A DNA stretch of 64,000 bases from Cytophagales bacterium (GTDB lineage: Bacteria; Bacteroidota; Bacteroidia; Cytophagales; Cyclobacteriaceae): NCBI GenBank assembly GCA_017303795.1, contig JAFLBR010000001.1:434001-498000 (forward strand), in the 5' to 3' direction. The notes beneath the pieces were generated by a model. The model did not search any database. It saw only the letters and a list, made by a program, of their open reading frames with translations, and had not been told where the DNA came from. Shown in pieces: positions 1-64,000 of the stretch; within the stretch, counting starts at the first letter, position 1, and the number at the start of each line of letters is the position of its first letter. The translations under genes and the position numbers were made by a program.

Positions 1-3000
1 CTAATCAGGTGGTGGTGTACACCGTTACACCAACCAGTTCGAACGGTTGTATCGGAAACCCTTTCAGTGTTTCAGTTACAGTAAGGCCGGAACCAAGAGG
101 TTATAATGATGCAACTCCACTTACTTGTAGTGACGTAGCTTTAGCTTACGATCTAAATACCAACGTGGCAAACGTAGGTTTGGGTGGTAACAACCTGGTA
201 ACAGGTACTACTTATAGTTGGGTAGCCGCAGCAAATGCAACTGTTTCAGGTGAAAGTACAGTGCCTCAGGCAGGTAATATTATTAACGATGTACTTAACA
301 ACGTTACCAACTCGAATCAGGTAATTGTTTATACTGTCACGCCTACAAGTGCAGACGCTTGCGTGGGTAATCCTTTCACGGTTTCTGTTACCGTGCGTCC
401 TGAACCTCGTGGCTTTAACGATTCAAGTCCAATAGTTTGCAGCGATGCATCAGTCAATTATAGTCTGGTGTCAAACATCACCAATACCGGTGCTGGCGGT
501 AATAACCTTGCTATTGGAACAACCTATAGCTGGGTTGCGACCGATAATGTTAATGTTACTGGTGAAAGCCTGGGCGCACAAACGGGTAGTACAATCTCCG
601 ATGTAGTGAATAATATAACCATCTCTAATCAGGTGGTAGATTATACGGTTACACCTACCAGCGGTGACGGTTGCGTGGGTAATCCTTTTACAGTTTCGGT
701 TACCATCAGACCTGAACCAAGAGGATTTAATGATGTGGCCACCATATGTAGCGATGCAGCGGTAGCTTACGATCTTGCTGCTAATATTGCGAATACAGGA
801 GCCGGTGGAAACAATCTGGTTACCGGTACAACTTACAGTTGGATTGCCACAACAAATGCAAGTGTAAGCGGTGAAAGTTTATTGCCGCAGACAGGCGCTA
901 CCATTACCGATGTATTAAACAATGTTACCAATGCGAACCAGGTAGTAACCTACACGGTAACACCAACCAGTCAGAATGGTTGCGTGGGCAATCCGTTCAC
1001 CGTAGCTGTTACTGTTCAACCTGAACCGCGGGGCTTTAACGATGCAACTCCATTTATCTGTAGTGATGCAACGCTTAATTATGATCTTAGCGCTAACATA
1101 GCCAATACAGGTGCAGGTGGAAATAACCTGATTGGAGGTACAACCTATAGCTGGATCGCCACAAGCAACACTAATGTTACAGGCGAGAGCACAAGTGCCC
1201 AAACAGGAAGTGTAATCAATGATGCGCTGAATAACATCACCAATGCCACTCAGGTAGTTGTTTATACCGTTACACCAACCAGTGCAGCAGGCTGCGCGGG
1301 TAATCCGTTCACGGTTTCAATCAATGTACGTCCAGAACCGAAAGGTTTTGATGACAGTAGCCCGATTGTTTGTAGTGATGTAGCGATGAGTTACGACTTG
1401 GTAGCTAATATCTCAAATGTTGGTCTTGGTGGTAATAGTCTTGTGGTGGGAACTACATACAGTTGGATAGCAGCCGATAATACGTTTGTAACCGGAGAAA
1501 GTACTTCGGCACAAACCGGAAGCACGATTAACAACACCATCACTAATACAACAAATACAAATCAACAAGTAGTCTATACCGTTACTCCAACCAGTGCCAA
1601 TGGTTGCGTGGGCAATCCCTTTACAGTAACCGTAACCGTAAGACCGGAGCCTCAAGGGTTTAATGATAATACGCCATTGATCTGTAGTGATCAAGCCGTG
1701 AATTACGATTTGAGTGCCAATGTGGCAAATACCGGAGCAGGTGGTAATAATCTAACTACTGGTACAACGTATAGCTGGATAGCAGCATCCAACGCAAGTG
1801 TAGGTGGAGAAAGCACCACACCTCAGGTTGGCGCAACAATAACAGATGTGTTGAACAATGTTACCAATACGAATCAGGTAGTAGCGTACACAGTTACGCC
1901 TACCAGCGGTAATGGTTGTGCGGGCAATCCGTTCACTGTTTCGGTAACTGTTCGGCCAGAGCCAAGAGGCTACAACGATGTAAAAACCATTTGTAGCGAT
2001 GCGACAGTTAGTTACGACCTCATGCTAAATGTGGGCAACACGGGTTTAGGAGGAAACAATCTGATTGCAGGAACTACCTATAGCTGGATAGCTGCGAGCA
2101 ATGCAAACGTAACGGGCGAAAGCACTGCCGCACAAGCAGGCGCCAATATTACCGATGCGCTTAACAACATTACAAATTCAAATCAGGTTGTTGTATATAC
2201 CATCACCCCAACAAGTGCCGATGGTTGCGCAGGAAATCCGTTTACACTAACCGTTACAGTTAGACCTGAGCCGCGCGGATTTAATGATATAACTCCTGTG
2301 GCCTGCAGTGATGTAGCGATTAATTATAACCTTGTTAATAACATTGCTAATACAGGTGCTGGTGGAAACAACCTCGTAACCGGAACAGCTTATAGTTGGA
2401 TTGCAGCTGATAATCCAAGCGTAACAGGCGAAACAACTATCATAGCGGGAACTACTTCTACTATTACTGACATAGTAAATAACGTAACCAATATCGATCA
2501 GGCGGTTGTTTATACCATCACACCAACCAGTTCGGATGGTTGCGTAGGCGATCCATTTACAGTTTCCGTAACCGTGCGTCCTGAACCAAGAGGCTTCAAC
2601 GATCCCTCACCAATTGCGTGTAGCGATGTAGCGTTTAATTATGACTTAGCATTTAACATAGCCAATACAGGTGCAGGTGGAAATAACCTGACTACCGGAA
2701 CAACCTACAGTTGGGTGGCTACATCCAATGCATTTGTAAGCGGAGAGGGTAGTGGTACGGGTGCAATTATTACAGACGTAATCAACAATGTTACCAATAC
2801 CAACCAGGTAGTAGTTTATACAGTAACACCTACCAGCGCCAATGGCTGTGTAGGAAATACATTTACCGTATCGGTAACTGTTCAACCTGAACCCCGTGGC
2901 TTTAATGATGCAACTCCGGTGGTGTGTAGTGATGTTGCGGTTGGGTATGTGTTGAATGCCAATGTGGCCAATACGGTTTCCGGTGGAAACAATCTGGTAA

Positions 3001-6000
3001 CGGGCACAACGTATAGCTGGATAGCTACAGATAACCCTAATGTGTCAGGTGAAAGTCTTGCTGCACAAGCCGGTGGTACAATTACCGATGTATTGAATAA
3101 CATTACCAATACCAATCAGGTAGTGGTGTATACAGTTACTCCAACCAGTGCTTTAGGTTGTGCGGGTAATACATTTCTGGTAACCGTAACGGTTCGTCCT
3201 GAACCTCGTGGTTTTGATGATGCAAAGTCTATTTGTAGCGATGCAAATGTGAACTATGATATTGCAACCAATATTGCCAATACAGGTTTGGGTGGAAATA
3301 ACCTGTTGATAGGAACCACCTACAGCTGGATTGCAGCTAATAATGCAGATGTTGCCGGTGAATCGAATGTAACACCAGGTACGTCAATCCTTATTAATGA
3401 TGTATTGAACAACATTACCAATATCGATCAGGTAGTAGTTTATACCGTAACACCAACAAGTAACAATGGTTGCGCAGGTGATCCGTTTACAGTCTCTGTT
3501 ACGGTACGTCCTGAGCCTCGTGGATTCGCGGATAACACGCCTATAATTTGCAGCGATGATGCCGTAGGTTATGATCTGAATCTTAACATTGGCAACGTAG
3601 GTTCTGGTGGAAATAATTTGGTGGCCGGAACAACCTATAGCTGGATTGCTGCATCAAATGTAAATGTTGGCGGAGAAAGCACCGCTGCTCAATCGGGTAG
3701 CATCATTACTGATGTGCTGAATAATGTAACCAACTCCAATCAGGTTGTTAGCTACACTGTTACCCCAACCAGTGCACAAGGTTGCGTAGGTGATCCATTT
3801 AACGTTTCTATAACAGTTCGCCCGGAACCACGAGGCTTTAATGATGTATTGCCCATTAGTTGTAGTAATGTATCCGTTAATTATAGTTTACCGGGTAATC
3901 TTGCTGACACTGGATCAGGCGGAAATAACCTGGTAGCCGGCACCACCTATGAATGGCTGGCTGCGGATAACAGCAACGTTTCAGGTGAAACCCTCATAGT
4001 CACGAATACAGCTACCATTACAGATGTGTTGGTTAACTTAACCTCATCTAATCAGGTTGTCGTTTATACGGTAACACCCACCAGTGTTAATGGTTGCGAG
4101 GGTAATCCATTTACTGTGTCCGTAACGGTACGCCCAGAACCAATCGGTCTAGCCGATACGGATGCGGTATGTAGTGATGAGGCAATCAGTTACAATATTC
4201 AGAGCCGTAATATCAACTTGCTTGGCAACTCGGTTAATAGTCAGTTCATCTATACAGTTGTTTCCTCCAACCCCGGTAACGTGTCTGCTGCAGGTAGAGA
4301 TCGCACGATTGCCAGCGCAGCACCAATCACCGATACCTATACCAACACCACAAGCAATGATGTTACGATTACATACACCATCACACCTTTTGGAGTAGCT
4401 GGAAATTGTGCGGGTAACTCATTTGATTTAGTGATTACTATTCAACCTGAGCCAATCGGACCAAATACGACAATCCAAAGGTGCAGCGATGATCCTGTAA
4501 ACTTCGATTTGCAGGATGTGATCAATACCGTAGGAACGGGTAATGGAGTGCCGAGTAAGTTTCGCTACACCGTTTCGTCTAACAACGCGTTGGCCGTAGC
4601 ACCTGGCCCTAATCGCAACACACCTTCACCAGCACCTATTGCCGATGTTTACACCAATACAACCAATGCCGATGTTGAAATTACGTACATCGTAACACCA
4701 GTAAGTCTGGCAAATGATTGCGAGGGTACACCATTCACATTTAGGGTAACCGTTCATCCGGAACCAGTTGGTGCCAATGTGGTTGATCCGATTTGTAGCA
4801 CAGCTTTGAATTATAATATTCAAACTCAAAATATTAATACGTTAGGTAATGCGGTGCCAAGTGTGTTTACGTATACCGTATCATCATCCGATCCGGTGGG
4901 TGTTCCGCCAGCCGCAGATCGAGTGGTGGCCAGCAATGCTCCTATTACCGATTCATATACAAACTCAACTGGCCTTGATGTAACGGTTACTTATACCATT
5001 ACACCAATCAGTTCAGCAAACAATTGTGCCGGTACTCCATTTACCTATGCAGTAACGATAAGTTCAAAGCCGGTTGGTGCCGATGCAACCAAGGTGGCCA
5101 CTTGCTCAGATGTACTGTTTAACTTTAATCCACAGGTAGACATTACGAATGGTGTTATCGCAACCTTTACCTGGACAGCAACCTATCAGCCTGGACTTAC
5201 AGTAGGTGGTGTGGCGCCTCCGGCTTCCGGAAGTGGCAATATCAGTGGAACATTAACCAACACCTCTAACGTAGTATTGAATGCAACATATGTAGTAACA
5301 CCAACTGCCGGTACGTGCGTGGGCGATCCATTTACCATTACGGTCCCTATTGAACCAGAACCTGTAGTTTCTAATACATTAAATGCAATTGTTTGTAGCA
5401 ATGCTCCTTACAATACTTTACTAAATACAGATGGTGTTTCGATTGGCGCTGCAACGTATGATGTAAGTGCGGTGGTAGATGCCGGATTAACAGGTACGCC
5501 TACAACCGGTGCTGGCTTAGCCGCCAACGCATTGATTAACGATGCATTTGGAAACGTAGGCGCTATCCCGTTAAAAGTTACCTACACGATTACACCAAAT
5601 GGAACCAATGGTTGCATAGGAAATCCGAAAGTGGTTGAACTAACGGTTAATCCGGAACCAGTAATTAATCCCGGTCTTGACAATACCGTTTGTAGCAGGG
5701 AAGATGCAGGAATAATCTTGAGCACCAATGGTGTTTCAGTGGCAGCGAATTCGTATAGACTGGTAAGTGTAACGGTTCCCGGCACGATTACAGCCGATCC
5801 TTTGAACGTACCTGCTGGTACAGTGGGTAACATAAACCTGATCAGAAGCGACAGATATACAAATACTACAAATGCACCAGTGGTGGTTGCGTACGAAGTT
5901 TTAGGTATCAGTCCTTCCAATTGCGAAGGCCAACCTCAAACAATCAACCTGACAATTGATCCACAACCGATCTTAACACCAGGTACAGCCAATTTGTGTA

Positions 6001-9000
6001 GCGATGTTCCTTCAGGAATTATTGTGGGACCGGCTGCTGGCTCAACGCCAATTACAGACTTCGAATTAAAGAGCATAGTTAAAGCACCAGCGTTAGTAGC
6101 CGGTGGAAGCAATGCCGGCTTAGGAAACTATACCGCTAACTTACCGGGTGGTCAGTCTGACTTCCTGGCAAATGACACCTTCACCAATACCACAAACGGG
6201 CCGCTACTGGTAACCTATACTGTTGTTCCGATTGCCAGTGGTTGCCGTGGGGCAGACTTTACAGTGGTATTTACGGTTAACCCTGCACCTGCGGTGGAGG
6301 ACAACCTGAATAGAACTGTTTGCTCGGATGAAGTAACCGGAATTCTGTTAGCCACTGAAATTTCTCCGCTAAGTGTTGCGGCAGCATCTTACAACATTGT
6401 ATCAATCAGTGCACAAGCTGGTTTGGTTCGTACAGCAGGAAGTGCAGTAGTGCCTCGCAACGGAGTTACTGCTAACGACATCCAGGCAGATCAGTTCCGT
6501 AACCCGACTAATAATCCTTTAACAGTAACATATGGTGTGCGAGCTGTTTCAGGTGCTACTTGTCTTGGCCCGGTAAGAAATGTCGTGTTAACGGTCGAAC
6601 CAGAGGTAATAGCCGCTCCGGTAAACAACGCACCAGTTATTTGCAGCAACGGTACAACCGATATTGATTTGATTTCGCCTACCAATCCAACGGCTGGTGT
6701 AATTACCTTTAATTACACAGCGGTGTCTTCAGTTGGAGGGCAGATGAGTGGTTTTGTGCCCGCGCTGAGCAACTTGCCGGAGAATTATAAAATAACGGAT
6801 GCACTGGTTAATAACTCAGATGCACCGGCAACGGTTACTTATTCGATTACAGCAGTTGCCAACGGTGCGAAAAACGGAGGCGGTTGTTTAAGCTTACCGC
6901 CAGCCGTTCAAGTGGTAGTAACAGTAGAACCTAAACCAAAACTGGTTGCATCTCCACTTATTCAAACACGCTGCGAAGGCGTTGCTACCAATATTACATT
7001 GAACAGCGCAACTGCACCTTCTGCTGGAACGGTAGAATTTGAATTAGTCAACATGGTAGCTACCGGTGGGGTAACCAGTGTTAAACTTCCTGCGGCTACC
7101 GCTATCGGTGATATCTTCACTCCGGGCTCCACATTTGCCGATGTTTTGGATAATCCAACTACAACCGTACAAACCGTTACCTATACTTTCAGACCGCAAA
7201 TTGCGGGTGGTTTAGGTTGTGTGGGAGATAATGTTGTGGTTACAGTTTCGGTAGATCCTTTACCAACCATTACACCTAGTGCGCAAGCCGATATTTGTAG
7301 TGGTGGTTTGGTAGATATAACTCTTACGCCTGATGTGGCAAACACCGTAGCGTTCTGGACAGTATCAGCACCCGTTGGTATAGCAGGTGCCAGCAATGGT
7401 GCTGGTAATTTGATCTTCCAGACTTTATTCAATACTACTGGTAACCCGTTAACGGTAACTTATACAATCACGCCCAGGGCAAATGGTTGCAACGGTCCGG
7501 CATTGATTATTCCGATTGTAGTTCATCCAAAGCCTGTACTCACACTTCCGCCACCGCCCATCAATGTGTGCCATGGTACTAATATCAACATACCATTGGT
7601 CAGCAATGTAGCTGGTACCAACTTCACATGGACAGTAGATGATCCGAGCGATATACTTACTCCTGCACAGGAGACTGGATCTGGAACAGTGATCAATTAT
7701 CCAATCACAAATACCACCGGTTTTCAGGCTTCGTTGATTTACTCCATCACGCCAATAGGACCTGGACCTGCTCCGGCAAATCAATGTACAGGGGATCCTA
7801 AAATCTTGATTGTAACGGTAGCGCCTCAGATAACGGCTACCTTGGTTAACGCAGATAATAATTTATGTGCAGGTACCCGCGAGTTTTTGATCTTTGAATT
7901 TGTGGGTCAGGCTCCATTTAGTTTTTCTTATAGTGATGGTACAAATACGTTTAGCGAGACCAATGCCGGAAACTTTAAGGTTATCCCAGTTACACCTGCC
8001 GTAACTACTACCTATACATTAGGTACGGTAACAGACGCATTGGGTTGTCCATTTACACCGGTTGGGGAAGCTGTTACGTTAACCGTTGGTGATACAGACG
8101 CAAACTTTAGTGTGCTGGGTCCTACGTCTTCATGCGGTCCTTATACGGCTACCTTCCAGTATAACGAGATTGCCGGTGTTACCTACAAGTGGCAATGGTT
8201 CGATGGTTCTGCTGATACGGAGTTTACAGCCGTAGCGTCAAATCCAGCACAAACGATTACCCATACCTTTGATAATCTGAATCCAAATGGTTCAGCAAAC
8301 TATAGGGTAACGTTATCTACAACCAGAGTGGGCTACTTTGCAGGCGAGTGTTTCAAAACACAGTCTCGTACTATAACTATTTTCCCAACCATTATAACAA
8401 GTGTTTCTGCAAATAGAAATACTATATGCAGTGGTGAGCCGGTTCAATTCTTTAATCAGAGTTTTGGTGTCACTACGCATCGTTGGTTCTATCGCATACA
8501 GGGTACTACCGCAGAAATTGATGTTCGGAATACACCGACTGTTAACTATAGCATTGCAAATACATCAGCTAACAATCCACAAATTTACGAGGTGGTGTAT
8601 CAACCAAGCAATGGTTTGTGTCCTACACCAGAGGTGGTTACACCAATTACGGTTTACCGCGATATTGTAGCAGGATTTGATGAAGGCACCGTACCACCGT
8701 TTATTGGAGGTAATGCAACGGTTAACTTCACCAATACATCTACACCGGTTGATGCCACGCAATTCCGATACGAGTGGAACTTCGGGTTGAATGCAACTCC
8801 GGCTACAGCAAACGGTGCAGGTCCATTCTCGGTGGATTATAGTACACCGGGTCCACGCGATATTAGTTTACGTGTAGTAAATATTGCTGCCGAAACCGCA
8901 AGCTTAGGTTGCGAAAGCACCTTCAGTAAAACGATTAATATTCAGTTGTTACCTTTGGTGGCGGCATTTGAAGCTAATCCTTTACGCGCGTGTTTCCCGG

Positions 9001-9794
9001 CAGATATTGAAGTAACTGAAAATACCTCTACCGGTGATTTAATGGAATGGCGAGTAGTAGATAGCAATGGAAGAATTGCTGCCACGTCTAATGCTCCGCT
9101 TCCGATTTTCCGTATCACCAGCCCAGGTGTTTACTCCGTATTCCTGACTACCCGAAATTCTATTACCGGCCAGGTTGCCAACACACAACGCGACAACTTT
9201 GAGATTTTTGATAATCCTGTTGCATCATTTGATTTGCGCCCTAATGTGGTCTTTGTTCCGGATACTGAAATGACAACGTTCAACTTCAGTACTGGTGCCA
9301 CCGATTATGCCTGGGATTTTGGTGATGGCGGTACTTCCGATGATGTTGAACCAGTTTATAAGTATCGGGTGGAAGGAGTTTACGATGTGCAATTGGTAGC
9401 CATTAACGATCATGGTGCTGGCCTGCTTTGTACAGATACACTTACTCGCCAGGTAACTGCAAAACAAGGCGGTGTAACCAAAGTGCCCAATGCGTTTACA
9501 CCTAACCCTGGCGGACCAGGTGCAGGAAGTGGTGGCGGTGGTGGAACAGGTGGCAATGGGTCATTCAACGATGTATTCTTGCCAATTGTAAAAGGAGCCG
9601 AAGAGTTTAATATGCAGATCTTCGACCGTTGGGGTAACTTGATTTTTGAAAGTAATAGCTCCAACATTGGTTGGGATGGATACGATAAGAATGGTAGGAT
9701 CTTACCGGCTGGCGTGTATGTGTATAAGCTTACCATCAGGTTGAGTGATGGACAACGCTCTACGCAAATAGGGGATGTAACAATGATCAGATAA
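1..9794 (+). CDS. Giant PKD-like repeat adhesin, T9SS type B sorted (5' partial)
   Basis: The reading frame is open at the left edge (codons AAT CAG at 3-8 continue the repeat), so the gene starts outside the window; the GTG at 9 is not a real start. More than 3,260 residues are visible. They comprise 13 closely similar units of about 104 aa (nt 126-4169), four related units (4170-5393), then a run of more divergent units that still start with a Cys-Ser type motif, a PKD-like domain with FGDGGTS near nt 9319, and a C-terminal domain from about nt 9480 with NAFTPN, IFDRWGNLIFES, GWDGYDKNG and GVYVYKL. That last domain is the gliding-motility-associated C-terminal domain (CHU_C), a T9SS type B sorting signal. 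By family it should be a surface or secreted adhesin. The porP gene follows after 26 bp. No catalytic motif is seen; the ligand is unknown. Confidence 0.93.
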   Translation, partial: NQVVVYTVTPTSSNGCIGNPFSVSVTVRPEPRGYNDATPLTCSDVALAYDLNTNVANVGLGGNNLVTGTTYSWVAAANATVSGESTVPQAGNIINDVLNNVTNSNQVIVYTVTPTSADACVGNPFTVSVTVRPEPRGFNDSSPIVCSDASVNYSLVSNITNTGAGGNNLAIGTTYSWVATDNVNVTGESLGAQTGSTISDVVNNITISNQVVDYTVTPTSGDGCVGNPFTVSVTIRPEPRGFNDVATICSDAAVAYDLAANIANTGAGGNNLVTGTTYSWIATTNASVSGESLLPQTGATITDVLNNVTNANQVVTYTVTPTSQNGCVGNPFTVAVTVQPEPRGFNDATPFICSDATLNYDLSANIANTGAGGNNLIGGTTYSWIATSNTNVTGESTSAQTGSVINDALNNITNATQVVVYTVTPTSAAGCAGNPFTVSINVRPEPKGFDDSSPIVCSDVAMSYDLVANISNVGLGGNSLVVGTTYSWIAADNTFVTGESTSAQTGSTINNTITNTTNTNQQVVYTVTPTSANGCVGNPFTVTVTVRPEPQGFNDNTPLICSDQAVNYDLSANVANTGAGGNNLTTGTTYSWIAASNASVGGESTTPQVGATITDVLNNVTNTNQVVAYTVTPTSGNGCAGNPFTVSVTVRPEPRGYNDVKTICSDATVSYDLMLNVGNTGLGGNNLIAGTTYSWIAASNANVTGESTAAQAGANITDALNNITNSNQVVVYTITPTSADGCAGNPFTLTVTVRPEPRGFNDITPVACSDVAINYNLVNNIANTGAGGNNLVTGTAYSWIAADNPSVTGETTIIAGTTSTITDIVNNVTNIDQAVVYTITPTSSDGCVGDPFTVSVTVRPEPRGFNDPSPIACSDVAFNYDLAFNIANTGAGGNNLTTGTTYSWVATSNAFVSGEGSGTGAIITDVINNVTNTNQVVVYTVTPTSANGCVGNTFTVSVTVQPEPRGFNDATPVVCSDVAVGYVLNANVANTVSGGNNLVTGTTYSWIATDNPNVSGESLAAQAGGTITDVLNNITNTNQVVVYTVTPTSALGCAGNTFLVTVTVRPEPRGFDDAKSICSDANVNYDIATNIANTGLGGNNLLIGTTYSWIAANNADVAGESNVTPGTSILINDVLNNITNIDQVVVYTVTPTSNNGCAGDPFTVSVTVRPEPRGFADNTPIICSDDAVGYDLNLNIGNVGSGGNNLVAGTTYSWIAASNVNVGGESTAAQSGSIITDVLNNVTNSNQVVSYTVTPTSAQGCVGDPFNVSITVRPEPRGFNDVLPISCSNVSVNYSLPGNLADTGSGGNNLVAGTTYEWLAADNSNVSGETLIVTNTATITDVLVNLTSSNQVVVYTVTPTSVNGCEGNPFTVSVTVRPEPIGLADTDAVCSDEAISYNIQSRNINLLGNSVNSQFIYTVVSSNPGNVSAAGRDRTIASAAPITDTYTNTTSNDVTITYTITPFGVAGNCAGNSFDLVITIQPEPIGPNTTIQRCSDDPVNFDLQDVINTVGTGNGVPSKFRYTVSSNNALAVAPGPNRNTPSPAPIADVYTNTTNADVEITYIVTPVSLANDCEGTPFTFRVTVHPEPVGANVVDPICSTALNYNIQTQNINTLGNAVPSVFTYTVSSSDPVGVPPAADRVVASNAPITDSYTNSTGLDVTVTYTITPISSANNCAGTPFTYAVTISSKPVGADATKVATCSDVLFNFNPQVDITNGVIATFTWTATYQPGLTVGGVAPPASGSGNISGTLTNTSNVVLNATYVVTPTAGTCVGDPFTITVPIEPEPVVSNTLNAIVCSNAPYNTLLNTDGVSIGAATYDVSAVVDAGLTGTPTTGAGLAANALINDAFGNVGAIPLKVTYTITPNGTNGCIGNPKVVELTVNPEPVINPGLDNTVCSREDAGIILSTNGVSVAANSYRLVSVTVPGTITADPLNVPAGTVGNINLIRSDRYTNTTNAPVVVAYEVLGISPSNCEGQPQTINLTIDPQPILTPGTANLCSDVPSGIIVGPAAGSTPITDFELKSIVKAPALVAGGSNAGLGNYTANLPGGQSDFLANDTFTNTTNGPLLVTYTVVPIASGCRGADFTVVFTVNPAPAVEDNLNRTVCSDEVTGILLATEISPLSVAAASYNIVSISAQAGLVRTAGSAVVPRNGVTANDIQADQFRNPTNNPLTVTYGVRAVSGATCLGPVRNVVLTVEPEVIAAPVNNAPVICSNGTTDIDLISPTNPTAGVITFNYTAVSSVGGQMSGFVPALSNLPENYKITDALVNNSDAPATVTYSITAVANGAKNGGGCLSLPPAVQVVVTVEPKPKLVASPLIQTRCEGVATNITLNSATAPSAGTVEFELVNMVATGGVTSVKLPAATAIGDIFTPGSTFADVLDNPTTTVQTVTYTFRPQIAGGLGCVGDNVVVTVSVDPLPTITPSAQADICSGGLVDITLTPDVANTVAFWTVSAPVGIAGASNGAGNLIFQTLFNTTGNPLTVTYTITPRANGCNGPALIIPIVVHPKPVLTLPPPPINVCHGTNINIPLVSNVAGTNFTWTVDDPSDILTPAQETGSGTVINYPITNTTGFQASLIYSITPIGPGPAPANQCTGDPKILIVTVAPQITATLVNADNNLCAGTREFLIFEFVGQAPFSFSYSDGTNTFSETNAGNFKVIPVTPAVTTTYTLGTVTDALGCPFTPVGEAVTLTVGDTDANFSVLGPTSSCGPYTATFQYNEIAGVTYKWQWFDGSADTEFTAVASNPAQTITHTFDNLNPNGSANYRVTLSTTRVGYFAGECFKTQSRTITIFPTIITSVSANRNTICSGEPVQFFNQSFGVTTHRWFYRIQGTTAEIDVRNTPTVNYSIANTSANNPQIYEVVYQPSNGLCPTPEVVTPITVYRDIVAGFDEGTVPPFIGGNATVNFTNTSTPVDATQFRYEWNFGLNATPATANGAGPFSVDYSTPGPRDISLRVVNIAAETASLGCESTFSKTINIQLLPLVAAFEANPLRACFPADIEVTENTSTGDLMEWRVVDSNGRIAATSNAPLPIFRITSPGVYSVFLTTRNSITGQVANTQRDNFEIFDNPVASFDLRPNVVFVPDTEMTTFNFSTGATDYAWDFGDGGTSDDVEPVYKYRVEGVYDVQLVAINDHGAGLLCTDTLTRQVTAKQGGVTKVPNAFTPNPGGPGAGSGGGGGTGGNGSFNDVFLPIVKGAEEFNMQIFDRWGNLIFESNSSNIGWDGYDKNGRILPAGVYVYKLTIRLSDGQRSTQIGDVTMIR
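126..4169 (+). repeat. Thirteen tandem ~311-bp units encoding near-identical PKD-like domains
   Basis: Each unit begins with CSD (CSN in the last unit) and carries YDLxxNIANTGAGGNNL, TTYSW, GES, ITDVLNN, VVYTVTPTS, GCxGNPF and RPEPRGFND. Two cysteines per unit, about 78 residues apart, could form a disulfide in the periplasm or outside the cell. The protein sequence is strongly conserved, while the DNA differs at many synonymous sites between units. One 38-bp stretch is identical in two distant units (1094-1131 and 2654-2691). Confidence 0.9.
4170..5393 (+). repeat. Four units of a second PKD-like repeat subtype
   Basis: Units starting at the CSD/CST codons keep the frame length (about 102 aa) and the closing PEPxG motif. 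They replace the NTGAGGNNL/TTYSW core with NxLGNxV, F(I/R/T)YTV and APITDxYTNTT. The fourth unit is shorter and more divergent. They link the homogeneous array to a tail of individually diverged units up to roughly nt 7850. Confidence 0.7.
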
Positions 9795-9820
9795 ACAGAT
9801 AATGCTATAACCGAAAAGGC

Positions 9821-10849
9821 ATGAAGAAAATTTTATTGATTGTGTTTGGTGTAATGATAGGAGCTGAGCTACTCGCGCAAGATCCGCAGTTCTCGCAATA
9901 CTATCAGGCGCCACTGTATTTGAATCCCGGTTTTACCGGAATAACTCCTCAGCAAAGGGTGGCGATCAACCATCGCATTCAATGGCCTAATCTGCCACAG
10001 GCATTTTCAACATACTCGGCCAGCTACGATATTTTTGTAGATGAACTACGCAGTGGTTTTGGAATTCTGGCTACTACCGATAAAATGGGTTCGGCTGGTT
10101 GGCGAACAACAACTGTAGGTTTAAATTATAGTTATAAAGTCAGATTAACCAACAAGCTTGTCTTCTCACCCGGTTTGTACTTTGGTTATGGAATAAATGG
10201 TTTAGATCGCAGCAGATTAAAACTGGGAGATGGTTTGGAGTACGATGGTATCTCACTCGATCCGGAATTAAATAAACTGGGAAATCAACAGTATTTTGAT
10301 TTCGGATCGGGTTTTATTTTTTATAGCCGCAGTTTGTGGCTGGGGGCTGCATTCACGCACATGAACACACCAAACGTTTCCATTCTGGGCGATGTAAGTC
10401 GCATACCCATGAAGACAACCATACATGGTGGTGCAAGGATTACACTAATGGATGGCCCACGCGAATCAGATCGTGCTTCTTATTTTACACCTTCGTTTAT
10501 TTATCGCAGACAAGGCCCAATCAGTCAATTGGATTTTGGAGTGAATTATCATATCGATCCAGTATCTATCGGAGCCTGGTATCGCGGCAAGCCTTTTGAG
10601 AAAAATGTAATCGGTACAGTAAATCAGGATGCATTAATTCTAACACTGGGTCTGTATCTGAAAGACATTGTCGTGGGCTATAGCTACGATTTCTCAGTAT
10701 CGGAATTGTCAACCAGTTCGGGTGGTGCACATGAAATTTCTATTGTGTACGAGTTTGTGGCAAAACCATTGCACCGTGGCGTGAAGAAGCGTAATCGCCT
10801 TATTCCTTGTCCTACCTTCAATACCAAGAAGTCGTTCTGGAGTAATTAA
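9821..10849 (+). CDS. PorP/SprF family T9SS-associated outer membrane protein (copy 1)
   Basis: 342 aa. An N-terminal signal peptide (about residues 1-20, ending LLAQ) is followed by DPQFSQYYQAPLYLNPGFTG, the hallmark start of the PorP/SprF family. The rest has alternating beta-strand-like stretches, as expected for an outer membrane barrel. PorP/SprF proteins work with the type IX secretion system; in Flavobacterium, SprF is needed to deliver the adhesin SprB to the surface. The gene lies 26 bp after the giant adhesin, so the two are probably co-transcribed and this protein is likely that adhesin's dedicated partner (inference). A paralogue at 14722 has the same family motifs. Confidence 0.93.
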   Translation: MKKILLIVFGVMIGAELLAQDPQFSQYYQAPLYLNPGFTGITPQQRVAINHRIQWPNLPQAFSTYSASYDIFVDELRSGFGILATTDKMGSAGWRTTTVGLNYSYKVRLTNKLVFSPGLYFGYGINGLDRSRLKLGDGLEYDGISLDPELNKLGNQQYFDFGSGFIFYSRSLWLGAAFTHMNTPNVSILGDVSRIPMKTTIHGGARITLMDGPRESDRASYFTPSFIYRRQGPISQLDFGVNYHIDPVSIGAWYRGKPFEKNVIGTVNQDALILTLGLYLKDIVVGYSYDFSVSELSTSSGGAHEISIVYEFVAKPLHRGVKKRNRLIPCPTFNTKKSFWSN

Positions 10850-11005
10850 AAACTTCGGTAACTTCCACTTATCCTGCCGGATAGTAATTAATCGGTTGTA
10901 TTGACCGCACAAAGGTGTTTTGTGTTTTTACAAACCGTTAATCATTTCTCTTTGTATTAACGAAGTCTGTTAGTGGCTTTAGATCGGATTTTATCGGTTT
11001 AAAGC

Positions 11006-14000
11006 ATGATGCGTAAGGTTACTTTTTTAGGATTATTACTGGTTGTTTTTTCGAAGGCTGCGCTGGCCCAATGCGGTGGAATTATGGAGCCGGGCTTTGC
11101 ATTTCTTACCAGCAGCCGCGGCTGTGCTCCGTTTACCGTTAATATTCAAACGCTTTATTTAAGCTCGGTACCCGGCACACAATACTTCATTAACTGGGGC
11201 GATGGCACACCCGAGCAAGTAATTACGCAAGTAAATCCAACAGGCGTAACGATTGCACACACGTACCCCAACACTTCTGTTAACTGCGGATATGATGTGG
11301 TGATTGACGCAGCAAATGCGTGTAATCCACGCGGTAGTGTGGTGCCCATCAATACGCAGGTTATTGTCTGGACGAATGATGTAGTTTTAATTGGGCCAGA
11401 CACGTATCGCGTGTGTCAGGGCTATGCGGCCAGTGTTCAATTTACGGATAACAGTACGTGGAATTGTTTTCCAAGAGCTACACGTGAGAATAATGAACCG
11501 CGTTGGATTCAATGGATGTATGGCACCGGCCCCTTGGCAAACCAGATTCCGGGTGTGCAAGTAAATAGTATTACTCCAGGTGGCTTTCCCTATCTCAATC
11601 CGGCACCAACAACAAATCCCATCTATCCGGTGTTGGCTCCCGGACAAGTTAGTTTACCAATACAAGTACCCGTAACAACTCCAGCCGATTTAGGTCGTGA
11701 GTTTGTGATTACACTGAAGAACTGGAATCAATGCAATGCCTATGATAATGTCCTTACGGATTTAAATCCATTCAATCCCGTTAACGGAAATCTGGTTAAC
11801 GGTGACAATGCACCTCAACAAACTATAGCCAGAATTGTAATTGTCCCCTCACCCGAACCGGATTACCTCACACGCTTAGGTGGGAGTGCGGGCCCGATTC
11901 AAACTATATTTTGCGTGGGCGATAATATTTATTTCGATAATGAAACGCCAAATATTGCAGGCGCTTCGTTTGTGTACACTTGGGAGTTTTATGATAACAA
12001 CACCGGTGCTGGTGCTCCACTTTCAACAGCTACCAATCGAAATCCAACTTTTGCGTATCCTTCTGCAGGGCAGAAATTAATCCGGCTTTCTGTTCGCGAT
12101 CAGTTTGCGGCTGGTAATTGCGTGGCAATTGTTGAAAAGGTAATTACCATTTCACCATCATTGGTGGCGCAAATTCAGGTTACAGATTTAAGCAACAACA
12201 TAATCACACCCGATTTTTGTCAGAATGCATTAACACCCTTTACTACTTTTCCTGTCAGATTTAATGACGTATCAGTTGGAAGTTTAACGCCCACCACGCA
12301 ATGGCGCTGGGAGTTTTATGATGCCACCAATACATTGGTACGACAAGAACCGACTTCTGGGTTTTCTTCTGTACCGCTGGGCCCTTTCGATGAATCGTAT
12401 TTAGACAGAGGCATTTATCGGGTAAGATTAATTGTGCGCGATAATGTTACCTCGTGCGAAACGGTAGATGAAGTTCAAGTACGCGTATTTGAAAAACCTT
12501 TGCCAGTGTTTACTGCCACACAAGTTTGTGCAGGGCAGTCAACAGCTTTTGCAGAGGCTTCTACACTGCAATCTATAAATGGCGAAACGATTGTGCTGCG
12601 TGAATGGGATTTTAACTATACAGGTGTATTCACAAAAGATCCGGCTTTTGATAATCAAACTAACTTCACAAGAGTGCTTGGTGCGGCCGCTACGTATCAG
12701 GTTGCGCTACGTGTAACCACCAATCAGGCGGCATGTTCTGAAACAGTAATCATTCCGGTAGTGGTAGATCCGTTACCTGTCGCCACCTTCACACCCGATG
12801 TAACTTCAGGTTGTAGTATTCTAACGGTAACGTTCAATAATACTGGTGCGGCCATTCAACCCACTACAATTGGTAGTTATGTGTGGGAGGCAGATGAATT
12901 AAGTGGACTTGGCTTTCAACCCATAGGCACACAAATACCTACTGATCCAACATTCTCTCCATTTTTTGTTTATGACTTTGAAAATATCGGACTGGTTAAT
13001 AAAATATTTGAAGTACGACTGCGGGTAATTACCGTAGGTGGCTGCGAAACTATTTCACCCACGCGAACGATCACTGTATTTCCGGGTACGCGTTCAGGAT
13101 TTATTTCTACCAACTATTCTCCGTTTAATGATAACTGCTCGCCTCAAAATATCAACTTCTCTGTTGATCTGGAAACACAATCACTCAACCCATCGGAGTA
13201 CCGCTGGCAAATCAGTGACAACACGGGTTTGATTGATGACATCAGCACCGGCACAACACCCGCTTTTAATTATGTGTTTTCAAACACCACGCAGGCTATT
13301 AAAAACTTTTCAGTGCAACTCCGCACTACATTAACTACAGGTTGCTTTGGCGATTCTATCCGAACCATTCGCATCAGTCCGGTACCGATCTCACAGTTTA
13401 CAATCGATACACTTGTTTTTGATTGTAACCTGATGACGGTGCGATTGGATGCCGTGCAGAAAGGACTTACCAGTTACCATTGGGTGATTAATGAAAACGG
13501 AATTCCTATTGTGGATCAAACTACCGCTGCGGATTTTATTGAACACACGTTTAACCGACCGCCTGCAGCTTCGCCTGCACTTGCCGTGGGTTTTAATCTC
13601 GATACGCAAAACTTTGCGAATTGTATAAGTCCACTCACCGGTCAATCCATAACAGTACCGAGTCGTGATAATATGAATGCTGGTTTTACGGCTACACCGA
13701 TAAGTCAAATGCTACCGGCTTCCACGGTAACCATTACAAACACAACCAATCCCGGCCCATGGACTTACTTATGGGATTTTGGTGATGGCACTACTTCAAC
13801 CAACGCCAATGTCACTTCGTATACGTATGCCACGTATGGTGTTTATACTATCCGGTTAACCGTTACCAACAATGTATGTGTGGAAACACAAGCGCAGCAA
13901 GTTGAGATATTGGCAATTCCACCTATTGTAGATTTTAGTTACGATCCACCGGAAGGTTGTATGCCGCTTACTGTAACGTTCACCAACCTTTCGCAATTTG

Positions 14001-14725
14001 CTGATCCTAATTCTTATCTGTGGGATTTTGGTGATGGTGCTACTTCCACTATGGCTAATCCTACGCACACATATTTTCAAGCGGGTGTGTATTCAGTTTC
14101 TCTATCGGCAAGTAATATTACAGGGCAAACCGTAACGGAAGGAAAGGCTGGTATTATTGAAGTGTTTCCATTGCCGCGCGCTGATTTTGAAATTAAACCC
14201 CTGCTGGTTTACATACCGGGTGGAATTATGTTTACCCGAAATCTGAGTTTTGATGCCAGCACCTATTTATGGGAATTTGGTGATGGCAATACATCAACTG
14301 CCTTTCAACCTGCACACAAATATCTGGATGAAGGAGTTTACAGTATTAAGTTAACAGCCTTCAATCAATTCAATTGTTCTGATTCAATTGTTCGCGAAAA
14401 TGCGGTGCGGGTTTTGAAAGGTGGACAAGTGCTAATTCCAAATGCATTTTCACCTAATCTATCTTCAACCGGTAGTGGCGGTGGAAATAGCGATGGCACC
14501 AATGATATTTTCTTACCTGTAATGCGAGGTGTTACTGAATTTGAACTGTTGATTTTTAATCGCTGGGGTGAGTTGCTGTTTGAAAGTCGCGACCCTGAGC
14601 GCGGGTGGGATGGAACCTACCAGGGCAAGCTTTGCCAGCAAGATGTGTATATCTATAAAGTTGCTGCTTCGTTCGACAATGGTGAGCGTGTAGTGCGTGT
14701 AGGCGATGTTAATCTTATCCGATGA
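11006..14725 (+). CDS. PKD-domain surface protein with T9SS type B C-terminal domain
   Basis: 1239 aa, complete. A signal peptide covers about residues 1-21 (LLLVVFSKAALA then Q). An N-terminal PKD-like domain has INWGDGTPE near residue 65. The middle part has several Cys-containing PKD-like modules. Three clear PKD repeats follow, with WDFGDGTTST (about 923), WDFGDGATST (about 1005) and WEFGDGNTST (about 1089). The C-terminal CHU_C domain runs from about 1143 (IPNAFSPN, IFNRWGELLFESRD, GWDGTYQGK, DVYIYKV). This is a predicted T9SS cargo displayed at the cell surface. It is less repetitive than the upstream adhesin but has the same domain plan. The stop codon overlaps the start of the next porP gene (ATGA), so translation is probably coupled. 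A 156-bp gap upstream holds no convincing promoter. Confidence 0.92.
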   Translation: MMRKVTFLGLLLVVFSKAALAQCGGIMEPGFAFLTSSRGCAPFTVNIQTLYLSSVPGTQYFINWGDGTPEQVITQVNPTGVTIAHTYPNTSVNCGYDVVIDAANACNPRGSVVPINTQVIVWTNDVVLIGPDTYRVCQGYAASVQFTDNSTWNCFPRATRENNEPRWIQWMYGTGPLANQIPGVQVNSITPGGFPYLNPAPTTNPIYPVLAPGQVSLPIQVPVTTPADLGREFVITLKNWNQCNAYDNVLTDLNPFNPVNGNLVNGDNAPQQTIARIVIVPSPEPDYLTRLGGSAGPIQTIFCVGDNIYFDNETPNIAGASFVYTWEFYDNNTGAGAPLSTATNRNPTFAYPSAGQKLIRLSVRDQFAAGNCVAIVEKVITISPSLVAQIQVTDLSNNIITPDFCQNALTPFTTFPVRFNDVSVGSLTPTTQWRWEFYDATNTLVRQEPTSGFSSVPLGPFDESYLDRGIYRVRLIVRDNVTSCETVDEVQVRVFEKPLPVFTATQVCAGQSTAFAEASTLQSINGETIVLREWDFNYTGVFTKDPAFDNQTNFTRVLGAAATYQVALRVTTNQAACSETVIIPVVVDPLPVATFTPDVTSGCSILTVTFNNTGAAIQPTTIGSYVWEADELSGLGFQPIGTQIPTDPTFSPFFVYDFENIGLVNKIFEVRLRVITVGGCETISPTRTITVFPGTRSGFISTNYSPFNDNCSPQNINFSVDLETQSLNPSEYRWQISDNTGLIDDISTGTTPAFNYVFSNTTQAIKNFSVQLRTTLTTGCFGDSIRTIRISPVPISQFTIDTLVFDCNLMTVRLDAVQKGLTSYHWVINENGIPIVDQTTAADFIEHTFNRPPAASPALAVGFNLDTQNFANCISPLTGQSITVPSRDNMNAGFTATPISQMLPASTVTITNTTNPGPWTYLWDFGDGTTSTNANVTSYTYATYGVYTIRLTVTNNVCVETQAQQVEILAIPPIVDFSYDPPEGCMPLTVTFTNLSQFADPNSYLWDFGDGATSTMANPTHTYFQAGVYSVSLSASNITGQTVTEGKAGIIEVFPLPRADFEIKPLLVYIPGGIMFTRNLSFDASTYLWEFGDGNTSTAFQPAHKYLDEGVYSIKLTAFNQFNCSDSIVRENAVRVLKGGQVLIPNAFSPNLSSTGSGGGNSDGTNDIFLPVMRGVTEFELLIFNRWGELLFESRDPERGWDGTYQGKLCQQDVYIYKVAASFDNGERVVRVGDVNLIR

Positions 14726-15735
14726 AAAAACTTTACTTCATATTATTTTTTTGTTCGGCAAAACTTTTTGCGCAAGACCCACAATTTTCGCAATACTATG
14801 CTGCGCCCTTATATCTCAACCCTGCGTTTACAGGTACATCTGAAGATCATCGCTTTATTGCCAACTATCGTAACCAATGGCCCAATGCGGCCCGCGGGTT
14901 TGTTACGTATGCATTTTCGTACGATGTAAATTTGAATCACTATAACAGTGGTGTTGGTTTTCTGGCTACTGTCGATCAGGCTGGAACTGCGGGCATGCGC
15001 TCTTCGCAACTTAATTTTTTGTATTCCTATAAATGGAATGTTTCGAATAAGTGGGTTGTTTCAGCAGGGTTAAATTTTGGATATGCCTTTCGGTCTATCG
15101 ATTTGAATAGATTAATCTTTGGTGATCAGCTTCAGTTTGATTCGGATGGTAATGTGCCTACCGATGATCAGGCACTTTTTAATTTAGGCAACACACAATA
15201 CTTTGATTTTAATTCGGGTGTTCTGGCGTATAACAAAAATTTCTGGTTTGGATTTTCCGCGAGTCATTTGAATACTCCCAATCGTTCCTTAATCAATCAG
15301 GAAGCCGAAGTACCACTGAAAACCAGTTTTCATGGTGGAGTTCGTATTCCGCTTTATGGTGGTCCTTTCAAGAAAGAGCATATCTCTGTTTTGGCACCTT
15401 CCTTTGTTTATAAGAAGCAAGGTCGTTTTGATCAGCTTGATATAGGTGTGCATTTTTTGTACGATCCGATTATGCTGGGTGTATGGTATCGCGGTATTCC
15501 GCTGCAGCAAAATGTGAGAGACAACATTAGTCAGGATGCTATGGTGGTAATTCTGGGTTTTCAATTCGAGAAACTTGAGCTGGGTTACAGCTATGATTTT
15601 ACCGTTTCGGAGTTGGGTCCGATTTCTGGAGGGGCACATGAAGTAGCCGTAAAGTATAAGCTGCAAATGGCCACACAGGTAAAAACAAAGCGGAAGGATA
15701 AGTTCATTCCGTGTCCTACGTTCATCAAAAAATAG
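14722..15735 (+). CDS. PorP/SprF family T9SS-associated outer membrane protein (copy 2)
   Basis: 337 aa. A signal peptide (FILFFCSAKLFAQ) is followed by DPQFSQYYAAPLYLNPAFTG, the family signature, matching copy 1 at 9821 almost exactly in this part. The conserved C-terminal region VGYSYDFSVSEL of copy 1 appears here as LGYSYDFTVSEL. Its ATG overlaps the stop of the preceding adhesin by 4 nt, so it is very likely made together with that protein and serves its export or anchoring (inference from the SprB/SprF precedent). The two PorP copies differ enough in the middle to suggest specialisation for their neighbouring adhesins. Confidence 0.93.
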   Translation: MKKLYFILFFCSAKLFAQDPQFSQYYAAPLYLNPAFTGTSEDHRFIANYRNQWPNAARGFVTYAFSYDVNLNHYNSGVGFLATVDQAGTAGMRSSQLNFLYSYKWNVSNKWVVSAGLNFGYAFRSIDLNRLIFGDQLQFDSDGNVPTDDQALFNLGNTQYFDFNSGVLAYNKNFWFGFSASHLNTPNRSLINQEAEVPLKTSFHGGVRIPLYGGPFKKEHISVLAPSFVYKKQGRFDQLDIGVHFLYDPIMLGVWYRGIPLQQNVRDNISQDAMVVILGFQFEKLELGYSYDFTVSELGPISGGAHEVAVKYKLQMATQVKTKRKDKFIPCPTFIKK

Positions 15736-15761
15736 CAAATCATAGATTCCTGACAATCTAT

Positions 15762-15769
15762 TACCTTTG
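15762..15769 (+). promoter_or_regulatory. Possible -7 box (TACCTTTG) before the CCA-adding enzyme gene
   Basis: TACCTTTG fits the Bacteroidota -7 consensus TAnnTTTG and sits 22 bp before the ATG at 15791. No TTG is found at the expected spacing upstream, so this is a partial match only. Confidence 0.35.
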
Positions 15770-15790
15770 ACCTCATTTTGATGAGGTTAC

Positions 15791-17215
15791 ATGAACTTTA
15801 AAGCACATCTCGACTCGGATTCAATTTTTGGTGAAGTTGCCGCGGCTGCAAGCGAGTTGAATGTGTCTGCTTATGTAGTTGGTGGATATGTGCGGGATCT
15901 GATTTTAAATCGCCCTAATAAAGATCTTGATTTTGTTTGCCTCGGTAGCGGAATTGATCTTGCACAGGCAGTAGCCAGGCGTCTCGGAAACTTGCCCGTT
16001 ACCGTTTTTAAAAATTTTGGTACGGCCATGATTAAATGGCACGATCGTGAATTGGAGTTTGTTGGCGCGAGAAAGGAATCGTATCGCAAAGAATCACGTA
16101 AGCCAATTGTAGAGAATGGAACGCTAGAGGAAGATCAGCAGCGCAGGGATTTTACCATTAATGCGATGGCGATCAGTTTAAGTACAGAAAGTTATGGTGC
16201 ATTGATTGATCCCTTCGGAGGATTGAAACATCTGGAAGAAAAGCTGATCAAAACGCCACTTGATCCAAACATTACTTTTTCGGATGACCCTCTGCGGATG
16301 ATGCGGGCCGTTCGGTTTGCATCACAACTTTCGTTTGATATTGAAGCGGATACCTACGAAGCAATAACAAAAAATACAGATCGGCTGAGTATTGTTTCGA
16401 TGGAACGCATCACCACCGAGTTGAATAAAATCATTGAATCGAAATTGCCTTCTTACGGTTTTAAGTTACTTTTTCATAGCGGACTACTGAAGAAGTTTTT
16501 CCCTGAAATGGTGGCCTTGCATGGCGTGGAGTATCAGGATAACAAAGCGCATAAGGATAATTTTTTCCATACGCTTCAAGTGTTAGATAATGTAGCGAAG
16601 GTTTCGGCTGATTTATGGCTACGTTGGGCAGCCATTTTGCACGATATTGCCAAGCCGGCTACCAAACGCTTTGATAAAGAAGTAGGGTGGACGTTTCATG
16701 GACATGAAGATAAAGGTGCGCGCATGGTGCCAGGCATTTTTCGCAGGCTTAAGTTGCCCATGAACGAAAAGATGATCTTCGTGCAGAAGCTGGTACGCTT
16801 GCATTTGCGTCCCATTGCGCTAGTAAAAGAAGTAAGCGATTCCGCTATACGCAGATTGCTTTTTGAAGCCGGTGAAGATGCTGATGCACTGATGACTTTA
16901 TGCCGGGCTGATATCACATCGAAAAATAACGAGAAGGTGGCGCGCTATCTGCGTAATTTTGAAGCGGTGCAACAGAAAATGATCGACCTGGAAGCCCGCG
17001 ATCAGATCCGTCAATTTCAACCCCCTATATCGGGTGATGAGATTATAAAACTGTTCAATATTCCGGCTGGCCCGATAATTGGAGAAATCAAGGAAGCCAT
17101 TAAGGAGGCCATTCTGGAAGGCACCATCCGGAATTCGCGCGAAGAAGCTTATGAATTAATGTTAAAACTGGCAGCTGAACGCGGCCTGTATGTAAATGAA
17201 GAATCAAAGAATTAA
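15791..17215 (+). CDS. cca: CCA-adding tRNA nucleotidyltransferase with HD domain
   Basis: 474 aa. The N-terminal class II nucleotidyltransferase domain shows GGYVRD (31-36) and the metal-binding DLD (D45, D47), followed by RRDFTINAMAI. The middle has the RNA-binding poly(A) polymerase/CCA helical region. An HD phosphohydrolase-type domain follows with HD at 284-285 (AAILHDIAKPA). The enzyme adds or repairs the 3' CCA of tRNAs. This fits the three tRNA genes in this window, none of which encodes CCA. Start chosen at the ATG at 15791. The gene probably has its own transcript, since it follows porP by 55 bp and is unrelated in function. Confidence 0.92.
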   Translation: MNFKAHLDSDSIFGEVAAAASELNVSAYVVGGYVRDLILNRPNKDLDFVCLGSGIDLAQAVARRLGNLPVTVFKNFGTAMIKWHDRELEFVGARKESYRKESRKPIVENGTLEEDQQRRDFTINAMAISLSTESYGALIDPFGGLKHLEEKLIKTPLDPNITFSDDPLRMMRAVRFASQLSFDIEADTYEAITKNTDRLSIVSMERITTELNKIIESKLPSYGFKLLFHSGLLKKFFPEMVALHGVEYQDNKAHKDNFFHTLQVLDNVAKVSADLWLRWAAILHDIAKPATKRFDKEVGWTFHGHEDKGARMVPGIFRRLKLPMNEKMIFVQKLVRLHLRPIALVKEVSDSAIRRLLFEAGEDADALMTLCRADITSKNNEKVARYLRNFEAVQQKMIDLEARDQIRQFQPPISGDEIIKLFNIPAGPIIGEIKEAIKEAILEGTIRNSREEAYELMLKLAAERGLYVNEESKN

Positions 17216-17242
17216 CTTACCAATCGATTAATAATTTAACCA

Positions 17243-17995
17243 ATGAAAAAGTTCGTATTCCTGTTCCTGTTAAGTGCTTCGTTAACCACCTGGGCGCAAA
17301 AGCAACCTGTAAAGACCGAGCAACCAAAAACACAAACACAAACCCAGGCTGAGGCCAAGCCTCAAACACAACAATCTGGCGTAAGTCCATTAACGGAGCA
17401 CTTCTATAAAAAATATGTAACAGCTGTTAAGTGGAATGACTTTGAAGTTGCCAAAAGTGCGCTTTATGATTTGATCATTGAGAATCCACAAAACGACTCA
17501 TTGATTCTTAGTCTCGCCTATCATTATTACGAAAACCAGCAACACGTTCCGGCTGTGCTGGTATCGCAACAACTACTTACCCGTAATCCTAAAAACGTAG
17601 CGGCCCTTGAGATTGGTGCTATTGGCTATGAAGCCATGGGTGTGAAAGACCGCGCGTTGCAGAATTATGAAAGCCTTTATTTGTTAAGCAACAATGTAAA
17701 CATGCTTTACAAAATGGCCTTTCTGCAATATGATTTGAAACGCAACACCGAAGCGATTACATCCATAGATATTTTGCTTGCCAATAAGGAAGTGGAAACG
17801 CTTAAAGTTGTCTATAACGATGTGGACAATAAGCCCAAAGAATACCCCATGTCTGTGGCCCTACTAAACCTGAAAGGTCTTGCGGTTTTGGAGCATTTGG
17901 GCGATAAGGTTGCTGCGAAAAAACTTTTCGATCAGGCTTTGGCTCTTGCCCCTGATTTTGTGTTTGCCAAGCAAAATCTGGCTAAAGTTAAATAA
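17243..17995 (+). CDS. Secreted TPR-repeat protein of unknown function
   Basis: 250 aa. A signal peptide (MKKFVFLFLLSASLTTWAQ) is followed by a Gln/Thr/Lys-rich linker at about 20-48. A helical region then shows TPR-like patterns (for example SLILSLAYHYYENQQHVPA and NVAALEIGAIGYEAMGVKDRA). The last repeat is at about 220-248. It is probably periplasmic or surface-attached and a protein-protein interaction scaffold. It lies 27 bp after cca. No specific function can be assigned. Confidence 0.8.
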   Translation: MKKFVFLFLLSASLTTWAQKQPVKTEQPKTQTQTQAEAKPQTQQSGVSPLTEHFYKKYVTAVKWNDFEVAKSALYDLIIENPQNDSLILSLAYHYYENQQHVPAVLVSQQLLTRNPKNVAALEIGAIGYEAMGVKDRALQNYESLYLLSNNVNMLYKMAFLQYDLKRNTEAITSIDILLANKEVETLKVVYNDVDNKPKEYPMSVALLNLKGLAVLEHLGDKVAAKKLFDQALALAPDFVFAKQNLAKVK

Positions 17996-18048
17996 GGGTG
18001 CAACCTTTGTATAGGTTATCTGGTCATTAGCACCAGTACTGTTTTTGT

Positions 18049-18600
18049 TTGGAGGTTCAGGCTATACATATACATGGCGAGTTGATTGACCGTTGCCGCC
18101 AGGGCGATCGGGAGGCATATTATCAACTCTATAAGTTGTATAACCGCAGTATGTACAACGTAGGCTTTCGGATTGTGAACAATACCGAAGAGGCCGAGGA
18201 TGTACTGCAGGAGGCTTTTATAAGTGCTTTCCGTAACCTGCATCATTACCGGGGCGATTCAACTTTTGGGGCATGGTTAAAGCGGATCGTGATTAATAAA
18301 GCCATCAACTATCTGCATAAAAAGAAGACCGAAAGAATGCCCGAAGATGAGCACTGGGATGTAGGCGAAGCAGAGGTAGAAAATATCCTGGAAGGTTTTC
18401 CGTTTACGGTGGAGCAGGTGCGCGGTGCGATTGAGCGCCTGCCAGATGGATATAGGTCGGTGCTTTCTTTGTATCTTTTGGAAGGTTACGATCATGCCGA
18501 GATTGGTGAGATTATGGGTATAACCGAATCGACTTCTAAATCGCAGTTTAACAGGGCTAAAAAGAAACTTAAAGACCTTTTGGAGGTTGGAAAAATATGA
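18049..18600 (+). CDS. RNA polymerase sigma factor, ECF type
   Basis: 183 aa. Region 2 is visible as DREAYYQLYKLYNRSMYNVGFRIVNN followed by EEAEDVLQEAFISAFRNL. Region 4 contains VRGAIERLPDGYRSVLSLYLLEGYDHAEIGEIMGI with a helix-turn-helix and ESTSKSQFNRAKKKLK. No ATG is in frame before region 2, and the frame is closed by TAG at 18028. The best start is therefore TTG at 18049, which gives MEVQAIHIHGELIDRC. ECF sigma factors redirect RNA polymerase and are usually held by a membrane anti-sigma factor. The next gene encodes a single-pass membrane protein that fits this role. Confidence 0.88.
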   Translation: MEVQAIHIHGELIDRCRQGDREAYYQLYKLYNRSMYNVGFRIVNNTEEAEDVLQEAFISAFRNLHHYRGDSTFGAWLKRIVINKAINYLHKKKTERMPEDEHWDVGEAEVENILEGFPFTVEQVRGAIERLPDGYRSVLSLYLLEGYDHAEIGEIMGITESTSKSQFNRAKKKLKDLLEVGKI

Positions 18601-18718
18601 AATCGCCAACAGCAAATTTCAATTTTACGATAATTTGATAGGCGATTCCATGCCTGCGTGCCGAAATGCTGTACTACTGCATACAGGCATGTGCCCATAG
18701 AAAATAAAATATTAACAC
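18601..18718 (+). other. Structured spacer between sigma and anti-sigma genes
   Basis: Two inverted repeats are visible. AATCGCC and GGCGATT are about 30 nt apart near the 5' side. ATGCCTG and CAGGCAT enclose ATGC/GCAT on the 3' side. There is no T-run, so this is not a clear terminator; it may shape the relative expression of the two proteins. Confidence 0.35.
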
Positions 18719-19243
18719 ATGAAAGACTCTTTAAAGGATTTTGTAGATAAAAACCGTGAAGCATTTGATAATCGTGTGCCATCAGAAAAAGTATGGGCAG
18801 GTATTCAATCCGGACTTCCAAAAACTTCCATCTGGAATAACGTAACGGTGTGGCGGGCGGCAGCTATTATCATGTTTGGTATCTCGGGATGGTTATTCCT
18901 GACGGATAAGCCAACTGAAAATCGTAACCAGAAAGCAACGGCCCAACTTCAGGGTGAATTTAGCAACCTTGAAAAATTTTATACCGATCAGATTGCCGAG
19001 AAGGTAGAGTGGATAAGCGATACCCGCGACACCTTTGCGGACGATCAGTTTACAAACGACTTTGCAAAATTAGATGCGATGTACCAGGTGTTGCGCGAAC
19101 AAATGAAAACCAATCCGACAGAACAAGTTAAAGATGCACTGGTTTTGAATATGCTGGTGCGGATTGACTTACTCAATCAACAAATACATAAACTGGAGGA
19201 ATCAAAGCGGGCTGCAAGAGCGGATAACGATACGGAGATTTAG
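18719..19243 (+). CDS. Single-pass membrane protein, probable anti-sigma partner
   Basis: 174 aa. A cytoplasmic N-terminus of about 43 residues (KDFVDKNREAFDNRVPSEKVW) is followed by one transmembrane segment at about 44-62 (TVWRAAAIIMFGISGWLFLT) and an external helical, charged C-terminal part. No zinc-binding HxxxCxxC motif is seen. Size, topology and position directly after the ECF sigma gene match the anti-sigma factors of Bacteroidota; the role is inferred from context. The 118-bp spacer contains inverted repeats. Confidence 0.65.
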   Translation: MKDSLKDFVDKNREAFDNRVPSEKVWAGIQSGLPKTSIWNNVTVWRAAAIIMFGISGWLFLTDKPTENRNQKATAQLQGEFSNLEKFYTDQIAEKVEWISDTRDTFADDQFTNDFAKLDAMYQVLREQMKTNPTEQVKDALVLNMLVRIDLLNQQIHKLEESKRAARADNDTEI

Positions 19244-19953
19244 AAATCTTCTTCGCTCTTCAATTCAAACTTATCCTTATTGCTATCCAGTAATTTACCG
19301 TCTTCACATTTTAGTACCCTTGCCGGGAAACGTTTGATTAAGCCGTAGCTATGCGTGGCCATCAAAATGGCCGTGCCGCTTTTATTAATCTGTTGAAAGA
19401 TTTTAAGAATACCTTGTGCCACTTCAGGATCTAAATTTCCTGTGGGCTCATCCGCAATCAGAATAAGGGGTTCATTGATCAAAGCCCGTGCAATTACTAC
19501 CCGTTGTTGTTCACCACCCGAAAGTTGGTGCGGCATTTTCTTTTCTACCGAACCTAATCCAACCTGCATCAATACTTCGGCCAATCGGTTTTTCATGCGG
19601 GCACTGTCTTTCCAACCGGTAGCCTTCATTACAAAGTTCAGATTCTCGCCTACAGTGCGATCAGGAAACAATTGGAAATCCTGAAAGATGATGCCCACTT
19701 TGCGCCTTAACATAGGCACCTGACCAGACTTAATCTCACGAATGTTAAAACCGGCTACGCTAATGTCTCCCAAACGCAAGGGAAGATCGGCATACAACGT
19801 TTTGAGTAATGAACTTTTACCCGAACCGGTGCGACCAATCAAAAATGTAAACTCGCCCTTTTCAATTTCGAAGCTGATTTCATTGAGCACAGTGTTGTGA
19901 TCCTGAAAGATGCTGGCTTCTCTAACTCGAACAACGGGATCGGTTGAAAACAT
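19240..19953 (-). CDS. FtsE-like ABC transporter ATP-binding protein
   Basis: 237 aa. Walker A is GRTGSGKSS (40-48), the Q-loop is FQD (90-92), the signature is LSGGEQQR (about 144-151), Walker B is LILIADEP (163-170), and the switch His is in MATHSYG. The overall pattern ([32 protein letters not shown]) is that of FtsE, the ATPase of the FtsEX complex that regulates septal peptidoglycan hydrolases. No ftsX-like permease lies beside it here, so the membrane partner must be elsewhere. The gene converges on the anti-sigma gene with a 4-bp overlap at the 3' ends. Confidence 0.8.
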
Positions 19954-19963
19954 AGCTTAATTT

Positions 19964-20032
19964 AAAATTTAAAATTCAGAATTCAAGATTGAAATCGCTG
20001 CTCTAAATTTTAAACCTTGAATTTTAAATTTT
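19964..20032. repeat. AT-rich inverted repeat between transaldolase and FtsE-like genes
   Basis: A perfect 15-bp inverted repeat, AAAATTTAAAATTCA (19964-19978) and its complement (20018-20032), encloses 39 nt. It begins directly after the transaldolase stop codon on the minus strand. It could act as a weak terminator or be a decayed intergenic repeat; composition is almost pure A/T. Confidence 0.5.
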
Positions 20033-20689
20033 TTATGCATTAGCCTTTTTATGGTCAGCTAAAAATTTAGCCAGCCCCGAATCGGTTAATGGATGATTGA
20101 GTAAACCTGTAATTACATTTAGAGGACAGGTTACAACATCAGCTCCAATTTCGGCACACTTAATCAAGTGCATGGAATGCCGCACACTGGCTGCCAATAT
20201 TTCGGTATCAAACGCGTAGTTGTCATAAATCAATCTTACCTGCGCAATAAAATCCAATCCGTCTTGCGAAATATCGTCTAATCGACCAACAAAAGGGGAG
20301 AGGTAACTCGCACCAGCTTTAGCGGCCAGTATAGCCTGACCGGGTGAAAACACGAGTGTGCAGTTGGTGCGAATGCCTTCGCTGGTAAATTTCTTAATGG
20401 CTTTAATGCCGTCTTTAATCATGGGTACTTTCACCACAATCTTATCATCAATTTTGGCAAGCTCGTATCCTTCTTTAATAATGCCATCAAAGTCGGTAGC
20501 AATTACTTCAGCACTTACGTTATTATCTACAATGTTACAGATGGCTTTATAGTGCGCCTTTACTTTTTCATGTCCGGCTATGCCTTCTTTCGCCATAAGC
20601 GATGGGTTGGTGGTTACTCCATCCAATACACCTAAATCGTAGGCTTCTTTTATTTCGTTAAGATTAGCTGTGTCGATAAAGAATTTCAT
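20033..20689 (-). CDS. fsa: Transaldolase / fructose-6-phosphate aldolase family
   Basis: 218 aa, the usual length of the short transaldolase subfamily (TalC/FSA type). It starts [16 protein letters not shown] and contains [13 protein letters not shown], the candidate Schiff-base Lys87 in VVKVPM, and [11 protein letters not shown]. This class either transfers dihydroxyacetone units in the non-oxidative pentose phosphate pathway or cleaves fructose 6-phosphate; sequence alone does not separate the two. It is the minus-strand gene upstream of the FtsE-like ATPase but is functionally unrelated to it. Confidence 0.87.
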
Positions 20690-20765
20690 GGCAATAGGTT
20701 AAAGATTGACGTTATAAAATTAGTGGAATAAGAAAATCCACAGGTAAAGAAGTGATTAAAAAAGT

Positions 20766-20857
20766 GGCAAACCGAACATCGCACCGCTACAACCGCCTAC
20801 CCTTGCTGCCTTCCGGCCCTGGGGGAGTTCAGCAGGAGCTGGTCGTGCCGATTTGCC
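20766..20857 (-). ncRNA. ffs: Signal recognition particle RNA (small bacterial 4.5S type)
   Basis: Read on the minus strand, the segment contains GGCCGGAAGGCAGCAAGGGT, which is the conserved SRP helix 8 with its GGAA tetraloop and the internal loop bound by Ffh. The ends pair as GGCAAATCG (from 20857) with CGGTTTGCC (to 20766), closing a single long hairpin of about 92 nt. A TAnnTTTG-type box lies just upstream. The RNA binds Ffh and delivers ribosomes making membrane proteins to FtsY. Confidence 0.92.
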
Positions 20858-20861
20858 GCTG

Positions 20862-20869
20862 CAAAACTA
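20862..20869 (-). promoter_or_regulatory. -7 box TAGTTTTG of the SRP RNA promoter
   Basis: On the minus strand TAGTTTTG matches TAnnTTTG, with 4 nt between its 3' end and the first paired base of the SRP RNA, about the right distance for a start site. No clear TTG box is seen 19 bp upstream. Confidence 0.5.
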
Positions 20870-20921
20870 ATAAAATACCTGAATTAGCTAACACCTAATT
20901 TAAATGCGGATTGTTCTCTGA

Positions 20922-21161
20922 TTATTCGATCAATCCCGAAAGGTAAAGATTGAATTCCATGGGGTTTACTTCGGCAAAGCCATCAACCTTCAGGTCTTCA
21001 AATATGTCGGCATCAAAATCAAGGTTTCGCATTTCTGTACCCGCGGCACTTACCCAAATTTCGGTTCCCTTAAACAGAATGGGGTTTACCCGCAAAAGAA
21101 TTTTACCATCGGGCATTTCTTTTTTAAAGTATTGATGAACAATATTGTTTTCTTTAGCCAT
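20922..21161 (-). CDS. Small conserved-looking protein of unknown function
   Basis: 79 aa, starting MAKENNIVHQYFKKEMPDG and ending FNLYLSGLIE. It is acidic, with no signal peptide, membrane segment or known motif. The 5' end is 11 bp from the divergent acetyltransferase start, so a shared or overlapping promoter region is likely. It has normal codon use and an intact frame. No function can be assigned. Confidence 0.65.
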   Translation of the reverse strand: MAKENNIVHQYFKKEMPDGKILLRVNPILFKGTEIWVSAAGTEMRNLDFDADIFEDLKVDGFAEVNPMEFNLYLSGLIE

Positions 21162-21172
21162 TAAGTAAAGGT

Positions 21173-21727
21173 ATGGTTATTCCCGAACGTGTTGAAACGC
21201 AGCGCCTCCTTTTAACCCGGCTTCAACTTACTGATGCTGAGGAGATTTTTTATACCTATGCCAGTAAACCGGAAAGTACCCGGTTTGTAAGCTGGCCTAT
21301 GCATGAATCCATCTCGGCAACGCGACAGTTTCTGCTTTATGCACGACAAGCCTGGGCAGAAGGTCTTGACTTTTCATTTTCAATCAGGCTAAAAGGCACC
21401 AACCGACTTATAGGTGCCTGCGGGTTTTTGAATGATGGCGGTAAAACGCAGATTGGGTATGTACTGGGCCCGTTGCATTGGAATAACGGCTATGCTACCG
21501 AAGTAACTCAAAAGGTTGTGCAACTTTTACGTGCTCAGCCCGATGTAGTTAAGGTCAATTCTTTTGTGGATGCTGATAACCATGCCTCCGCACGAGTGCT
21601 CCAAAAGTGTGGTTTTGTTGCAGAAGCCATGCTCAAGGAGTGGTGGAAATTCCCCAATCAAAACTTTCAAGCTAAGGACTGTATTCTGTTTCAGTATCCG
21701 TTAGACGCTAAACCAGACTCGCACTAA
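21173..21727 (+). CDS. GNAT family N-acetyltransferase (RimJ/RimL-like)
   Basis: 184 aa. The N-terminus VIPERVETQRLLLTRLQLTD is typical of the RimJ/RimL/Acetyltransf_3 branch. The acetyl-CoA-binding region is IGYVLGPLHWNNGYATEV, and the C-terminal part has the usual ASARVLQKCGFVAEAMLKE motif. These enzymes acetylate N-termini of ribosomal proteins or small molecules; the substrate cannot be read from the sequence. Its 3' end overlaps the convergent gene at 21708 by 20 bp. Confidence 0.87.
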   Translation: MVIPERVETQRLLLTRLQLTDAEEIFYTYASKPESTRFVSWPMHESISATRQFLLYARQAWAEGLDFSFSIRLKGTNRLIGACGFLNDGGKTQIGYVLGPLHWNNGYATEVTQKVVQLLRAQPDVVKVNSFVDADNHASARVLQKCGFVAEAMLKEWWKFPNQNFQAKDCILFQYPLDAKPDSH

Positions 21728-22160
21728 TTTCCGGTAACGTAATTTTATTAAGGAGTTCATTCTCCAGGCATGTGGCCCAGGTGTTAATATATAAGATTAC
21801 ATCTTGCTTAACATTGTGCTTCGGGTTTTGCCGGTTGCCGGGCATGTGCCGAAGCACCTCGGGGTCGGCCAGGCGTTCCAGATTCTGTAAGTTTTCTCGC
21901 GTAAAGCCGGTGGCCAGCAATTCAGTTATAAGCTCGTCCATAGGTAAGCCACTGGTAGGGCAGTAGTCATTCAGTTGTTCCGACCAATCGCCTTGTTTTA
22001 ACATGGCTCGGGAATGAATTTCTGACTTGGTGAGCGCGGTAATTTGTTGGGCAAGAAAACCACAATTGCATAAGCCCATGTGGCCCCATTGATAATCATT
22101 ACTGTGCGCTAACTTCGAGGTAGCTCTGCGAAGTGCCTCAATCATAATCGGGTTTGCCAT
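21708..22160 (-). CDS. Conserved-looking protein of unknown function
   Basis: 150 aa, soluble, no signal peptide. It contains GHMGLCNCGFLAQQITALT with two close cysteines, and later a DVILYINTWATCLENELL region. The CxC pair could bind metal or be redox active, but no known domain is recognised. It is convergent with the acetyltransferase (20-bp overlap) and divergent from the THX/trp operon. Confidence 0.65.
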   Translation of the reverse strand: MANPIMIEALRRATSKLAHSNDYQWGHMGLCNCGFLAQQITALTKSEIHSRAMLKQGDWSEQLNDYCPTSGLPMDELITELLATGFTRENLQNLERLADPEVLRHMPGNRQNPKHNVKQDVILYINTWATCLENELLNKITLPEISASLV

Positions 22161-22263
22161 ACCGGTGTTAGTTATGTTTATCTAAATTAACTCAAACTTT
22201 CCCGATTTGTTCAACCTATAGCTGAGATTTGAAATTGATTTTGTGAGAAAGAGTTTAGAAAAT

Positions 22264-22294
22264 TTTGTGATAAAAGAACCCTTTGCTATACTTG
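22264..22294 (+). promoter_or_regulatory. Promoter TTTG-N19-TATACTTG for THX and probably the trp operon
   Basis: TTTG at 22264-22267 and TATACTTG at 22287-22294 are separated by exactly 19 bp, the Bacteroidota -33/-7 arrangement (TAnnTTTG with one mismatch). It is the only recognisable promoter between the divergent gene at 22160 and trpE; no TAnnTTTG box is seen inside the THX gene. Confidence 0.6.
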
Positions 22295-22316
22295 CCCCTC
22301 TAAATATTTAATTTTA

Positions 22317-22490
22317 ATGGGAAGAGGAGATAAAAAAACAAGAAAAGGCAAGCGCACAGCAGGTTCGTTCGGGGTTTCCCGTAGCCGTAAAAGAATTAAG
22401 GCTCGCATAAAACGTGCTTCTTCTAAGAAGACAACAGCTGCGGCAGCAGAAGCAAAGCCTAAAAAACCAAGCCGTAAAAAAGCTGAATAA
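22317..22490 (+). CDS. Small ribosomal subunit protein of the THX family
   Basis: 57 aa, very basic, starting MGRGDKKTRKGKRTAGSFGV and ending with an Ala/Lys tail. The start and the Lys/Arg-rich composition match the bacterial THX family (bTHX), a short peptide of the 30S head that is common in Bacteroidota. It is short enough to be missed by ORF callers. The stop codon is followed after only 3 nt by the Trp leader peptide, so the two are on one transcript. Confidence 0.85.
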   Translation: MGRGDKKTRKGKRTAGSFGVSRSRKRIKARIKRASSKKTTAAAAEAKPKKPSRKKAE

Positions 22491-22493
22491 AAT

Positions 22494-22550
22494 ATGATAA
22501 AGTCTGTACATACTGCATGGTGGTGGCACAAGTCGAAATTCGATTGGTGA
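22494..22550 (+). CDS. trpL: trp operon leader peptide with WWW motif
   Basis: ATG at 22494 opens an 18-codon frame, MIKSVHTAWWWHKSKFDW, ending in TGA at 22548-22550. Four of 18 residues are Trp, with three consecutive TGG codons (22518-22526) and a last TGG just before the stop. Position 79 nt before trpE and the following terminator hairpin mark it as a transcription attenuation leader: ribosome stalling at the Trp codons when tRNA-Trp is uncharged should favour the antiterminator. It starts 3 nt after the THX stop. Confidence 0.88.
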   Translation: MIKSVHTAWWWHKSKFDW

Positions 22551-22596
22551 GCAGCCCTGCTATGTAATTCAAATATGCCGAAGGCCCGCTGTTCAC
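22547..22596 (+). promoter_or_regulatory. trp antiterminator helix
   Basis: GTGAGCAGC (22547-22555), which overlaps the last Trp codon and stop of the leader peptide, can pair over 9 bp (one G-U) with GCTGTTCAC (22588-22596), the inner part of the terminator hairpin. A ribosome that reaches the stop codon would cover the 5' arm and allow termination; one stalled at the WWW codons would leave it free. A weaker upstream pairing (CATA, GCA, GG at 22509-22520 with CC, TGC, TATG up to 22564) could act as the 1:2 structure. Confidence 0.65.
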
Positions 22597-22614
22597 AGTG
22601 GGCCTTCTTATTTT
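22580..22614 (+). terminator. trp attenuator terminator hairpin
   Basis: GAAGGCCC (22580-22587) pairs with GGGCCTTC (22600-22607). The stem continues with a G-U pair and CTGT/ACAG around a tiny loop, and is followed by TTATTTT. This is an intrinsic terminator 15 nt before trpE. It would end the THX transcript when tryptophan is plentiful. Confidence 0.85.
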
Positions 22615-22628
22615 AAAACTTTTTCAAA

Positions 22629-24020
22629 ATGAATTTTAAAACCTATACCCGTCAACTACTGGCCGATACCATAACTCCGGTAAACATCTACCTGAAGTTG
22701 CGCGATGTGTTTGCTGCCAGTGTGTTGTTAGAGAGTTCGGACTATCATGGAAATGAAAACAGTTTATCGTTTATCTGTTGCGAACCCATTGCCACTTTTA
22801 AAGTAGCAAATGGCCATGCTGAGATTACCTTGCCGGATACAGAAACCCGATTGGTTAAGTTAACCAACGGTCAGGTGGTTTCGCTTTTTGAAGAATTTAA
22901 AAACTCATTTCAGGTTGAGACTGTTGCCACCCGCTACCCGCATGCCGGCTTGTTCGGGTATATGGCTTATGATTCAATCCGGTATTTTGAAGATTTAACC
23001 TTACAACAAACCGGGCCGGAGATTCCGGATATGATCTATTCGCTTTACCGCTACGTAATTGTGGTAGATCATTTTCATAACGAGATGACGTTGTTCGAAC
23101 ATCAACCGGTTACAACAAACTCCGCTAGTACGCTTGATCGACTGGAGCAACTGATTAACAACAATCGGGTAACAACATTTAAATTTAATCGCACACAGCA
23201 AGAGCAATCTAACTATTCTGATGAACAGTTTCTGGAAATCATAAACAAAGGCAAACAACATTGCTTTCGGGGCGATGTGTTTCAGATTGTGCTTTCACGA
23301 AGGTTTGCCACCGGCTTTCAGGGCGATGAGTTTAATGTGTACCGCGCGTTGCGATCCATCAATCCATCGCCCTATCTTTTCTATTTCGACTATGGAAATT
23401 TTAAATTGTTTGGGTCTTCACCCGAAGCGCAGATTCAGATCAAGAATGGAAAAGCACACATCTATCCGATAGCCGGAACATTTCGCAGATCGGGTAACGA
23501 TCAGGAAGATGCGCAATTAGCCGAACGTCTTTCGGCAGATGAAAAAGAAAATGCTGAACACATTATGTTGGTTGATCTGGCCCGCAACGATATGAGTCGG
23601 AATGCTGAAGCGGTACATGTGGAAGTGTTTAAAGAGATTCAATATTATTCGCATGTAATTCATCTGGTATCAAAAATTACGGGCACCATCCGGTCCGATT
23701 CATCGGTAGTGCAGATGGCAGCCGATACATTTCCGGCTGGCACACTTTCGGGCGCACCCAAACACATGGCGATGAAGTTGATTGATCAGTACGAAAATGT
23801 AAACCGTGGTTTTTATGGTGGAGCCATCGGCTTTCTTGGTTTCGATAATTCGTTTAACCATGCTATTATGATTCGTACGTTTTTAAGTAGGAATAACGAA
23901 TTGATTTATCAGGCTGGTGCGGGTGTGGTTTCGAAATCAAAAGCCGAAAGTGAATTGCAGGAAGTAAATAACAAACTGGAAGCTTTGCGCAAAGCCGTGC
24001 TGCTAGCCGAAAAAATTTAA
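22629..24020 (+). CDS. trpE: Anthranilate synthase component I
   Basis: 463 aa. It converts chorismate and ammonia (from TrpG) to anthranilate. The N-terminal feedback motif LLES (33-36, in VLLESSDYHG) that binds tryptophan is present. The chorismate-binding domain has IVLSRRF, the ADEKENAEHIMLVDLARND block, PAGTLSGAPK and YGGAIG. First gene of the trp operon after the attenuator, so both transcription and enzyme activity should respond to Trp. Only 9 nt separate it from trpG. Confidence 0.97.
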   Translation: MNFKTYTRQLLADTITPVNIYLKLRDVFAASVLLESSDYHGNENSLSFICCEPIATFKVANGHAEITLPDTETRLVKLTNGQVVSLFEEFKNSFQVETVATRYPHAGLFGYMAYDSIRYFEDLTLQQTGPEIPDMIYSLYRYVIVVDHFHNEMTLFEHQPVTTNSASTLDRLEQLINNNRVTTFKFNRTQQEQSNYSDEQFLEIINKGKQHCFRGDVFQIVLSRRFATGFQGDEFNVYRALRSINPSPYLFYFDYGNFKLFGSSPEAQIQIKNGKAHIYPIAGTFRRSGNDQEDAQLAERLSADEKENAEHIMLVDLARNDMSRNAEAVHVEVFKEIQYYSHVIHLVSKITGTIRSDSSVVQMAADTFPAGTLSGAPKHMAMKLIDQYENVNRGFYGGAIGFLGFDNSFNHAIMIRTFLSRNNELIYQAGAGVVSKSKAESELQEVNNKLEALRKAVLLAEKI

Positions 24021-24029
24021 AAAGAGTTT

Positions 24030-24602
24030 ATGAAAATTTTGGTTCTCGATAATTACGATTCGTTTACATACAACCTGGTGCACATCATTCGGGTGTTGGG
24101 TTATGCGCCCGATGTTATTCGCAACGATAAAATAAGTTTGGAAGCCGTAGCTGCCTATGATAAAATTCTGCTTTCACCAGGGCCGGGTATTCCCGATGAA
24201 GCCGGGATTATGAAAGTCGTTATCAAAACGTATGGCCCTTCAAAAAGTATTTTAGGAATTTGCCTCGGGCATCAAGGCATTGCTGAAGTATATGGAGCGG
24301 AGTTGTTTAACATTCCACAAGTATTGCATGGCGTAACCTCAACCGGTAGTGTTCAGGATGAAGCCGAGTATTTGTTTAAAGGTGTGAATACAAAATTTCA
24401 GGCCACGCATTATCATTCATGGGCGGTAAAACCAAATACGTTAACGGAAGCACTGAAAGTAACCGCTGTGAATGAAACTGGTTTAATCATGGGCTTAAGG
24501 CATACTGAATATGATGTGCGAGGCTTACAATTTCATCCGGAATCGATTATGACTCCCGAAGGTCCGCGCATGATTGAAAACTGGTTGAAACATTCCCGTT
24601 AA
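24030..24602 (+). CDS. trpG: Anthranilate synthase component II (glutamine amidotransferase)
   Basis: 190 aa. Class I glutamine amidotransferase: oxyanion SPGPGIPDEAG, nucleophile Cys78 in GICLGHQGIAE, and the His-Glu pair in LQFHPESIMTPEG. It supplies ammonia to TrpE. The length is that of a stand-alone TrpG, not fused to TrpD. It may also serve 4-amino-4-deoxychorismate synthase, as in some bacteria, but the operon position makes the Trp role primary. Confidence 0.96.
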   Translation: MKILVLDNYDSFTYNLVHIIRVLGYAPDVIRNDKISLEAVAAYDKILLSPGPGIPDEAGIMKVVIKTYGPSKSILGICLGHQGIAEVYGAELFNIPQVLHGVTSTGSVQDEAEYLFKGVNTKFQATHYHSWAVKPNTLTEALKVTAVNETGLIMGLRHTEYDVRGLQFHPESIMTPEGPRMIENWLKHSR

Positions 24603-24614
24603 AATTGAATAACA

Positions 24615-25601
24615 ATGAAACAGATTTTAACTGAACTGATAGAGCATAGAAGTCTTACGAAAGAAACCGCGCACCGCGTGTTGGTAGATTTGGCGCAAGG
24701 TAAATTTAACCTGAGCCAGACCGCAGCATTTATGACGGTGTATATGATGCGCAGTATTACGGTAGATGAATTACAGGGCTTTCGCGATGCGATGCTGGAA
24801 CTTTGTGTGGCAACACGGTTCGATCAACCCGTAATGGATGTGTGTGGTACCGGTGGCGATGGTAAGAATACTATCAATCTTTCTACGCTTTCTTCTTTTG
24901 TAGTAGCCGCAGCTGGGCAACCGGTTGCCAAGCATGGTAACTATGGCGTGTCATCGGCTTGTGGTTCTTCTAATTTGTTGGAATACTTTGGTTATACGTT
25001 TACCAATGATCACGATGAACTGAAGCGGAGTTTAGATCGCAGCAATATTTGTTTTATGCATGCACCTTTGTTTCACCCGGCTATGAAAAATGTAGCTCCC
25101 ATCCGCAAAGAACTGGGCGTGAAAACTTTCTTCAATATGTTAGGCCCAATGGTTAATCCAGCTTTTCCTACGCGGCAATTGGTGGGTGTGTTTAGTTTGG
25201 AGCTTGCGCGACAGTATGGTTACTTATATCAGCAAAGTGGTAAAGACTTTTTAATTCTTCATTCACTGGATGGTTACGATGAAGTTTCGCTTACCAGTGC
25301 GTTTAAGTTTTTTTATAACGGTGGCGAACGATTAGCTAACCCGATTGATCTGGGTTTACCGAAAGTAAAATACGAAGAGATTAAAGGCGGAAGTACGGTA
25401 GAGGAATCGGCTAAGATTTTCATGAACGTGTTGGAAAATAAAGGAACTACGGCTCAACAGTCGGCTGTTATTGCCAATGCCGCTATGGCGTTGTATTGTG
25501 CTGATGTAAAAGCGGGATTACCAAGTGCTGTAGTTAAGGCAACCGAAGCATTAAAGTCCGGCAAGGCTTTACAGGCGTTTAAGAAATTAATGAATAAGTA
25601 A
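24615..25601 (+). CDS. trpD: Anthranilate phosphoribosyltransferase
   Basis: 328 aa. It transfers phosphoribose from PRPP to anthranilate. The PRPP-binding Gly-rich motif DVCGTGGDGKNTINLST (75-91) is intact, as are KHGNYGVSSACGSSN and LGPMVNPAFPTRQLVGVF. It lies 12 nt after trpG and 1 nt before trpC, within a tight operon. Confidence 0.97.
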   Translation: MKQILTELIEHRSLTKETAHRVLVDLAQGKFNLSQTAAFMTVYMMRSITVDELQGFRDAMLELCVATRFDQPVMDVCGTGGDGKNTINLSTLSSFVVAAAGQPVAKHGNYGVSSACGSSNLLEYFGYTFTNDHDELKRSLDRSNICFMHAPLFHPAMKNVAPIRKELGVKTFFNMLGPMVNPAFPTRQLVGVFSLELARQYGYLYQQSGKDFLILHSLDGYDEVSLTSAFKFFYNGGERLANPIDLGLPKVKYEEIKGGSTVEESAKIFMNVLENKGTTAQQSAVIANAAMALYCADVKAGLPSAVVKATEALKSGKALQAFKKLMNK

Positions 25602-25602
25602 G

Positions 25603-26409
25603 ATGGATATTCTGAAGGAAATAATTGCAACCAAGTATAAAGAGGTAGAAGAACGTAAAGCCTTATATCCCGTTAAGTTGCTGGAGAAGAGTATTTACTT
25701 TGAAGGCCCAACGGTATCGTTAAAAAAGTATGTAACGCGTGCGGATAAATCGGGGATTATTGCAGAGATCAAACGCAAGTCGCCATCCAAAGGAGTAATT
25801 AATCCTTACGTATCCGTTGAGCGTACTTCTATTGGTTACATGCAAGCCGGAGCATCAGCGCTTTCGGTGCTTACCGATTCAAAATATTTTGGTGGCAGCA
25901 GCGATGATTTAATCACCGCTCGCAAATTTAATTTTTGCCCGATCCTGCGAAAGGATTTTACAGTTGATGAATACCAGATCATTGAAGCAAAGTCAATTGG
26001 TGCCGATGCTATTTTATTGATTGCGGCTGCACTTGAGCCTGTAAGACTTAAACAACTGGCAGCCTTTGCGCATACCTTAAAGCTGGAAGTGTTGCTGGAA
26101 GTTCATAATAAAGAAGAGTTAGAGGCTAACCTGGCTGCCGATGCAGATTTGATTGGGGTAAACAACCGTAACCTCAAAACATTTGTTACAGATGTAAACT
26201 TATCGGCACAACTGGCTACGTTTATTCCAAACCAGTTTGTAAAAGTTTCTGAGAGTGGTATTGAGAATCCGAATACCATAATTGAACTTAAACAACATGG
26301 TTATCAGGGTTTCTTAATGGGGCAGAATTTTATGCAACACAGCAGACCCGAACAGGCTTGTCAGGAATTTATTAATGAGTTGAAAAAATTAGAGCGCAAA
26401 ACGTTGTGA
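25603..26409 (+). CDS. trpC: Indole-3-glycerol phosphate synthase
   Basis: 268 aa TIM-barrel enzyme that closes the indole ring from CdRP. Key motifs are AEIKRKSPSKG (catalytic Lys), LRKDFTVDEYQI, LEVHNKEEL, GVNNRNLKTF and VSESGIENP. It is a separate protein, not fused to TrpF. Its TGA stop overlaps the GTG start of trpF. Confidence 0.96.
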   Translation: MDILKEIIATKYKEVEERKALYPVKLLEKSIYFEGPTVSLKKYVTRADKSGIIAEIKRKSPSKGVINPYVSVERTSIGYMQAGASALSVLTDSKYFGGSSDDLITARKFNFCPILRKDFTVDEYQIIEAKSIGADAILLIAAALEPVRLKQLAAFAHTLKLEVLLEVHNKEELEANLAADADLIGVNNRNLKTFVTDVNLSAQLATFIPNQFVKVSESGIENPNTIIELKQHGYQGFLMGQNFMQHSRPEQACQEFINELKKLERKTL

Positions 26410-27056
26410 TCGAAGTTAACTCCATATCGTGCAAGGTGTGTGGAATGCGTGCGGCTGCAAACATTGAAGTCGTGGCTGCTATACAACCACAATTTATGGG
26501 ATTTATCTTTTATAAAAATTCACCACGGTTTGTAGGCGATCAGTTTCAGATTCCGGAAAATTTTCCGGTGGGCATCAAACGCGTAGGTGTTTTTGTAAAT
26601 GAAACTTCAGACGTGATTCTTGATCTGTTGCGAAAACATAAATTGGATTTCGTTCAACTTCATGGCGATGAAACACCTTTTTATGTTAGAAATCTGAAAG
26701 CAAAAGGGGTGGGGATTATAAAAGTTTTTCGGGTGGATGCTGATTTTGATTTCTCAACAACAAAAGAGTTTGAAACTGTGTCGGATTATTTTCTATTTGA
26801 TACAAAAGGCAAACAATATGGTGGCAATGCTATCAAGTTCGATTGGAAACTGCTTCAGAAATACACCGGCTCAGTTCCGTTTTTCTTAAGTGGTGGAATT
26901 TCAGTTGATGATATTCAAGCGCTTACTGAATTCAAACATCCGCAATGGTATGGCGTTGATGTAAATAGTGGTGTTGAGATAGAACCCGGTTTAAAAGATA
27001 GTGTAAAAGTAAAAAATCTGATTCAGATGTTAACTGAATCAAACCTTAACCAATAA
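26406..27056 (+). CDS. trpF: Phosphoribosylanthranilate isomerase
   Basis: 216 aa TIM barrel. It performs the Amadori rearrangement of PRA to CdRP. Motifs: CKVCGMR (catalytic Cys), [20 protein letters not shown] (catalytic Asp), FFLSGGIS and GVDVNSGVE. The start is a GTG overlapping the trpC stop (GTGA), which indicates translational coupling. The N-terminus has a short extension before ISCKVCG. Confidence 0.95.
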
Positions 27057-27060
27057 AGTT

Positions 27061-28242
27061 ATGCAGTACGATGTAGATGCACGAGGTTATTATGGAAATT
27101 TTGGTGGTGCTTACATTCCCGAAATGTTGTATCCCAATGTAGAGGAATTACGCACCCGCTATTTGGAGATTATGCAACAACCAGATTTTCAAAAAGAGTT
27201 TGCCGATCTGCTTCGGCATTATGTCGGTCGCCCTACGCCACTTTACCATGCCACGAGACTATCAGAAAAATACAACGCTAACATTTACCTGAAACGCGAA
27301 GACCTTTGCCATACTGGTGCGCATAAAATCAACAATACCATTGGCCAGATTTTGTTAGCCAAACGACTCGGCAAACAAAAAATAATTGCCGAGACCGGAG
27401 CTGGTCAACATGGTGTAGCTACGGCTACCGTGTGTGCATTAATGGGTATGGAGTGTATTGTGTATATGGGTAAGTTGGATATGGATCGTCAGCGCCCCAA
27501 TGTAGAACGCATGCGCATTCTCGGCACCAAGGTTGTTCCTGCATTATCAGGCAACATGACGTTGAAAGATGCTACCAACGAAGCCATGCGCCATTGGATT
27601 AATCATCCGACTGATACACATTATATCATTGGTTCGGTGGTGGGGCCGCATCCATATCCACACATGGTTACGTTGTTTCAATCTGTCATCAGCGAAGAAA
27701 TTAAAAAGCAATTGATAGCAGAGATCGGGCAACCTAATCCCGATTACGTAGTGGCCTGTGTGGGTGGTGGCAGTAATGCAGCTGGTGCATTTTATCATTA
27801 CTTAAATGAAGAGCACGTAAACCTGATTGGTGTTGAAGCTGCGGGCCTTGGTGTGGATAGTGGCGAATCGGCTGCGACTACCGCATTGGGCAAGCCGGGC
27901 GTGTTGCATGGTAGTAAAACGCTATTAATGCAAACCAGCGATGGTCAGGTTGTTGAACCGTATTCTATTTCTGCGGGTTTGGATTATCCCGGCATTGGTC
28001 CATTGCATGCACACTTGTTTGAAACCGGTCGCGTACAGTTTGTAAACGCTACCGATGATGAAGCGATGAATGCCGGTATTGAACTGGCGCGCATGGAAGG
28101 AATTATTCCGGCAATTGAATCGGCACATGCAATCGCAGCGCTTGCAAAGTTAGAACTCACTAAAGAAGATGTAGTAGTGGTTAACCTTTCGGGAAGAGGT
28201 GATAAAGATTTGGAGACTTATATCCGTTGGGGAAAATATTGA
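27061..28242 (+). CDS. trpB: Tryptophan synthase beta chain
   Basis: 393 aa, standard length for TrpB1. PLP lysine K89 in [24 protein letters not shown], the phosphate-binding [10 protein letters not shown], and LSGRGDKD near the end. It condenses indole with serine. It is separated from trpA by 86 nt that carry an inverted-repeat element (28254-28300), the only sizable gap in the operon. Confidence 0.98.
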
Positions 28243-28253
28243 GATAGCCGAAC

Positions 28254-28300
28254 AGGCGTCTGACCGGTATTATGTGAAGCTATTAACCGGTCTGACGCCT
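28254..28300. repeat. Inverted-repeat element between trpB and trpA
   Basis: Arms at 28254-28268 (AGGCGTCTGACCGGT) and 28286-28300 (ACCGGTCTGACGCCT) form a 15-bp stem with one central T-T mismatch and a 17-nt loop. The core AGGCGTCTGAC recurs in a second intergenic hairpin at 34239-34286. No T-run follows, so it is unlikely to stop transcription into trpA. It may stabilise or process the mRNA. Confidence 0.7.
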
Positions 28301-28328
28301 TGGGTAGTATTGAATTAAAAGATTTCAA

Positions 28329-29102
28329 ATGAAAAATAGAATTACAGAATTATTGTCGAACACAAAGAAGCCGGTGCTTTCTGTTTTTTATACAGCCGGA
28401 TTTCCAAACCTGAATGATACGGAAGCCATTGCAATATCGCTTGAAGCAGCAGGTGCCGACTTAATTGAAATCGGAATTCCATTTTCCGATCCGGTGGCCG
28501 ATGGCCCCACCATTCAGGCCAGTAACAAGAAGGCGTTAGAGAATGGTATGACAGTGGAGTTGTTGTTGAAGCAAGTGACTTCCATTCGCAGTAAAATAAA
28601 ACTGCCTATTGTTTTAATGGGTTACTTAAATCCGGTAATGCAATATGGCGTTGAACGTTTTTTTAAAGATGCCTCAGCCGCTGGTGTAGATGGATTAATC
28701 TTACCCGATCTGCCCTTAGATGAATTTCCACAATACGAAGCATTAACCGCTTCATTGAACCTTAGTGTTTCCTTTTTGATTTCGCCTACAACAAGCGAGG
28801 CGCGGATCAGAAAAATTGATGCCCTTAGTTCAGGTTTTATCTATGCCGTTTCTGCCTCCAGCACCACAGGCGCGAAGGATGAATTCAGTTCGGAGCAAAT
28901 GGCTTACTTTCAAAAACTAAAATCACTTAAACTCAGCAATCCTTTTTTGATTGGTTTCGGAATTTCAAATTCAAAAACGTATGCGCAGGCCTGCACGAAT
29001 GCAGCTGGGGCTATTGTGGGTAGTTCATTTATTAATCAAATCAGTACAAGTAAAAATCTTGAGACTGATATTCGTCAATTTGTAAAGTCGTTAACAGCAT
29101 GA
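28329..29102 (+). CDS. trpA: Tryptophan synthase alpha chain
   Basis: 257 aa. It cleaves indole-3-glycerol phosphate to indole, which passes to TrpB. The catalytic Glu (E47 in LIEIGIPFSDP) and Asp (D58 in VADGP) are present, with LMGYLNPV, DGLILPDLPLDE and the phosphate-binding GFGIS and GSSF segments. Its TGA stop overlaps the ATG of the following DAHP synthase gene. Confidence 0.97.
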   Translation: MKNRITELLSNTKKPVLSVFYTAGFPNLNDTEAIAISLEAAGADLIEIGIPFSDPVADGPTIQASNKKALENGMTVELLLKQVTSIRSKIKLPIVLMGYLNPVMQYGVERFFKDASAAGVDGLILPDLPLDEFPQYEALTASLNLSVSFLISPTTSEARIRKIDALSSGFIYAVSASSTTGAKDEFSSEQMAYFQKLKSLKLSNPFLIGFGISNSKTYAQACTNAAGAIVGSSFINQISTSKNLETDIRQFVKSLTA

Positions 29103-30106
29103 TTATCGAGTTAAAATCAAAGATTAATCCAGAGGTTAAAAAATCTATTGTTGCTAAGGTTGCGGCTCTGGGTTACAAATCCATGGAAGTAAACACGCAA
29201 CGCAGTCAATATTTGGTGGCCATCGGAAAAAAGGAGTTTGATATTCGCACCATCGGACACATGGCTGGCATTGCCGATATTCATCAGGTTTCAGATGAAT
29301 ATAAACTGGTTTCAAAAAAATGGAAAGTAGCACCTACGGTAATTGATCTGGGCGATGGCGTAACGATTGGTGGTAACGGTTTGTCAATCATGGCCGGGCC
29401 ATGTTCTATTGAGAATGAAAAGCAGATCGAACAAACTATTCAACATCTGGTAAGTAATAATGTGCGCATTATGCGCGGGGGCGTGTTTAAACCACGCAGT
29501 TCGCCTTATGCCTTTCGGGGTTTAGGTATTGATGGCTTGAAGTTGTGGTATGAGTTGGCCCGGAAGAATGGAATTAAAATTATCAGTGAGGTAATGCAGG
29601 TAAGCCAGATTGAACCGATGCTGCCGTATGTAGATGTATTTCAGGTAGGCGCGCGCAACACTCAGAATTTTAATTTACTGGATGAGTTGGGCAAAGTAGA
29701 TAAACCCGTGATGATTAAACGCGGTATCTCCGGAACGATTGATGAGTTGCTGTCATCAGCCGAATATGTTTTCTCAGCTGGAAATGAAAAGTTGATTCTA
29801 TGCGAACGCGGTATTCGCACGTATGAAAAAGCCAGTCGCAATACAATGGATATTAATGCCATTCCAATTCTGAAAGCAAAATCGCATTTGCCCGTGGTAG
29901 CTGATCCCTCGCATGGCATTGGTATTCGGGAGTTTGTACCACCAGTGGCATTGGCTGCGGCTGTTGCCGGAGCGGATGGTATTATTTATGAAACGCATCA
30001 AAAGCCGGAAGAAGCTTTTAGCGATGGGCAGCAAACGTTAGACTTTGATGAATCCAGTCGCTTGATTGAAAAACTTCGGGCTGCGCATAAGCTTATGGCG
30101 AACTGA
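29099..30106 (+). CDS. aroF: 3-deoxy-7-phosphoheptulonate synthase (AroF/AroA type I beta)
   Basis: 335 aa. The N-terminal ferredoxin-like regulatory domain (about 1-70) precedes the barrel with IMAGPCSIEN, MRGGVFKPRSSPYAF, EVMQVSQIEPMLPYVDVFQVGARN, VMIKRG, LCERGIRTYE, PVVADPSHGIG and the metal ligands near the end. It catalyses the first step of the shikimate pathway. The 4-nt overlap with trpA makes it the last gene of the trp operon. Chorismate supply should therefore be boosted together with tryptophan synthesis when the attenuator opens (inference). Confidence 0.95.
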   Translation: MIIELKSKINPEVKKSIVAKVAALGYKSMEVNTQRSQYLVAIGKKEFDIRTIGHMAGIADIHQVSDEYKLVSKKWKVAPTVIDLGDGVTIGGNGLSIMAGPCSIENEKQIEQTIQHLVSNNVRIMRGGVFKPRSSPYAFRGLGIDGLKLWYELARKNGIKIISEVMQVSQIEPMLPYVDVFQVGARNTQNFNLLDELGKVDKPVMIKRGISGTIDELLSSAEYVFSAGNEKLILCERGIRTYEKASRNTMDINAIPILKAKSHLPVVADPSHGIGIREFVPPVALAAAVAGADGIIYETHQKPEEAFSDGQQTLDFDESSRLIEKLRAAHKLMAN

Positions 30107-30108
30107 GA

Positions 30109-32022
30109 TCACTGAAAAGGTAAATCGGGTTGCTTCGCCTTTCGTTTTTCATTTTCAACCTTAATCCAATTGTGTCCGGTTTCAAAGTTGTCGAAGAAAT
30201 TAAAATGGACGGGGTAGGCGTTGGTGATGTCCTGCTTTTTAGATTCAAAACCTTCGGCACTATAATCGGCAGGATTCACAACTACCGCCACGCGCCTGAT
30301 GCCTACCTTAACATATTCTGCTTTATACTTTGCCCGAATCTGATTCAGTGCAACTTCATCGCGATACGGAACCTTACGAACATCTGAAATCCAATTAGGT
30401 GTACGATACGTTTTAAGAAAGTCTAACGACAGCACAAGTACGTTTTCAAAGTCTTCATTCGAGTGAGCTGCTTTCCAGATTGTACATAGGGAATCGATAG
30501 AAGCATCATAATAAATTTTTACCACTTCATTTTCTAACAGCAGTTGTTCATTTACATCTTCGGTTAATTTAAGCTTAACCAGAAAGGTGGTGCCGCGATC
30601 AACCTCACTTCTTACTTCTATTTTTCCACCAAGCGCTTCCGTTTGAAGTTTCACCAGAAACAACCCCAGGCCTTTGCCTTCAATATGGGTATGAAACCTA
30701 CGGTATAGCGTAAAAAGTTTGTCACCAAAACGTTTCATATCAATGCCCATGCCGTTGTCTGTAACTTCTAATTGAATATGATCAGCAGCTTTGGTTGTGC
30801 GCACCTGTACTACACAAGTCCGTTCGGGGTTACGATATTTAATCGCATTACTCACCAGGTTATACAAAATGCTATGCACCATCGGTTTCACGGAATAAAT
30901 TTCAGGTGCGTTTTCAAATGAGGTTGTAATCTCAACTTCATTATCCTCAATATCTTTTGTCAATTGTGTTTTAATGTTTTCCATCAGGCCTTCCCACACA
31001 ATGGGTTGGCGAAGGCGTGTAATCCGATTGCGCGTATCAATGATGTTACTCAGATCGAGAATAGTTGACTCAAGTGCTTTTACCGAACTTTTGAAATGAA
31101 CAAGAAGCGGAGTGTTTGAAGGCCCCAACTCACCCTCATTAACCAACGCCAGCAAACCTGTTATACTGGCCAGCGGCCCGCGCAGGTTATGCGAAATAGT
31201 ATAACTGAATTGTTGCAGATCGTTGTTGTGGCTGATCAACTCCGCGTTGGTTTCCAGAAGTTGTTGATTTTTATCAACCAGCTCGCGGTTCAGATTCAGG
31301 TTTTCTTCGCTTAGTTGATCTTGTTGTTTTTGAATTACCGCATTGGCATGTTGTAATTCGCTGCTTTTGGTTTTAAGTTCTTCAATCAGGGTTTCATTGG
31401 CTGCTTCCGATTTTTCAAAACTTCGTTTCAGAAAAAAAGTTGTGATCGCAATTACAAAAAATGCGGCCAGCGTCATGAAGGTGAGGAAGAAATAATTCGG
31501 GCCGGAAAAACCTTTCTGGTAATAGCCCACACCAAACCAATTATGGATTGGGTCGTACAATACAATGCATAGCATGTTTACACCGAGGGCTATAGTCCAG
31601 AACCGAAGTTCTTTTAACCTGAAAAGAATGAATGGAAATAACGTTGCCGTTAATAGTGTTAACCGGAATTCGAAGTATTGAAATTCTTCTAACTGAAAAT
31701 AATCAAACTTATCTACTACCGAAACCACAATGGAAGCCAGGCTCACGATAGTGGATAAGAAAATCCGCGCAAGCGAAATGAAACCTAAGCGGTTTAGTAG
31801 CAGCGGAGAAAGAAACAGAATAGTGAAACCTAATGCTAATTGCGAACTGTAGATCAACCCAAATGCAGAGGTGGAAAGAATACACAAAAACAAAGTAAAA
31901 GCAGCTATCAGCAGGCTGATGCGATTGGTTAAAGTTACGGTTCTGCGTTGCTGAATGGGTTGCGAAGTGTGGGTTCCCCAATGACTAAGCCGCCTCCAGA
32001 TTGCTTCTAATTCACGCATCAT
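30109..32022 (-). CDS. Membrane sensor histidine kinase with extra C-terminal domain
   Basis: 637 aa. Several transmembrane segments lie at about 30-210, followed by a coiled coil (about 215-265) and HisKA with phosphoacceptor His278 in YTISHNLRGPLASI. The HATPase has an N-box NLVSNAIKYRNP, a G1 box VTDNGMGID and a G2 box GKGLGLFLVK. About 130 residues follow the kinase domain (from VVKIYYDASIDSL to the end). They resemble the small SpoIIAA/STAS-like proteins of Bacteroidota rather than a receiver domain. The signal and response regulator are unknown; no regulator gene is adjacent. It converges on the trp operon with only 2 bp between stops. Start ATG at 32022, or the next codon, also ATG. 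Confidence 0.88.
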   Translation of the reverse strand: MMRELEAIWRRLSHWGTHTSQPIQQRRTVTLTNRISLLIAAFTLFLCILSTSAFGLIYSSQLALGFTILFLSPLLLNRLGFISLARIFLSTIVSLASIVVSVVDKFDYFQLEEFQYFEFRLTLLTATLFPFILFRLKELRFWTIALGVNMLCIVLYDPIHNWFGVGYYQKGFSGPNYFFLTFMTLAAFFVIAITTFFLKRSFEKSEAANETLIEELKTKSSELQHANAVIQKQQDQLSEENLNLNRELVDKNQQLLETNAELISHNNDLQQFSYTISHNLRGPLASITGLLALVNEGELGPSNTPLLVHFKSSVKALESTILDLSNIIDTRNRITRLRQPIVWEGLMENIKTQLTKDIEDNEVEITTSFENAPEIYSVKPMVHSILYNLVSNAIKYRNPERTCVVQVRTTKAADHIQLEVTDNGMGIDMKRFGDKLFTLYRRFHTHIEGKGLGLFLVKLQTEALGGKIEVRSEVDRGTTFLVKLKLTEDVNEQLLLENEVVKIYYDASIDSLCTIWKAAHSNEDFENVLVLSLDFLKTYRTPNWISDVRKVPYRDEVALNQIRAKYKAEYVKVGIRRVAVVVNPADYSAEGFESKKQDITNAYPVHFNFFDNFETGHNWIKVENEKRKAKQPDLPFQ

Positions 32023-32125
32023 AATGAATTAGGAAAAGTACTTTGCTTTGCGTTTCCATACAAATCTTTTTTAACGTAGAAGGCTGGTAAATTATTTATA
32101 TTGAACCCGTTTCAAACGATTGAAG

Positions 32126-34210
32126 ATGGCGGGAAAAGCGATAAAAGTGCAACACGGTAAGTCAACCCTTAAACCGGCATTGCTGAAGCAAGCGTATAAG
32201 CTAATGAAGACAGCCGAACGGATGGCGCGGTTGTATGATGAGCAACGTGAGATTTGTGCTAAGTATGTTCACAGTACCTCACGTGGCCACGAGGCTATTC
32301 AGTTAGCGGTAGGGTTGCAACTAAAAGCGTATGACTATGCCTCGCTTTATTACCGCGATGAATCAATTCTATTAGCGTTGGGTTTACAACCATACGAGTT
32401 GATGCTGCAGTTAATGGCTAAGGCCGATGATCCCTTTACCGGTGGCCGAAGTTATTATGGACATCCGGCATTAAAGCGCGAAGGCTTTCCGATTATTCCG
32501 CATCAAAGTTCGGCTACAGGCATGCAAGCTATTCCGGCAACGGGTATGGCGCATGCTATTTCATACCTGCAATCAACCAAACAACTTAAAGGCAAGCCAA
32601 TTGTTTTATGTTCGCTGGGCGATGGCTCGGTAACCGAAGGTGAAGTAGCAGAAGCGTTTCAGATGGCGGTGTTAAAATCTTTGCCCATTTTTTACCTCGT
32701 GCAGGATAATGAATGGGGAATTTCTGCTACCGGTAACGAGATGCGAGCCATGAATGCATACGAATATGCAGCCGGCTTTAAAGGTATGCACCGGATGCAA
32801 GTGGACGGTGCCGATTTTACTGCGAGTTTTCAGGCGGTTGAAGAAGCTATCGCTTATGTAAGAAATAATCAGGCTCCGGTTTTGTTACATGCAACTTGCC
32901 CGTTGTTGGGGCATCATACTTCGGGAGTACGAAAGGAATGGTATCGGGGTGATGATCTTAACGTTCACGCAAAGCGCGATCCGATTGCTGTGCTGGAAAA
33001 ACAATTAACTGAATCGGGAATAAGTAAGGCTGAATTAAAATCAATAGAATCAGAAGCAGATCAACTTGTGCTGGCTGATTTCGAAAAAGCAGTTGCTGCC
33101 GCAGATGCCGATGCACATGATTTTGACTCACATGAGTTTGCACCAACTCCTATTACCGAAGAAACCGGTAAACGAAGTCCGGCAAAAGCTGCCAAAGTAA
33201 TTATGGTAGATGCTGCGCTACATGCCGTAGATGAAATTTTAAAGACAGAGCCAACAGCGATATTTTATGGACAGGATGTAGGGGGTAGGTTAGGAGGTGT
33301 GTTTCGCGAGGCGGCCACATTAGCACAGAAGTATGGCGATGAAAGAGTGTTTAATACACCGATACAGGAAGCGTACATTATTGGTTCAACCGCAGGCATG
33401 TCTGCCGTAGGAGTGAAGCCAATAGTTGAAATTCAGTTTGCCGATTATATCTGGCCGGGTCTTAATCAACTGGTTGAAGAACTTTCTAAAAGTTGTTATT
33501 TATCGAAAGGAAAATTTCCGGTGCAGGCTTTGATCCGCGTTCCGATTGGTGCCTATGGTGGTGGTGGGCCGTATCATTCCGGAAGTATTGAATCTACGTT
33601 GCTAACCATTCGCGGAATTAAAGTAGTATATCCATCCAACGCAGCCGATATGAAAGGTTTGATGAAAGCCGCCTTTCATGATCCTAATCCTGTGGTGATG
33701 TTAGAACATAAGGGTTTGTATTGGAGTAAACTACCGGGCACAGCCGATGCTAAAACCATTGAACCCGATGAAGATTATCTGCTACCCCTTGGTAAAGGAA
33801 ACATTGTATTACACGCTTCCGCTGAAAAACTTGCTGCCTCGGAAACTGTCCTAATAATCACCTACGGTATGGGTGTGTATTGGGCCCGCGAAGCAGCCAC
33901 TGAATTTGCAGGACAGATTGAGATTATAGATTTGCGTACACTTAATCCAATTGATTGGGATTTAATTGCCGATCGCGTAAAGCAACACGGTCGTGTGTTG
34001 GTGCTTACGGAAGAGCCGGTTCTTAATTCATTTGCCGAATCGTTAGCCGGAAGAATTTCACAACGTTGTTTTACCGATCTCGATGCACCTGTTTCAGTTG
34101 TGGGTTCTGCTAACCTTCCGGCAGTACCGCTTAACATGGCATTGGAAAAAATGATGCTGCCCAATGCTGGTAAAGTAGTGGAAGAAATAGGTAAGTTGTT
34201 GAAGTGGTAA
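32126..34210 (+). CDS. Fused alpha/beta 2-oxoacid dehydrogenase E1 (branched-chain type)
   Basis: About 694 aa from the ATG at 32126; a TTG two codons upstream is less likely. The N-terminal half is an E1-alpha domain with the thiamine diphosphate motif GDGSVTEGEVAEAFQMA..N and GHHTSG. The C-terminal half is E1-beta with GQDVGGRLGGVFREA, FNTPIQEAYIIGSTAGMSAVG, PIVEIQFADYIWPG, RVPIGAYGGGGPYHSGSIE and VYPSNAAD. It decarboxylates branched-chain 2-oxoacids and passes the acyl group to a lipoyl E2, feeding branched fatty acid synthesis. The alpha-beta fusion is common in Bacteroidota. The E2 and E3 genes are not in this window. Confidence 0.92.
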   Translation: MAGKAIKVQHGKSTLKPALLKQAYKLMKTAERMARLYDEQREICAKYVHSTSRGHEAIQLAVGLQLKAYDYASLYYRDESILLALGLQPYELMLQLMAKADDPFTGGRSYYGHPALKREGFPIIPHQSSATGMQAIPATGMAHAISYLQSTKQLKGKPIVLCSLGDGSVTEGEVAEAFQMAVLKSLPIFYLVQDNEWGISATGNEMRAMNAYEYAAGFKGMHRMQVDGADFTASFQAVEEAIAYVRNNQAPVLLHATCPLLGHHTSGVRKEWYRGDDLNVHAKRDPIAVLEKQLTESGISKAELKSIESEADQLVLADFEKAVAAADADAHDFDSHEFAPTPITEETGKRSPAKAAKVIMVDAALHAVDEILKTEPTAIFYGQDVGGRLGGVFREAATLAQKYGDERVFNTPIQEAYIIGSTAGMSAVGVKPIVEIQFADYIWPGLNQLVEELSKSCYLSKGKFPVQALIRVPIGAYGGGGPYHSGSIESTLLTIRGIKVVYPSNAADMKGLMKAAFHDPNPVVMLEHKGLYWSKLPGTADAKTIEPDEDYLLPLGKGNIVLHASAEKLAASETVLIITYGMGVYWAREAATEFAGQIEIIDLRTLNPIDWDLIADRVKQHGRVLVLTEEPVLNSFAESLAGRISQRCFTDLDAPVSVVGSANLPAVPLNMALEKMMLPNAGKVVEEIGKLLKW

Positions 34211-34238
34211 CTGCTGTTGCGCATACTTAAACAAGTAT

Positions 34239-34286
34239 AGGCGTCTGACGGCTGTTTACTTAAGGCTATAGCCGTCTTGACGCCTA
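34239..34286. repeat. Second intergenic hairpin of the AGGCGTCTGAC family
   Basis: AGGCGTCTGACGGCT (34239-34253) pairs imperfectly with AGCCGTCTTGACGCCT (34270-34285), and the flanking TAT/ATA extends the stem. It lies between the convergent E1 and Omp85 genes, where it may act as a bidirectional transcription or decay barrier. It shares the 11-bp core AGGCGTCTGAC with the trpB-trpA element at 28254. Confidence 0.65.
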
Positions 34287-34305
34287 ATACATCAGATGGT
34301 AAGTA

Positions 34306-36777
34306 TCAGAACGGATACCCGATACCAATATTAAAAATCACAGGCTCACGATCTACTCCAAACGGCCCAAAGAATTTCATCTTGTTCAAAACAAAACGCT
34401 CACCTTCTGGTCGGCCGGGATCAAGTACCTTCATACCCACATCCAATCGTAACACCAGAAAAGAGAAATCAAACCGGAAACCAAAACCGGTACCCACACC
34501 CAATTGTTTATAGAAGTTGCCATCAATTCTGGACGAACCATTCCACGAGGCTACATTAGAACCTTCGCGTATAATTTGAAGTTGCCGGAACGACCACACA
34601 TTACCGGCATCAATAAAAATGGCACCGTTAACAAAGCCAAATAGTTTTCTGCGCAGTTCAATACTTCCTTCCAGCAAAACCTCACCGGGTTTTTCAAAAC
34701 TATAGTCAAACAAACCGTCTTTATCTGAATCGTTACTCAAGTTTGGCGGCACCGTTCCGATACCCAACCTTCGTGGCAACCAGGCCCGCACACTATTACT
34801 ACCACCGACAAAAAAGTATTTTTCATAGGGCAATACTTTATTATCGGCATAGGCATAACCTACACCGGTATTAAGTCGATAGGCTAACACAGTTGATTTA
34901 CTAATCACGATACTTTTGCGCAGGTCAAGATTAAAGCGCACATATTGATAAAGCTCTAATCCTTGCCGGGTAATGTAGCCCGGTTCGGCAAAGTTGAATA
35001 ACGTGCCACCGGTTTCGGCTTGCGCGCGCATGAAGAACGAACTCTTTTCGGTGTTACCGTAGTTATTGGGGTTCCACGTAATGCCAAAAATAATACTGCT
35101 TACAAAAGAAGGATTGAACGAGTTCTTGAGATTGTTACCCTGATTGTTTTGTAAATCGGTAAGCAGCCTGTTAAAAGCTGAATCTAATTTTGATCGGATA
35201 ATATTGAGGTTTATAAGCGTAAGCGAAAGCTGTGTGGTTTGTTTGTTCTGCCATGTGTACGTGTTGGAAACGGTAGTGATAGAGCGGGTGTACTCCGGGC
35301 GCTCGGTAAAAGTATAACCAGCCAATAATCGCGTGCGTGGATTGTATCTTGCAAACCGGGTAGCGGCCTTTTCGCTAAACGGAAAAAGAAATTGCGGAAA
35401 GGTGATGCTTCCATTTAAGCTGGCTTCGGTACTACGATAGAAGTTACTGCGATCAGTTGCTGAAGCCACACCTTCAAATCCAAAGCGACCATTGATTTCC
35501 AGAATCTCGAGTCCACGGAAAAGATTTCGCATTTTAAAATTCGTGCTGAAGTACGGCCCCGGAAAACCTTGTGTTACTGTAACCCCGGCTTCGTTCGACC
35601 AGGAGTAACGATCTAACGGACTGCAAAAGATATGGCCCACAAACTTACCGGCTGTAGAATCGCTGCCTGAGTTTACCTCTTCGTAGTTTACGTTAATGAA
35701 TTTAAAAATGTCGAGGTTGGCCAGTTGGCGCTGACTGTTGAATGTATTACTGCGACTATACAAACTGTCTTTGCGAATAAAAACCCTTCGCGAAAGAATC
35801 TTTTTGTTGTACTGATCCTTAAAATAATTGAAGGTGATAGAGTTGTATTCTTCCGAGGTTCGTTTCAAGGTATCGCGGGTGTTTACGGCTGCATCGGTGG
35901 TAAACAAAACCGAGTCAACCCGAAACAACTTGTGCGAATCTCTGCGGGCCGGATTGACAATTTCAATACGCACAGCAACTTGTTGCGAGCCGCGGTAGGC
36001 AGTATCAATCGAGAACTCTATGAATTGCCGCGTAAAGTTAAAGTAGCCTTTGTCTTTCATCAACAAATCAATCCGCTCGCGTTCCTTGTTCAACGTTTGC
36101 TGTTTGTACCGATCGTTCTTACGAATCAGACTTTGGCTTCTGGTTTTCTGAATTATTTTTCGAATACTCGAATCGCCAATCTGATAAAAGATGGTATCGA
36201 AAAAATAAGCTTTGCCAGGTTTAACCTGATAGGTAACACTTACTCTCTTTTTGTATTCTTTAATGGAAGAAGAAACCTGGTTTTGAAAGAAGCCTTCATT
36301 AAACAGGTAATCGGTCATCTTTTCTTCGGTGGCCAGCACATTGGCCGAATCGAATACGGCAGCAGGCTCGCCCCATTGCATAAACAAATTGCCTTCTTCA
36401 ATTTTTTTATTCAGTTCATCAACCTGATTTTGTTTGCGATATTGGTAGTTGGCCACGCGTTTAGCATTTTGGGTGGCGGCTATTTTTTTATCGAAGCGGG
36501 CTTCAACCTTGGCTTTTTTATCGATGAACTTTTGTTGCTTGTATCGCTTTTCGCCTTCGTGGTGCATCCACACCAGGCTGTTGATGGGCAGTCCTAAAAA
36601 CTTACGATTGGCTTTTTGTACATACAAATCGGCAAGCCCGCTTTTATTAATACCTTTAGGAGCCTCAATACTTTGTTTATCGAGTAACTTTTGGTTTTCC
36701 TGAAGGTACCGGGTACCCCGGCAGCCAGCCAGCAGCAAGAGCAACGTATAGAGAAGTATTTTTTTTGAACCGTTCAC
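34306..36777 (-). CDS. Omp85/BamA-TamA family outer membrane protein, lipoprotein type
   Basis: About 823 aa from GTG at 36777; a TTG at 36789 is the other option. The N-terminus KKILLYTLLLLLAGC is a lipoprotein signal with lipobox LAGC. POTRA-like segments follow (for example KRVSVTYQVKPGKAYFFDTIFY). The C-terminal half is a 16-strand-type barrel with the family motif VGGSNSVRAWLPRRLG, a late FIDAGNVW and a last residue Phe (FNIGIGYPF), the usual signal for barrel insertion. The family inserts or exports outer membrane proteins. A lipid-anchored N-terminus is seen in several Bacteroidota homologues. Its start codon lies 2 bp from the divergent methyltransferase start. Confidence 0.85.
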   Translation of the reverse strand: MNGSKKILLYTLLLLLAGCRGTRYLQENQKLLDKQSIEAPKGINKSGLADLYVQKANRKFLGLPINSLVWMHHEGEKRYKQQKFIDKKAKVEARFDKKIAATQNAKRVANYQYRKQNQVDELNKKIEEGNLFMQWGEPAAVFDSANVLATEEKMTDYLFNEGFFQNQVSSSIKEYKKRVSVTYQVKPGKAYFFDTIFYQIGDSSIRKIIQKTRSQSLIRKNDRYKQQTLNKERERIDLLMKDKGYFNFTRQFIEFSIDTAYRGSQQVAVRIEIVNPARRDSHKLFRVDSVLFTTDAAVNTRDTLKRTSEEYNSITFNYFKDQYNKKILSRRVFIRKDSLYSRSNTFNSQRQLANLDIFKFINVNYEEVNSGSDSTAGKFVGHIFCSPLDRYSWSNEAGVTVTQGFPGPYFSTNFKMRNLFRGLEILEINGRFGFEGVASATDRSNFYRSTEASLNGSITFPQFLFPFSEKAATRFARYNPRTRLLAGYTFTERPEYTRSITTVSNTYTWQNKQTTQLSLTLINLNIIRSKLDSAFNRLLTDLQNNQGNNLKNSFNPSFVSSIIFGITWNPNNYGNTEKSSFFMRAQAETGGTLFNFAEPGYITRQGLELYQYVRFNLDLRKSIVISKSTVLAYRLNTGVGYAYADNKVLPYEKYFFVGGSNSVRAWLPRRLGIGTVPPNLSNDSDKDGLFDYSFEKPGEVLLEGSIELRRKLFGFVNGAIFIDAGNVWSFRQLQIIREGSNVASWNGSSRIDGNFYKQLGVGTGFGFRFDFSFLVLRLDVGMKVLDPGRPEGERFVLNKMKFFGPFGVDREPVIFNIGIGYPF

Positions 36778-36779
36778 GT

Positions 36780-37520
36780 ATGATATCAAAGGCTAAAGTT
36801 AAGCATCTCAAAGCACTGCAAGTAAAAAAATACCGAAAAGAGGAGCAATGCTTTGTGATAGAAGGCACTAAAAGTGTAGTGGAGTTATTGAACTCGAACT
36901 TTGAGGTGCTTTGGGTGGCTGCCACCGATGCCTTTATAGCTACCGAACAAAAGTTGTTAACCAAACGCGGTGTGGAAGTGGCGCTCGCTACCGAGGCCGA
37001 GTTGGTAGCGGCTGGTTCGTTTCAGACTAATGATGGCGCACTGGCCATTGCACGCATTAAACAAAATACCGCGCCCGTGTTGCAACCAAATGAGTTGGCG
37101 CTGGTGCTGGACGATATACGCGATCCGGGTAACCTCGGCACCATTATCCGCACAGCCGATTGGTATGGGGTTACACATATTATCGCTTCCGCAGAAACGG
37201 CCGATCTGTATAACGCAAAAGTGATTACCGCAACCATGGGTTCGTTTTGCCGGGTAGAAGTTTTTTATGCCAACTTGGTTGAATTTTTAACTGCGTATAA
37301 CGGTGCCGTTTATGGTGCCTTTATGGATGGCGCAGATGTACACACCATAAATTTTTCCAACGGTGGGTTGCTGGTTATTGGCAACGAAGCAAACGGAATC
37401 TCGCAGGCCGTAGCACAACAGATAACGCAACGTATTACCATTCCACGCATTGGCAAAGCCGAATCGCTTAACGCAGCCATAGCCACAGGGATAATGTTGG
37501 ATGTGAGTAGGAGGGGATGA
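36780..37520 (+). CDS. TrmH/SpoU family RNA 2'-O-methyltransferase
   Basis: 246 aa from ATG at 36780 (MISKAKVKHLKALQVKKYR), preferred over the in-frame TTG at 36765 because family members start at this position. The N-terminal substrate-binding domain has FVIEGTKSVVELL. The SPOUT domain has motif 1 DDIRDPGNLGTIIRTADWYG, motif 2 VIGNEANGIS and motif 3 IPRIGKAESLNAAIATGI. It methylates ribose in rRNA or tRNA; the exact nucleotide is not evident. Confidence 0.9.
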   Translation: MISKAKVKHLKALQVKKYRKEEQCFVIEGTKSVVELLNSNFEVLWVAATDAFIATEQKLLTKRGVEVALATEAELVAAGSFQTNDGALAIARIKQNTAPVLQPNELALVLDDIRDPGNLGTIIRTADWYGVTHIIASAETADLYNAKVITATMGSFCRVEVFYANLVEFLTAYNGAVYGAFMDGADVHTINFSNGGLLVIGNEANGISQAVAQQITQRITIPRIGKAESLNAAIATGIMLDVSRRG

Positions 37521-37557
37521 TAAGGTTTAACTGAATAGGCAAACAGAAGTTTTAATA

Positions 37558-37607
37558 AAGCGCAGAAATGAAGTTGTATATACTCAATCGCCTAAGCGAT
37601 TGCGCTT
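37558..37607. repeat. Nested palindrome before the AT-rich hypothetical gene
   Basis: AATCGC-CTAA-GCGATT (37586-37601) is a perfect 6-bp hairpin, and AAGCGCA (37558-37564) can pair with TGCGCTT (37601-37607) around it. It may be an operator or the remains of an insertion junction in front of the atypical gene at 37631. Confidence 0.4.
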
Positions 37608-37630
37608 CGGGCATGCAAAATCAAGTTATC

Positions 37631-38245
37631 ATGAAAGTAATTGGACTGCTATTGACAATCGTGACATCACATGTCTGGGGGCAAAATGTTGAAATTCCCA
37701 ATGATCTCAATAAAGGAAATATATTGATAGAATTAAATACGTTTGAGAGAACTGTTGAACTACTAAACAAAGAGTTTGAACGGTCCAATGATAAGGAAAA
37801 GCGTGACATTAGAAAACAAGCGATAAGAGAGACAAAAATACCGCATAATAGAGATGACTTTGGGGACGGCTATGCAGTAGCAATACCATACAATATAGTT
37901 AGTTGGATAAATGAAACAATCACCAAAAGTTTCCAAAAAGACAAAGCGAAAAAATATACAATAGTAAATGAAAGTACTATTGATAATTTTTCGGTTTCAG
38001 AATATAGATATGTATTAAAATATAAGTATGTTCTAAAAAATGGAGACCCCATAGAGACAATGCTTATTTTCTACTTCTTCGACAGACAGGAGAATAGAGA
38101 ATTGATAAACTATGACTCGATAGACGCTTTGATTGAATTTAGACCTGTAATGTATTATACTGCTGAAAAGATGTATCCATTCTATGACATGATAAGAATT
38201 TATGGAGTAAAGAAGGAGTTTGAAACCTTTTTTAAAGAGTTGTAG
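37631..38245 (+). CDS. AT-rich secreted protein of unknown function
   Basis: 204 aa from ATG at 37631, which gives a clean signal peptide MKVIGLLLTIVTSHVWGQ. The longer frame from 37568 (MKLYILNRLSDC) has no export signal at its start and is less likely. The mature part is rich in Tyr, Ile and charged residues (YRYVLKYKYVLKNGDP, FYFFDRQENREL) with no recognised domain. The DNA is visibly richer in A/T and in AAA/ATA codons than its neighbours, which suggests acquisition by transfer. Probably periplasmic or secreted; function unknown. Confidence 0.6.
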   Translation: MKVIGLLLTIVTSHVWGQNVEIPNDLNKGNILIELNTFERTVELLNKEFERSNDKEKRDIRKQAIRETKIPHNRDDFGDGYAVAIPYNIVSWINETITKSFQKDKAKKYTIVNESTIDNFSVSEYRYVLKYKYVLKNGDPIETMLIFYFFDRQENRELINYDSIDALIEFRPVMYYTAEKMYPFYDMIRIYGVKKEFETFFKEL

Positions 38246-38381
38246 CACGCACGCTAACAAAAATGCATATTCAATGGTGGGGTTCAGTGTAAATTTGTAG
38301 TTTAGTTTTTCAAATTACGTTTGGTCATGTGGTACGATGACGCACTTCGAAAGCCGTAGCCGTCATAAACTCAAACCTTAC

Positions 38382-39167
38382 TCAAAAAAACGACCTACTT
38401 CCTTCAGCGGCTTCTTCCGAGATTTTAGAAGCCTGATCTTTGCCGAGGTAGTTATCGATAAGATAATGCCCCAGGTAAATTAGTGGTGTAAGTAAAATGG
38501 CAATCAAAAATTTATAGATGTAGTTGGTAATGCCAATGGCAACAATTTGTTGGTTGGGGAAGATGCCATAGAAAGCAATGTAAAGCACCACAAAACTATC
38601 CAGCAACTGCGAGACCAGTGTAGAGCCTGTAGCGCGTAACCATAATTTTTTTGGGCCGGTAATTTTTCTCAGTTTTTGAAAAACAAACACATCTACCAAT
38701 TGGCCGATTAAAAAAGCGGTGAGCGAGCCAATGATAATGCGTAAACCCTGGCCCATTACTTTGTTGAATGCGAAATTGATATTAAAATAATTTCCGGCTG
38801 TGTCTATGGAGTTTGCATCGAGCCACCATTGTGCAGGTGGTAACTCAATCGTCATAAAAATAATGATGAAGGAATAGGCAATTAAGATAGCCGCCAGGTA
38901 GCTGATGCGCTTTACACCGGGCTTGCCAAAGTATTCGTTAATAAGATCGGAAGTAATAAACACGATGGGCCAGATAACCACACCGGCTGTCAGGTTAAAA
39001 TCCATTACAAAGCCGAGTATGTTCAGGTGGGCAGGTTGTAAACCCAAGGTAGTTTCGGCTGAAAAAATTTTACCGCCAATAATCTCAGCTACAATAGCGT
39101 TGGTCAGGAAGATTCCCATCAACACCATAAAGAGCGTATGTTTTTTTTGCTCGGGTGTTTTACTCAT
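38382..39167 (-). CDS. Queuosine precursor transporter (YhhQ/VUT family)
   Basis: 261 aa membrane protein with about six hydrophobic segments. Family motifs are ITSDLINEYFGKPGVKRISYLAAI and the AFLIGQLVDVFVFQKL region, with GSTLVSQLLDSFVV after. YhhQ-type proteins import preQ0/preQ1 for tRNA queuosine. The start overlaps the RNase Z stop (ATGA), so both genes are co-translated; both concern tRNA maturation, although the link may be coincidental. Confidence 0.88.
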   Translation of the reverse strand: MSKTPEQKKHTLFMVLMGIFLTNAIVAEIIGGKIFSAETTLGLQPAHLNILGFVMDFNLTAGVVIWPIVFITSDLINEYFGKPGVKRISYLAAILIAYSFIIIFMTIELPPAQWWLDANSIDTAGNYFNINFAFNKVMGQGLRIIIGSLTAFLIGQLVDVFVFQKLRKITGPKKLWLRATGSTLVSQLLDSFVVLYIAFYGIFPNQQIVAIGITNYIYKFLIAILLTPLIYLGHYLIDNYLGKDQASKISEEAAEGSRSFF

Positions 39168-40081
39168 ACGGAAAGTTCGAAAGTATTTCCTTCAATCGCT
39201 AATTCAGTGTTTGCAAATATAGTGCGGGCTTCGGCCAGCGCGGGTTCCAGTTCGCGGTAGCGCGCAGAGAAATGCCCGATTAATAATTTACCGGCATGGG
39301 TTTGTTGTGCCATGCGGGCGGCATCTAATGTGGTGCTGTGTTTGGTTTCAATGGCTTTGTTGCGCTCGTCTTCCATAAAAGTAGCTTCGTGGTAGAGCAT
39401 GGTTACATTTTGCAATTGCGTAATCATGCTTTCATTCCATGCAGTATCAGAACAATAGGCATAGGAATAGGAGGGCGTGGGCGGCAATGTAAAATCTGAA
39501 TTCCGATAGAGCAGATTCTGACGGTCATCATACACATCGGCCCCGGTTTTCAGCAACACGATATGTTGCAGCTTCATATCGGGCAGCAACTTTTGTTTAT
39601 CAATTTTAAAAGGTTTCTGCTTTTCGCGAAACAGAAATCCCGCACACGGAAGTTTATGAATGAGAGGAATGGTTTCTACTGTCAGGGCCTCATCTTCAAA
39701 TAACACAACGGGTTGGTCCGGTTCGAAGAGATGAAATTGAATGGTATAGTTTAAGGTGGATTTGGAATACTTGAGGTGCAGCAGAATAATTTCATCTAAC
39801 CCTTTCTGGCTATAAAGGTGTAAGTCGGCCGTGCGTTTCTGCAAGTGCATAGAAAACAACAGGCCCACCAGCCCAAGGTAATGATCGCCATGCAAATGGC
39901 TGATGAAAATATGATTGATGCGATGAACCGGAATCTGATATTTCATCAATTGCATCTGAGCGCCTTCGCCACAGTCAATCAGGAAATGCCGGTTTTGAAT
40001 AGTTAAGTATTGTGAAGATGGAAATCGGCCATAGGCTGGCAGTGCTCCGCTTGATCCCAGTATGGTTAACGCAAAACTCAA
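39164..40081 (-). CDS. rnz: Ribonuclease Z
   Basis: 305 aa metallo-beta-lactamase fold. The zinc motif HLHGDH (62-67) is intact, as are DCGEGAQMQLMKYQI, YCSDTAWNESM, YHEATF and the late GHFSARY. It cuts the 3' trailer of tRNA precursors lacking an encoded CCA, which matches the three CCA-less tRNA genes in this window and the CCA-adding enzyme at 15791. First gene of a two-gene operon with yhhQ. Confidence 0.95.
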   Translation of the reverse strand: MSFALTILGSSGALPAYGRFPSSQYLTIQNRHFLIDCGEGAQMQLMKYQIPVHRINHIFISHLHGDHYLGLVGLLFSMHLQKRTADLHLYSQKGLDEIILLHLKYSKSTLNYTIQFHLFEPDQPVVLFEDEALTVETIPLIHKLPCAGFLFREKQKPFKIDKQKLLPDMKLQHIVLLKTGADVYDDRQNLLYRNSDFTLPPTPSYSYAYCSDTAWNESMITQLQNVTMLYHEATFMEDERNKAIETKHSTTLDAARMAQQTHAGKLLIGHFSARYRELEPALAEARTIFANTELAIEGNTFELSV

Positions 40082-40171
40082 CCTAATTTGATGGTTTGAA
40101 ATTTTGGCAATTTGAAAATGATCTGAATTTTATCTTCAAATTATCAAATCTTCAACTTGGCTAATTGACAA

Positions 40172-40546
40172 TTAATCTTCGTCTTTCATATCCTTCTCAA
40201 TTTCGTGCATAAACACGGCATCAATACCTTCTTCTACGGTTGGTAAGATGTTGAGAACGCTATCTAACTGAGAAATTTTGATCAGCTTCATAGTGTGATC
40301 AGACAACTTGGTAAGTACAAAAATGCCATTGTCTTCCTGCAAAATCCGGTTGCCAACCAGCAGGGCACTCAGGCCCGATGAATCGGTATATTTTACTTCT
40401 GATAAATCTAAAACGATATTACGCACGCCCTCAGCATGTAACGTAACCATCTCCGACTTTAATTGCGGGGCAATATTCGAATCCAGTTTCTCCTCGTTAA
40501 GGCGGAGCAGGGTATATTTTTCTTGCTTATCGACAGAATACTTCAT
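40172..40546 (-). CDS. STAS-domain anti-sigma factor antagonist
   Basis: 124 aa. The STAS fold signature VLDLSEVKYTDSSGLSALLVGNRIL includes the DSSG motif (55-58), whose serine is the usual phosphorylation site. Proteins of this type (SpoIIAA/RsbV-like) bind anti-sigma kinases in partner-switching systems. No anti-sigma kinase is adjacent. The C-terminus has an acidic extension (MHEIEKDMKDED). It lies 26 bp downstream of purC on the same strand. Confidence 0.87.
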   Translation of the reverse strand: MKYSVDKQEKYTLLRLNEEKLDSNIAPQLKSEMVTLHAEGVRNIVLDLSEVKYTDSSGLSALLVGNRILQEDNGIFVLTKLSDHTMKLIKISQLDSVLNILPTVEEGIDAVFMHEIEKDMKDED

Positions 40547-40572
40547 ACAGAATAATTAAGGGCTAAAAATAG

Positions 40573-41508
40573 TTAATTTATTGATTTAACGATACTCTGC
40601 TCAATTCGTTCCAAAATTGAATTATAGCTGATGGGGGCCAGCGTTTCGCCTGTAACCTGCTGGTATAATTCCTGATAGCGTTCTGAAATTGATTTTACAA
40701 TGGCCGGGGTCATCTCCGGAATTTTCTGTCCGTCTTTACCCTGAAAACCATTTTCAATTAACCACTGGCGCACAAACTCTTTAGAGAGTTGTTTTTGGGG
40801 TTCGTTCCGTTCTTGCCGCTGTGTATAACCTTCGTTATAAAAATACCGCGATGAGTCAGGCGTATGCACTTCGTCAATCAGGTAAATAGTTCCATTATGT
40901 TTCCCGAATTCGTATTTGGTATCGACCAGAATCAAACCACGGGCAGCAGCCATCTCGCAGCCTTTGGCGTAAAGTTTTAAGGTGTAGTCTTCCAATTGCT
41001 CGTAATCTTTTTGGGTTACGAGGCCGCGCTTTAAAATTTCTTCGCGTGAAATATCTTCATCGTGACCTACTTTAGCTTTGGTGGTAGGGGTAATGATAGG
41101 TGTAGGAAGTTTATCATTTTCTTTCAGCCCTTCTGGTAAGGTAACGCCACATATCGTTCTTCTGCCAGCTTTGTATTCGCGGGCAGCATGGCCGGCCAGA
41201 TACCCACGCACTACCATTTCTACCGGGAAAGGTTCGCATTTAAACCCGATGGTTACGTTAGGATCTGGTGTGCTGATTACCCAATTGGGTACCAGACTTT
41301 TGGTGGCTTCCAGATTTTTAGCCGCAATCTGATTGAGCACACGACCTTTATCGGGAATGGCTTCGGGCAGAATAACATCAAAAGCCGAAATGCGGTCGCT
41401 GGCAACCATAGCCATAGTATCGCCAAAGTAATAGACATCGCGCACTTTGCCGCGGTAAAATCCGGTTTGGCCTTTAAAGTTGAAGTGGGTTTCTTTTATG
41501 GATTGCAT
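40573..41508 (-). CDS. purC: SAICAR synthase (purine biosynthesis)
   Basis: 311 aa. It ligates CAIR and aspartate with ATP. Motifs: [61 protein letters not shown] and [13 protein letters not shown]. The length (about 310) is that of the longer, yeast-like form found in Bacteroidota. Upstream lies a toxin-antitoxin pair at 16 bp; downstream is the STAS gene. Confidence 0.95.
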
Positions 41509-41524
41509 CGGGTAAAGATATAAT

Positions 41525-41908
41525 TTATTGATTCCAGGGATTGATAAGTTTAAGTTTATCTATTCTGGTAAAATCTTCTGTATTGCGGGTTACCAAGGTA
41601 AGGTCAAAGACTAGAGCTGTAGCAGCGATTATGGCATCAGCTAACTTTATGGAGTAGGTTCTTCGCAAGGTGGCAGCTGCACTTTTTATGGGTTGATCGA
41701 GTTCAAACACCCACGAATCATGAATGAAATTCTGAATAAGATTAAGATCGGTTTCTGTTGCCGTTTTCCAACTTAAAAGTTCAATTTCGGTTATGGCAGA
41801 AACAGCAGGATTGGATTGCGTTATCAACTGATCGATAAAAACTTCTGCATGAGGAGGGAATTGCTGTTGCAGATAATAGATTACTGTATTCGTATCCCAG
41901 AGATGCAT
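41525..41908 (-). CDS. VapC-like PIN domain toxin
   Basis: About 127 aa from the ATG at 41908 ([15 protein letters not shown]), which overlaps the antitoxin stop as TAATG; an ATG three codons earlier (41917) is also possible. PIN residues: Asp in LWDTN, Glu in ITEIELLSW, Asp in [11 protein letters not shown], and Asp in VTRNTEDF. VapC toxins are Mg-dependent RNases, often cutting tRNA or rRNA. Paired with the antitoxin at 41911. The start codon of purC follows 16 bp after its stop. Confidence 0.85.
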
Positions 41909-42111
41909 TATTCCCATTCCGAACGAAGGGTTTTAAGTTGTGCATCTATTTCTGAACGAGACTGGCGGGTCATTACGCCTTTGTATTTTTTCGACCAGTC
42001 AATTTCTTTTTTGGAGATATCAGATCTTAACCGGATTAGCTTCTTCAACTCTAATTCCTGCAATAGTCTTAGTGCTTTATCATCCAGTATATCGATGGTC
42101 AAAGTCTTCAT
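41908..42111 (-). CDS. Probable antitoxin of the PIN toxin
   Basis: 67 aa, starting MKTLTIDILDDKALRLLQEL. A short beta/helix N-terminus is followed by a charged helical tail (DWSKKYKGVMTRQSRSEID), the plan of small VapB-like antitoxins. The Ser-Arg-Ser-Glu-Ile-Asp tail is typical of segments that wrap the toxin. It overlaps the toxin start, so the two are translationally coupled. Assignment rests mainly on the toxin neighbour. Confidence 0.7.
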   Translation of the reverse strand: MKTLTIDILDDKALRLLQELELKKLIRLRSDISKKEIDWSKKYKGVMTRQSRSEIDAQLKTLRSEWE

Positions 42112-42143
42112 GTGATCAAAAGTACAAAATTGCTGCTACCAAA

Positions 42144-43454
42144 TTATTTCTCCTCAACTAAAATCCCCGCCCGGAAAACATAGGTTTTTACCACATTACC
42201 CTCTTCGTCAAATTCTTTCCACTCTTTGTGTTTTTTATTGGCCACATATTCGCCTTGTTCTTTCATCTTTCCATTGGGAAAATAACTGGTGTGCAAACCA
42301 TGTTGCCTGTTACCGCGATATAAACATTCCGACAACAGCTTACCATCTTCGTAATAATTTTTAACTACTCCGGTTAGCAGATTAAACTTCCAGGTTTCTT
42401 CTGTGGATTTTTGACCGGTAGCATAATACAGTGTACGTAAACCATGCAGTTGCCCGGCTTCATAAGTTTCTTTCAGCTTTAAGTTCTTGCCATCATCGGC
42501 ATAAAAAGTCCACGTGCCGTGCGGTTTACCTTGTCGGAATGATTTTTCGTAAATGGCTTTTCCCTCGGCCGTGTATTCAGTTAGTTTGCTATCTACGCCA
42601 TTAGCAGCAAACTGCTCTTTGGCTTTCATGTTGCCATTGGCATAATAATCAACATTGGGTCCCACCTTGCTGCCATCTTTAAATTGATACTTGTGGCGCA
42701 CAGTTCCATCCGCATAATACCCGATGTTCTCACCATGCAGTCGTGCATTCATAAAATGGCCTTCCAATAATTTCTTTCCCTGCTGATCGTAATGTAAGAA
42801 GTCGCCCACTTTTTCGCCTTCTTTTATGGTGTACACCAATTCTAATTGCGAATTAGGATAATACAGTTTGTAGAAACCTGAAATAAATCCATCGCGATAC
42901 TTGGTTTCGCTTTCTAATACACCTGTTTCATAATAGGTTTTAGTAATGCCGTTTGGTTTCTGATTGGCATACATAATTTCTTTTTGAAGCTTACCTGACG
43001 GATAATATTCTTTCACCAGACCATCGGGTTTACCTTTTACAAAAACACCTTCTTGTTTTAATACACCATTTGCAAAAAATGATTTAATGCTATCAACCAG
43101 TTTATTGTTTTGATAATAGGCTGTTTGAATGCTGCGACCTTGTTCGTCATATACTTCAACAGATCCATGGCGCAATCCGTCTTCGTAATCAATTTTACGG
43201 ATCAATGTTCCATTGGAATGATACTCGTAGAAAGTACCCCAGCGCACACCATTTTTAAAATTACCTTCAATTGAAATTTTACCATTGGGAAAATACCTGC
43301 GATAGCGGCCTTCCATGGTTTTACCATCGGCAGCCGAAACCGTTATTTCCTCATCGACCTTAAGCTGCATGGGGTCGTGATAGGTTTTCACAATCTTTTG
43401 TGCAGCAGCCGGAAGCGCGCAGAAAAGTCCGATGATCAACACGAAACGAAGCAT
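42144..43454 (-). CDS. Secreted MORN-2 (YwqK-like) repeat protein
   Basis: About 436 aa from ATG at 43454, which gives a proper signal peptide MLRFVLIIGLFCALPAAAQ; the longer frame from 43478 is less likely. The mature protein is made of about 15 repeats of the MORN-2 type (G.....Y...G.L....Y..G), for example PNGKISIEGNFKNGVRWGTF and NGTLIRKIDYEDGLRHG. The repeats probably form a beta-strand stack for protein or envelope binding. Databases often call this family YwqK antitoxin, but a toxin is not visible here and no such role is claimed. Confidence 0.8.
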   Translation of the reverse strand: MLRFVLIIGLFCALPAAAQKIVKTYHDPMQLKVDEEITVSAADGKTMEGRYRRYFPNGKISIEGNFKNGVRWGTFYEYHSNGTLIRKIDYEDGLRHGSVEVYDEQGRSIQTAYYQNNKLVDSIKSFFANGVLKQEGVFVKGKPDGLVKEYYPSGKLQKEIMYANQKPNGITKTYYETGVLESETKYRDGFISGFYKLYYPNSQLELVYTIKEGEKVGDFLHYDQQGKKLLEGHFMNARLHGENIGYYADGTVRHKYQFKDGSKVGPNVDYYANGNMKAKEQFAANGVDSKLTEYTAEGKAIYEKSFRQGKPHGTWTFYADDGKNLKLKETYEAGQLHGLRTLYYATGQKSTEETWKFNLLTGVVKNYYEDGKLLSECLYRGNRQHGLHTSYFPNGKMKEQGEYVANKKHKEWKEFDEEGNVVKTYVFRAGILVEEK

Positions 43455-43504
43455 AGAGTAGGAGTTATCGAATCTCAAACGCCCGGTTAGCCCGGATGTT
43501 GTTT

Positions 43505-44683
43505 TTACAAACGCTCAATTACAATAGCCGAAGCACCACCACCCCCATTACAAATTCCGGCCACACCAATGGATGCATTATTTTGTTTCAACACGTTGGC
43601 CAGTGTAATGGTAATACGCGCACCGGAAGCACCCAGTGGATGACCAAGGGCAACCGCACCACCGTTTACATTTACGTTGGATTCGTTCAGGCCAAGTTTA
43701 ATATTGTTCGCCAGAGCTACAGCCGAGAAGGCTTCATTGATTTCATAAAAGCCAACATCTTTCGCATCCACTCCGGCAACTTTCAACGCTTTAGGAATGG
43801 CCAGCGAAGGCGTTGTAGTAAACCACATTGGGTCTTGCGATGCATCTGCGAAGCCTCTGATTTTAGCAATGGGAGTAAGTCCCAGTTCTTTTGCTTTTTC
43901 TTTGCTCACCAGAATAACAGCTGCTCCACCATCATTAATAGTAGAAGCATTGGCTGCGGTTACGGTACCTTCTTTGGTGAACACCGGCTTTAATCCGGGT
44001 ATCTTGTCGAAGTTTACATTTTTGTATTCTTCATCTTCGGTAAATACGGTTACTTCGCCTTTGCGGCCGGTAATTTCAACAGGAATAACTTCATCTTTAA
44101 ACTTACCCGCTGCCCATGCGGCTGCCGCGCGTTTGTAGGAGTTAATAGCATACGTATCCTGGCTTGCGCGACTGATGTTCATTTCTTTAGCGGTGTTATC
44201 GGCACACACACCCATCGCACAACGATTATACACATCGGTAAGTCCATCGAATGTTAAACCATCTAACACTTCGCCATTGCCATACTTATAGCCATAGCGG
44301 GCTTTGGTTAAATAGTAGGGAATGTTGGACATACTTTCGGCACCAGCCGCCACAACCACATCGTTATGACCTAACATAATGGATTGCGCACCCAACATAA
44401 TAGCTTTCATACCCGATGCGCAAACTTTATTTACCAACGTACACGGAATCTCATAGCCTAAACCAGCACCAACCGCCACCTGCGTAGCAGGGGCCTGGCC
44501 CAATGCCGATGAAATTACATTGCCAAAAAATACTTCCTGTATCTGTTTAGGATCAAGTCCGATTTTTTGGATTGCACCTTTAACGGCAAGTGATCCTAAC
44601 TGCGTGGCCGATAAACCGGCAAGCGTTCCACCAAAACTACCGATGGGTGTGCGAACAGCTGATACGATATAAACTTCTTTCAT
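43505..44683 (-). CDS. Acetyl-CoA C-acyltransferase (thiolase)
   Basis: 392 aa, standard thiolase length. The acylated Cys88 in NKVCASGMKAI, and the C-terminal motifs NVNGGAVALGHPLGASGARI and GICNGGGGASA with the second catalytic Cys are present. Condensation or cleavage of acyl-CoA; the short sequence is closest to biosynthetic acetoacetyl-CoA thiolases (PhaA/AtoB type), though the direction cannot be fixed. Stand-alone gene, 26 bp from the MORN gene. Confidence 0.93.
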   Translation of the reverse strand: MKEVYIVSAVRTPIGSFGGTLAGLSATQLGSLAVKGAIQKIGLDPKQIQEVFFGNVISSALGQAPATQVAVGAGLGYEIPCTLVNKVCASGMKAIMLGAQSIMLGHNDVVVAAGAESMSNIPYYLTKARYGYKYGNGEVLDGLTFDGLTDVYNRCAMGVCADNTAKEMNISRASQDTYAINSYKRAAAAWAAGKFKDEVIPVEITGRKGEVTVFTEDEEYKNVNFDKIPGLKPVFTKEGTVTAANASTINDGGAAVILVSKEKAKELGLTPIAKIRGFADASQDPMWFTTTPSLAIPKALKVAGVDAKDVGFYEINEAFSAVALANNIKLGLNESNVNVNGGAVALGHPLGASGARITITLANVLKQNNASIGVAGICNGGGGASAIVIERL

Positions 44684-44733
44684 ATATTTAAAATTACGAA
44701 GTACGATTTAAGAGGTACAATTTTTAACTTCTT

Positions 44734-45549
44734 CTACCAATCCGGTTTACTTCTATCTTTCGGTTTAGTTGCCTTGCGTTTATTCTGTTGCAGGTATTGA
44801 ATCTCCTGATTTTTCATCGCCTCCAGAATCATCTGCGCTTTTTCTTCACTCATCTCCATTTCCTTCAGTTTGTCTTTTACGGACTGTGGAGTTTCTTTCT
44901 TCTCCTGCTCTTTTTTTTCTTCGCCTTCTTTCTGTTCCTGCTGCTTCTTTTCTTCTTCTTTCTTTTGCTGATCCTGTTGTTCTTTATTCTGTTGATCTTG
45001 TTTGTCTTTTTGATCCTTTTGATCTTTTTGGTCTTTATTCTCTTCTTTGTTCTGCTCTTGCTTGTCTTTATTTTCTTCTTTCTGGTTCGGATCGTTTTTC
45101 TTCTGCTCTTCTTCTTTCTTCTTTTGCTCTTCTAACTTCTTCTTCACCATTTCATAATTGTAGCGGGCATCTTCATTGGTAGGATCTGCCTTCAATGCTT
45201 GTTTAAAACTGGCTAATGCTTCTTCATGTTTGTTTTCACGATTGGAAAGTACACCCAGTTGCTGATGGGCTACGGAACGAACTTTAGTGTTTGCACTTTG
45301 CGTTAATGGCTGATAAGCCATGGCCGTGTTGGCGGTATCCTTTGCTTCGAAATACGCATTGGCAAGGTTAAGCCGAACTTCATCTTCGGTAACGCCAAGT
45401 GAATCTACCAGCGTGCGATATTTAGAAATAGCAGTTGTGAAGTCTCCTTTCAGATAAGCGGCTTTCGCCTGCGACTTAAGAGAATTAACCTGCCCGATCT
45501 TACCCGGATCAATTAACAATGCGATTAAAATCAGAATCCCAACTTTCAT
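44734..45549 (-). CDS. batC: BatC-like TPR protein with charged low-complexity region
   Basis: 271 aa. The N-terminus has a hydrophobic segment (VGILILIALLIDP), then TPR-like repeats (LKSQAKAAYLKGDFTTAISKY, ASFKQALKADPTNEDARYNYE). A long Lys/Glu/Gln/Asp-rich tract covers about 140-225. The C-terminus SEEKAQMILEAMKNQEIQYLQQ is the conserved end of BatC in Bacteroidota. Bat (Bacteroides aerotolerance) proteins act in the envelope. It follows the BatB-like VWA gene by 153 bp on the same strand. The gene symbol is tentative. Confidence 0.75.
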   Translation of the reverse strand: MKVGILILIALLIDPGKIGQVNSLKSQAKAAYLKGDFTTAISKYRTLVDSLGVTEDEVRLNLANAYFEAKDTANTAMAYQPLTQSANTKVRSVAHQQLGVLSNRENKHEEALASFKQALKADPTNEDARYNYEMVKKKLEEQKKKEEEQKKNDPNQKEENKDKQEQNKEENKDQKDQKDQKDKQDQQNKEQQDQQKKEEEKKQQEQKEGEEKKEQEKKETPQSVKDKLKEMEMSEEKAQMILEAMKNQEIQYLQQNKRKATKPKDRSKPDW

Positions 45550-45702
45550 CTTCGTTTAGTCTAAAAACTGTTACTGGTTACTAGTTATTATCGGCTTCAA
45601 GCTTAAGGCTTCTGGTTAATTCTCTCCCATGGACTCAAACTGATTACCGACCAGCGAATACTTAACCACAAACTCCTAATTCCCAATACCTAATTCCTAT
45701 AA

Positions 45703-46662
45703 TTAAATCCTAACCGTCCGCACACTCACCATTACATCAAACACTAATAAAATCAGCGCAGCTAACAGAAAGTAAAAATAACGATTCGAAGAAACATCTA
45801 CCAACCGCGCATCGCGCATCTGGCCTTCAATTTTGTTAATCGCATTAATTAACCGGTTAACGTCATTTCTGGATTCGTTGATCTCAAAATACTGGCCATC
45901 GGTTTTGTTGGCTAAATCTTTAAGCGAAGCCGGATTTAACTTGGTTACTACCACATTTCCTTTCTGATCGGTTCTAAAACCTTTCGATGCGGCTATCTGG
46001 CTGCCTTGCTCGGTTCCTACTCCCAATGCAAAAAGTCTTATTCCATCATCTTCCACCTGCCGCGCAATCTCATCCGTTTCTTCGCCAAAGTCTTCGCCAT
46101 CGCTAATCAATACAATTACTTTCGATTTTTGATTTCCCTCGTCACTTTCATCGGTCATTTTAGTAAGCGCCATTTTAAGTGGCGGGCCAAAATCTGTACC
46201 ACTGGCGGGCACCAGGTTGGTGTTCATGGTTTCAATAAACAGATTCAGGGCATTCTGATCGTAGGTAAGCGGGCATTGCATAAAAGCTTCTGATGAGAAG
46301 ATGACCAACCCCAGCCGATCGGAATTAAAAGCCGCCACAATTTTTTTGAGTTCGAATTTTATTTTTTCAAGTCGTGTGGGTTGAATGTCAAACGCGTCCA
46401 TCGACTTCGACAAATCCACACACATCATAATATCTTTACCAACCGATTTTATTTCTTTTTTGGAATCGCCATACGTGGGGCCAAGAATTGAGATGATGAT
46501 GAGTGCAACGGCAATCGAACGTAAAGCAAGTTTGAAGATAATAGTGTAAGCCGGAGCGTGCAGGGCGCGGCTTATGCGAATGATGCGCCAGAGATAAATG
46601 CCATACGCCACCACGAACAGACCTAGCAAGATCGCCTCAACCCAACCAAAGTTTCTAATCAT
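45703..46662 (-). CDS. batB: BatB-like VWA-domain membrane protein
   Basis: 319 aa. Two N-terminal hydrophobic segments (about 9-25 and 48-62) are followed by a von Willebrand A domain with an intact MIDAS site DLSKSM (D83, S85, S87), a late SGTDFGPPL Thr, and ISDGEDFG. A C-terminal transmembrane segment (FYFLLAALILLVFDVMV) ends the protein. This is the architecture of BatA/BatB. Only one VWA gene and one TPR gene are seen, so the usual longer bat cluster is not complete here. Confidence 0.82.
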   Translation of the reverse strand: MIRNFGWVEAILLGLFVVAYGIYLWRIIRISRALHAPAYTIIFKLALRSIAVALIIISILGPTYGDSKKEIKSVGKDIMMCVDLSKSMDAFDIQPTRLEKIKFELKKIVAAFNSDRLGLVIFSSEAFMQCPLTYDQNALNLFIETMNTNLVPASGTDFGPPLKMALTKMTDESDEGNQKSKVIVLISDGEDFGEETDEIARQVEDDGIRLFALGVGTEQGSQIAASKGFRTDQKGNVVVTKLNPASLKDLANKTDGQYFEINESRNDVNRLINAINKIEGQMRDARLVDVSSNRYFYFLLAALILLVFDVMVSVRTVRI

Positions 46663-46728
46663 TGAATCAGAAATTAAACCGCAAGTTAACTAATACGAGG
46701 TGAGCCTCAAAAGTGTTTTGATTGGCGG

Positions 46729-47451
46729 TTAAAGCAAACTGGCTGCCTCTTGATCTAACATAATCCACGCTTGCGGAATACGATGGACAATACTTACCGG
46801 TATTTGTTCCGTGACTTCACCCTTTAATGCTTTTGCCAGTATGGCCGCTTTGCGCGAACCGTTAGCCATTACAATAGGTAACTTTGCTTGCCGCAGATGA
46901 TTAAGGCCCAACGTTATACCTTGCGAAAGCGTTGTTGCAGTGGTAAAATATTTCTGGCCTACAGTCTTTGTTTCTTCGGCCAGTTCGCTTACGTGCGCAA
47001 ACGAATCGAACGAAGTGCCCGGCTCATTCATGCCTACATGCCCGTTGGTACCTACGCCCACCAGCATTATATCCAGCCCACCATTTTTTTCAATTAAATC
47101 ATTTATGCGGTCGCATTCTTTATTTGGGTCGGCAGCCTGAACATTAAAGTATTGAGTCTGTTCGGGTTTAAGTTGCAGGGGAATGAAACAATCGCGTTGC
47201 AGCATAGATAAACACGAGCCCGAATCAGCAGGATCAATACCCAACCACTCATCCAGACTTAAGAAAGTACAACTGCTTAAGTTTACTTTTTTCTGCTCGA
47301 TAGCCAATTTTAATTTCTGAAAAACACCGATGGGTGTATGGCCAGAAGCAATGCAGATTAATGAGGCTGGTTTTTGATTGATGTATTGAATAATCAGATC
47401 GGCCGTGTGTGCCGATAACGTTTCGTAATCGGGATAAATTTTTACTTGCAT
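46729..47451 (-). CDS. Glucosamine-6-phosphate deaminase-like (NagB family)
   Basis: 240 aa. NagB/6-phosphogluconolactonase fold: ASGHTPIGVFQKL, FLSLDEWLG, MLVGVGTNGHVGMNEPG and ANGSRKAAILAKALKG. The NGHVGMNEP motif favours an amino-sugar phosphate isomerase-deaminase over a lactonase. The protein is somewhat shorter than E. coli NagB (about 266), closer to the AgaI/galactosamine-6-phosphate type. Divergent from the glycoside hydrolase genes, consistent with sugar catabolism. Confidence 0.82.
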   Translation of the reverse strand: MQVKIYPDYETLSAHTADLIIQYINQKPASLICIASGHTPIGVFQKLKLAIEQKKVNLSSCTFLSLDEWLGIDPADSGSCLSMLQRDCFIPLQLKPEQTQYFNVQAADPNKECDRINDLIEKNGGLDIMLVGVGTNGHVGMNEPGTSFDSFAHVSELAEETKTVGQKYFTTATTLSQGITLGLNHLRQAKLPIVMANGSRKAAILAKALKGEVTEQIPVSIVHRIPQAWIMLDQEAASLL

Positions 47452-47585
47452 ACCGGTTGAAGGTTGTATTTTCCGGCTGGCAATATAGATTATAACCTTG
47501 TTTGTTTTAGTATTAATTTAATCGCCATTAGTGATACCCAATTTGTGGTTGAAACAATGATGTTCCATTACCCAAAAATTTAAAA

Positions 47586-48659
47586 ATGAATATGCTCAGG
47601 ATTAAGATGTTTGTTATTGCGCTTTTGTTAGGCTGCTTTGCGGAATTGCAGGCACAAGCACCCCGCTGGACAGAAAAACAAGCCAACGATTGGTATGCCA
47701 AACAAGGTTGGATTACAGGTTCTAATTTTCAGCCCAGCACCGCCATCAATCAATTGGAAATGTTTCAGAAAGAAACTTTTGATCTGGCCACAATTGATCG
47801 CGAACTGGGTTGGGCGGAAAACCTCGGCTTTAATGCGATGCGGGTTTACCTGCATCATATTTTATGGACTACCGATAAAGAAGGATTTAAAAAACGATTG
47901 AATGATTACCTCGCGGTTTCTGCCAAACATAAAATCAAAACCATTTTGGTTTTCTTTGATGATTGCTGGAACGATACCTATGCACCCGGCAAACAACCCG
48001 AGCCTAAACCGGGCATTCACAACAGTGGTTGGGTGCGCGATCCCGGCACGATGATTTACACCCATCCGGACACGATGAAAGTGCTGGAAGCGTATGTAAA
48101 AGATGTGATGACAACTTTTGCTAAAGATGAAAGGATATTGTTGTGGGATTTGTACAACGAACCCGGCAATAGCGGTCAGTTTAATAAGAGCATGCCTTTA
48201 TTGAAAAATGTATTTGCCTGGGCCCGGCAGGTTAATCCATCGCAACCCATCTCGGTAGGGGTTTGGCATGGCGGCAAAGAGTTTACTGATCTGAATAAGT
48301 TTCAATTGGATAACTCGGATGTAGTTACCTATCATCAATATCAATACATCGACAAGCATCGGGCTACTATAGATTCACTTTCGAAACGTAACCGACCGAT
48401 GATTTGTACCGAATACATGGCCAGAACCAATGCCAGTGTATTTCAAACTATTTTACCATTATTAAAGGAGAAGAAAGTGGGTGCCATTAACTGGGGTTTT
48501 GTATCGGGTAAAACAAATACAATTTTTGCATGGAGTACACCCATACCTTCCGGTGCCGAACCCGACTTGTGGTTTCATGATATTTTCAGAAAGGATGGAA
48601 CTCCTTTTAGTAATGATGAGGTAATGGTAATTAAAAAGCTTACGGGGAAAAGTAAATAA
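47586..48659 (+). CDS. Secreted GH5-like glycoside hydrolase
   Basis: 357 aa. A signal peptide (MFVIALLLGCFAELQAQ) is followed by a TIM barrel. The acid/base is Glu192 in DLYNEPGN and the nucleophile Glu276 in CTEYMAR, the Glu pair of clan GH-A enzymes. MRVYLHHILW and SVGVWHGGKEF are other barrel motifs. Substrate is not evident; related Bacteroidota proteins are often called beta-xylanase or cellulase family. It is followed by a GH43 lipoprotein after 4 nt, suggesting a hemicellulose or arabinan/galactan locus. Confidence 0.82.
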   Translation: MNMLRIKMFVIALLLGCFAELQAQAPRWTEKQANDWYAKQGWITGSNFQPSTAINQLEMFQKETFDLATIDRELGWAENLGFNAMRVYLHHILWTTDKEGFKKRLNDYLAVSAKHKIKTILVFFDDCWNDTYAPGKQPEPKPGIHNSGWVRDPGTMIYTHPDTMKVLEAYVKDVMTTFAKDERILLWDLYNEPGNSGQFNKSMPLLKNVFAWARQVNPSQPISVGVWHGGKEFTDLNKFQLDNSDVVTYHQYQYIDKHRATIDSLSKRNRPMICTEYMARTNASVFQTILPLLKEKKVGAINWGFVSGKTNTIFAWSTPIPSGAEPDLWFHDIFRKDGTPFSNDEVMVIKKLTGKSK

Positions 48660-48663
48660 TGCC

Positions 48664-49713
48664 ATGAACCTGAAATCGTTCTTTATTCTTCTCTTTATTG
48701 TAACCCTTTTTGCCTGCAAGAAAAAGCAAGAGCCCGAAGTTTTACTTCCTGAAACGCAAACCTTTCAAAACCCACTGTTGCTGCACGGACCCGATCCGTG
48801 GGTGTTTCAAAAAGGTGATACCTATTATCTTACCCATAGCACAGGCAATAGTTTAAAAATCTATTGCACCAAAAACATGAGTAAGTTGGGCGAAGCCGAA
48901 TCGAAAGTTGTCTGGACGCCTCCGGCCACGGGAATGAACAGCAAGGAGATCTGGGCTCCGGAAATTCACTTCGTTAATAATAAATGGTATGCTTACTATG
49001 CTGCCGATGATGGTAAGAATGACAACCACCGCATGTGGGTTTTGGAAAATGAGTCGGAAGATCCTTTTGAGGGCACATGGGTGGATAAGGGAAAAATGAA
49101 TCTGGCAGACGACCGGTGGGCAATTGATGGATCGGTGTTTGAACACAATGGCCAATTGTATTTCGTCTGGTCAGGTTGGGAGGGTAGCGTAAACAAACGA
49201 CAAGACATCTATATCTCGAAGTTAAGCAACCCCTGGACTGCTGATGGTGCGCGGGTGTTGATTTCAAAACCAGAATTGGATTGGGAAATAAAAGGAACTT
49301 CCGATGAGTTACCGACTGTAAATGAAGGCCCGCAGTTCTTAAAGAAAGGTAATAAGTTATTTATAGTTTATTCGGCCAGTGGTTGTTGGACGGATGATTA
49401 TACGCTTGGCATTTTAACAGCCAGTGCCGATGCCGATTTGATGAACCCGGCTTCGTGGGTTAAATCACAGCAGCCGGTGTTCTCAAAAAATCCGGAAGGC
49501 CATGTGTTTGGGCCGGGGCATAATAGTTTTTTCAAATCACCCGATGGTACCGAAGACTGGATTATTTATCATGCAAACCCGGAAGCAGGGCAGGGCTGTG
49601 GTAACAGCCGATCAGCCCGCATGCAACCTTTTATATGGAATGATGATGGGCCGGTATTTGGAATGCCAGTTTCATTGGATACGCCTTTACCTGTTCCGTC
49701 CGGTGAAAAGTAA
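48664..49713 (+). CDS. GH43-type glycoside hydrolase, lipoprotein
   Basis: 349 aa. A lipoprotein signal (FFILLFIVTLFAC, lipidated Cys18) is followed by a Lys-rich stretch. The catalytic domain starts at HGPDPWVFQKGDTYYLTHST (catalytic-base Asp44), with a further Asp in AIDGSVFEHNGQLYF and Glu in NEGPQFL. GH43 enzymes cut arabinose and xylose linkages. The surface or periplasmic lipid anchor fits polysaccharide use. It is 4 nt after the GH5-like gene and 86 nt before galactokinase. Confidence 0.88.
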   Translation: MNLKSFFILLFIVTLFACKKKQEPEVLLPETQTFQNPLLLHGPDPWVFQKGDTYYLTHSTGNSLKIYCTKNMSKLGEAESKVVWTPPATGMNSKEIWAPEIHFVNNKWYAYYAADDGKNDNHRMWVLENESEDPFEGTWVDKGKMNLADDRWAIDGSVFEHNGQLYFVWSGWEGSVNKRQDIYISKLSNPWTADGARVLISKPELDWEIKGTSDELPTVNEGPQFLKKGNKLFIVYSASGCWTDDYTLGILTASADADLMNPASWVKSQQPVFSKNPEGHVFGPGHNSFFKSPDGTEDWIIYHANPEAGQGCGNSRSARMQPFIWNDDGPVFGMPVSLDTPLPVPSGEK

Positions 49714-49798
49714 ATGCATAGTTTAAAAATACTTCGATCAGATCAGAATCAATCCTGTTGTTTTTAAGATTAGATTCGCACAAAAAATGAAATAGTGA

Positions 49799-50956
49799 AT
49801 GGCGGATCATACTGTAAAATCAAAATTCAAAGAACTATATCAGGCAGAACCGTTGCTGATACATGCACCGGGGCGCATTAATTTAATTGGCGAACACACC
49901 GATTACAATAATGGTTTTGTAATGCCAGCGGCCATACACATGGGGGTTCAATTTGCATTTGCAAAGGCTGAAAAAAACACCTCTATATATTCGTTAAAGT
50001 ATAATCAATCTTATACGCCCAATCTTGCTAATCCGGTTAAAGTAGCGCAACCAGTCTGGGTTAATTATTTTCTGGGGATCATTAATCAAATAAATGCGCG
50101 CGGATTAAAGTTGGACAATTTTAATTGCGTGTTTGATGGCGATTTACCAACCGGTGCCGGGCTCTCTTCATCGGCTGCTATGGAGTGTGGTTTTGTTTTT
50201 GGTTTGAATGAATTGTTTCAGTTGGGATTGACACAATTGGAAATGATTCACATAGCACAATGGTCGGAGCACAATTATGCCGGAGTGAAGTGCGGTATCA
50301 TGGATCAGTTCAGCAGCATGATGGGCAAAGACAAGCATGCGTTTATGTTGGATTGCCGCTCGTTGGAGTTTGAATACTTGCCGCTTGATCTGGGTGACTA
50401 TACTTTGTTGCTGTGTGATACCAACGTAAAGCATTCATTATCCTCATCCGAATACAACACCAGACGTAAGGAATGCCAGCAAGGTGTAACAATTATCAGT
50501 CATGAGTTTGCGAAAGTGAAATCGTTACGCGATGTAACACCGGCTATGCTTGAAGCATGCAAAGAAAAGTTGCCCGCCATAATTTATAACCGTTGCAAAT
50601 TTGTAGTAGAAGAAAATAATAGGGTAGTAGAGGCCAGTGCTGATTTAAAACGAGGCGACCTTGTTGCGTTTGGTAAAAAAATGTATGCAGCCCACGCGGG
50701 GCTTTCAAAATTATACGAAGTAAGTTGTGCTGAACTGGATTACCTGGTTGAATTGGCGAAAGCCGAACCTGAAATTTTAGGCGCGCGAATGATTGGCGGA
50801 GGCTTTGGAGGATGTACCTTAAATTTGATCCACCAGAATAGTATTGAACGCTTTCTTGTTTCTGCAAAAGCAGCTTATTATAACAAGTTTGGAATTGAGA
50901 TGAACTCGTACCGGGTTAAGCCTGGTAAGGGTACTTCGGTTGTTTCTTTCGGTTAG
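49799..50956 (+). CDS. galK: Galactokinase
   Basis: 385 aa, normal length. The galactokinase signature GRINLIGEHTDYNNGFVMP (about 25-43), the ATP-binding GAGLSSSAAME and the GGGFGGCTLNL motif near the C-terminus are all present, as is the catalytic Asp in GVKCGIMDQF. It phosphorylates galactose for the Leloir pathway. Position after GH5-like and GH43 genes suggests use of galactose from plant polymers; galT and galE are not in the window. Confidence 0.95.
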   Translation: MADHTVKSKFKELYQAEPLLIHAPGRINLIGEHTDYNNGFVMPAAIHMGVQFAFAKAEKNTSIYSLKYNQSYTPNLANPVKVAQPVWVNYFLGIINQINARGLKLDNFNCVFDGDLPTGAGLSSSAAMECGFVFGLNELFQLGLTQLEMIHIAQWSEHNYAGVKCGIMDQFSSMMGKDKHAFMLDCRSLEFEYLPLDLGDYTLLLCDTNVKHSLSSSEYNTRRKECQQGVTIISHEFAKVKSLRDVTPAMLEACKEKLPAIIYNRCKFVVEENNRVVEASADLKRGDLVAFGKKMYAAHAGLSKLYEVSCAELDYLVELAKAEPEILGARMIGGGFGGCTLNLIHQNSIERFLVSAKAAYYNKFGIEMNSYRVKPGKGTSVVSFG

Positions 50957-51015
50957 TTCTTTTTATTCAAGATAAAAAACGATTAGAAACGGCTTTAAAA
51001 AGTGTATTTGACCGT

Positions 51016-51023
51016 TATATTTG
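51016..51023 (+). promoter_or_regulatory. -7 box TATATTTG before tRNA-Ser
   Basis: TATATTTG matches TAnnTTTG and lies 26 nt before the first base of tRNA-Ser. No TTG box is found 19 bp upstream. Confidence 0.5.
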
Positions 51024-51049
51024 CACTCCCTTTTGCAGAAAAGGGTTAT

Positions 51050-51138
51050 GGAGAGGTGGGTGAGAGGCTTAAACCAGCAGTTTGCTAAACTGTCGTACGG
51101 GTTAAACCGTACCGGGGGTTCGAATCCCCCCCCCTCCG
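51050..51138 (+). tRNA. tRNA-Ser(GCT)
   Basis: 89 nt with a long variable arm. The anticodon stem-loop CAGTTTGCTAAACTG shows GCT, and the T arm is GGGGGTTCGAATCCCCC. The acceptor stem GGAGAGG pairs with CCCCTCC except for an A-C mismatch at the fifth pair; the discriminator base is G. CCA is not encoded. Downstream GCTTAAC/GTTAAGC (51138-51165) forms a 7-bp hairpin without a T-run. Confidence 0.93.
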
Positions 51139-51211
51139 CTTAACTACGCTAAAGCTTCGTTAAGCAGGCTCGTGACGTCTGTTAAACGCTTTATTTCAAA
51201 CCCTTGTCGAT

Positions 51212-51469
51212 ATGTGGTTTGTGTACGTTCTTAAAAGTATTAGTAATGATTTCATTTATATTGGATCTACCAATAACTTGAATAGAAGGCTTTTGGAGCA
51301 TAATGAAGGGCAAGTTCCTTCTACAAAACATTATGCTCCATATGAAATTGAGGCCTACGTTGCTGTCAAAACAGAAAAGCGTGCGCGGGAGTTAGAAAAA
51401 TATTTCAAAACTGGTTCAGGAAAAGCCATTTTGAAGAAGAGAATTTTGGCCAGCCAAACGAAGCCATAG
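51212..51469 (+). CDS. GIY-YIG nuclease domain protein between tRNA genes
   Basis: 85 aa: a single GIY-YIG (URI) domain with WFVYVLKS, DFIYIGSTNNLNRRLLEHNEG and the downstream ARELEKYFKTGSGKA. Proteins of this small class resemble the UvrC N-terminal domain and E. coli YhbQ; some are mobile. It sits 73 nt after tRNA-Ser and 29 nt before tRNA-Arg. The gene may be a passenger of a mobile insertion at the tRNA cluster (inference). No partner protein is seen. Confidence 0.85.
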   Translation: MWFVYVLKSISNDFIYIGSTNNLNRRLLEHNEGQVPSTKHYAPYEIEAYVAVKTEKRARELEKYFKTGSGKAILKKRILASQTKP

Positions 51470-51498
51470 AAGGGCATGAGTGGCGGCTGGCGAAGTTT

Positions 51499-51572
51499 GG
51501 TCTCATAGCTCAACTGGATAGAGCAGCTGCCTTCTAAGCAGCAGGTTGCTGGTTCGACTCCAGCTGGGATCA
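51499..51572 (+). tRNA. tRNA-Arg(TCT)
   Basis: 74 nt. Acceptor GGTCTCA pairs with TGGGATC (with G-U pairs) and the discriminator is A. The anticodon arm GCTGC-CTTCTAA-GCAGC gives TCT. The T arm is GCTGGTTCGACTCCAGC. CCA is not encoded. Confidence 0.94.
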
Positions 51573-51582
51573 CAAAAGAAAG

Positions 51583-51612
51583 TTGGGGGTTAAGATTGTT
51601 TTTATATCTTCG
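51583..51612 (+). promoter_or_regulatory. Promoter TTG-N19-TATCTTCG before the tRNA-Pro stub
   Basis: TTG at 51583-51585 and TATCTTCG at 51605-51612 are separated by exactly 19 bp. The -7 box has one mismatch to TAnnTTTG. The box ends 15 nt before a copy of the first 12 nt of tRNA-Pro. Confidence 0.5.
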
Positions 51613-51627
51613 CGCCTCAATTAATAA

Positions 51628-51640
51628 TCGGGGCGTAGCG
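51628..51640 (+). pseudogene. 5' stub of tRNA-Pro (13-bp direct repeat)
   Basis: TCGGGGCGTAGCG here is identical to 51745-51757, which is one upstream base plus the first 12 nt of the intact tRNA-Pro. The sequences diverge right after. A promoter lies before this copy, whereas the intact gene has no clear promoter of its own. Confidence 0.55.
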
Positions 51641-51744
51641 CCTTCCTTCGCTAAGCTCCGGAAGATGGATAGCCCGGCCTGCCGGGCGAAGCTTACAAAA
51701 TTTCAATTGAAAAATTGTAAGATGTAATTAAAGGGATTTAAAAT
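51641..51744 (+). other. Hairpin-rich ~104-bp insert between tRNA-Pro stub and tRNA-Pro
   Basis: The segment holds CTTCC/GGAAG, the hairpin GCCCGG-CCTG-CCGGGC (51672-51687) and a 30-bp near-palindrome starting CTTACAA and ending TTGTAAG (51692-51721). It has no coding capacity. It is bordered by the 13-bp direct repeats, as an inserted element would be. Confidence 0.5.
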
Positions 51745-51745
51745 T

Positions 51746-51819
51746 CGGGGCGTAGCGTAGCCCGGTATCGCGCCTGGTTTGGGACCAGGAGGTCGTCAGT
51801 TCGAATCTGGCCGCCCCGA
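51746..51819 (+). tRNA. tRNA-Pro(TGG)
   Basis: 74 nt. Acceptor CGGGGCG pairs perfectly with CGCCCCG; discriminator A. Anticodon arm CCTGG-TTTGGGA-CCAGG gives TGG. The T arm contains GTTCGAATC. CCA is not encoded. A strong terminator follows. Confidence 0.95.
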
Positions 51820-51826
51820 CAAAAAA

Positions 51827-51851
51827 CCTCTCCAAATGGAGAGGTTTTTTT
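51827..51851 (+). terminator. Intrinsic terminator after tRNA-Pro
   Basis: CCTCTCC-AAAT-GGAGAGG (51827-51844) is followed by a run of seven Ts and preceded by As. It should work on both strands, ending the tRNA transcript and the convergent MORN gene. Confidence 0.9.
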
Positions 51852-51864
51852 GTTTGATGATGAT

Positions 51865-52734
51865 TTAACGGCCGCCTTTAAATTTATCCTTCACCCACTG
51901 GCCATCCAGTACAACCGTACCAGCTTCGTTATAAAGTGTGCCTTTGCCTTCGCGAAGATTCGCTTTCCAGTTACCGGAATATTTTTCTCCGGATGGAAAA
52001 GTATAGGTGCCAAAGCCTTCAATTCTTCCCTCAGTAAAATCGCCTTCGTAAACATGGCCGTTACGCCAGGTGTATTTGCCTTTGCCGTGGCGTCTGTTGT
52101 TTTTCCATTCGCCCTCATAAACCCCGCCCGATGCTATAATTCCGTAACCGAAACCATTGGCCTTATTGTCTTTAATGGGACCGAGATAATAAATCTTAAC
52201 ACTGTCATCCACTATAAACTGTCTGAACTGCCTGCTTGTTCTCCACGTGTTAAGCGAATCAACCAGCGAGGATTCTCTAACGCCTGCTTCAAGAAGCTGA
52301 TCTTGAAAATGAGCCAGCTTATTAAACATAGAGTCTAATTTGATTCGAAATGTATCGGTAGTGTTTTGCGCCTGCATTAACTTTTCAAATTCTTTTCGCA
52401 ACTCGCGCTTCAAAGTAAAATTAAGATTGAATAAGCTATCGGCTTTTCTGTTCTGGACTTGAATCAGGTTGATAATATAAGCTGCATGTTGTTGGGTTAA
52501 ATTACTTCCGCGGCTGCTATCCACTTGCGCATAATAGAATAATGCGTCTTCATAAGCATTGGTGTCCAATAGTGAATCGGCCTTGGCCCTAAGGTGTCGG
52601 CTTTGCTCCTGCTGGGTATAGGCCTGTTGCAAATCCATGCGTAGCTGTTTCTCTTGTTGGAGTTCATAGCCCAGAAAAATGCTGATACCTGCAAGCGGTA
52701 TAAGGATTGCACCAAATAGTATTCTCAACTTCAT
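51865..52734 (-). CDS. Membrane-anchored MORN repeat protein
   Basis: 289 aa. One N-terminal transmembrane helix (ILFGAILIPLAGISIFLGYEL) is followed by a long coiled-coil/helical region rich in Gln (about 25-165). Five or so MORN repeats follow at about 185-285 (GFGYGIIASGGVYEGEWKNN, GKGKYTWRNGHVYEGDF, GFGTYTFPSGEKYSGNW). MORN repeats bind lipids or proteins. Unlike the MORN-2 protein at 42144, these are classical MORN units. It is the gene downstream of the DUF2490-type gene (5 bp gap). Function unknown. Confidence 0.8.
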   Translation of the reverse strand: MKLRILFGAILIPLAGISIFLGYELQQEKQLRMDLQQAYTQQEQSRHLRAKADSLLDTNAYEDALFYYAQVDSSRGSNLTQQHAAYIINLIQVQNRKADSLFNLNFTLKRELRKEFEKLMQAQNTTDTFRIKLDSMFNKLAHFQDQLLEAGVRESSLVDSLNTWRTSRQFRQFIVDDSVKIYYLGPIKDNKANGFGYGIIASGGVYEGEWKNNRRHGKGKYTWRNGHVYEGDFTEGRIEGFGTYTFPSGEKYSGNWKANLREGKGTLYNEAGTVVLDGQWVKDKFKGGR

Positions 52735-52739
52735 AAAAA

Positions 52740-53528
52740 TTAATAGCCTATGTTTATTTTAGGAATGTTGCCTTTGTTCCCTCTGAAATCGAACCCGATA
52801 AATACGTTAAGCCGGATGATGTGAGTTTCGTTAAACTCGAAACCGGATGCCGCCTGGCCGAGCGTCCACATATGGCCGGCAAAAAAAGTAACATTGCGAT
52901 TTAGAATATACCCTAATCCATTATAGGTTCTGAAATCTTCAAAAGGATTATAAACAATAGACTTACCCTGCTGCATAAAAATTTCCGCACTGGGTGAAAA
53001 AAATAAGGTGCCCACGGTAATCTCTTTTTTGTTGAGTGGGATGTACATAAAAAGCTTATACCTGAAACGGTTGGTATAGTTGAAAGGCGATTCTACTTCA
53101 TTCGATCTTTTCCAGCGATGCTCAAACCGGAACTGATGATAGATTTTAACATGCGCAATGGGTGGCATAATAAACAACCATTGGTGCCAGATGCGGGGTT
53201 CGTACGTTACCTTTTCATAAGCTGGATTTCCGGGTTGTGGTGTGTAATTGAAAACCAATGTTGGCCCAACTACAACTTCAAAATGTTTATTGATAAGAAA
53301 GTTTACACCAAAGCGGTTGTAGACCTGACGGGTGCGCCCCACAAACGAGGTTAAGTCGTTCTGGCTATTGCGAAAGCGAAGGTGATGCTCTCCGTAATAA
53401 CCAATCTTATCTGAAAAGTTTCCTTTCAGATACAAACCATTCCACAAACCGGTTTCAGCTAATTGAGTTTGGGCTTTGCTATAAAAGGTTGTGGCAAGAA
53501 GAAGTACAAGTGGGGTAAAATAACGCAT
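52740..53528 (-). CDS. DUF2490-type outer membrane protein
   Basis: 262 aa. A signal peptide (FTPLVLLLATTFYSKAQ) is followed by repeating beta strands with aromatic ends (YYGEHHLRFRNSQNDLT, FRFEHRWKRSNEVESPFNYTNRFRYKLF, NKKEITVGTLFFSPSAEIFM). This matches DUF2490, a barrel-like outer membrane family of Bacteroidota. The ending VFIGFDFRGNKGNIPKINIGY is consistent. Function unknown. Confidence 0.8.
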   Translation of the reverse strand: MRYFTPLVLLLATTFYSKAQTQLAETGLWNGLYLKGNFSDKIGYYGEHHLRFRNSQNDLTSFVGRTRQVYNRFGVNFLINKHFEVVVGPTLVFNYTPQPGNPAYEKVTYEPRIWHQWLFIMPPIAHVKIYHQFRFEHRWKRSNEVESPFNYTNRFRYKLFMYIPLNKKEITVGTLFFSPSAEIFMQQGKSIVYNPFEDFRTYNGLGYILNRNVTFFAGHMWTLGQAASGFEFNETHIIRLNVFIGFDFRGNKGNIPKINIGY

Positions 53529-53671
53529 ATCAAACTGATTACCTCAAATTGGATTACAATTTCAGGCCAGTTTGCAAGCCATGTTCATTCGTGGCTGGTT
53601 AAGCGATTTGGTCGGCAAAAAATTACGTATGTGAGTAATTTATCCCCAAGGGTGTTGAAATTTTCTACACA

Positions 53672-53998
53672 TCACTTCCGTTTAAAAAGTGCCCCCGTTA
53701 GTGCCGCAAAACCACCCACCAGCGCACCTACCAATGCAGTTAATAGAAAAGCATTAACCGGCAACAGTTGATTTACTTTTGCAGTAAGAATGGAATCTGT
53801 TTTAAAGTCTAAGTAAAACGCAAACACACTCCACAACAAAGCAATTGAAATGAACCCGGCCAGAAAGGAAATGAAACTCTTATTCCCTGTAAAGTAGGCA
53901 ACGCCAAATGCGCCAAGGGCCATACTCCACCACGGCAAAAACAATTGCAGAACAAGACAAACTATAACGGTAGCTATTACTTGAATAAAGAACTTCAT
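53672..53998 (-). CDS. Small four-helix membrane protein
   Basis: 108 aa with about four hydrophobic segments (FIQVIATVIVCLVLQLFLPW, MALGAFGVAYFTG, FISFLAGFISIALLWSVFAF, AFLLTALVGALVGGFAALTG). Its ATG overlaps the stop of the penicillin acylase gene (ATGA), so the two are translated together. No domain is recognised; it may help its partner's function in the membrane (inference). Confidence 0.75.
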   Translation of the reverse strand: MKFFIQVIATVIVCLVLQLFLPWWSMALGAFGVAYFTGNKSFISFLAGFISIALLWSVFAFYLDFKTDSILTAKVNQLLPVNAFLLTALVGALVGGFAALTGALFKRK

Positions 53999-56424
53999 GG
54001 TGCAACAGGTTTAAGGGTAAGCGTAGCTAAGGCTGACTTCAGGTTTGCATCAGGGCTAAACTGAAACGGGTAATGATTGCCATTGGCCCAGGTGTTCAAC
54101 ATATTGTTGTAATACGGACTGCCCGGATTACCCGATTGTCCGCCCGGATAAACACCCCAGGCTCGCACGCCCGTCTTTTCCAGACTTACCACCATGCGCC
54201 AACTGGGACCATGCCTGCGCGATGATGCATTAACAATATCATGGTTGCCGCCATGCTGAACGTGAAAACTGAAGGCGGGCAACCCTTGCAACAAGTGCCC
54301 GACAAAAGTGTCTTTAAAATCGGCCCAACGCGGTTCTTTTTTCTGATCCACTTTCCATTTTTCTATGGCATCCACACCAGTTATAAAAGCTTGTTGAATT
54401 ACCTCCCGCGCGGTTTCCCTTGTGGGAGTATCGGTTATATCAAAGAAACTCAAATCGGGTTTTTCTTTGATGAGTTTGATAGTAGTATAGGCAGTGGGGT
54501 AGTCCAATGCTACTTTAGCGTTTTTGATTTCATCCCATACCAATGGAAAGAGTGCATCCCACCAGGCTTCATAGTAAGATGCACCTTCGGAATTCACATC
54601 GTTTTCGTAATCCCAGGCTTTAAGAATGGTGTACGCACTTTTTTGTGCTTGCGTAAATTGTGTGGTGTCTAAGTAATTCAAAAAGGTGGGTAAACTTTCT
54701 TCGGCTTTCAGATTATAATTATCAAACTGTAGTTCCATCATATCCCTTGGGGTGATGTCGCTCATCTCACTCAACAGTTTGTTAATTCTTCGGTTGCGGT
54801 AAGCTTCGTAGCTGGTAGCATTGATGTAATACGGATAGGTATTATCAACCGGATATTGATTGGCCGAACTTACAAAACCCCGCGCAGGATTTTTATACAT
54901 CACGTTCTGCTCGTTAGGGATAAACGCCTGCCATTCGTTTCGCATAAGCGTGCCATCTAAAATATATTTACCTTCTTCTTTTCGCCTTACCGGAAACCGG
55001 CCCTGAATGCGCATGGCTATATCTCCGCTTACGCTGGCAAACACAAAGTTTTGCGCAGGCGAAGCATAATGGTTTAACGCATCCATATACTCCGCGTGGT
55101 TCTTCGCCCGATTCATTTTAAAGAAGGTGAGAATCTCTTCGGAAGGATCGTGGGCAATCCAGCGCAAGGCGAAATGTTTCATCTCATTATCGCCTTTAAA
55201 ACGTTCATCATACAAAACCGGACCATGATGGGTAAAGGTGATGGTATCGTAAAAATCAGGTTTACCTTTTACCTTGAACGTTTCAACTACTTGTCGGGTG
55301 GCCTTCCACACATCATCGCTTTTGTATTCGCGTTTCGATTTGTCTTTGAATTCAATTTTATACCAATCAATCAGATCGCGCTGCGCATTGGTTACGCCCC
55401 AGGCAATAGAATCGTTAAAGCCACTGATAACCGCAGGTGCACCCGGCAACGATGCGCCCATTACATTTACACCCGGTGCCTGTAAATGAATAACATACCA
55501 GATGGATGGAAGCGAAAGACTTAGGTGTGGATCGTTACTTAAAATGGGTGACCCGCTATGGGTTTTCTTGCCACTCACTGCCCAATTGTTACTGCCCACA
55601 TCCGGGGGCGATTTCTCTAACGGTTTCACATCAACTAACTCATTGGGCAAAGCCAGTGTTAAACTGTCGATGGTAATAGGCGTGAAGTTCCAGTTGCCGG
55701 TGTTATCTACAATCGGGTCGCCCACGTTTTCATTATCAGGCCATACCAGATCAATCAAGGCTTTATCAAAAAGTTTCAGCGCGTTGGTCATCTCCAGATC
55801 TTTGTCGCCACTATTCAGCGTAAGCGCCATATTCTTCAGCAGCAAACCACATTTCAAATTTGTCCAGAGTTCAGGTTCATAGCCTAATAGCTTATACTCA
55901 AGGGGCAAGTCTTTGTAGCGAAGCGATTGAATGTATTGGTTGATTCCCTGCGTGTAGCTGCTCACCATACGGGCGGCAACCGGGTCGGCCTCCATAGCCT
56001 TTAAAGCATTTTCGGCTGCGTAAACCATACCGCGTCTGCGTTGCGTACGGTCGTAGTCCAACGCTGCATCGCCAATTATTTCTGAGATTCTTCCGGCCGC
56101 AGCATGTGTTTGAAACTCCATCTGCCACAGGCGGTTACGGGCCGTAATGTAGCCTTGCGCCAGGTACAGATCGTCATCGTTTTGGGCATAGATGTGGGGG
56201 ATGAGCAGACTATCGTAGCGGATAATAACTTCGGCTTTCAGTCCGGTAAGATTCAGGGTTTCGTCTGGGATTTTTTTGGTTTCGGCATTTTGCCAGAATC
56301 CCCCGAAAGGGTTTAAGAATTTACCCAGCGGTGGAACAGGCGAACCAAAATTCCAGCCTCGATTAAGGCAATACACCAATCCGACAGTTATAATAAGCGA
56401 GACACCGACCTTTACGAGTTTCAT
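53995..56424 (-). CDS. Penicillin acylase family (Ntn-hydrolase) precursor
   Basis: 809 aa. An N-terminal hydrophobic signal (VGVSLIITVGLVYCL) is followed by an alpha-chain region (LIPHIYAQNDDDLYLAQGYITARNRLWQME). Next comes the autocatalytic processing site VGSNNWAVSG, with the nucleophile Ser278 becoming the N-terminus of the beta chain. Conserved LSNDPHL and GFNDSIAWGVTNAQRD follow. The family includes penicillin, AHL and cephalosporin acylases; the real substrate here is unknown, and quorum-signal cleavage is one possibility. It is probably periplasmic. Confidence 0.9.
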   Translation of the reverse strand: MKLVKVGVSLIITVGLVYCLNRGWNFGSPVPPLGKFLNPFGGFWQNAETKKIPDETLNLTGLKAEVIIRYDSLLIPHIYAQNDDDLYLAQGYITARNRLWQMEFQTHAAAGRISEIIGDAALDYDRTQRRRGMVYAAENALKAMEADPVAARMVSSYTQGINQYIQSLRYKDLPLEYKLLGYEPELWTNLKCGLLLKNMALTLNSGDKDLEMTNALKLFDKALIDLVWPDNENVGDPIVDNTGNWNFTPITIDSLTLALPNELVDVKPLEKSPPDVGSNNWAVSGKKTHSGSPILSNDPHLSLSLPSIWYVIHLQAPGVNVMGASLPGAPAVISGFNDSIAWGVTNAQRDLIDWYKIEFKDKSKREYKSDDVWKATRQVVETFKVKGKPDFYDTITFTHHGPVLYDERFKGDNEMKHFALRWIAHDPSEEILTFFKMNRAKNHAEYMDALNHYASPAQNFVFASVSGDIAMRIQGRFPVRRKEEGKYILDGTLMRNEWQAFIPNEQNVMYKNPARGFVSSANQYPVDNTYPYYINATSYEAYRNRRINKLLSEMSDITPRDMMELQFDNYNLKAEESLPTFLNYLDTTQFTQAQKSAYTILKAWDYENDVNSEGASYYEAWWDALFPLVWDEIKNAKVALDYPTAYTTIKLIKEKPDLSFFDITDTPTRETAREVIQQAFITGVDAIEKWKVDQKKEPRWADFKDTFVGHLLQGLPAFSFHVQHGGNHDIVNASSRRHGPSWRMVVSLEKTGVRAWGVYPGGQSGNPGSPYYNNMLNTWANGNHYPFQFSPDANLKSALATLTLKPVAP

Positions 56425-56534
56425 AGTTGAGGAGAGTAATGAGTAATAATCTGTAATTCAATGTGAATTGTCAATTATCGAAGTCAATTGTTTTTGCTTA
56501 ATTTTAGGCCTTTATTGAGAATTCACGCAGCGAA

Positions 56535-57077
56535 ATGGCGGTAAAAGAAGTGCTTGGCAAGTACAGCAAGGAGCAGATTAAGAAGGCGGCCCAGATAAAG
56601 GCCCTTTTTTTTGATGTAGATGGCGTGCTTACCGATGGGGGAATCATTTACGATGATACCGGTCGCGAAACCAAACGCTTCAATGTAAAGGATGGTTATA
56701 TCATCAATCACCTGAAGCGAGCCGGAATCTTAGTTGGGATTATTACGGGCCGAGATTCGAAAATTGTAAGCAACCGTGCGGCTGAGTTGAAGTTGGATTT
56801 TTGCCATCAGGGTATAATGGATAAGTATAGTGTGTTTGAAAAACTGATGGAGTTTCACAAACTAAAGCGCAAGCAAGTGGCTTATATTGGCGATGACATC
56901 AACGACTTGCAGGTGCTGCAAAACTGTGGCCTTTCAGCTTGCCCGGCCGATGCATTGGGTTATGTTAAAACCAGAGTTGATTTGGTTACCGATGCCCGTG
57001 GGGGCGAAGGCGCAGTTCGAGAATTGAGTGATTTGATTCTGGCCGCGCAAGGGTTGTTGGATAAGGTGTTGAAGTAG
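56535..57077 (+). CDS. kdsC: KdsC-like HAD phosphatase (KDO 8-phosphate phosphatase)
   Basis: 180 aa, typical for KdsC. HAD motif I FFDVDGVLTDGG (D27, D29), motif II IITGRDS, and motif III/IV YIGDDINDLQVLQ are intact, with VKDGYIINHL and the conserved tail. It would release KDO from KDO-8-phosphate for lipid A core or capsule. A related NeuA/N-acylneuraminate-9-phosphatase role cannot be ruled out. It precedes the exopolysaccharide locus. Confidence 0.9.
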   Translation: MAVKEVLGKYSKEQIKKAAQIKALFFDVDGVLTDGGIIYDDTGRETKRFNVKDGYIINHLKRAGILVGIITGRDSKIVSNRAAELKLDFCHQGIMDKYSVFEKLMEFHKLKRKQVAYIGDDINDLQVLQNCGLSACPADALGYVKTRVDLVTDARGGEGAVRELSDLILAAQGLLDKVLK

Positions 57078-57228
57078 GAATTAGATAATGGTGGAGCTTT
57101 TTAAAGCAAAGACTCGATTTTTTTCTAATAAACAAATTGCATAAATGTAATTCAATCTAACCTCTCAAAACCTAAGAAGTGGGAGCAGGTGTTTTTTGGC
57201 ATTTTCACTAAACATAAATTTTACCCTT

Positions 57229-57726
57229 GTGAAAAACTGGTTTGTTTTTTACACCAAAAGTAGGCAGGAAAGAAAAGTTCGTGAGTTGTTATTAAGACGA
57301 GGTTATGAAGTTTTTCTGCCGATGCAGAAAGTAATGCGTCAATGGAGTGATCGGAAAAAGAAAGTTGACACTCCTCTATTCAACTCATACATTTTTGTTC
57401 ATGACACTGAGGATAAAATTCCATTAATTGTTCAAACACCTGGTATTGCGTGGAATATCCGACACAACGATAAGCCAGCAGTTTTGCAGACTAGAGAGTT
57501 AGAGATAATTCAGCGTTTTTTAAACTCTGGGTTATTATTGGAAATTCAAGCTGTTCAAAACCTGGAAGTTGGAAATCCTGTCCAGGTAATTGATGGTGCA
57601 TTAAAAGGCATGGTAGGCACCTTACTCAAAACAAGTGACGGAGAAAGATTTACGGTCGCTCTAGAATCGATAGGGCAAACCATGCTTGTGCGAATTGATA
57701 GGCAATTGCTTAAAATTAAAAAGTAA
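57229..57726 (+). CDS. NusG-like (UpxY/RfaH-type) transcription antiterminator
   Basis: About 165 aa from the GTG at 57229 (MKNWFVFYTKSRQERKVRE), the position where NusG paralogues start; the upstream TTG at 57196 is less likely. An NGN domain contains VFYTKSRQERKVRELLLRRG and PLFNSYIFVH. A KOW motif region VGNPVQVIDGALKGMVGTLL follows. In Bacteroides such UpxY proteins stop premature termination in capsule operons. It is placed at the head of this EPS locus and is followed by a terminator-like hairpin before the next gene. Confidence 0.88.
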   Translation: MKNWFVFYTKSRQERKVRELLLRRGYEVFLPMQKVMRQWSDRKKKVDTPLFNSYIFVHDTEDKIPLIVQTPGIAWNIRHNDKPAVLQTRELEIIQRFLNSGLLLEIQAVQNLEVGNPVQVIDGALKGMVGTLLKTSDGERFTVALESIGQTMLVRIDRQLLKIKK

Positions 57727-57733
57727 AGATTTT

Positions 57734-57766
57734 GCGAGTAAATTTATTACTCGCGGTACTTTTTTT
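57734..57766 (+). terminator. Terminator-like hairpin after the NusG-like gene
   Basis: GCGAGTAA (57734-57741) and TTACTCGC (57747-57754) form an 8-bp stem with a 5-nt loop, followed 5 nt later by seven Ts (57760-57766). It lies 8 nt after the NusG-like stop and 15 nt before the next gene. This could be a conditional terminator that the antiterminator overcomes. Confidence 0.55.
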
Positions 57767-57781
57767 AGTTAATTTTGAGCA

Positions 57782-58306
57782 GTGCTTGATACATTAATTA
57801 CATCCAAGACTCGCATTCGCATGTTGTTGAAATTCTTCACCAACAGTACATCTACAGCCTATTTGCGTGGATTGGCAGAAGAATTTGGTGAATCCACAAA
57901 TTCAATTCGACATGAGTTAAATAATCTTTCAAGAGCGGGTTATCTGGTTTCCACAGAAGAGGGCCGTACTATTCAATATCGGGTTAACACACATCATCCG
58001 CTTTATAACGAGGTCAAAAGTCTTGTTCATAAATATTTAGGCCTCGACAAAATTATAGAAAACATTGTTTCAAAACTTGGTGATTTAAGAGCGGCCTACA
58101 TAATAGGAGATTATGCACATGGAAAGGACACTGGAACAATAGAACTTTTACTAGTTGGTGAAATTGATAGGAATTATTTGACTAATCTGGTTAACAAAGC
58201 CTCTGGCTTGATTAGTCGAAACATAAAAGTTATTCAAATGACTGAAGCAGACTTTGCTAAAGAAAAATATCAAAGCGCTTTACTGGTTTGGGGAAATAAG
58301 GATTAA
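57782..58306 (+). CDS. Winged-helix regulator with nucleotidyltransferase-like C-domain
   Basis: 174 aa from GTG at 57782. The N-terminal ArsR/MarR-like winged helix has YLRGLAEEFGESTNSIRHELNNLSRAGYL and a beta wing STEEGRTIQYRVN. The C-terminal part (about 95-170, LRAAYIIGDYAHGKDTGTIELLLVGEIDR) resembles the minimal nucleotidyltransferase (MNT) fold, with GDYAHGKDT in the place of the usual GSxARGExxxxSDxD site. The catalytic Asp pair is not obvious, so it may only bind a ligand. Proteins of this plan are often found in polysaccharide loci of Bacteroidota. It probably regulates this EPS cluster. Confidence 0.75.
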   Translation: MLDTLITSKTRIRMLLKFFTNSTSTAYLRGLAEEFGESTNSIRHELNNLSRAGYLVSTEEGRTIQYRVNTHHPLYNEVKSLVHKYLGLDKIIENIVSKLGDLRAAYIIGDYAHGKDTGTIELLLVGEIDRNYLTNLVNKASGLISRNIKVIQMTEADFAKEKYQSALLVWGNKD

Positions 58307-58390
58307 ACTATTTAGTTGATCCATTTTTTTTTAAACTCACTGGGACTGAGGAGGCGGAGCTGTAAGAGATAAACAAGATTTTTTGAAAAA

Positions 58391-59335
58391 ATGAAGGTTT
58401 TTATTGCTGGTCATAATGGAATGGTGGGCTCAGCTATTTGGAGGAAACTGGCAAGCACAGGTAATTTTAATTTGATTGGTAAAACCCGATCAGAGTTGAA
58501 TCTATTAGATCAAGCTGCTGTATCTGATTTTGTGATGAGAGAACACCCTGATGTGATTGTAGATGCTGCAGCAAGGGTTGGCGGTATTTTGGCAAATGCA
58601 ACATACCCATATCAGTTTCTGATGGAAAATCTTATTATTCAAAACAATCTAATATCAGGTGCCTTTGAGACTGGAGTTAAAAAATTTGTCTTTCTGGGGA
58701 GCTCCTGTATTTATCCTAAACTCGCACCGCAGCCTCTTAAAGAAGAATATATGCTTACCGGGCCATTGGAATCAACCAACGAGTGGTATGCCATTGCTAA
58801 AATTGCGGGCGTTAAATCAATTGAAGCCTTAAGAAAGCAATACCAATCCGACTATGTAAGTTTAATGCCCACCAATCTTTATGGCCCATTTGATAATTTT
58901 GATTTAGCAACATCTCATGTTTTGCCCGCATTAATCAGAAAATTTCATGAAGCTAAAATGAACAACAATGCGACTGTAACACTTTGGGGCTCGGGTACAC
59001 CACTACGCGAATTTCTTCACGTTGACGATTTAGCTTCAGCGGTTTTGCTTGCTATTAATTCTAAATTGAGCGACCATCTATATAACGTGGGTGTTGGAGT
59101 GGATCATTCCATTTCTTCTATCGCAAAGCTTATTCAAAAGGTAATAGGCCACGAAGGTGAAATTATATGGGATACTGAAAAGCCAGATGGAACACCGCGA
59201 AAATTGTTGGATGTAAGTAAGTTAAACCAAGCCGGCTGGCAGCCAAAGATTACTCTAGAAGCTGGACTAAAATCAACGTATCAATGGTTCCTTGAAAATA
59301 TTAGTCACTTGAAAGAAGTAAAGATCAATTTATAA
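58391..59335 (+). CDS. fcl: GDP-L-fucose synthase
   Basis: 314 aa short-chain dehydrogenase (epimerase-reductase). Rossmann motif GHNGMVGSAIWRKL, the catalytic YAIAK, FLGSSCIYPKLAPQPLKEEYML, VMPTNLYGPFDNFD-like LMPTNLYGPFDNF and EFLHVDDLA. It converts GDP-4-keto-6-deoxymannose, the product of the Gmd enzyme encoded next, to GDP-L-fucose with NADPH. The two genes lie 18 bp apart. Confidence 0.95.
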   Translation: MKVFIAGHNGMVGSAIWRKLASTGNFNLIGKTRSELNLLDQAAVSDFVMREHPDVIVDAAARVGGILANATYPYQFLMENLIIQNNLISGAFETGVKKFVFLGSSCIYPKLAPQPLKEEYMLTGPLESTNEWYAIAKIAGVKSIEALRKQYQSDYVSLMPTNLYGPFDNFDLATSHVLPALIRKFHEAKMNNNATVTLWGSGTPLREFLHVDDLASAVLLAINSKLSDHLYNVGVGVDHSISSIAKLIQKVIGHEGEIIWDTEKPDGTPRKLLDVSKLNQAGWQPKITLEAGLKSTYQWFLENISHLKEVKINL

Positions 59336-59353
59336 ATAGTTTCTAAAGTAAAC

Positions 59354-60472
59354 ATGAAAGTTGCATTAATTACTGGAGTAACAGGTCAGGATGGTGCCTA
59401 CTTGGCTGAACTTTTATTAAGTAAAGGCTACATGGTGCATGGTATCAAAAGGAGATCTTCCCTGTTTAATACTGAAAGATTAGATCATCTGTATCAAGAT
59501 CCACACGAATTGGCTCCTAAATTTAAACTTCATTATGGAGATTTAACTGATTCAATGAATGTTACTCGTATCATTCAAGAAACTCAACCAGACGAAATCT
59601 ATAATCTTGGTGCCATGAGTCATGTGCGTGTAAGTTTTGAAATGCCTGAGTATGTTGCCAACACAGATGGAATTGGGACATTAAGAATTTTAGAGTCAGT
59701 AAGATTACTTGGCCTTAGTAAGCGTACGCGTATCTATCAGGCTTCAACCTCTGAGTTATACGGTAAAGTAATGGAAACACCTCAAAAGGAAACTACTCCA
59801 TTTTATCCAAGATCGCCCTATGGTGTGGCAAAATTGTATGCCTATTGGATTACCATAAATTATCGCGAGGCATATAATTTATATGCCTGCAATGGTATTT
59901 TATTTAATCATGAATCTCCATTACGAGGAGAAACATTTGTTTCTAGAAAAATTACAAGGGGAGTTGCTCGCATTGTTCTTGGCTTTCAGAAAAAAATATA
60001 CCTGGGAAATTTAGATTCTAAACGAGATTGGGGCCACGCAAAGGATTATGTAGAGGCTATGTATTTGGTTTTGCAACAAGATCAACCCGAGGACTACGTA
60101 ATAGCAACAGGGGTTACAACTTCAGTACGTGATTTTCTTATAGCAGCTTTTGAACATCTTGGTATTGAAATCTCTTTTAAGGGTACGGGACTTGACGAGG
60201 TAGGATTTGTTTCGAAAATAAATGAAGTCATAGACGGGTGTGTTTTAAAACAAGGGGATGAGGTAGTTAATATTGATAGCCGCTATTTCAGGCCAACTGA
60301 AGTTGATTTGTTGCTTGGGGATGCTGCAAAGGCTAGAATAAAATTAAAGTGGCGGCCGAAGTATAATTTAACCGATCTTATTAATGAAATGGTAGATGCT
60401 GATTTGACAATAGTTAGGAAAGAGAAACATCAGCAACTTGGTGGTTTTAAAGTATTTAGAAGTCACGAATAA
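59354..60472 (+). CDS. gmd: GDP-mannose 4,6-dehydratase
   Basis: 372 aa, standard length. Rossmann motif [18 protein letters not shown], then [18 protein letters not shown], the catalytic Thr/Glu/Tyr region [13 protein letters not shown] and [12 protein letters not shown], and [18 protein letters not shown]. It makes GDP-4-keto-6-deoxy-D-mannose, the first step towards GDP-fucose or GDP-rhamnose. The presence of fcl next to it indicates fucose. Confidence 0.97.
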
Positions 60473-60509
60473 AAATCAGATGCTTTTCTCTATTTTTGAA
60501 AAGAAAAAA

Positions 60510-61295
60510 ATGATAAAGTTTTACTTACGGATTAGTTGCCTCGTAATAATTTTATTCGGGCTATTCTCTTGTGTGCCTAACAGAAGGATTCAGTTTTTAC
60601 AAAAGGCAGAGGCTACCAATTTGAAACTTGATACAGTAATTAGAACATATGACATTGCTTTATCTGAGTATAGGCTGCAATCCGATGATCAAATTTCTGT
60701 TCAGTTTGAGAGTCTAACCCCTAAAGAATTTGATTTTCTGAATGGTGAATCAACTGCAAGTATTTCTGCGTCTGGCACTTCTTTGCAAGCGGGTGGTAAG
60801 TTTATTGATCAAAATGGAGAAATTCCATTTCCATTTATTGGTAAGGTTAAACTTGGCGGAAAAACAATTTTTGAAGCGCAGGAATACTTACAACAGATTT
60901 CTGATAAATATCTAGACTCTCCTATTGTAAAAGTGAGTTTACTAAATTTCAGAGTAACATTTTTAGGCGAAGTTTTAAAAGAAGGTACTGTAACGCTAAA
61001 TAATAGCAAGGTTTCTTTGTTGGAGGCTATTGGATGGGTGGGTGGCTTAACTGATTTCGGAGATCGGCAGAAAGTTAAGATTATAAGGACCTGGGGTAAT
61101 AAAACGCAGGTACAGTATGTCAATCTTTTAGATGAGGATTTTATTAATTCCCCATATTACTTTGTTCACCCCCACGATGTAATTATTGTAGCTCCAGCCA
61201 AAATAAGACCAATCATGAAGTACTCGTCACAAAACCTTGTGCTGCTGGCAACTGTAGCCAACCTTTTAATTCTAGTGGTTAACTTAAGCAGATAG
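60510..61295 (+). CDS. Wza-like polysaccharide export lipoprotein
   Basis: About 261 aa from ATG at 60510 (MIKFYLRISCLVIILFGLFSC), which gives a lipoprotein signal with lipidated Cys; upstream in-frame starts at 60438 and 60480 overlap gmd or add a non-signal stretch. The polysaccharide biosynthesis/export domain has YRLQSDDQISVQFES, and SLBB-like segments (VSLLNFRVTFLGEVLKEGTV, VSLLEAIGWVGGLTDFGDR) follow. A C-terminal hydrophobic helix (NLVLLATVANLLILVVNL) may cross the outer membrane, as in Wza. Exports the polymer together with the Wzc-like protein. Confidence 0.9.
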   Translation: MIKFYLRISCLVIILFGLFSCVPNRRIQFLQKAEATNLKLDTVIRTYDIALSEYRLQSDDQISVQFESLTPKEFDFLNGESTASISASGTSLQAGGKFIDQNGEIPFPFIGKVKLGGKTIFEAQEYLQQISDKYLDSPIVKVSLLNFRVTFLGEVLKEGTVTLNNSKVSLLEAIGWVGGLTDFGDRQKVKIIRTWGNKTQVQYVNLLDEDFINSPYYFVHPHDVIIVAPAKIRPIMKYSSQNLVLLATVANLLILVVNLSR

Positions 61296-61297
61296 AC

Positions 61298-63679
61298 GTG
61301 GATCCTAATCTAAAGGCAAATCAGGATTTTTGGAAAGCAAATGAACCTGCTTCGCAAGGTTTTTCAATAGATTTTAAGAGAGTTAGTTATAGATCTTTGC
61401 GTTATTGGTATGTGGTTATTGGCATTCTGGCCGTATCCTTAACCTTTGCCTGGTACAAAACGAGATATGCAACCAGAATTTACCCGGTTTCAGCATCAAT
61501 TATTATTCGCGAGCGTGAAGAAATTAGTGGCGGTGAGTTACTTTACAAAAATGCAATTGTAGATCCTTACCGAAATTATCTAAACGAACCTTATATATTA
61601 AAATCAATTCCCTTGATAAAGCGGGTGGTTGAAAATCATCACTTTCAAGTCTCTTTTTTAGAAGAAGGCTATGTAACATCCAGTGAGATTTATGAGCAAT
61701 TACCGGTTGATTGTGAGGTTCTCTCCGCGGTTCAAAATGGTGTATCATTTGGATTTGTGGTACTCGATCAGGAACATTACCAGTTAGGCAACTCTGCGGA
61801 AGATCAGGGCGGAGTATCCAAATTCAGATTTAATGATTCAATTTTTTTTAGAGGGATGAGTCTTAGGATAACCAGAGTAGTAAATCGGAACATTGAAAAG
61901 TGGTTTGGTAGAAAGTATCAGTTAAATATAGGGTTGCCTGAACGGATTTCTGAATCGTATTCCGGGCGACTGCAGGTTAGCTGGGCAGAACAGGGTGCAG
62001 GAGTTATGAACCTGTCGATGTCGGGGCCAAATCCAAAAAAAGATATAGATTTTTTAATAGCCTTAGTAGATGAATATCAACGCTACGACTTAGAAAAAAA
62101 GAATCTTGCTGCCGAACGAACTATTACCTTCATCAATCGTCAGTTAGATGAAATAAGTGATTCCTTGCAACTGGTTTCAGGTATTATGCAAAAATATAAT
62201 CGTGAATTATCCGTGCAGGAAAATCAGGGTCAGGCTCAACTTCTCTTCGAAAAACTTTCTGATCTGGAAAAGCAAAAATTAGAATTCGACTTAAAATCAA
62301 AATACTACGCTTACATTGAAGATTATTTATCATCAACGGACTCTCTCAATCAGGTACTTCTACCTGCTGCGATGGGAATTACTGACCCCATTCTTAACGG
62401 CCTGGTTACCCGCATGATTGAACTTCAGGCTACCGTTAGACTGAATCGCACGAAAAGCAATATAGAAAACCCTCTTTATCAAAATTCGGTAAAGCAGGTA
62501 TTGCGAACTCAGCAAGATATTTTGGAAGGCATCCGGTCGCAACGGGCGACCGATGGTATAAGAACAGCATCTTTAAAAAATCAAATTCAGTTGCTGGAAA
62601 AGCAACTAAGATTATTGCCTGTTACGGAACAGGAAAAATTAGAGATAAGGAGGAATTATACGTTGTTAGAAAATCTTTATGTGTTCTTACTCCAGAAAAG
62701 GTCTGAAGCAGCAATATCCAAAGCTGCCAATACATCTGATATTGTTCCAATAAATTCCCCGGTAGCTGGTGGTGCCACCTCCCCCAGGCCATTTCAAAAT
62801 TATGTTATTGCTCTTGTTGTGGGTATTGTGCTACCGATAATACTTTTTGTACTATTAGAGATACTAAATAACAGGGTTCAGTCTCGCGAGGATATTCATA
62901 AGTACACCAGTATTCCTTTTATGGGTGGCATTGGTCATAATGATACCGATTTAAGTCTTGTGGTGAAGGGTAAGCCTAAGTCAGGAATCTCCGAATCCTT
63001 TCGTGCTTTAAGATCTAACCTCAATTTCTTTGTTCAAAATCAAACTGGCAAAGTTTTTATGATAACCAGTTCTATTAGTGGGGAGGGTAAAACCTTTACT
63101 ACAATTAATCTGGCGTCTGTTTTTGCCTTATCGGGTAGAAAAACTTTAATAGTTGGGGCAGACATGCGCAGGCCAAAAATCTTTTCCGATTTCGGCCTTA
63201 GCAACGATAAAGGACTAAGTACTTACTTATCAGGCATGCATAGGTTAGAAGAAGTAATTCAACAAACTGAAATCCCAAACTTGTTTCTTGTTTCGGGTGG
63301 GCCAGTACCTCCCAATCCATCTGAATTACTTATGACAGAGAGACTTAATCAATTTAAAGGCGAGGCGCTAAGTCAGTTTGATTATGTGATTTTTGACACA
63401 CCTCCGCTGGCGCTAGTGACGGATGCTTTCGTTATTTCTAATCAAGTAGATCATACAGTATTTGTAGTCCGTCAGAATTATACTTCCCGCGATTTTTTGA
63501 AATCCATCCAAGATTACTACGCGGAAGGTAAACTCAAAAACATGAGTGTTCTGTTAAATGATATCGTTAAGTCGGGCTTGGGCTATGGCTACGGCTACGG
63601 CTATCAATATGGCTATTCTTATCAATATGGTTATGGTATTCGCAAGCGAAAAAGCGGAAGTGGTTACTACGAAGAGTAG
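61298..63679 (+). CDS. Wzc-like polysaccharide co-polymerase and tyrosine autokinase
   Basis: 793 aa from GTG at 61298, 2 nt after the Wza-like gene. An N-terminal Wzz domain with TM helices at about 33-52 and near 505-525 (VIALVVGIVLPIILFVLLEI) is separated by a long coiled coil. The cytoplasmic BY-kinase has Walker A SGEGKTF (Lys598), a Walker A' VGADMRRP, Walker B YVIFDTPPLALVTDA and a C-terminal Tyr-rich tail with repeated Gly-Tyr (about 763-780). Phosphorylation of the tail controls chain length and export. Confidence 0.92.
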   Translation: MDPNLKANQDFWKANEPASQGFSIDFKRVSYRSLRYWYVVIGILAVSLTFAWYKTRYATRIYPVSASIIIREREEISGGELLYKNAIVDPYRNYLNEPYILKSIPLIKRVVENHHFQVSFLEEGYVTSSEIYEQLPVDCEVLSAVQNGVSFGFVVLDQEHYQLGNSAEDQGGVSKFRFNDSIFFRGMSLRITRVVNRNIEKWFGRKYQLNIGLPERISESYSGRLQVSWAEQGAGVMNLSMSGPNPKKDIDFLIALVDEYQRYDLEKKNLAAERTITFINRQLDEISDSLQLVSGIMQKYNRELSVQENQGQAQLLFEKLSDLEKQKLEFDLKSKYYAYIEDYLSSTDSLNQVLLPAAMGITDPILNGLVTRMIELQATVRLNRTKSNIENPLYQNSVKQVLRTQQDILEGIRSQRATDGIRTASLKNQIQLLEKQLRLLPVTEQEKLEIRRNYTLLENLYVFLLQKRSEAAISKAANTSDIVPINSPVAGGATSPRPFQNYVIALVVGIVLPIILFVLLEILNNRVQSREDIHKYTSIPFMGGIGHNDTDLSLVVKGKPKSGISESFRALRSNLNFFVQNQTGKVFMITSSISGEGKTFTTINLASVFALSGRKTLIVGADMRRPKIFSDFGLSNDKGLSTYLSGMHRLEEVIQQTEIPNLFLVSGGPVPPNPSELLMTERLNQFKGEALSQFDYVIFDTPPLALVTDAFVISNQVDHTVFVVRQNYTSRDFLKSIQDYYAEGKLKNMSVLLNDIVKSGLGYGYGYGYQYGYSYQYGYGIRKRKSGSGYYEE

Positions 63680-64000
63680 ATGAGTGTAATGGAAACCATT
63701 ATTAAAAAGAAAACTGGCTGGATTGGTATTAATTGGGCTGAGTTATTTCGATATAAAGATTTGTTATGGTTTCTTACTGTTCGAAGTATTAAAGCCAAGT
63801 ATGCTCAGTCCGTATTAGGCGTAAGTTGGGCGGTCATTCAGCCACTATTTTCAACCTTGGTTTATACTATTGTATTTGGAAATCTTGCCCGTATTGATTC
63901 GAATGGTGTACCTTATTTTCTATTCAGTCTGGTGGCCCTAGTACCTTGGACTTTCTTTTCCAATACACTTAGCGAGTCGGCTAACAGTTTAATCAATAAT
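63680..64000 (+). CDS. ABC-2 type polysaccharide exporter permease (3' partial)
   Basis: ATG at 63680 follows directly on the Wzc-like stop. The 107 visible codons run to the right edge without a stop. They include LFRYKDLLWFLTVRSIKAKY, GVSWAVIQPLFSTLVYTIVF and FLFSLVALVPWTFFSNTLSE, the start of the Wzm/KpsM/TagG family. The permease would carry lipid-linked polysaccharide across the inner membrane with a Wzt-type ATPase encoded beyond the window. This suggests an ABC-dependent export pathway, possibly alongside Wza/Wzc. Confidence 0.88.
   Translation, partial: MSVMETIIKKKTGWIGINWAELFRYKDLLWFLTVRSIKAKYAQSVLGVSWAVIQPLFSTLVYTIVFGNLARIDSNGVPYFLFSLVALVPWTFFSNTLSESANSLINN

Follow-up and report, generated by a model that had tools for sequence, protein, structure and literature searches.

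The DNA before the tryptophan operon of this Cytophagales bacterium most probably encodes a transcription attenuator that is ribosome-mediated and belongs to the Bacteroid-trp kind, here as a variant joined to the gene of a ribosomal protein; we put the probability of this reading at about 0.9. The kind of attenuator is already known. The new part is the position of the leader, which in one clade lies directly behind the gene of the 30S ribosomal protein THX. The window, that is, the whole 64,000-nucleotide stretch of DNA that was analysed, holds the following features:

22264-22267 (TTTG), a gap of 19 nt and 22287-22294 (TATACTTG), + strand: promoter-like site of the Bacteroidota type, before THX
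22317-22490, + strand: gene of 30S ribosomal protein THX (TIGR04560, 34.5 bits, cut-off 26)
22494-22547, stop TGA 22548-22550, + strand: leader ORF MIKSVHTAWWWHKSKFDW, a reading frame conserved in relatives
22507-22566, + strand: ribosome-free fold, 22507-22517 paired to 22558-22566, enclosing 22519-22536 paired to 22540-22556
22518-22526, + strand: three consecutive Trp codons (WWW)
22547-22555, + strand: 5' arm of the antiterminator, covering one base of the last Trp codon and the entire stop codon
22580-22607, T-rich tail 22608-22614, + strand: intrinsic terminator
22629-29102, + strand: trpE, trpG, trpD, trpC, trpF, trpB and trpA, the operon regulated in the proposed scheme
29099-30106, + strand: DAHP synthase gene, 3' of trpA

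An earlier note on this DNA had proposed a leader frame with four Trp codons, a terminator, a 9-bp competing helix and a trpEGDCFBA operon downstream, and all of these are present. The leader ORF, with its stop, spans exactly 22494-22550, and its fourth Trp codon is 22545-22547. The terminator has a stem of 12 pairs, eight of them G-C, a loop of 4 and the tail TTATTTT. The antiterminator pairs 22547-22555 with 22588-22596 through nine base pairs, one of them G-U; its 3' arm is contained in the terminator stem, and the two structures are mutually exclusive. The gene order is confirmed by domain matches, with trpD, C, F, B and A identified through Pfam domains, and trpE, trpG and the DAHP synthase gene checked separately. 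Two elements had been overlooked: THX abuts the leader without a visible separate promoter, and a further fold pairs the Trp codons with the antiterminator arm. In the inner helix of this ribosome-free fold, the Trp codons and the codons that follow pair with the segment holding the arm. The 125-nt leader folds with -44.6 kcal/mol (z -4.27), a value equalled by none of 200 shuffles.

Together these parts suggest how the attenuator would work. Transcription would start upstream of THX and proceed through THX into the leader ORF and the attenuator. When Trp-tRNA is plentiful, the ribosome would reach the UGA stop and cover the arm at 22547-22555, the terminator would form, and only the THX mRNA would be made. 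When Trp-tRNA is scarce, we infer that the ribosome stalls on WWW and disrupts the fold between the Trp codons and the arm; the arm, about 20 nt downstream, would then be free to pair with 22588-22596, no terminator would form, and trpEGDCFBA would be read.

A terminator scan by itself performs at chance level (one found against 0.9 expected in shuffles), so the case for the attenuator rests on comparative evidence. The region upstream of trpE was taken from 134 loci (L003-L032 and L060-L163), of which L016, L025 and L110 were excluded as having at most 25 nt of upstream sequence. A Trp-rich leader precedes trpE in 127 of the 131 evaluable loci, one of them doubtful (L031), and the conservation of Trp codons that the earlier note had asked for is thus borne out. 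A short ORF with WW lies within 450 nt upstream of trpE in 122 loci, L031 included; five more leaders (L024 and the Flavobacteriia loci L121, L127, L134 and L139) emerged on closer reading, and the leader is absent from L032, L109, L111 and L130. A short ORF with WWW was also present in 10 of 17 additional upstream regions. In L121, L127, L134 and L139, an intact WWW leader and terminator lie about 475-575 nt upstream of trpE; several hundred bases separate the attenuator from the trpE match, and close relatives differ.

Removal of identical leader-to-trpE sequences reduced the 122 leaders to 107 distinct ones, which are not 107 independent cases because several represent the same genome in two collections. 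WWW occurs in 98 of them, and exactly eight residues stand ahead of the first Trp in 85. A terminator was found in 106 of the 107 by a best-of search. The Trp codons lie in a frame that is predicted to be translated: among close pairs from 47 distinct 18-residue leaders, 449 of 1,772 codon differences are synonymous in frame, compared with 218 of 1,749 and 220 of 1,700 in the other two frames of the same pairs. Such an excess is expected of a translated leader.

The leaders fall into two classes by their antiterminator. Those of class I, to which the window belongs, carry the arm GTGA(G/A)CAGC, which contains the UGA stop and pairs with GCTGTTCAC; the overlap of the arm with the stop codon, noted earlier for the window, is conserved in this class. 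Those of class II have a GATCGG-type arm, located within Asp-Arg codons, that pairs with CCGATC. Most of their peptides exceed those of class I by five or six residues, whereas L015 and L017 have 18 residues. In the long-peptide leaders of class II, a large part of the arm precedes the stop codon, so that a finishing ribosome would mask it only partially. The arm has been replaced between lineages while its spacing from the Trp codons was kept. In 99 of 105 leaders, the best contiguous arm helix, taken as a best-of choice without a shuffled control, starts 11-21 nt past the last Trp codon. This distance places the arm just outside the footprint edge of a stalled ribosome.

Each arm also fits its own terminator. 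The mean pairing energy is -16.6 kcal/mol for own partners and -9.2 kcal/mol for partners from unlike leaders. Own pairing exceeds the mean of the unlike pairings in 91 of 91 leaders and is the best of all in 65; the remaining 14 of the 105 had too few unlike partners for this comparison. Against shuffled arms, z falls below -2 in 76 of 105 leaders, and 29 fall short of that value. These results bear on a simpler account, in which the hairpin is a plain THX terminator, the WWW frame is accidental and trpE is transcribed from elsewhere. The hairpin does lie directly 3' of THX, and the chance-level terminator scan would agree with such an account, but WWW recurs in loci without THX, the arm fits the terminator at a fixed spacing, and synonymous differences are in excess in frame. 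We regard it as extremely improbable and rejected both it and chance, given that leader, terminator, arm fit and synonymous signal are all conserved.

The earlier note had further expected the alternative stems to covary, which holds for the terminator and for the class II antiterminator by cell counts, but not for the class I arm. Of the 40 class I leaders, 32 make up alignment A1; the others (L008, L097, L099, L100, L107, L112, L113 and L135) were omitted as divergent or indel-bearing. In the terminator, 99.7% of cells are paired, and two-sided changes occur in 19 cells compared with 4.8 in shuffles. In the class II antiterminator, 12 cells show two-sided changes compared with 4.4 in shuffles, although the number of pairs with such a change is not higher (2 compared with 1.8). 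All 288 cells of the class I antiterminator are paired and eight of its nine pairs never vary; being nearly invariant, it provides no covariation signal of its own. The ribosome-free fold is paired in 83.1% of cells (24-41% in slid controls), with two-sided changes in 33 cells compared with 18.8 in shuffles, but the count of pairs showing such changes is unremarkable (9 compared with 7.5), and individual outer pairs are disrupted in as many as 21 of the 32 sequences. RNAalifold, unprompted, recovers the inner part of this fold, in which the Trp codons are paired to the arm, and class II leaders have a similar fold.

The pairing also informs a second alternative. TnaC is a Trp-sensing arrest peptide, and the leader might act in the same manner rather than as a plain sensor of codon starvation. 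Residues outside the Trp run are indeed conserved in the clade (AWWWH[KR]S..D). However, RNA pairing can explain their conservation: the codon of the conserved His is paired to GUG in the arm, and those of Ser and Asp sit in a hairpin. Moreover, the residues 3' of WWWH are unlike among orders. A tnaC-like mechanism is therefore very improbable in our estimate, and we retain codon-starvation sensing by a translating ribosome. A T-box leader was rejected, as no T-box family appeared in Rfam scans of the whole window at the gathering score or of 22280-22760 at E up to 10.

In the window, the THX stop lies 3 nt ahead of the leader ORF. The TIGR04560 scan that identified THX began at the second codon of the frame, and THX is the single match to this family in the whole genome; a Pfam scan gave no match for THX. 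The end of THX lies at most 60 nt upstream of the leader in 73 of the 107 distinct leaders, and in 71 the distance from THX stop to leader start is -4 to +18 nt, with a median of 3 (the position of THX in L005 was set by hand). THX overlaps the leader start in seven leaders, and the overlap in L008 may stem from an indel close to where THX ends. The THX-adjacent leaders form one clade, accounting for 71 of its 72 rows, the exception being L007 with a broken THX frame. This clade has an SH-aLRT support of 100 in the TrpE tree (midpoint root), where the THX label needs two changes, one of which is L007. The fusion with THX thus represents a conserved variant, and its distribution is consistent with one origin. 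L007 and L062, which are identical from leader to trpE, combine a broken THX frame with an intact attenuator, perhaps owing to an indel error in the record. Outside the clade, a THX-like gene lies 39-43 nt ahead of the leader in L097, L098 and L135.

The published promoter consensus of Bacteroidota is TTTG/TAnnTTTG, and transcripts start 4-5 nt downstream of its -7 box (PMC6847099). The -7 box of the window's site is one base off this consensus, and the sites of the THX clade are mostly one base off as well. A pattern relaxed after inspection of the sequences, TTG-N16-21-TA(T/A)HHTTG, occurs before THX in 57 of 62 loci (1.2 in shuffles), ending 16-31 nt ahead of the gene, and inside THX and the leader in none of the 62 (0.3 in shuffles). 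The stricter first pattern found a site before THX in 25 of the 62 loci and inside in one; the inside match is L135, where THX is 39 nt away. As promoter-like sites precede THX and none lies within THX or the leader under the relaxed pattern, the THX mRNA probably also has its end at the attenuator, and the trp genes appear to share a promoter with THX.

A rival reading accepts attenuation as described but places a trp promoter inside the THX and leader region, making THX a mere neighbour. The scan recognizes one promoter type only, and the stricter pattern does give its inside match in L135. The relaxed pattern, found before THX and not inside, and the THX-leader gap of a few nucleotides in a single clade save L007 argue against an internal promoter, which we consider doubtful though clearly more plausible than the two alternatives above. 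We consider a fuller proposal slightly more likely than not: in one Cytophagales clade, the Trp attenuator would constitute the 3' end of the THX mRNA, both units would be served by one promoter, ribosomes that have finished THX would restart on the leader just downstream, and Trp supply would set whether the transcript ends or reads through into trpEGDCFBA. If this is true, a ribosomal-protein promoter drives an amino-acid operon, and translation of THX provides the sensing ribosome. A literature search on ribosomal protein THX and trp, with most subscription papers outside its scope, found no publication on this link.

No THX precedes the leader in the Flavobacteriia loci examined. Among 33 loci sorted as lacking THX (one of them, L005, is really THX-linked), 22 have a promoter-like site before the leader itself. 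In 13 of these 22, all Flavobacteriia (L114-L116, L120, L122, L123, L125, L126, L131-L133, L136 and L137), the end of the -7 box, mostly TATATTTG, lies 5 nt ahead of the ATG of the leader. With transcription starting 4-5 nt downstream of such a box, translation of the Trp leader in these Flavobacteriia probably begins on a nearly leaderless mRNA. The leader ORF would thus be placed near a supply of ribosomes in two ways, either at the extreme 5' end or directly behind THX. Bacteroidota are a phylum without Shine-Dalgarno sequences (PMC6847099); if the THX fusion works as proposed, it would show how such a phylum can couple leader translation to transcription. Ribosomes would be handed over by an upstream gene or, as in Flavobacteriia, would start on a transcript that is almost leaderless.

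The attenuation logic had been described earlier as known from enterobacteria. The logic is indeed known there, but this understates prior knowledge, since Rfam already holds Bacteroid-trp (RF01692) for Bacteroidota. The window has the short Trp-rich WWW leader before trp genes and shares with RF01692 the ribosome-free fold and the start of the terminator (cmscan alignment to model positions 1-131). It scores 27.1 bits at 22471-22590, below the gathering score of 49, and the Rfam scan of the whole window gave no RF01692 match at that score; under the current model it is therefore not filed as a member. It further differs in having THX directly upstream, and part of its clade differs in its class II arms. 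Across 291 genomes of the order, RF01692 matched 10 at E 0.001, seven of them above cut-off and all from families other than that of the window. Among 20 loci compared with RF01692, the seven above cut-off are all Flavobacteriia and seven THX-clade loci are below; all eight clade leaders scanned with the current Rfam model fall below cut-off.

Model R1, which we built from 32 class I leaders, detects all 13 over-cut-off RF01692 loci given to it (seven from the order and six Flavobacteriia), with rough E-values of 3e-10 to 1.5e-3, the last ones weak: 3e-9 to 3e-8 for L033-L039, 3e-10 to 2e-7 for L108, L120 and L132, 2e-5 for L123, 5e-4 for L114 and 1.5e-3 for L115. The three order loci below the RF01692 cut-off give about 1e-15 to 1e-16. 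Because R1 recovers RF01692 loci, we read all of them as one homologous group that the Rfam model covers in part. At E 0.001, R1 has matches in 123 of 196 genomes of the family; of the best 58 matches whose positions were compared, 54 immediately precede trpE in its own orientation and four lie away from it (E 5e-5 to 8e-4). Searched at E up to 1, the genome of the window yields the window site and an overlapping antisense match (E 0.02), and no match at other genes.

The Proteobacteria Trp operon leader (RF00513), whose mechanism is known from E. coli, scores 21.5 bits against a gathering score of 41. It shares the logic of Trp codons in a leader ORF and alternative 1:2, 2:3 and 3:4 helices. 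In contrast, the stop codon here lies within the antiterminator arm, and a PF01371 search of the genome for TrpR was empty, with positive E. coli and B. subtilis controls.

The literature we found on Trp attenuation in Bacteroidota consists of the Rfam motif and short remarks. The motif is listed in Table 1 of PMC2864571. PMC6414381 describes a Bacteroid-trp element conserved before the Flavobacterium psychrophilum trp operon and suggests starvation control, and PMC9723704 refers to strong clues in this species for leader-peptide attenuation before amino-acid operons. The passages of both papers on attenuation leave THX linkage unmentioned. The 107 leaders now display the alternating structure, a spacing rule and arm replacement under constant spacing. 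Ribosome-mediated attenuation is thus well supported in silico, and the mechanism is directly testable in cultured relatives, for example Ohtaekwangia or Dawidia. The closest named records by TrpE, at 90% identity, belong to uncultured Cyclobacteriaceae and Flammeovirgaceae.

Two further elements lie near THX. Its neighbour on the opposite strand is a 150-residue ORF (21711-22160, - strand) without an NCBIfam or Pfam match. A small SRP RNA (RF04183, Bacteroidales_small_SRP) lies about 1.5 kb upstream of THX at 20762-20864 (- strand), and another occurs in L017 at 137-240 (- strand), at most 1.4 kb from the leader.
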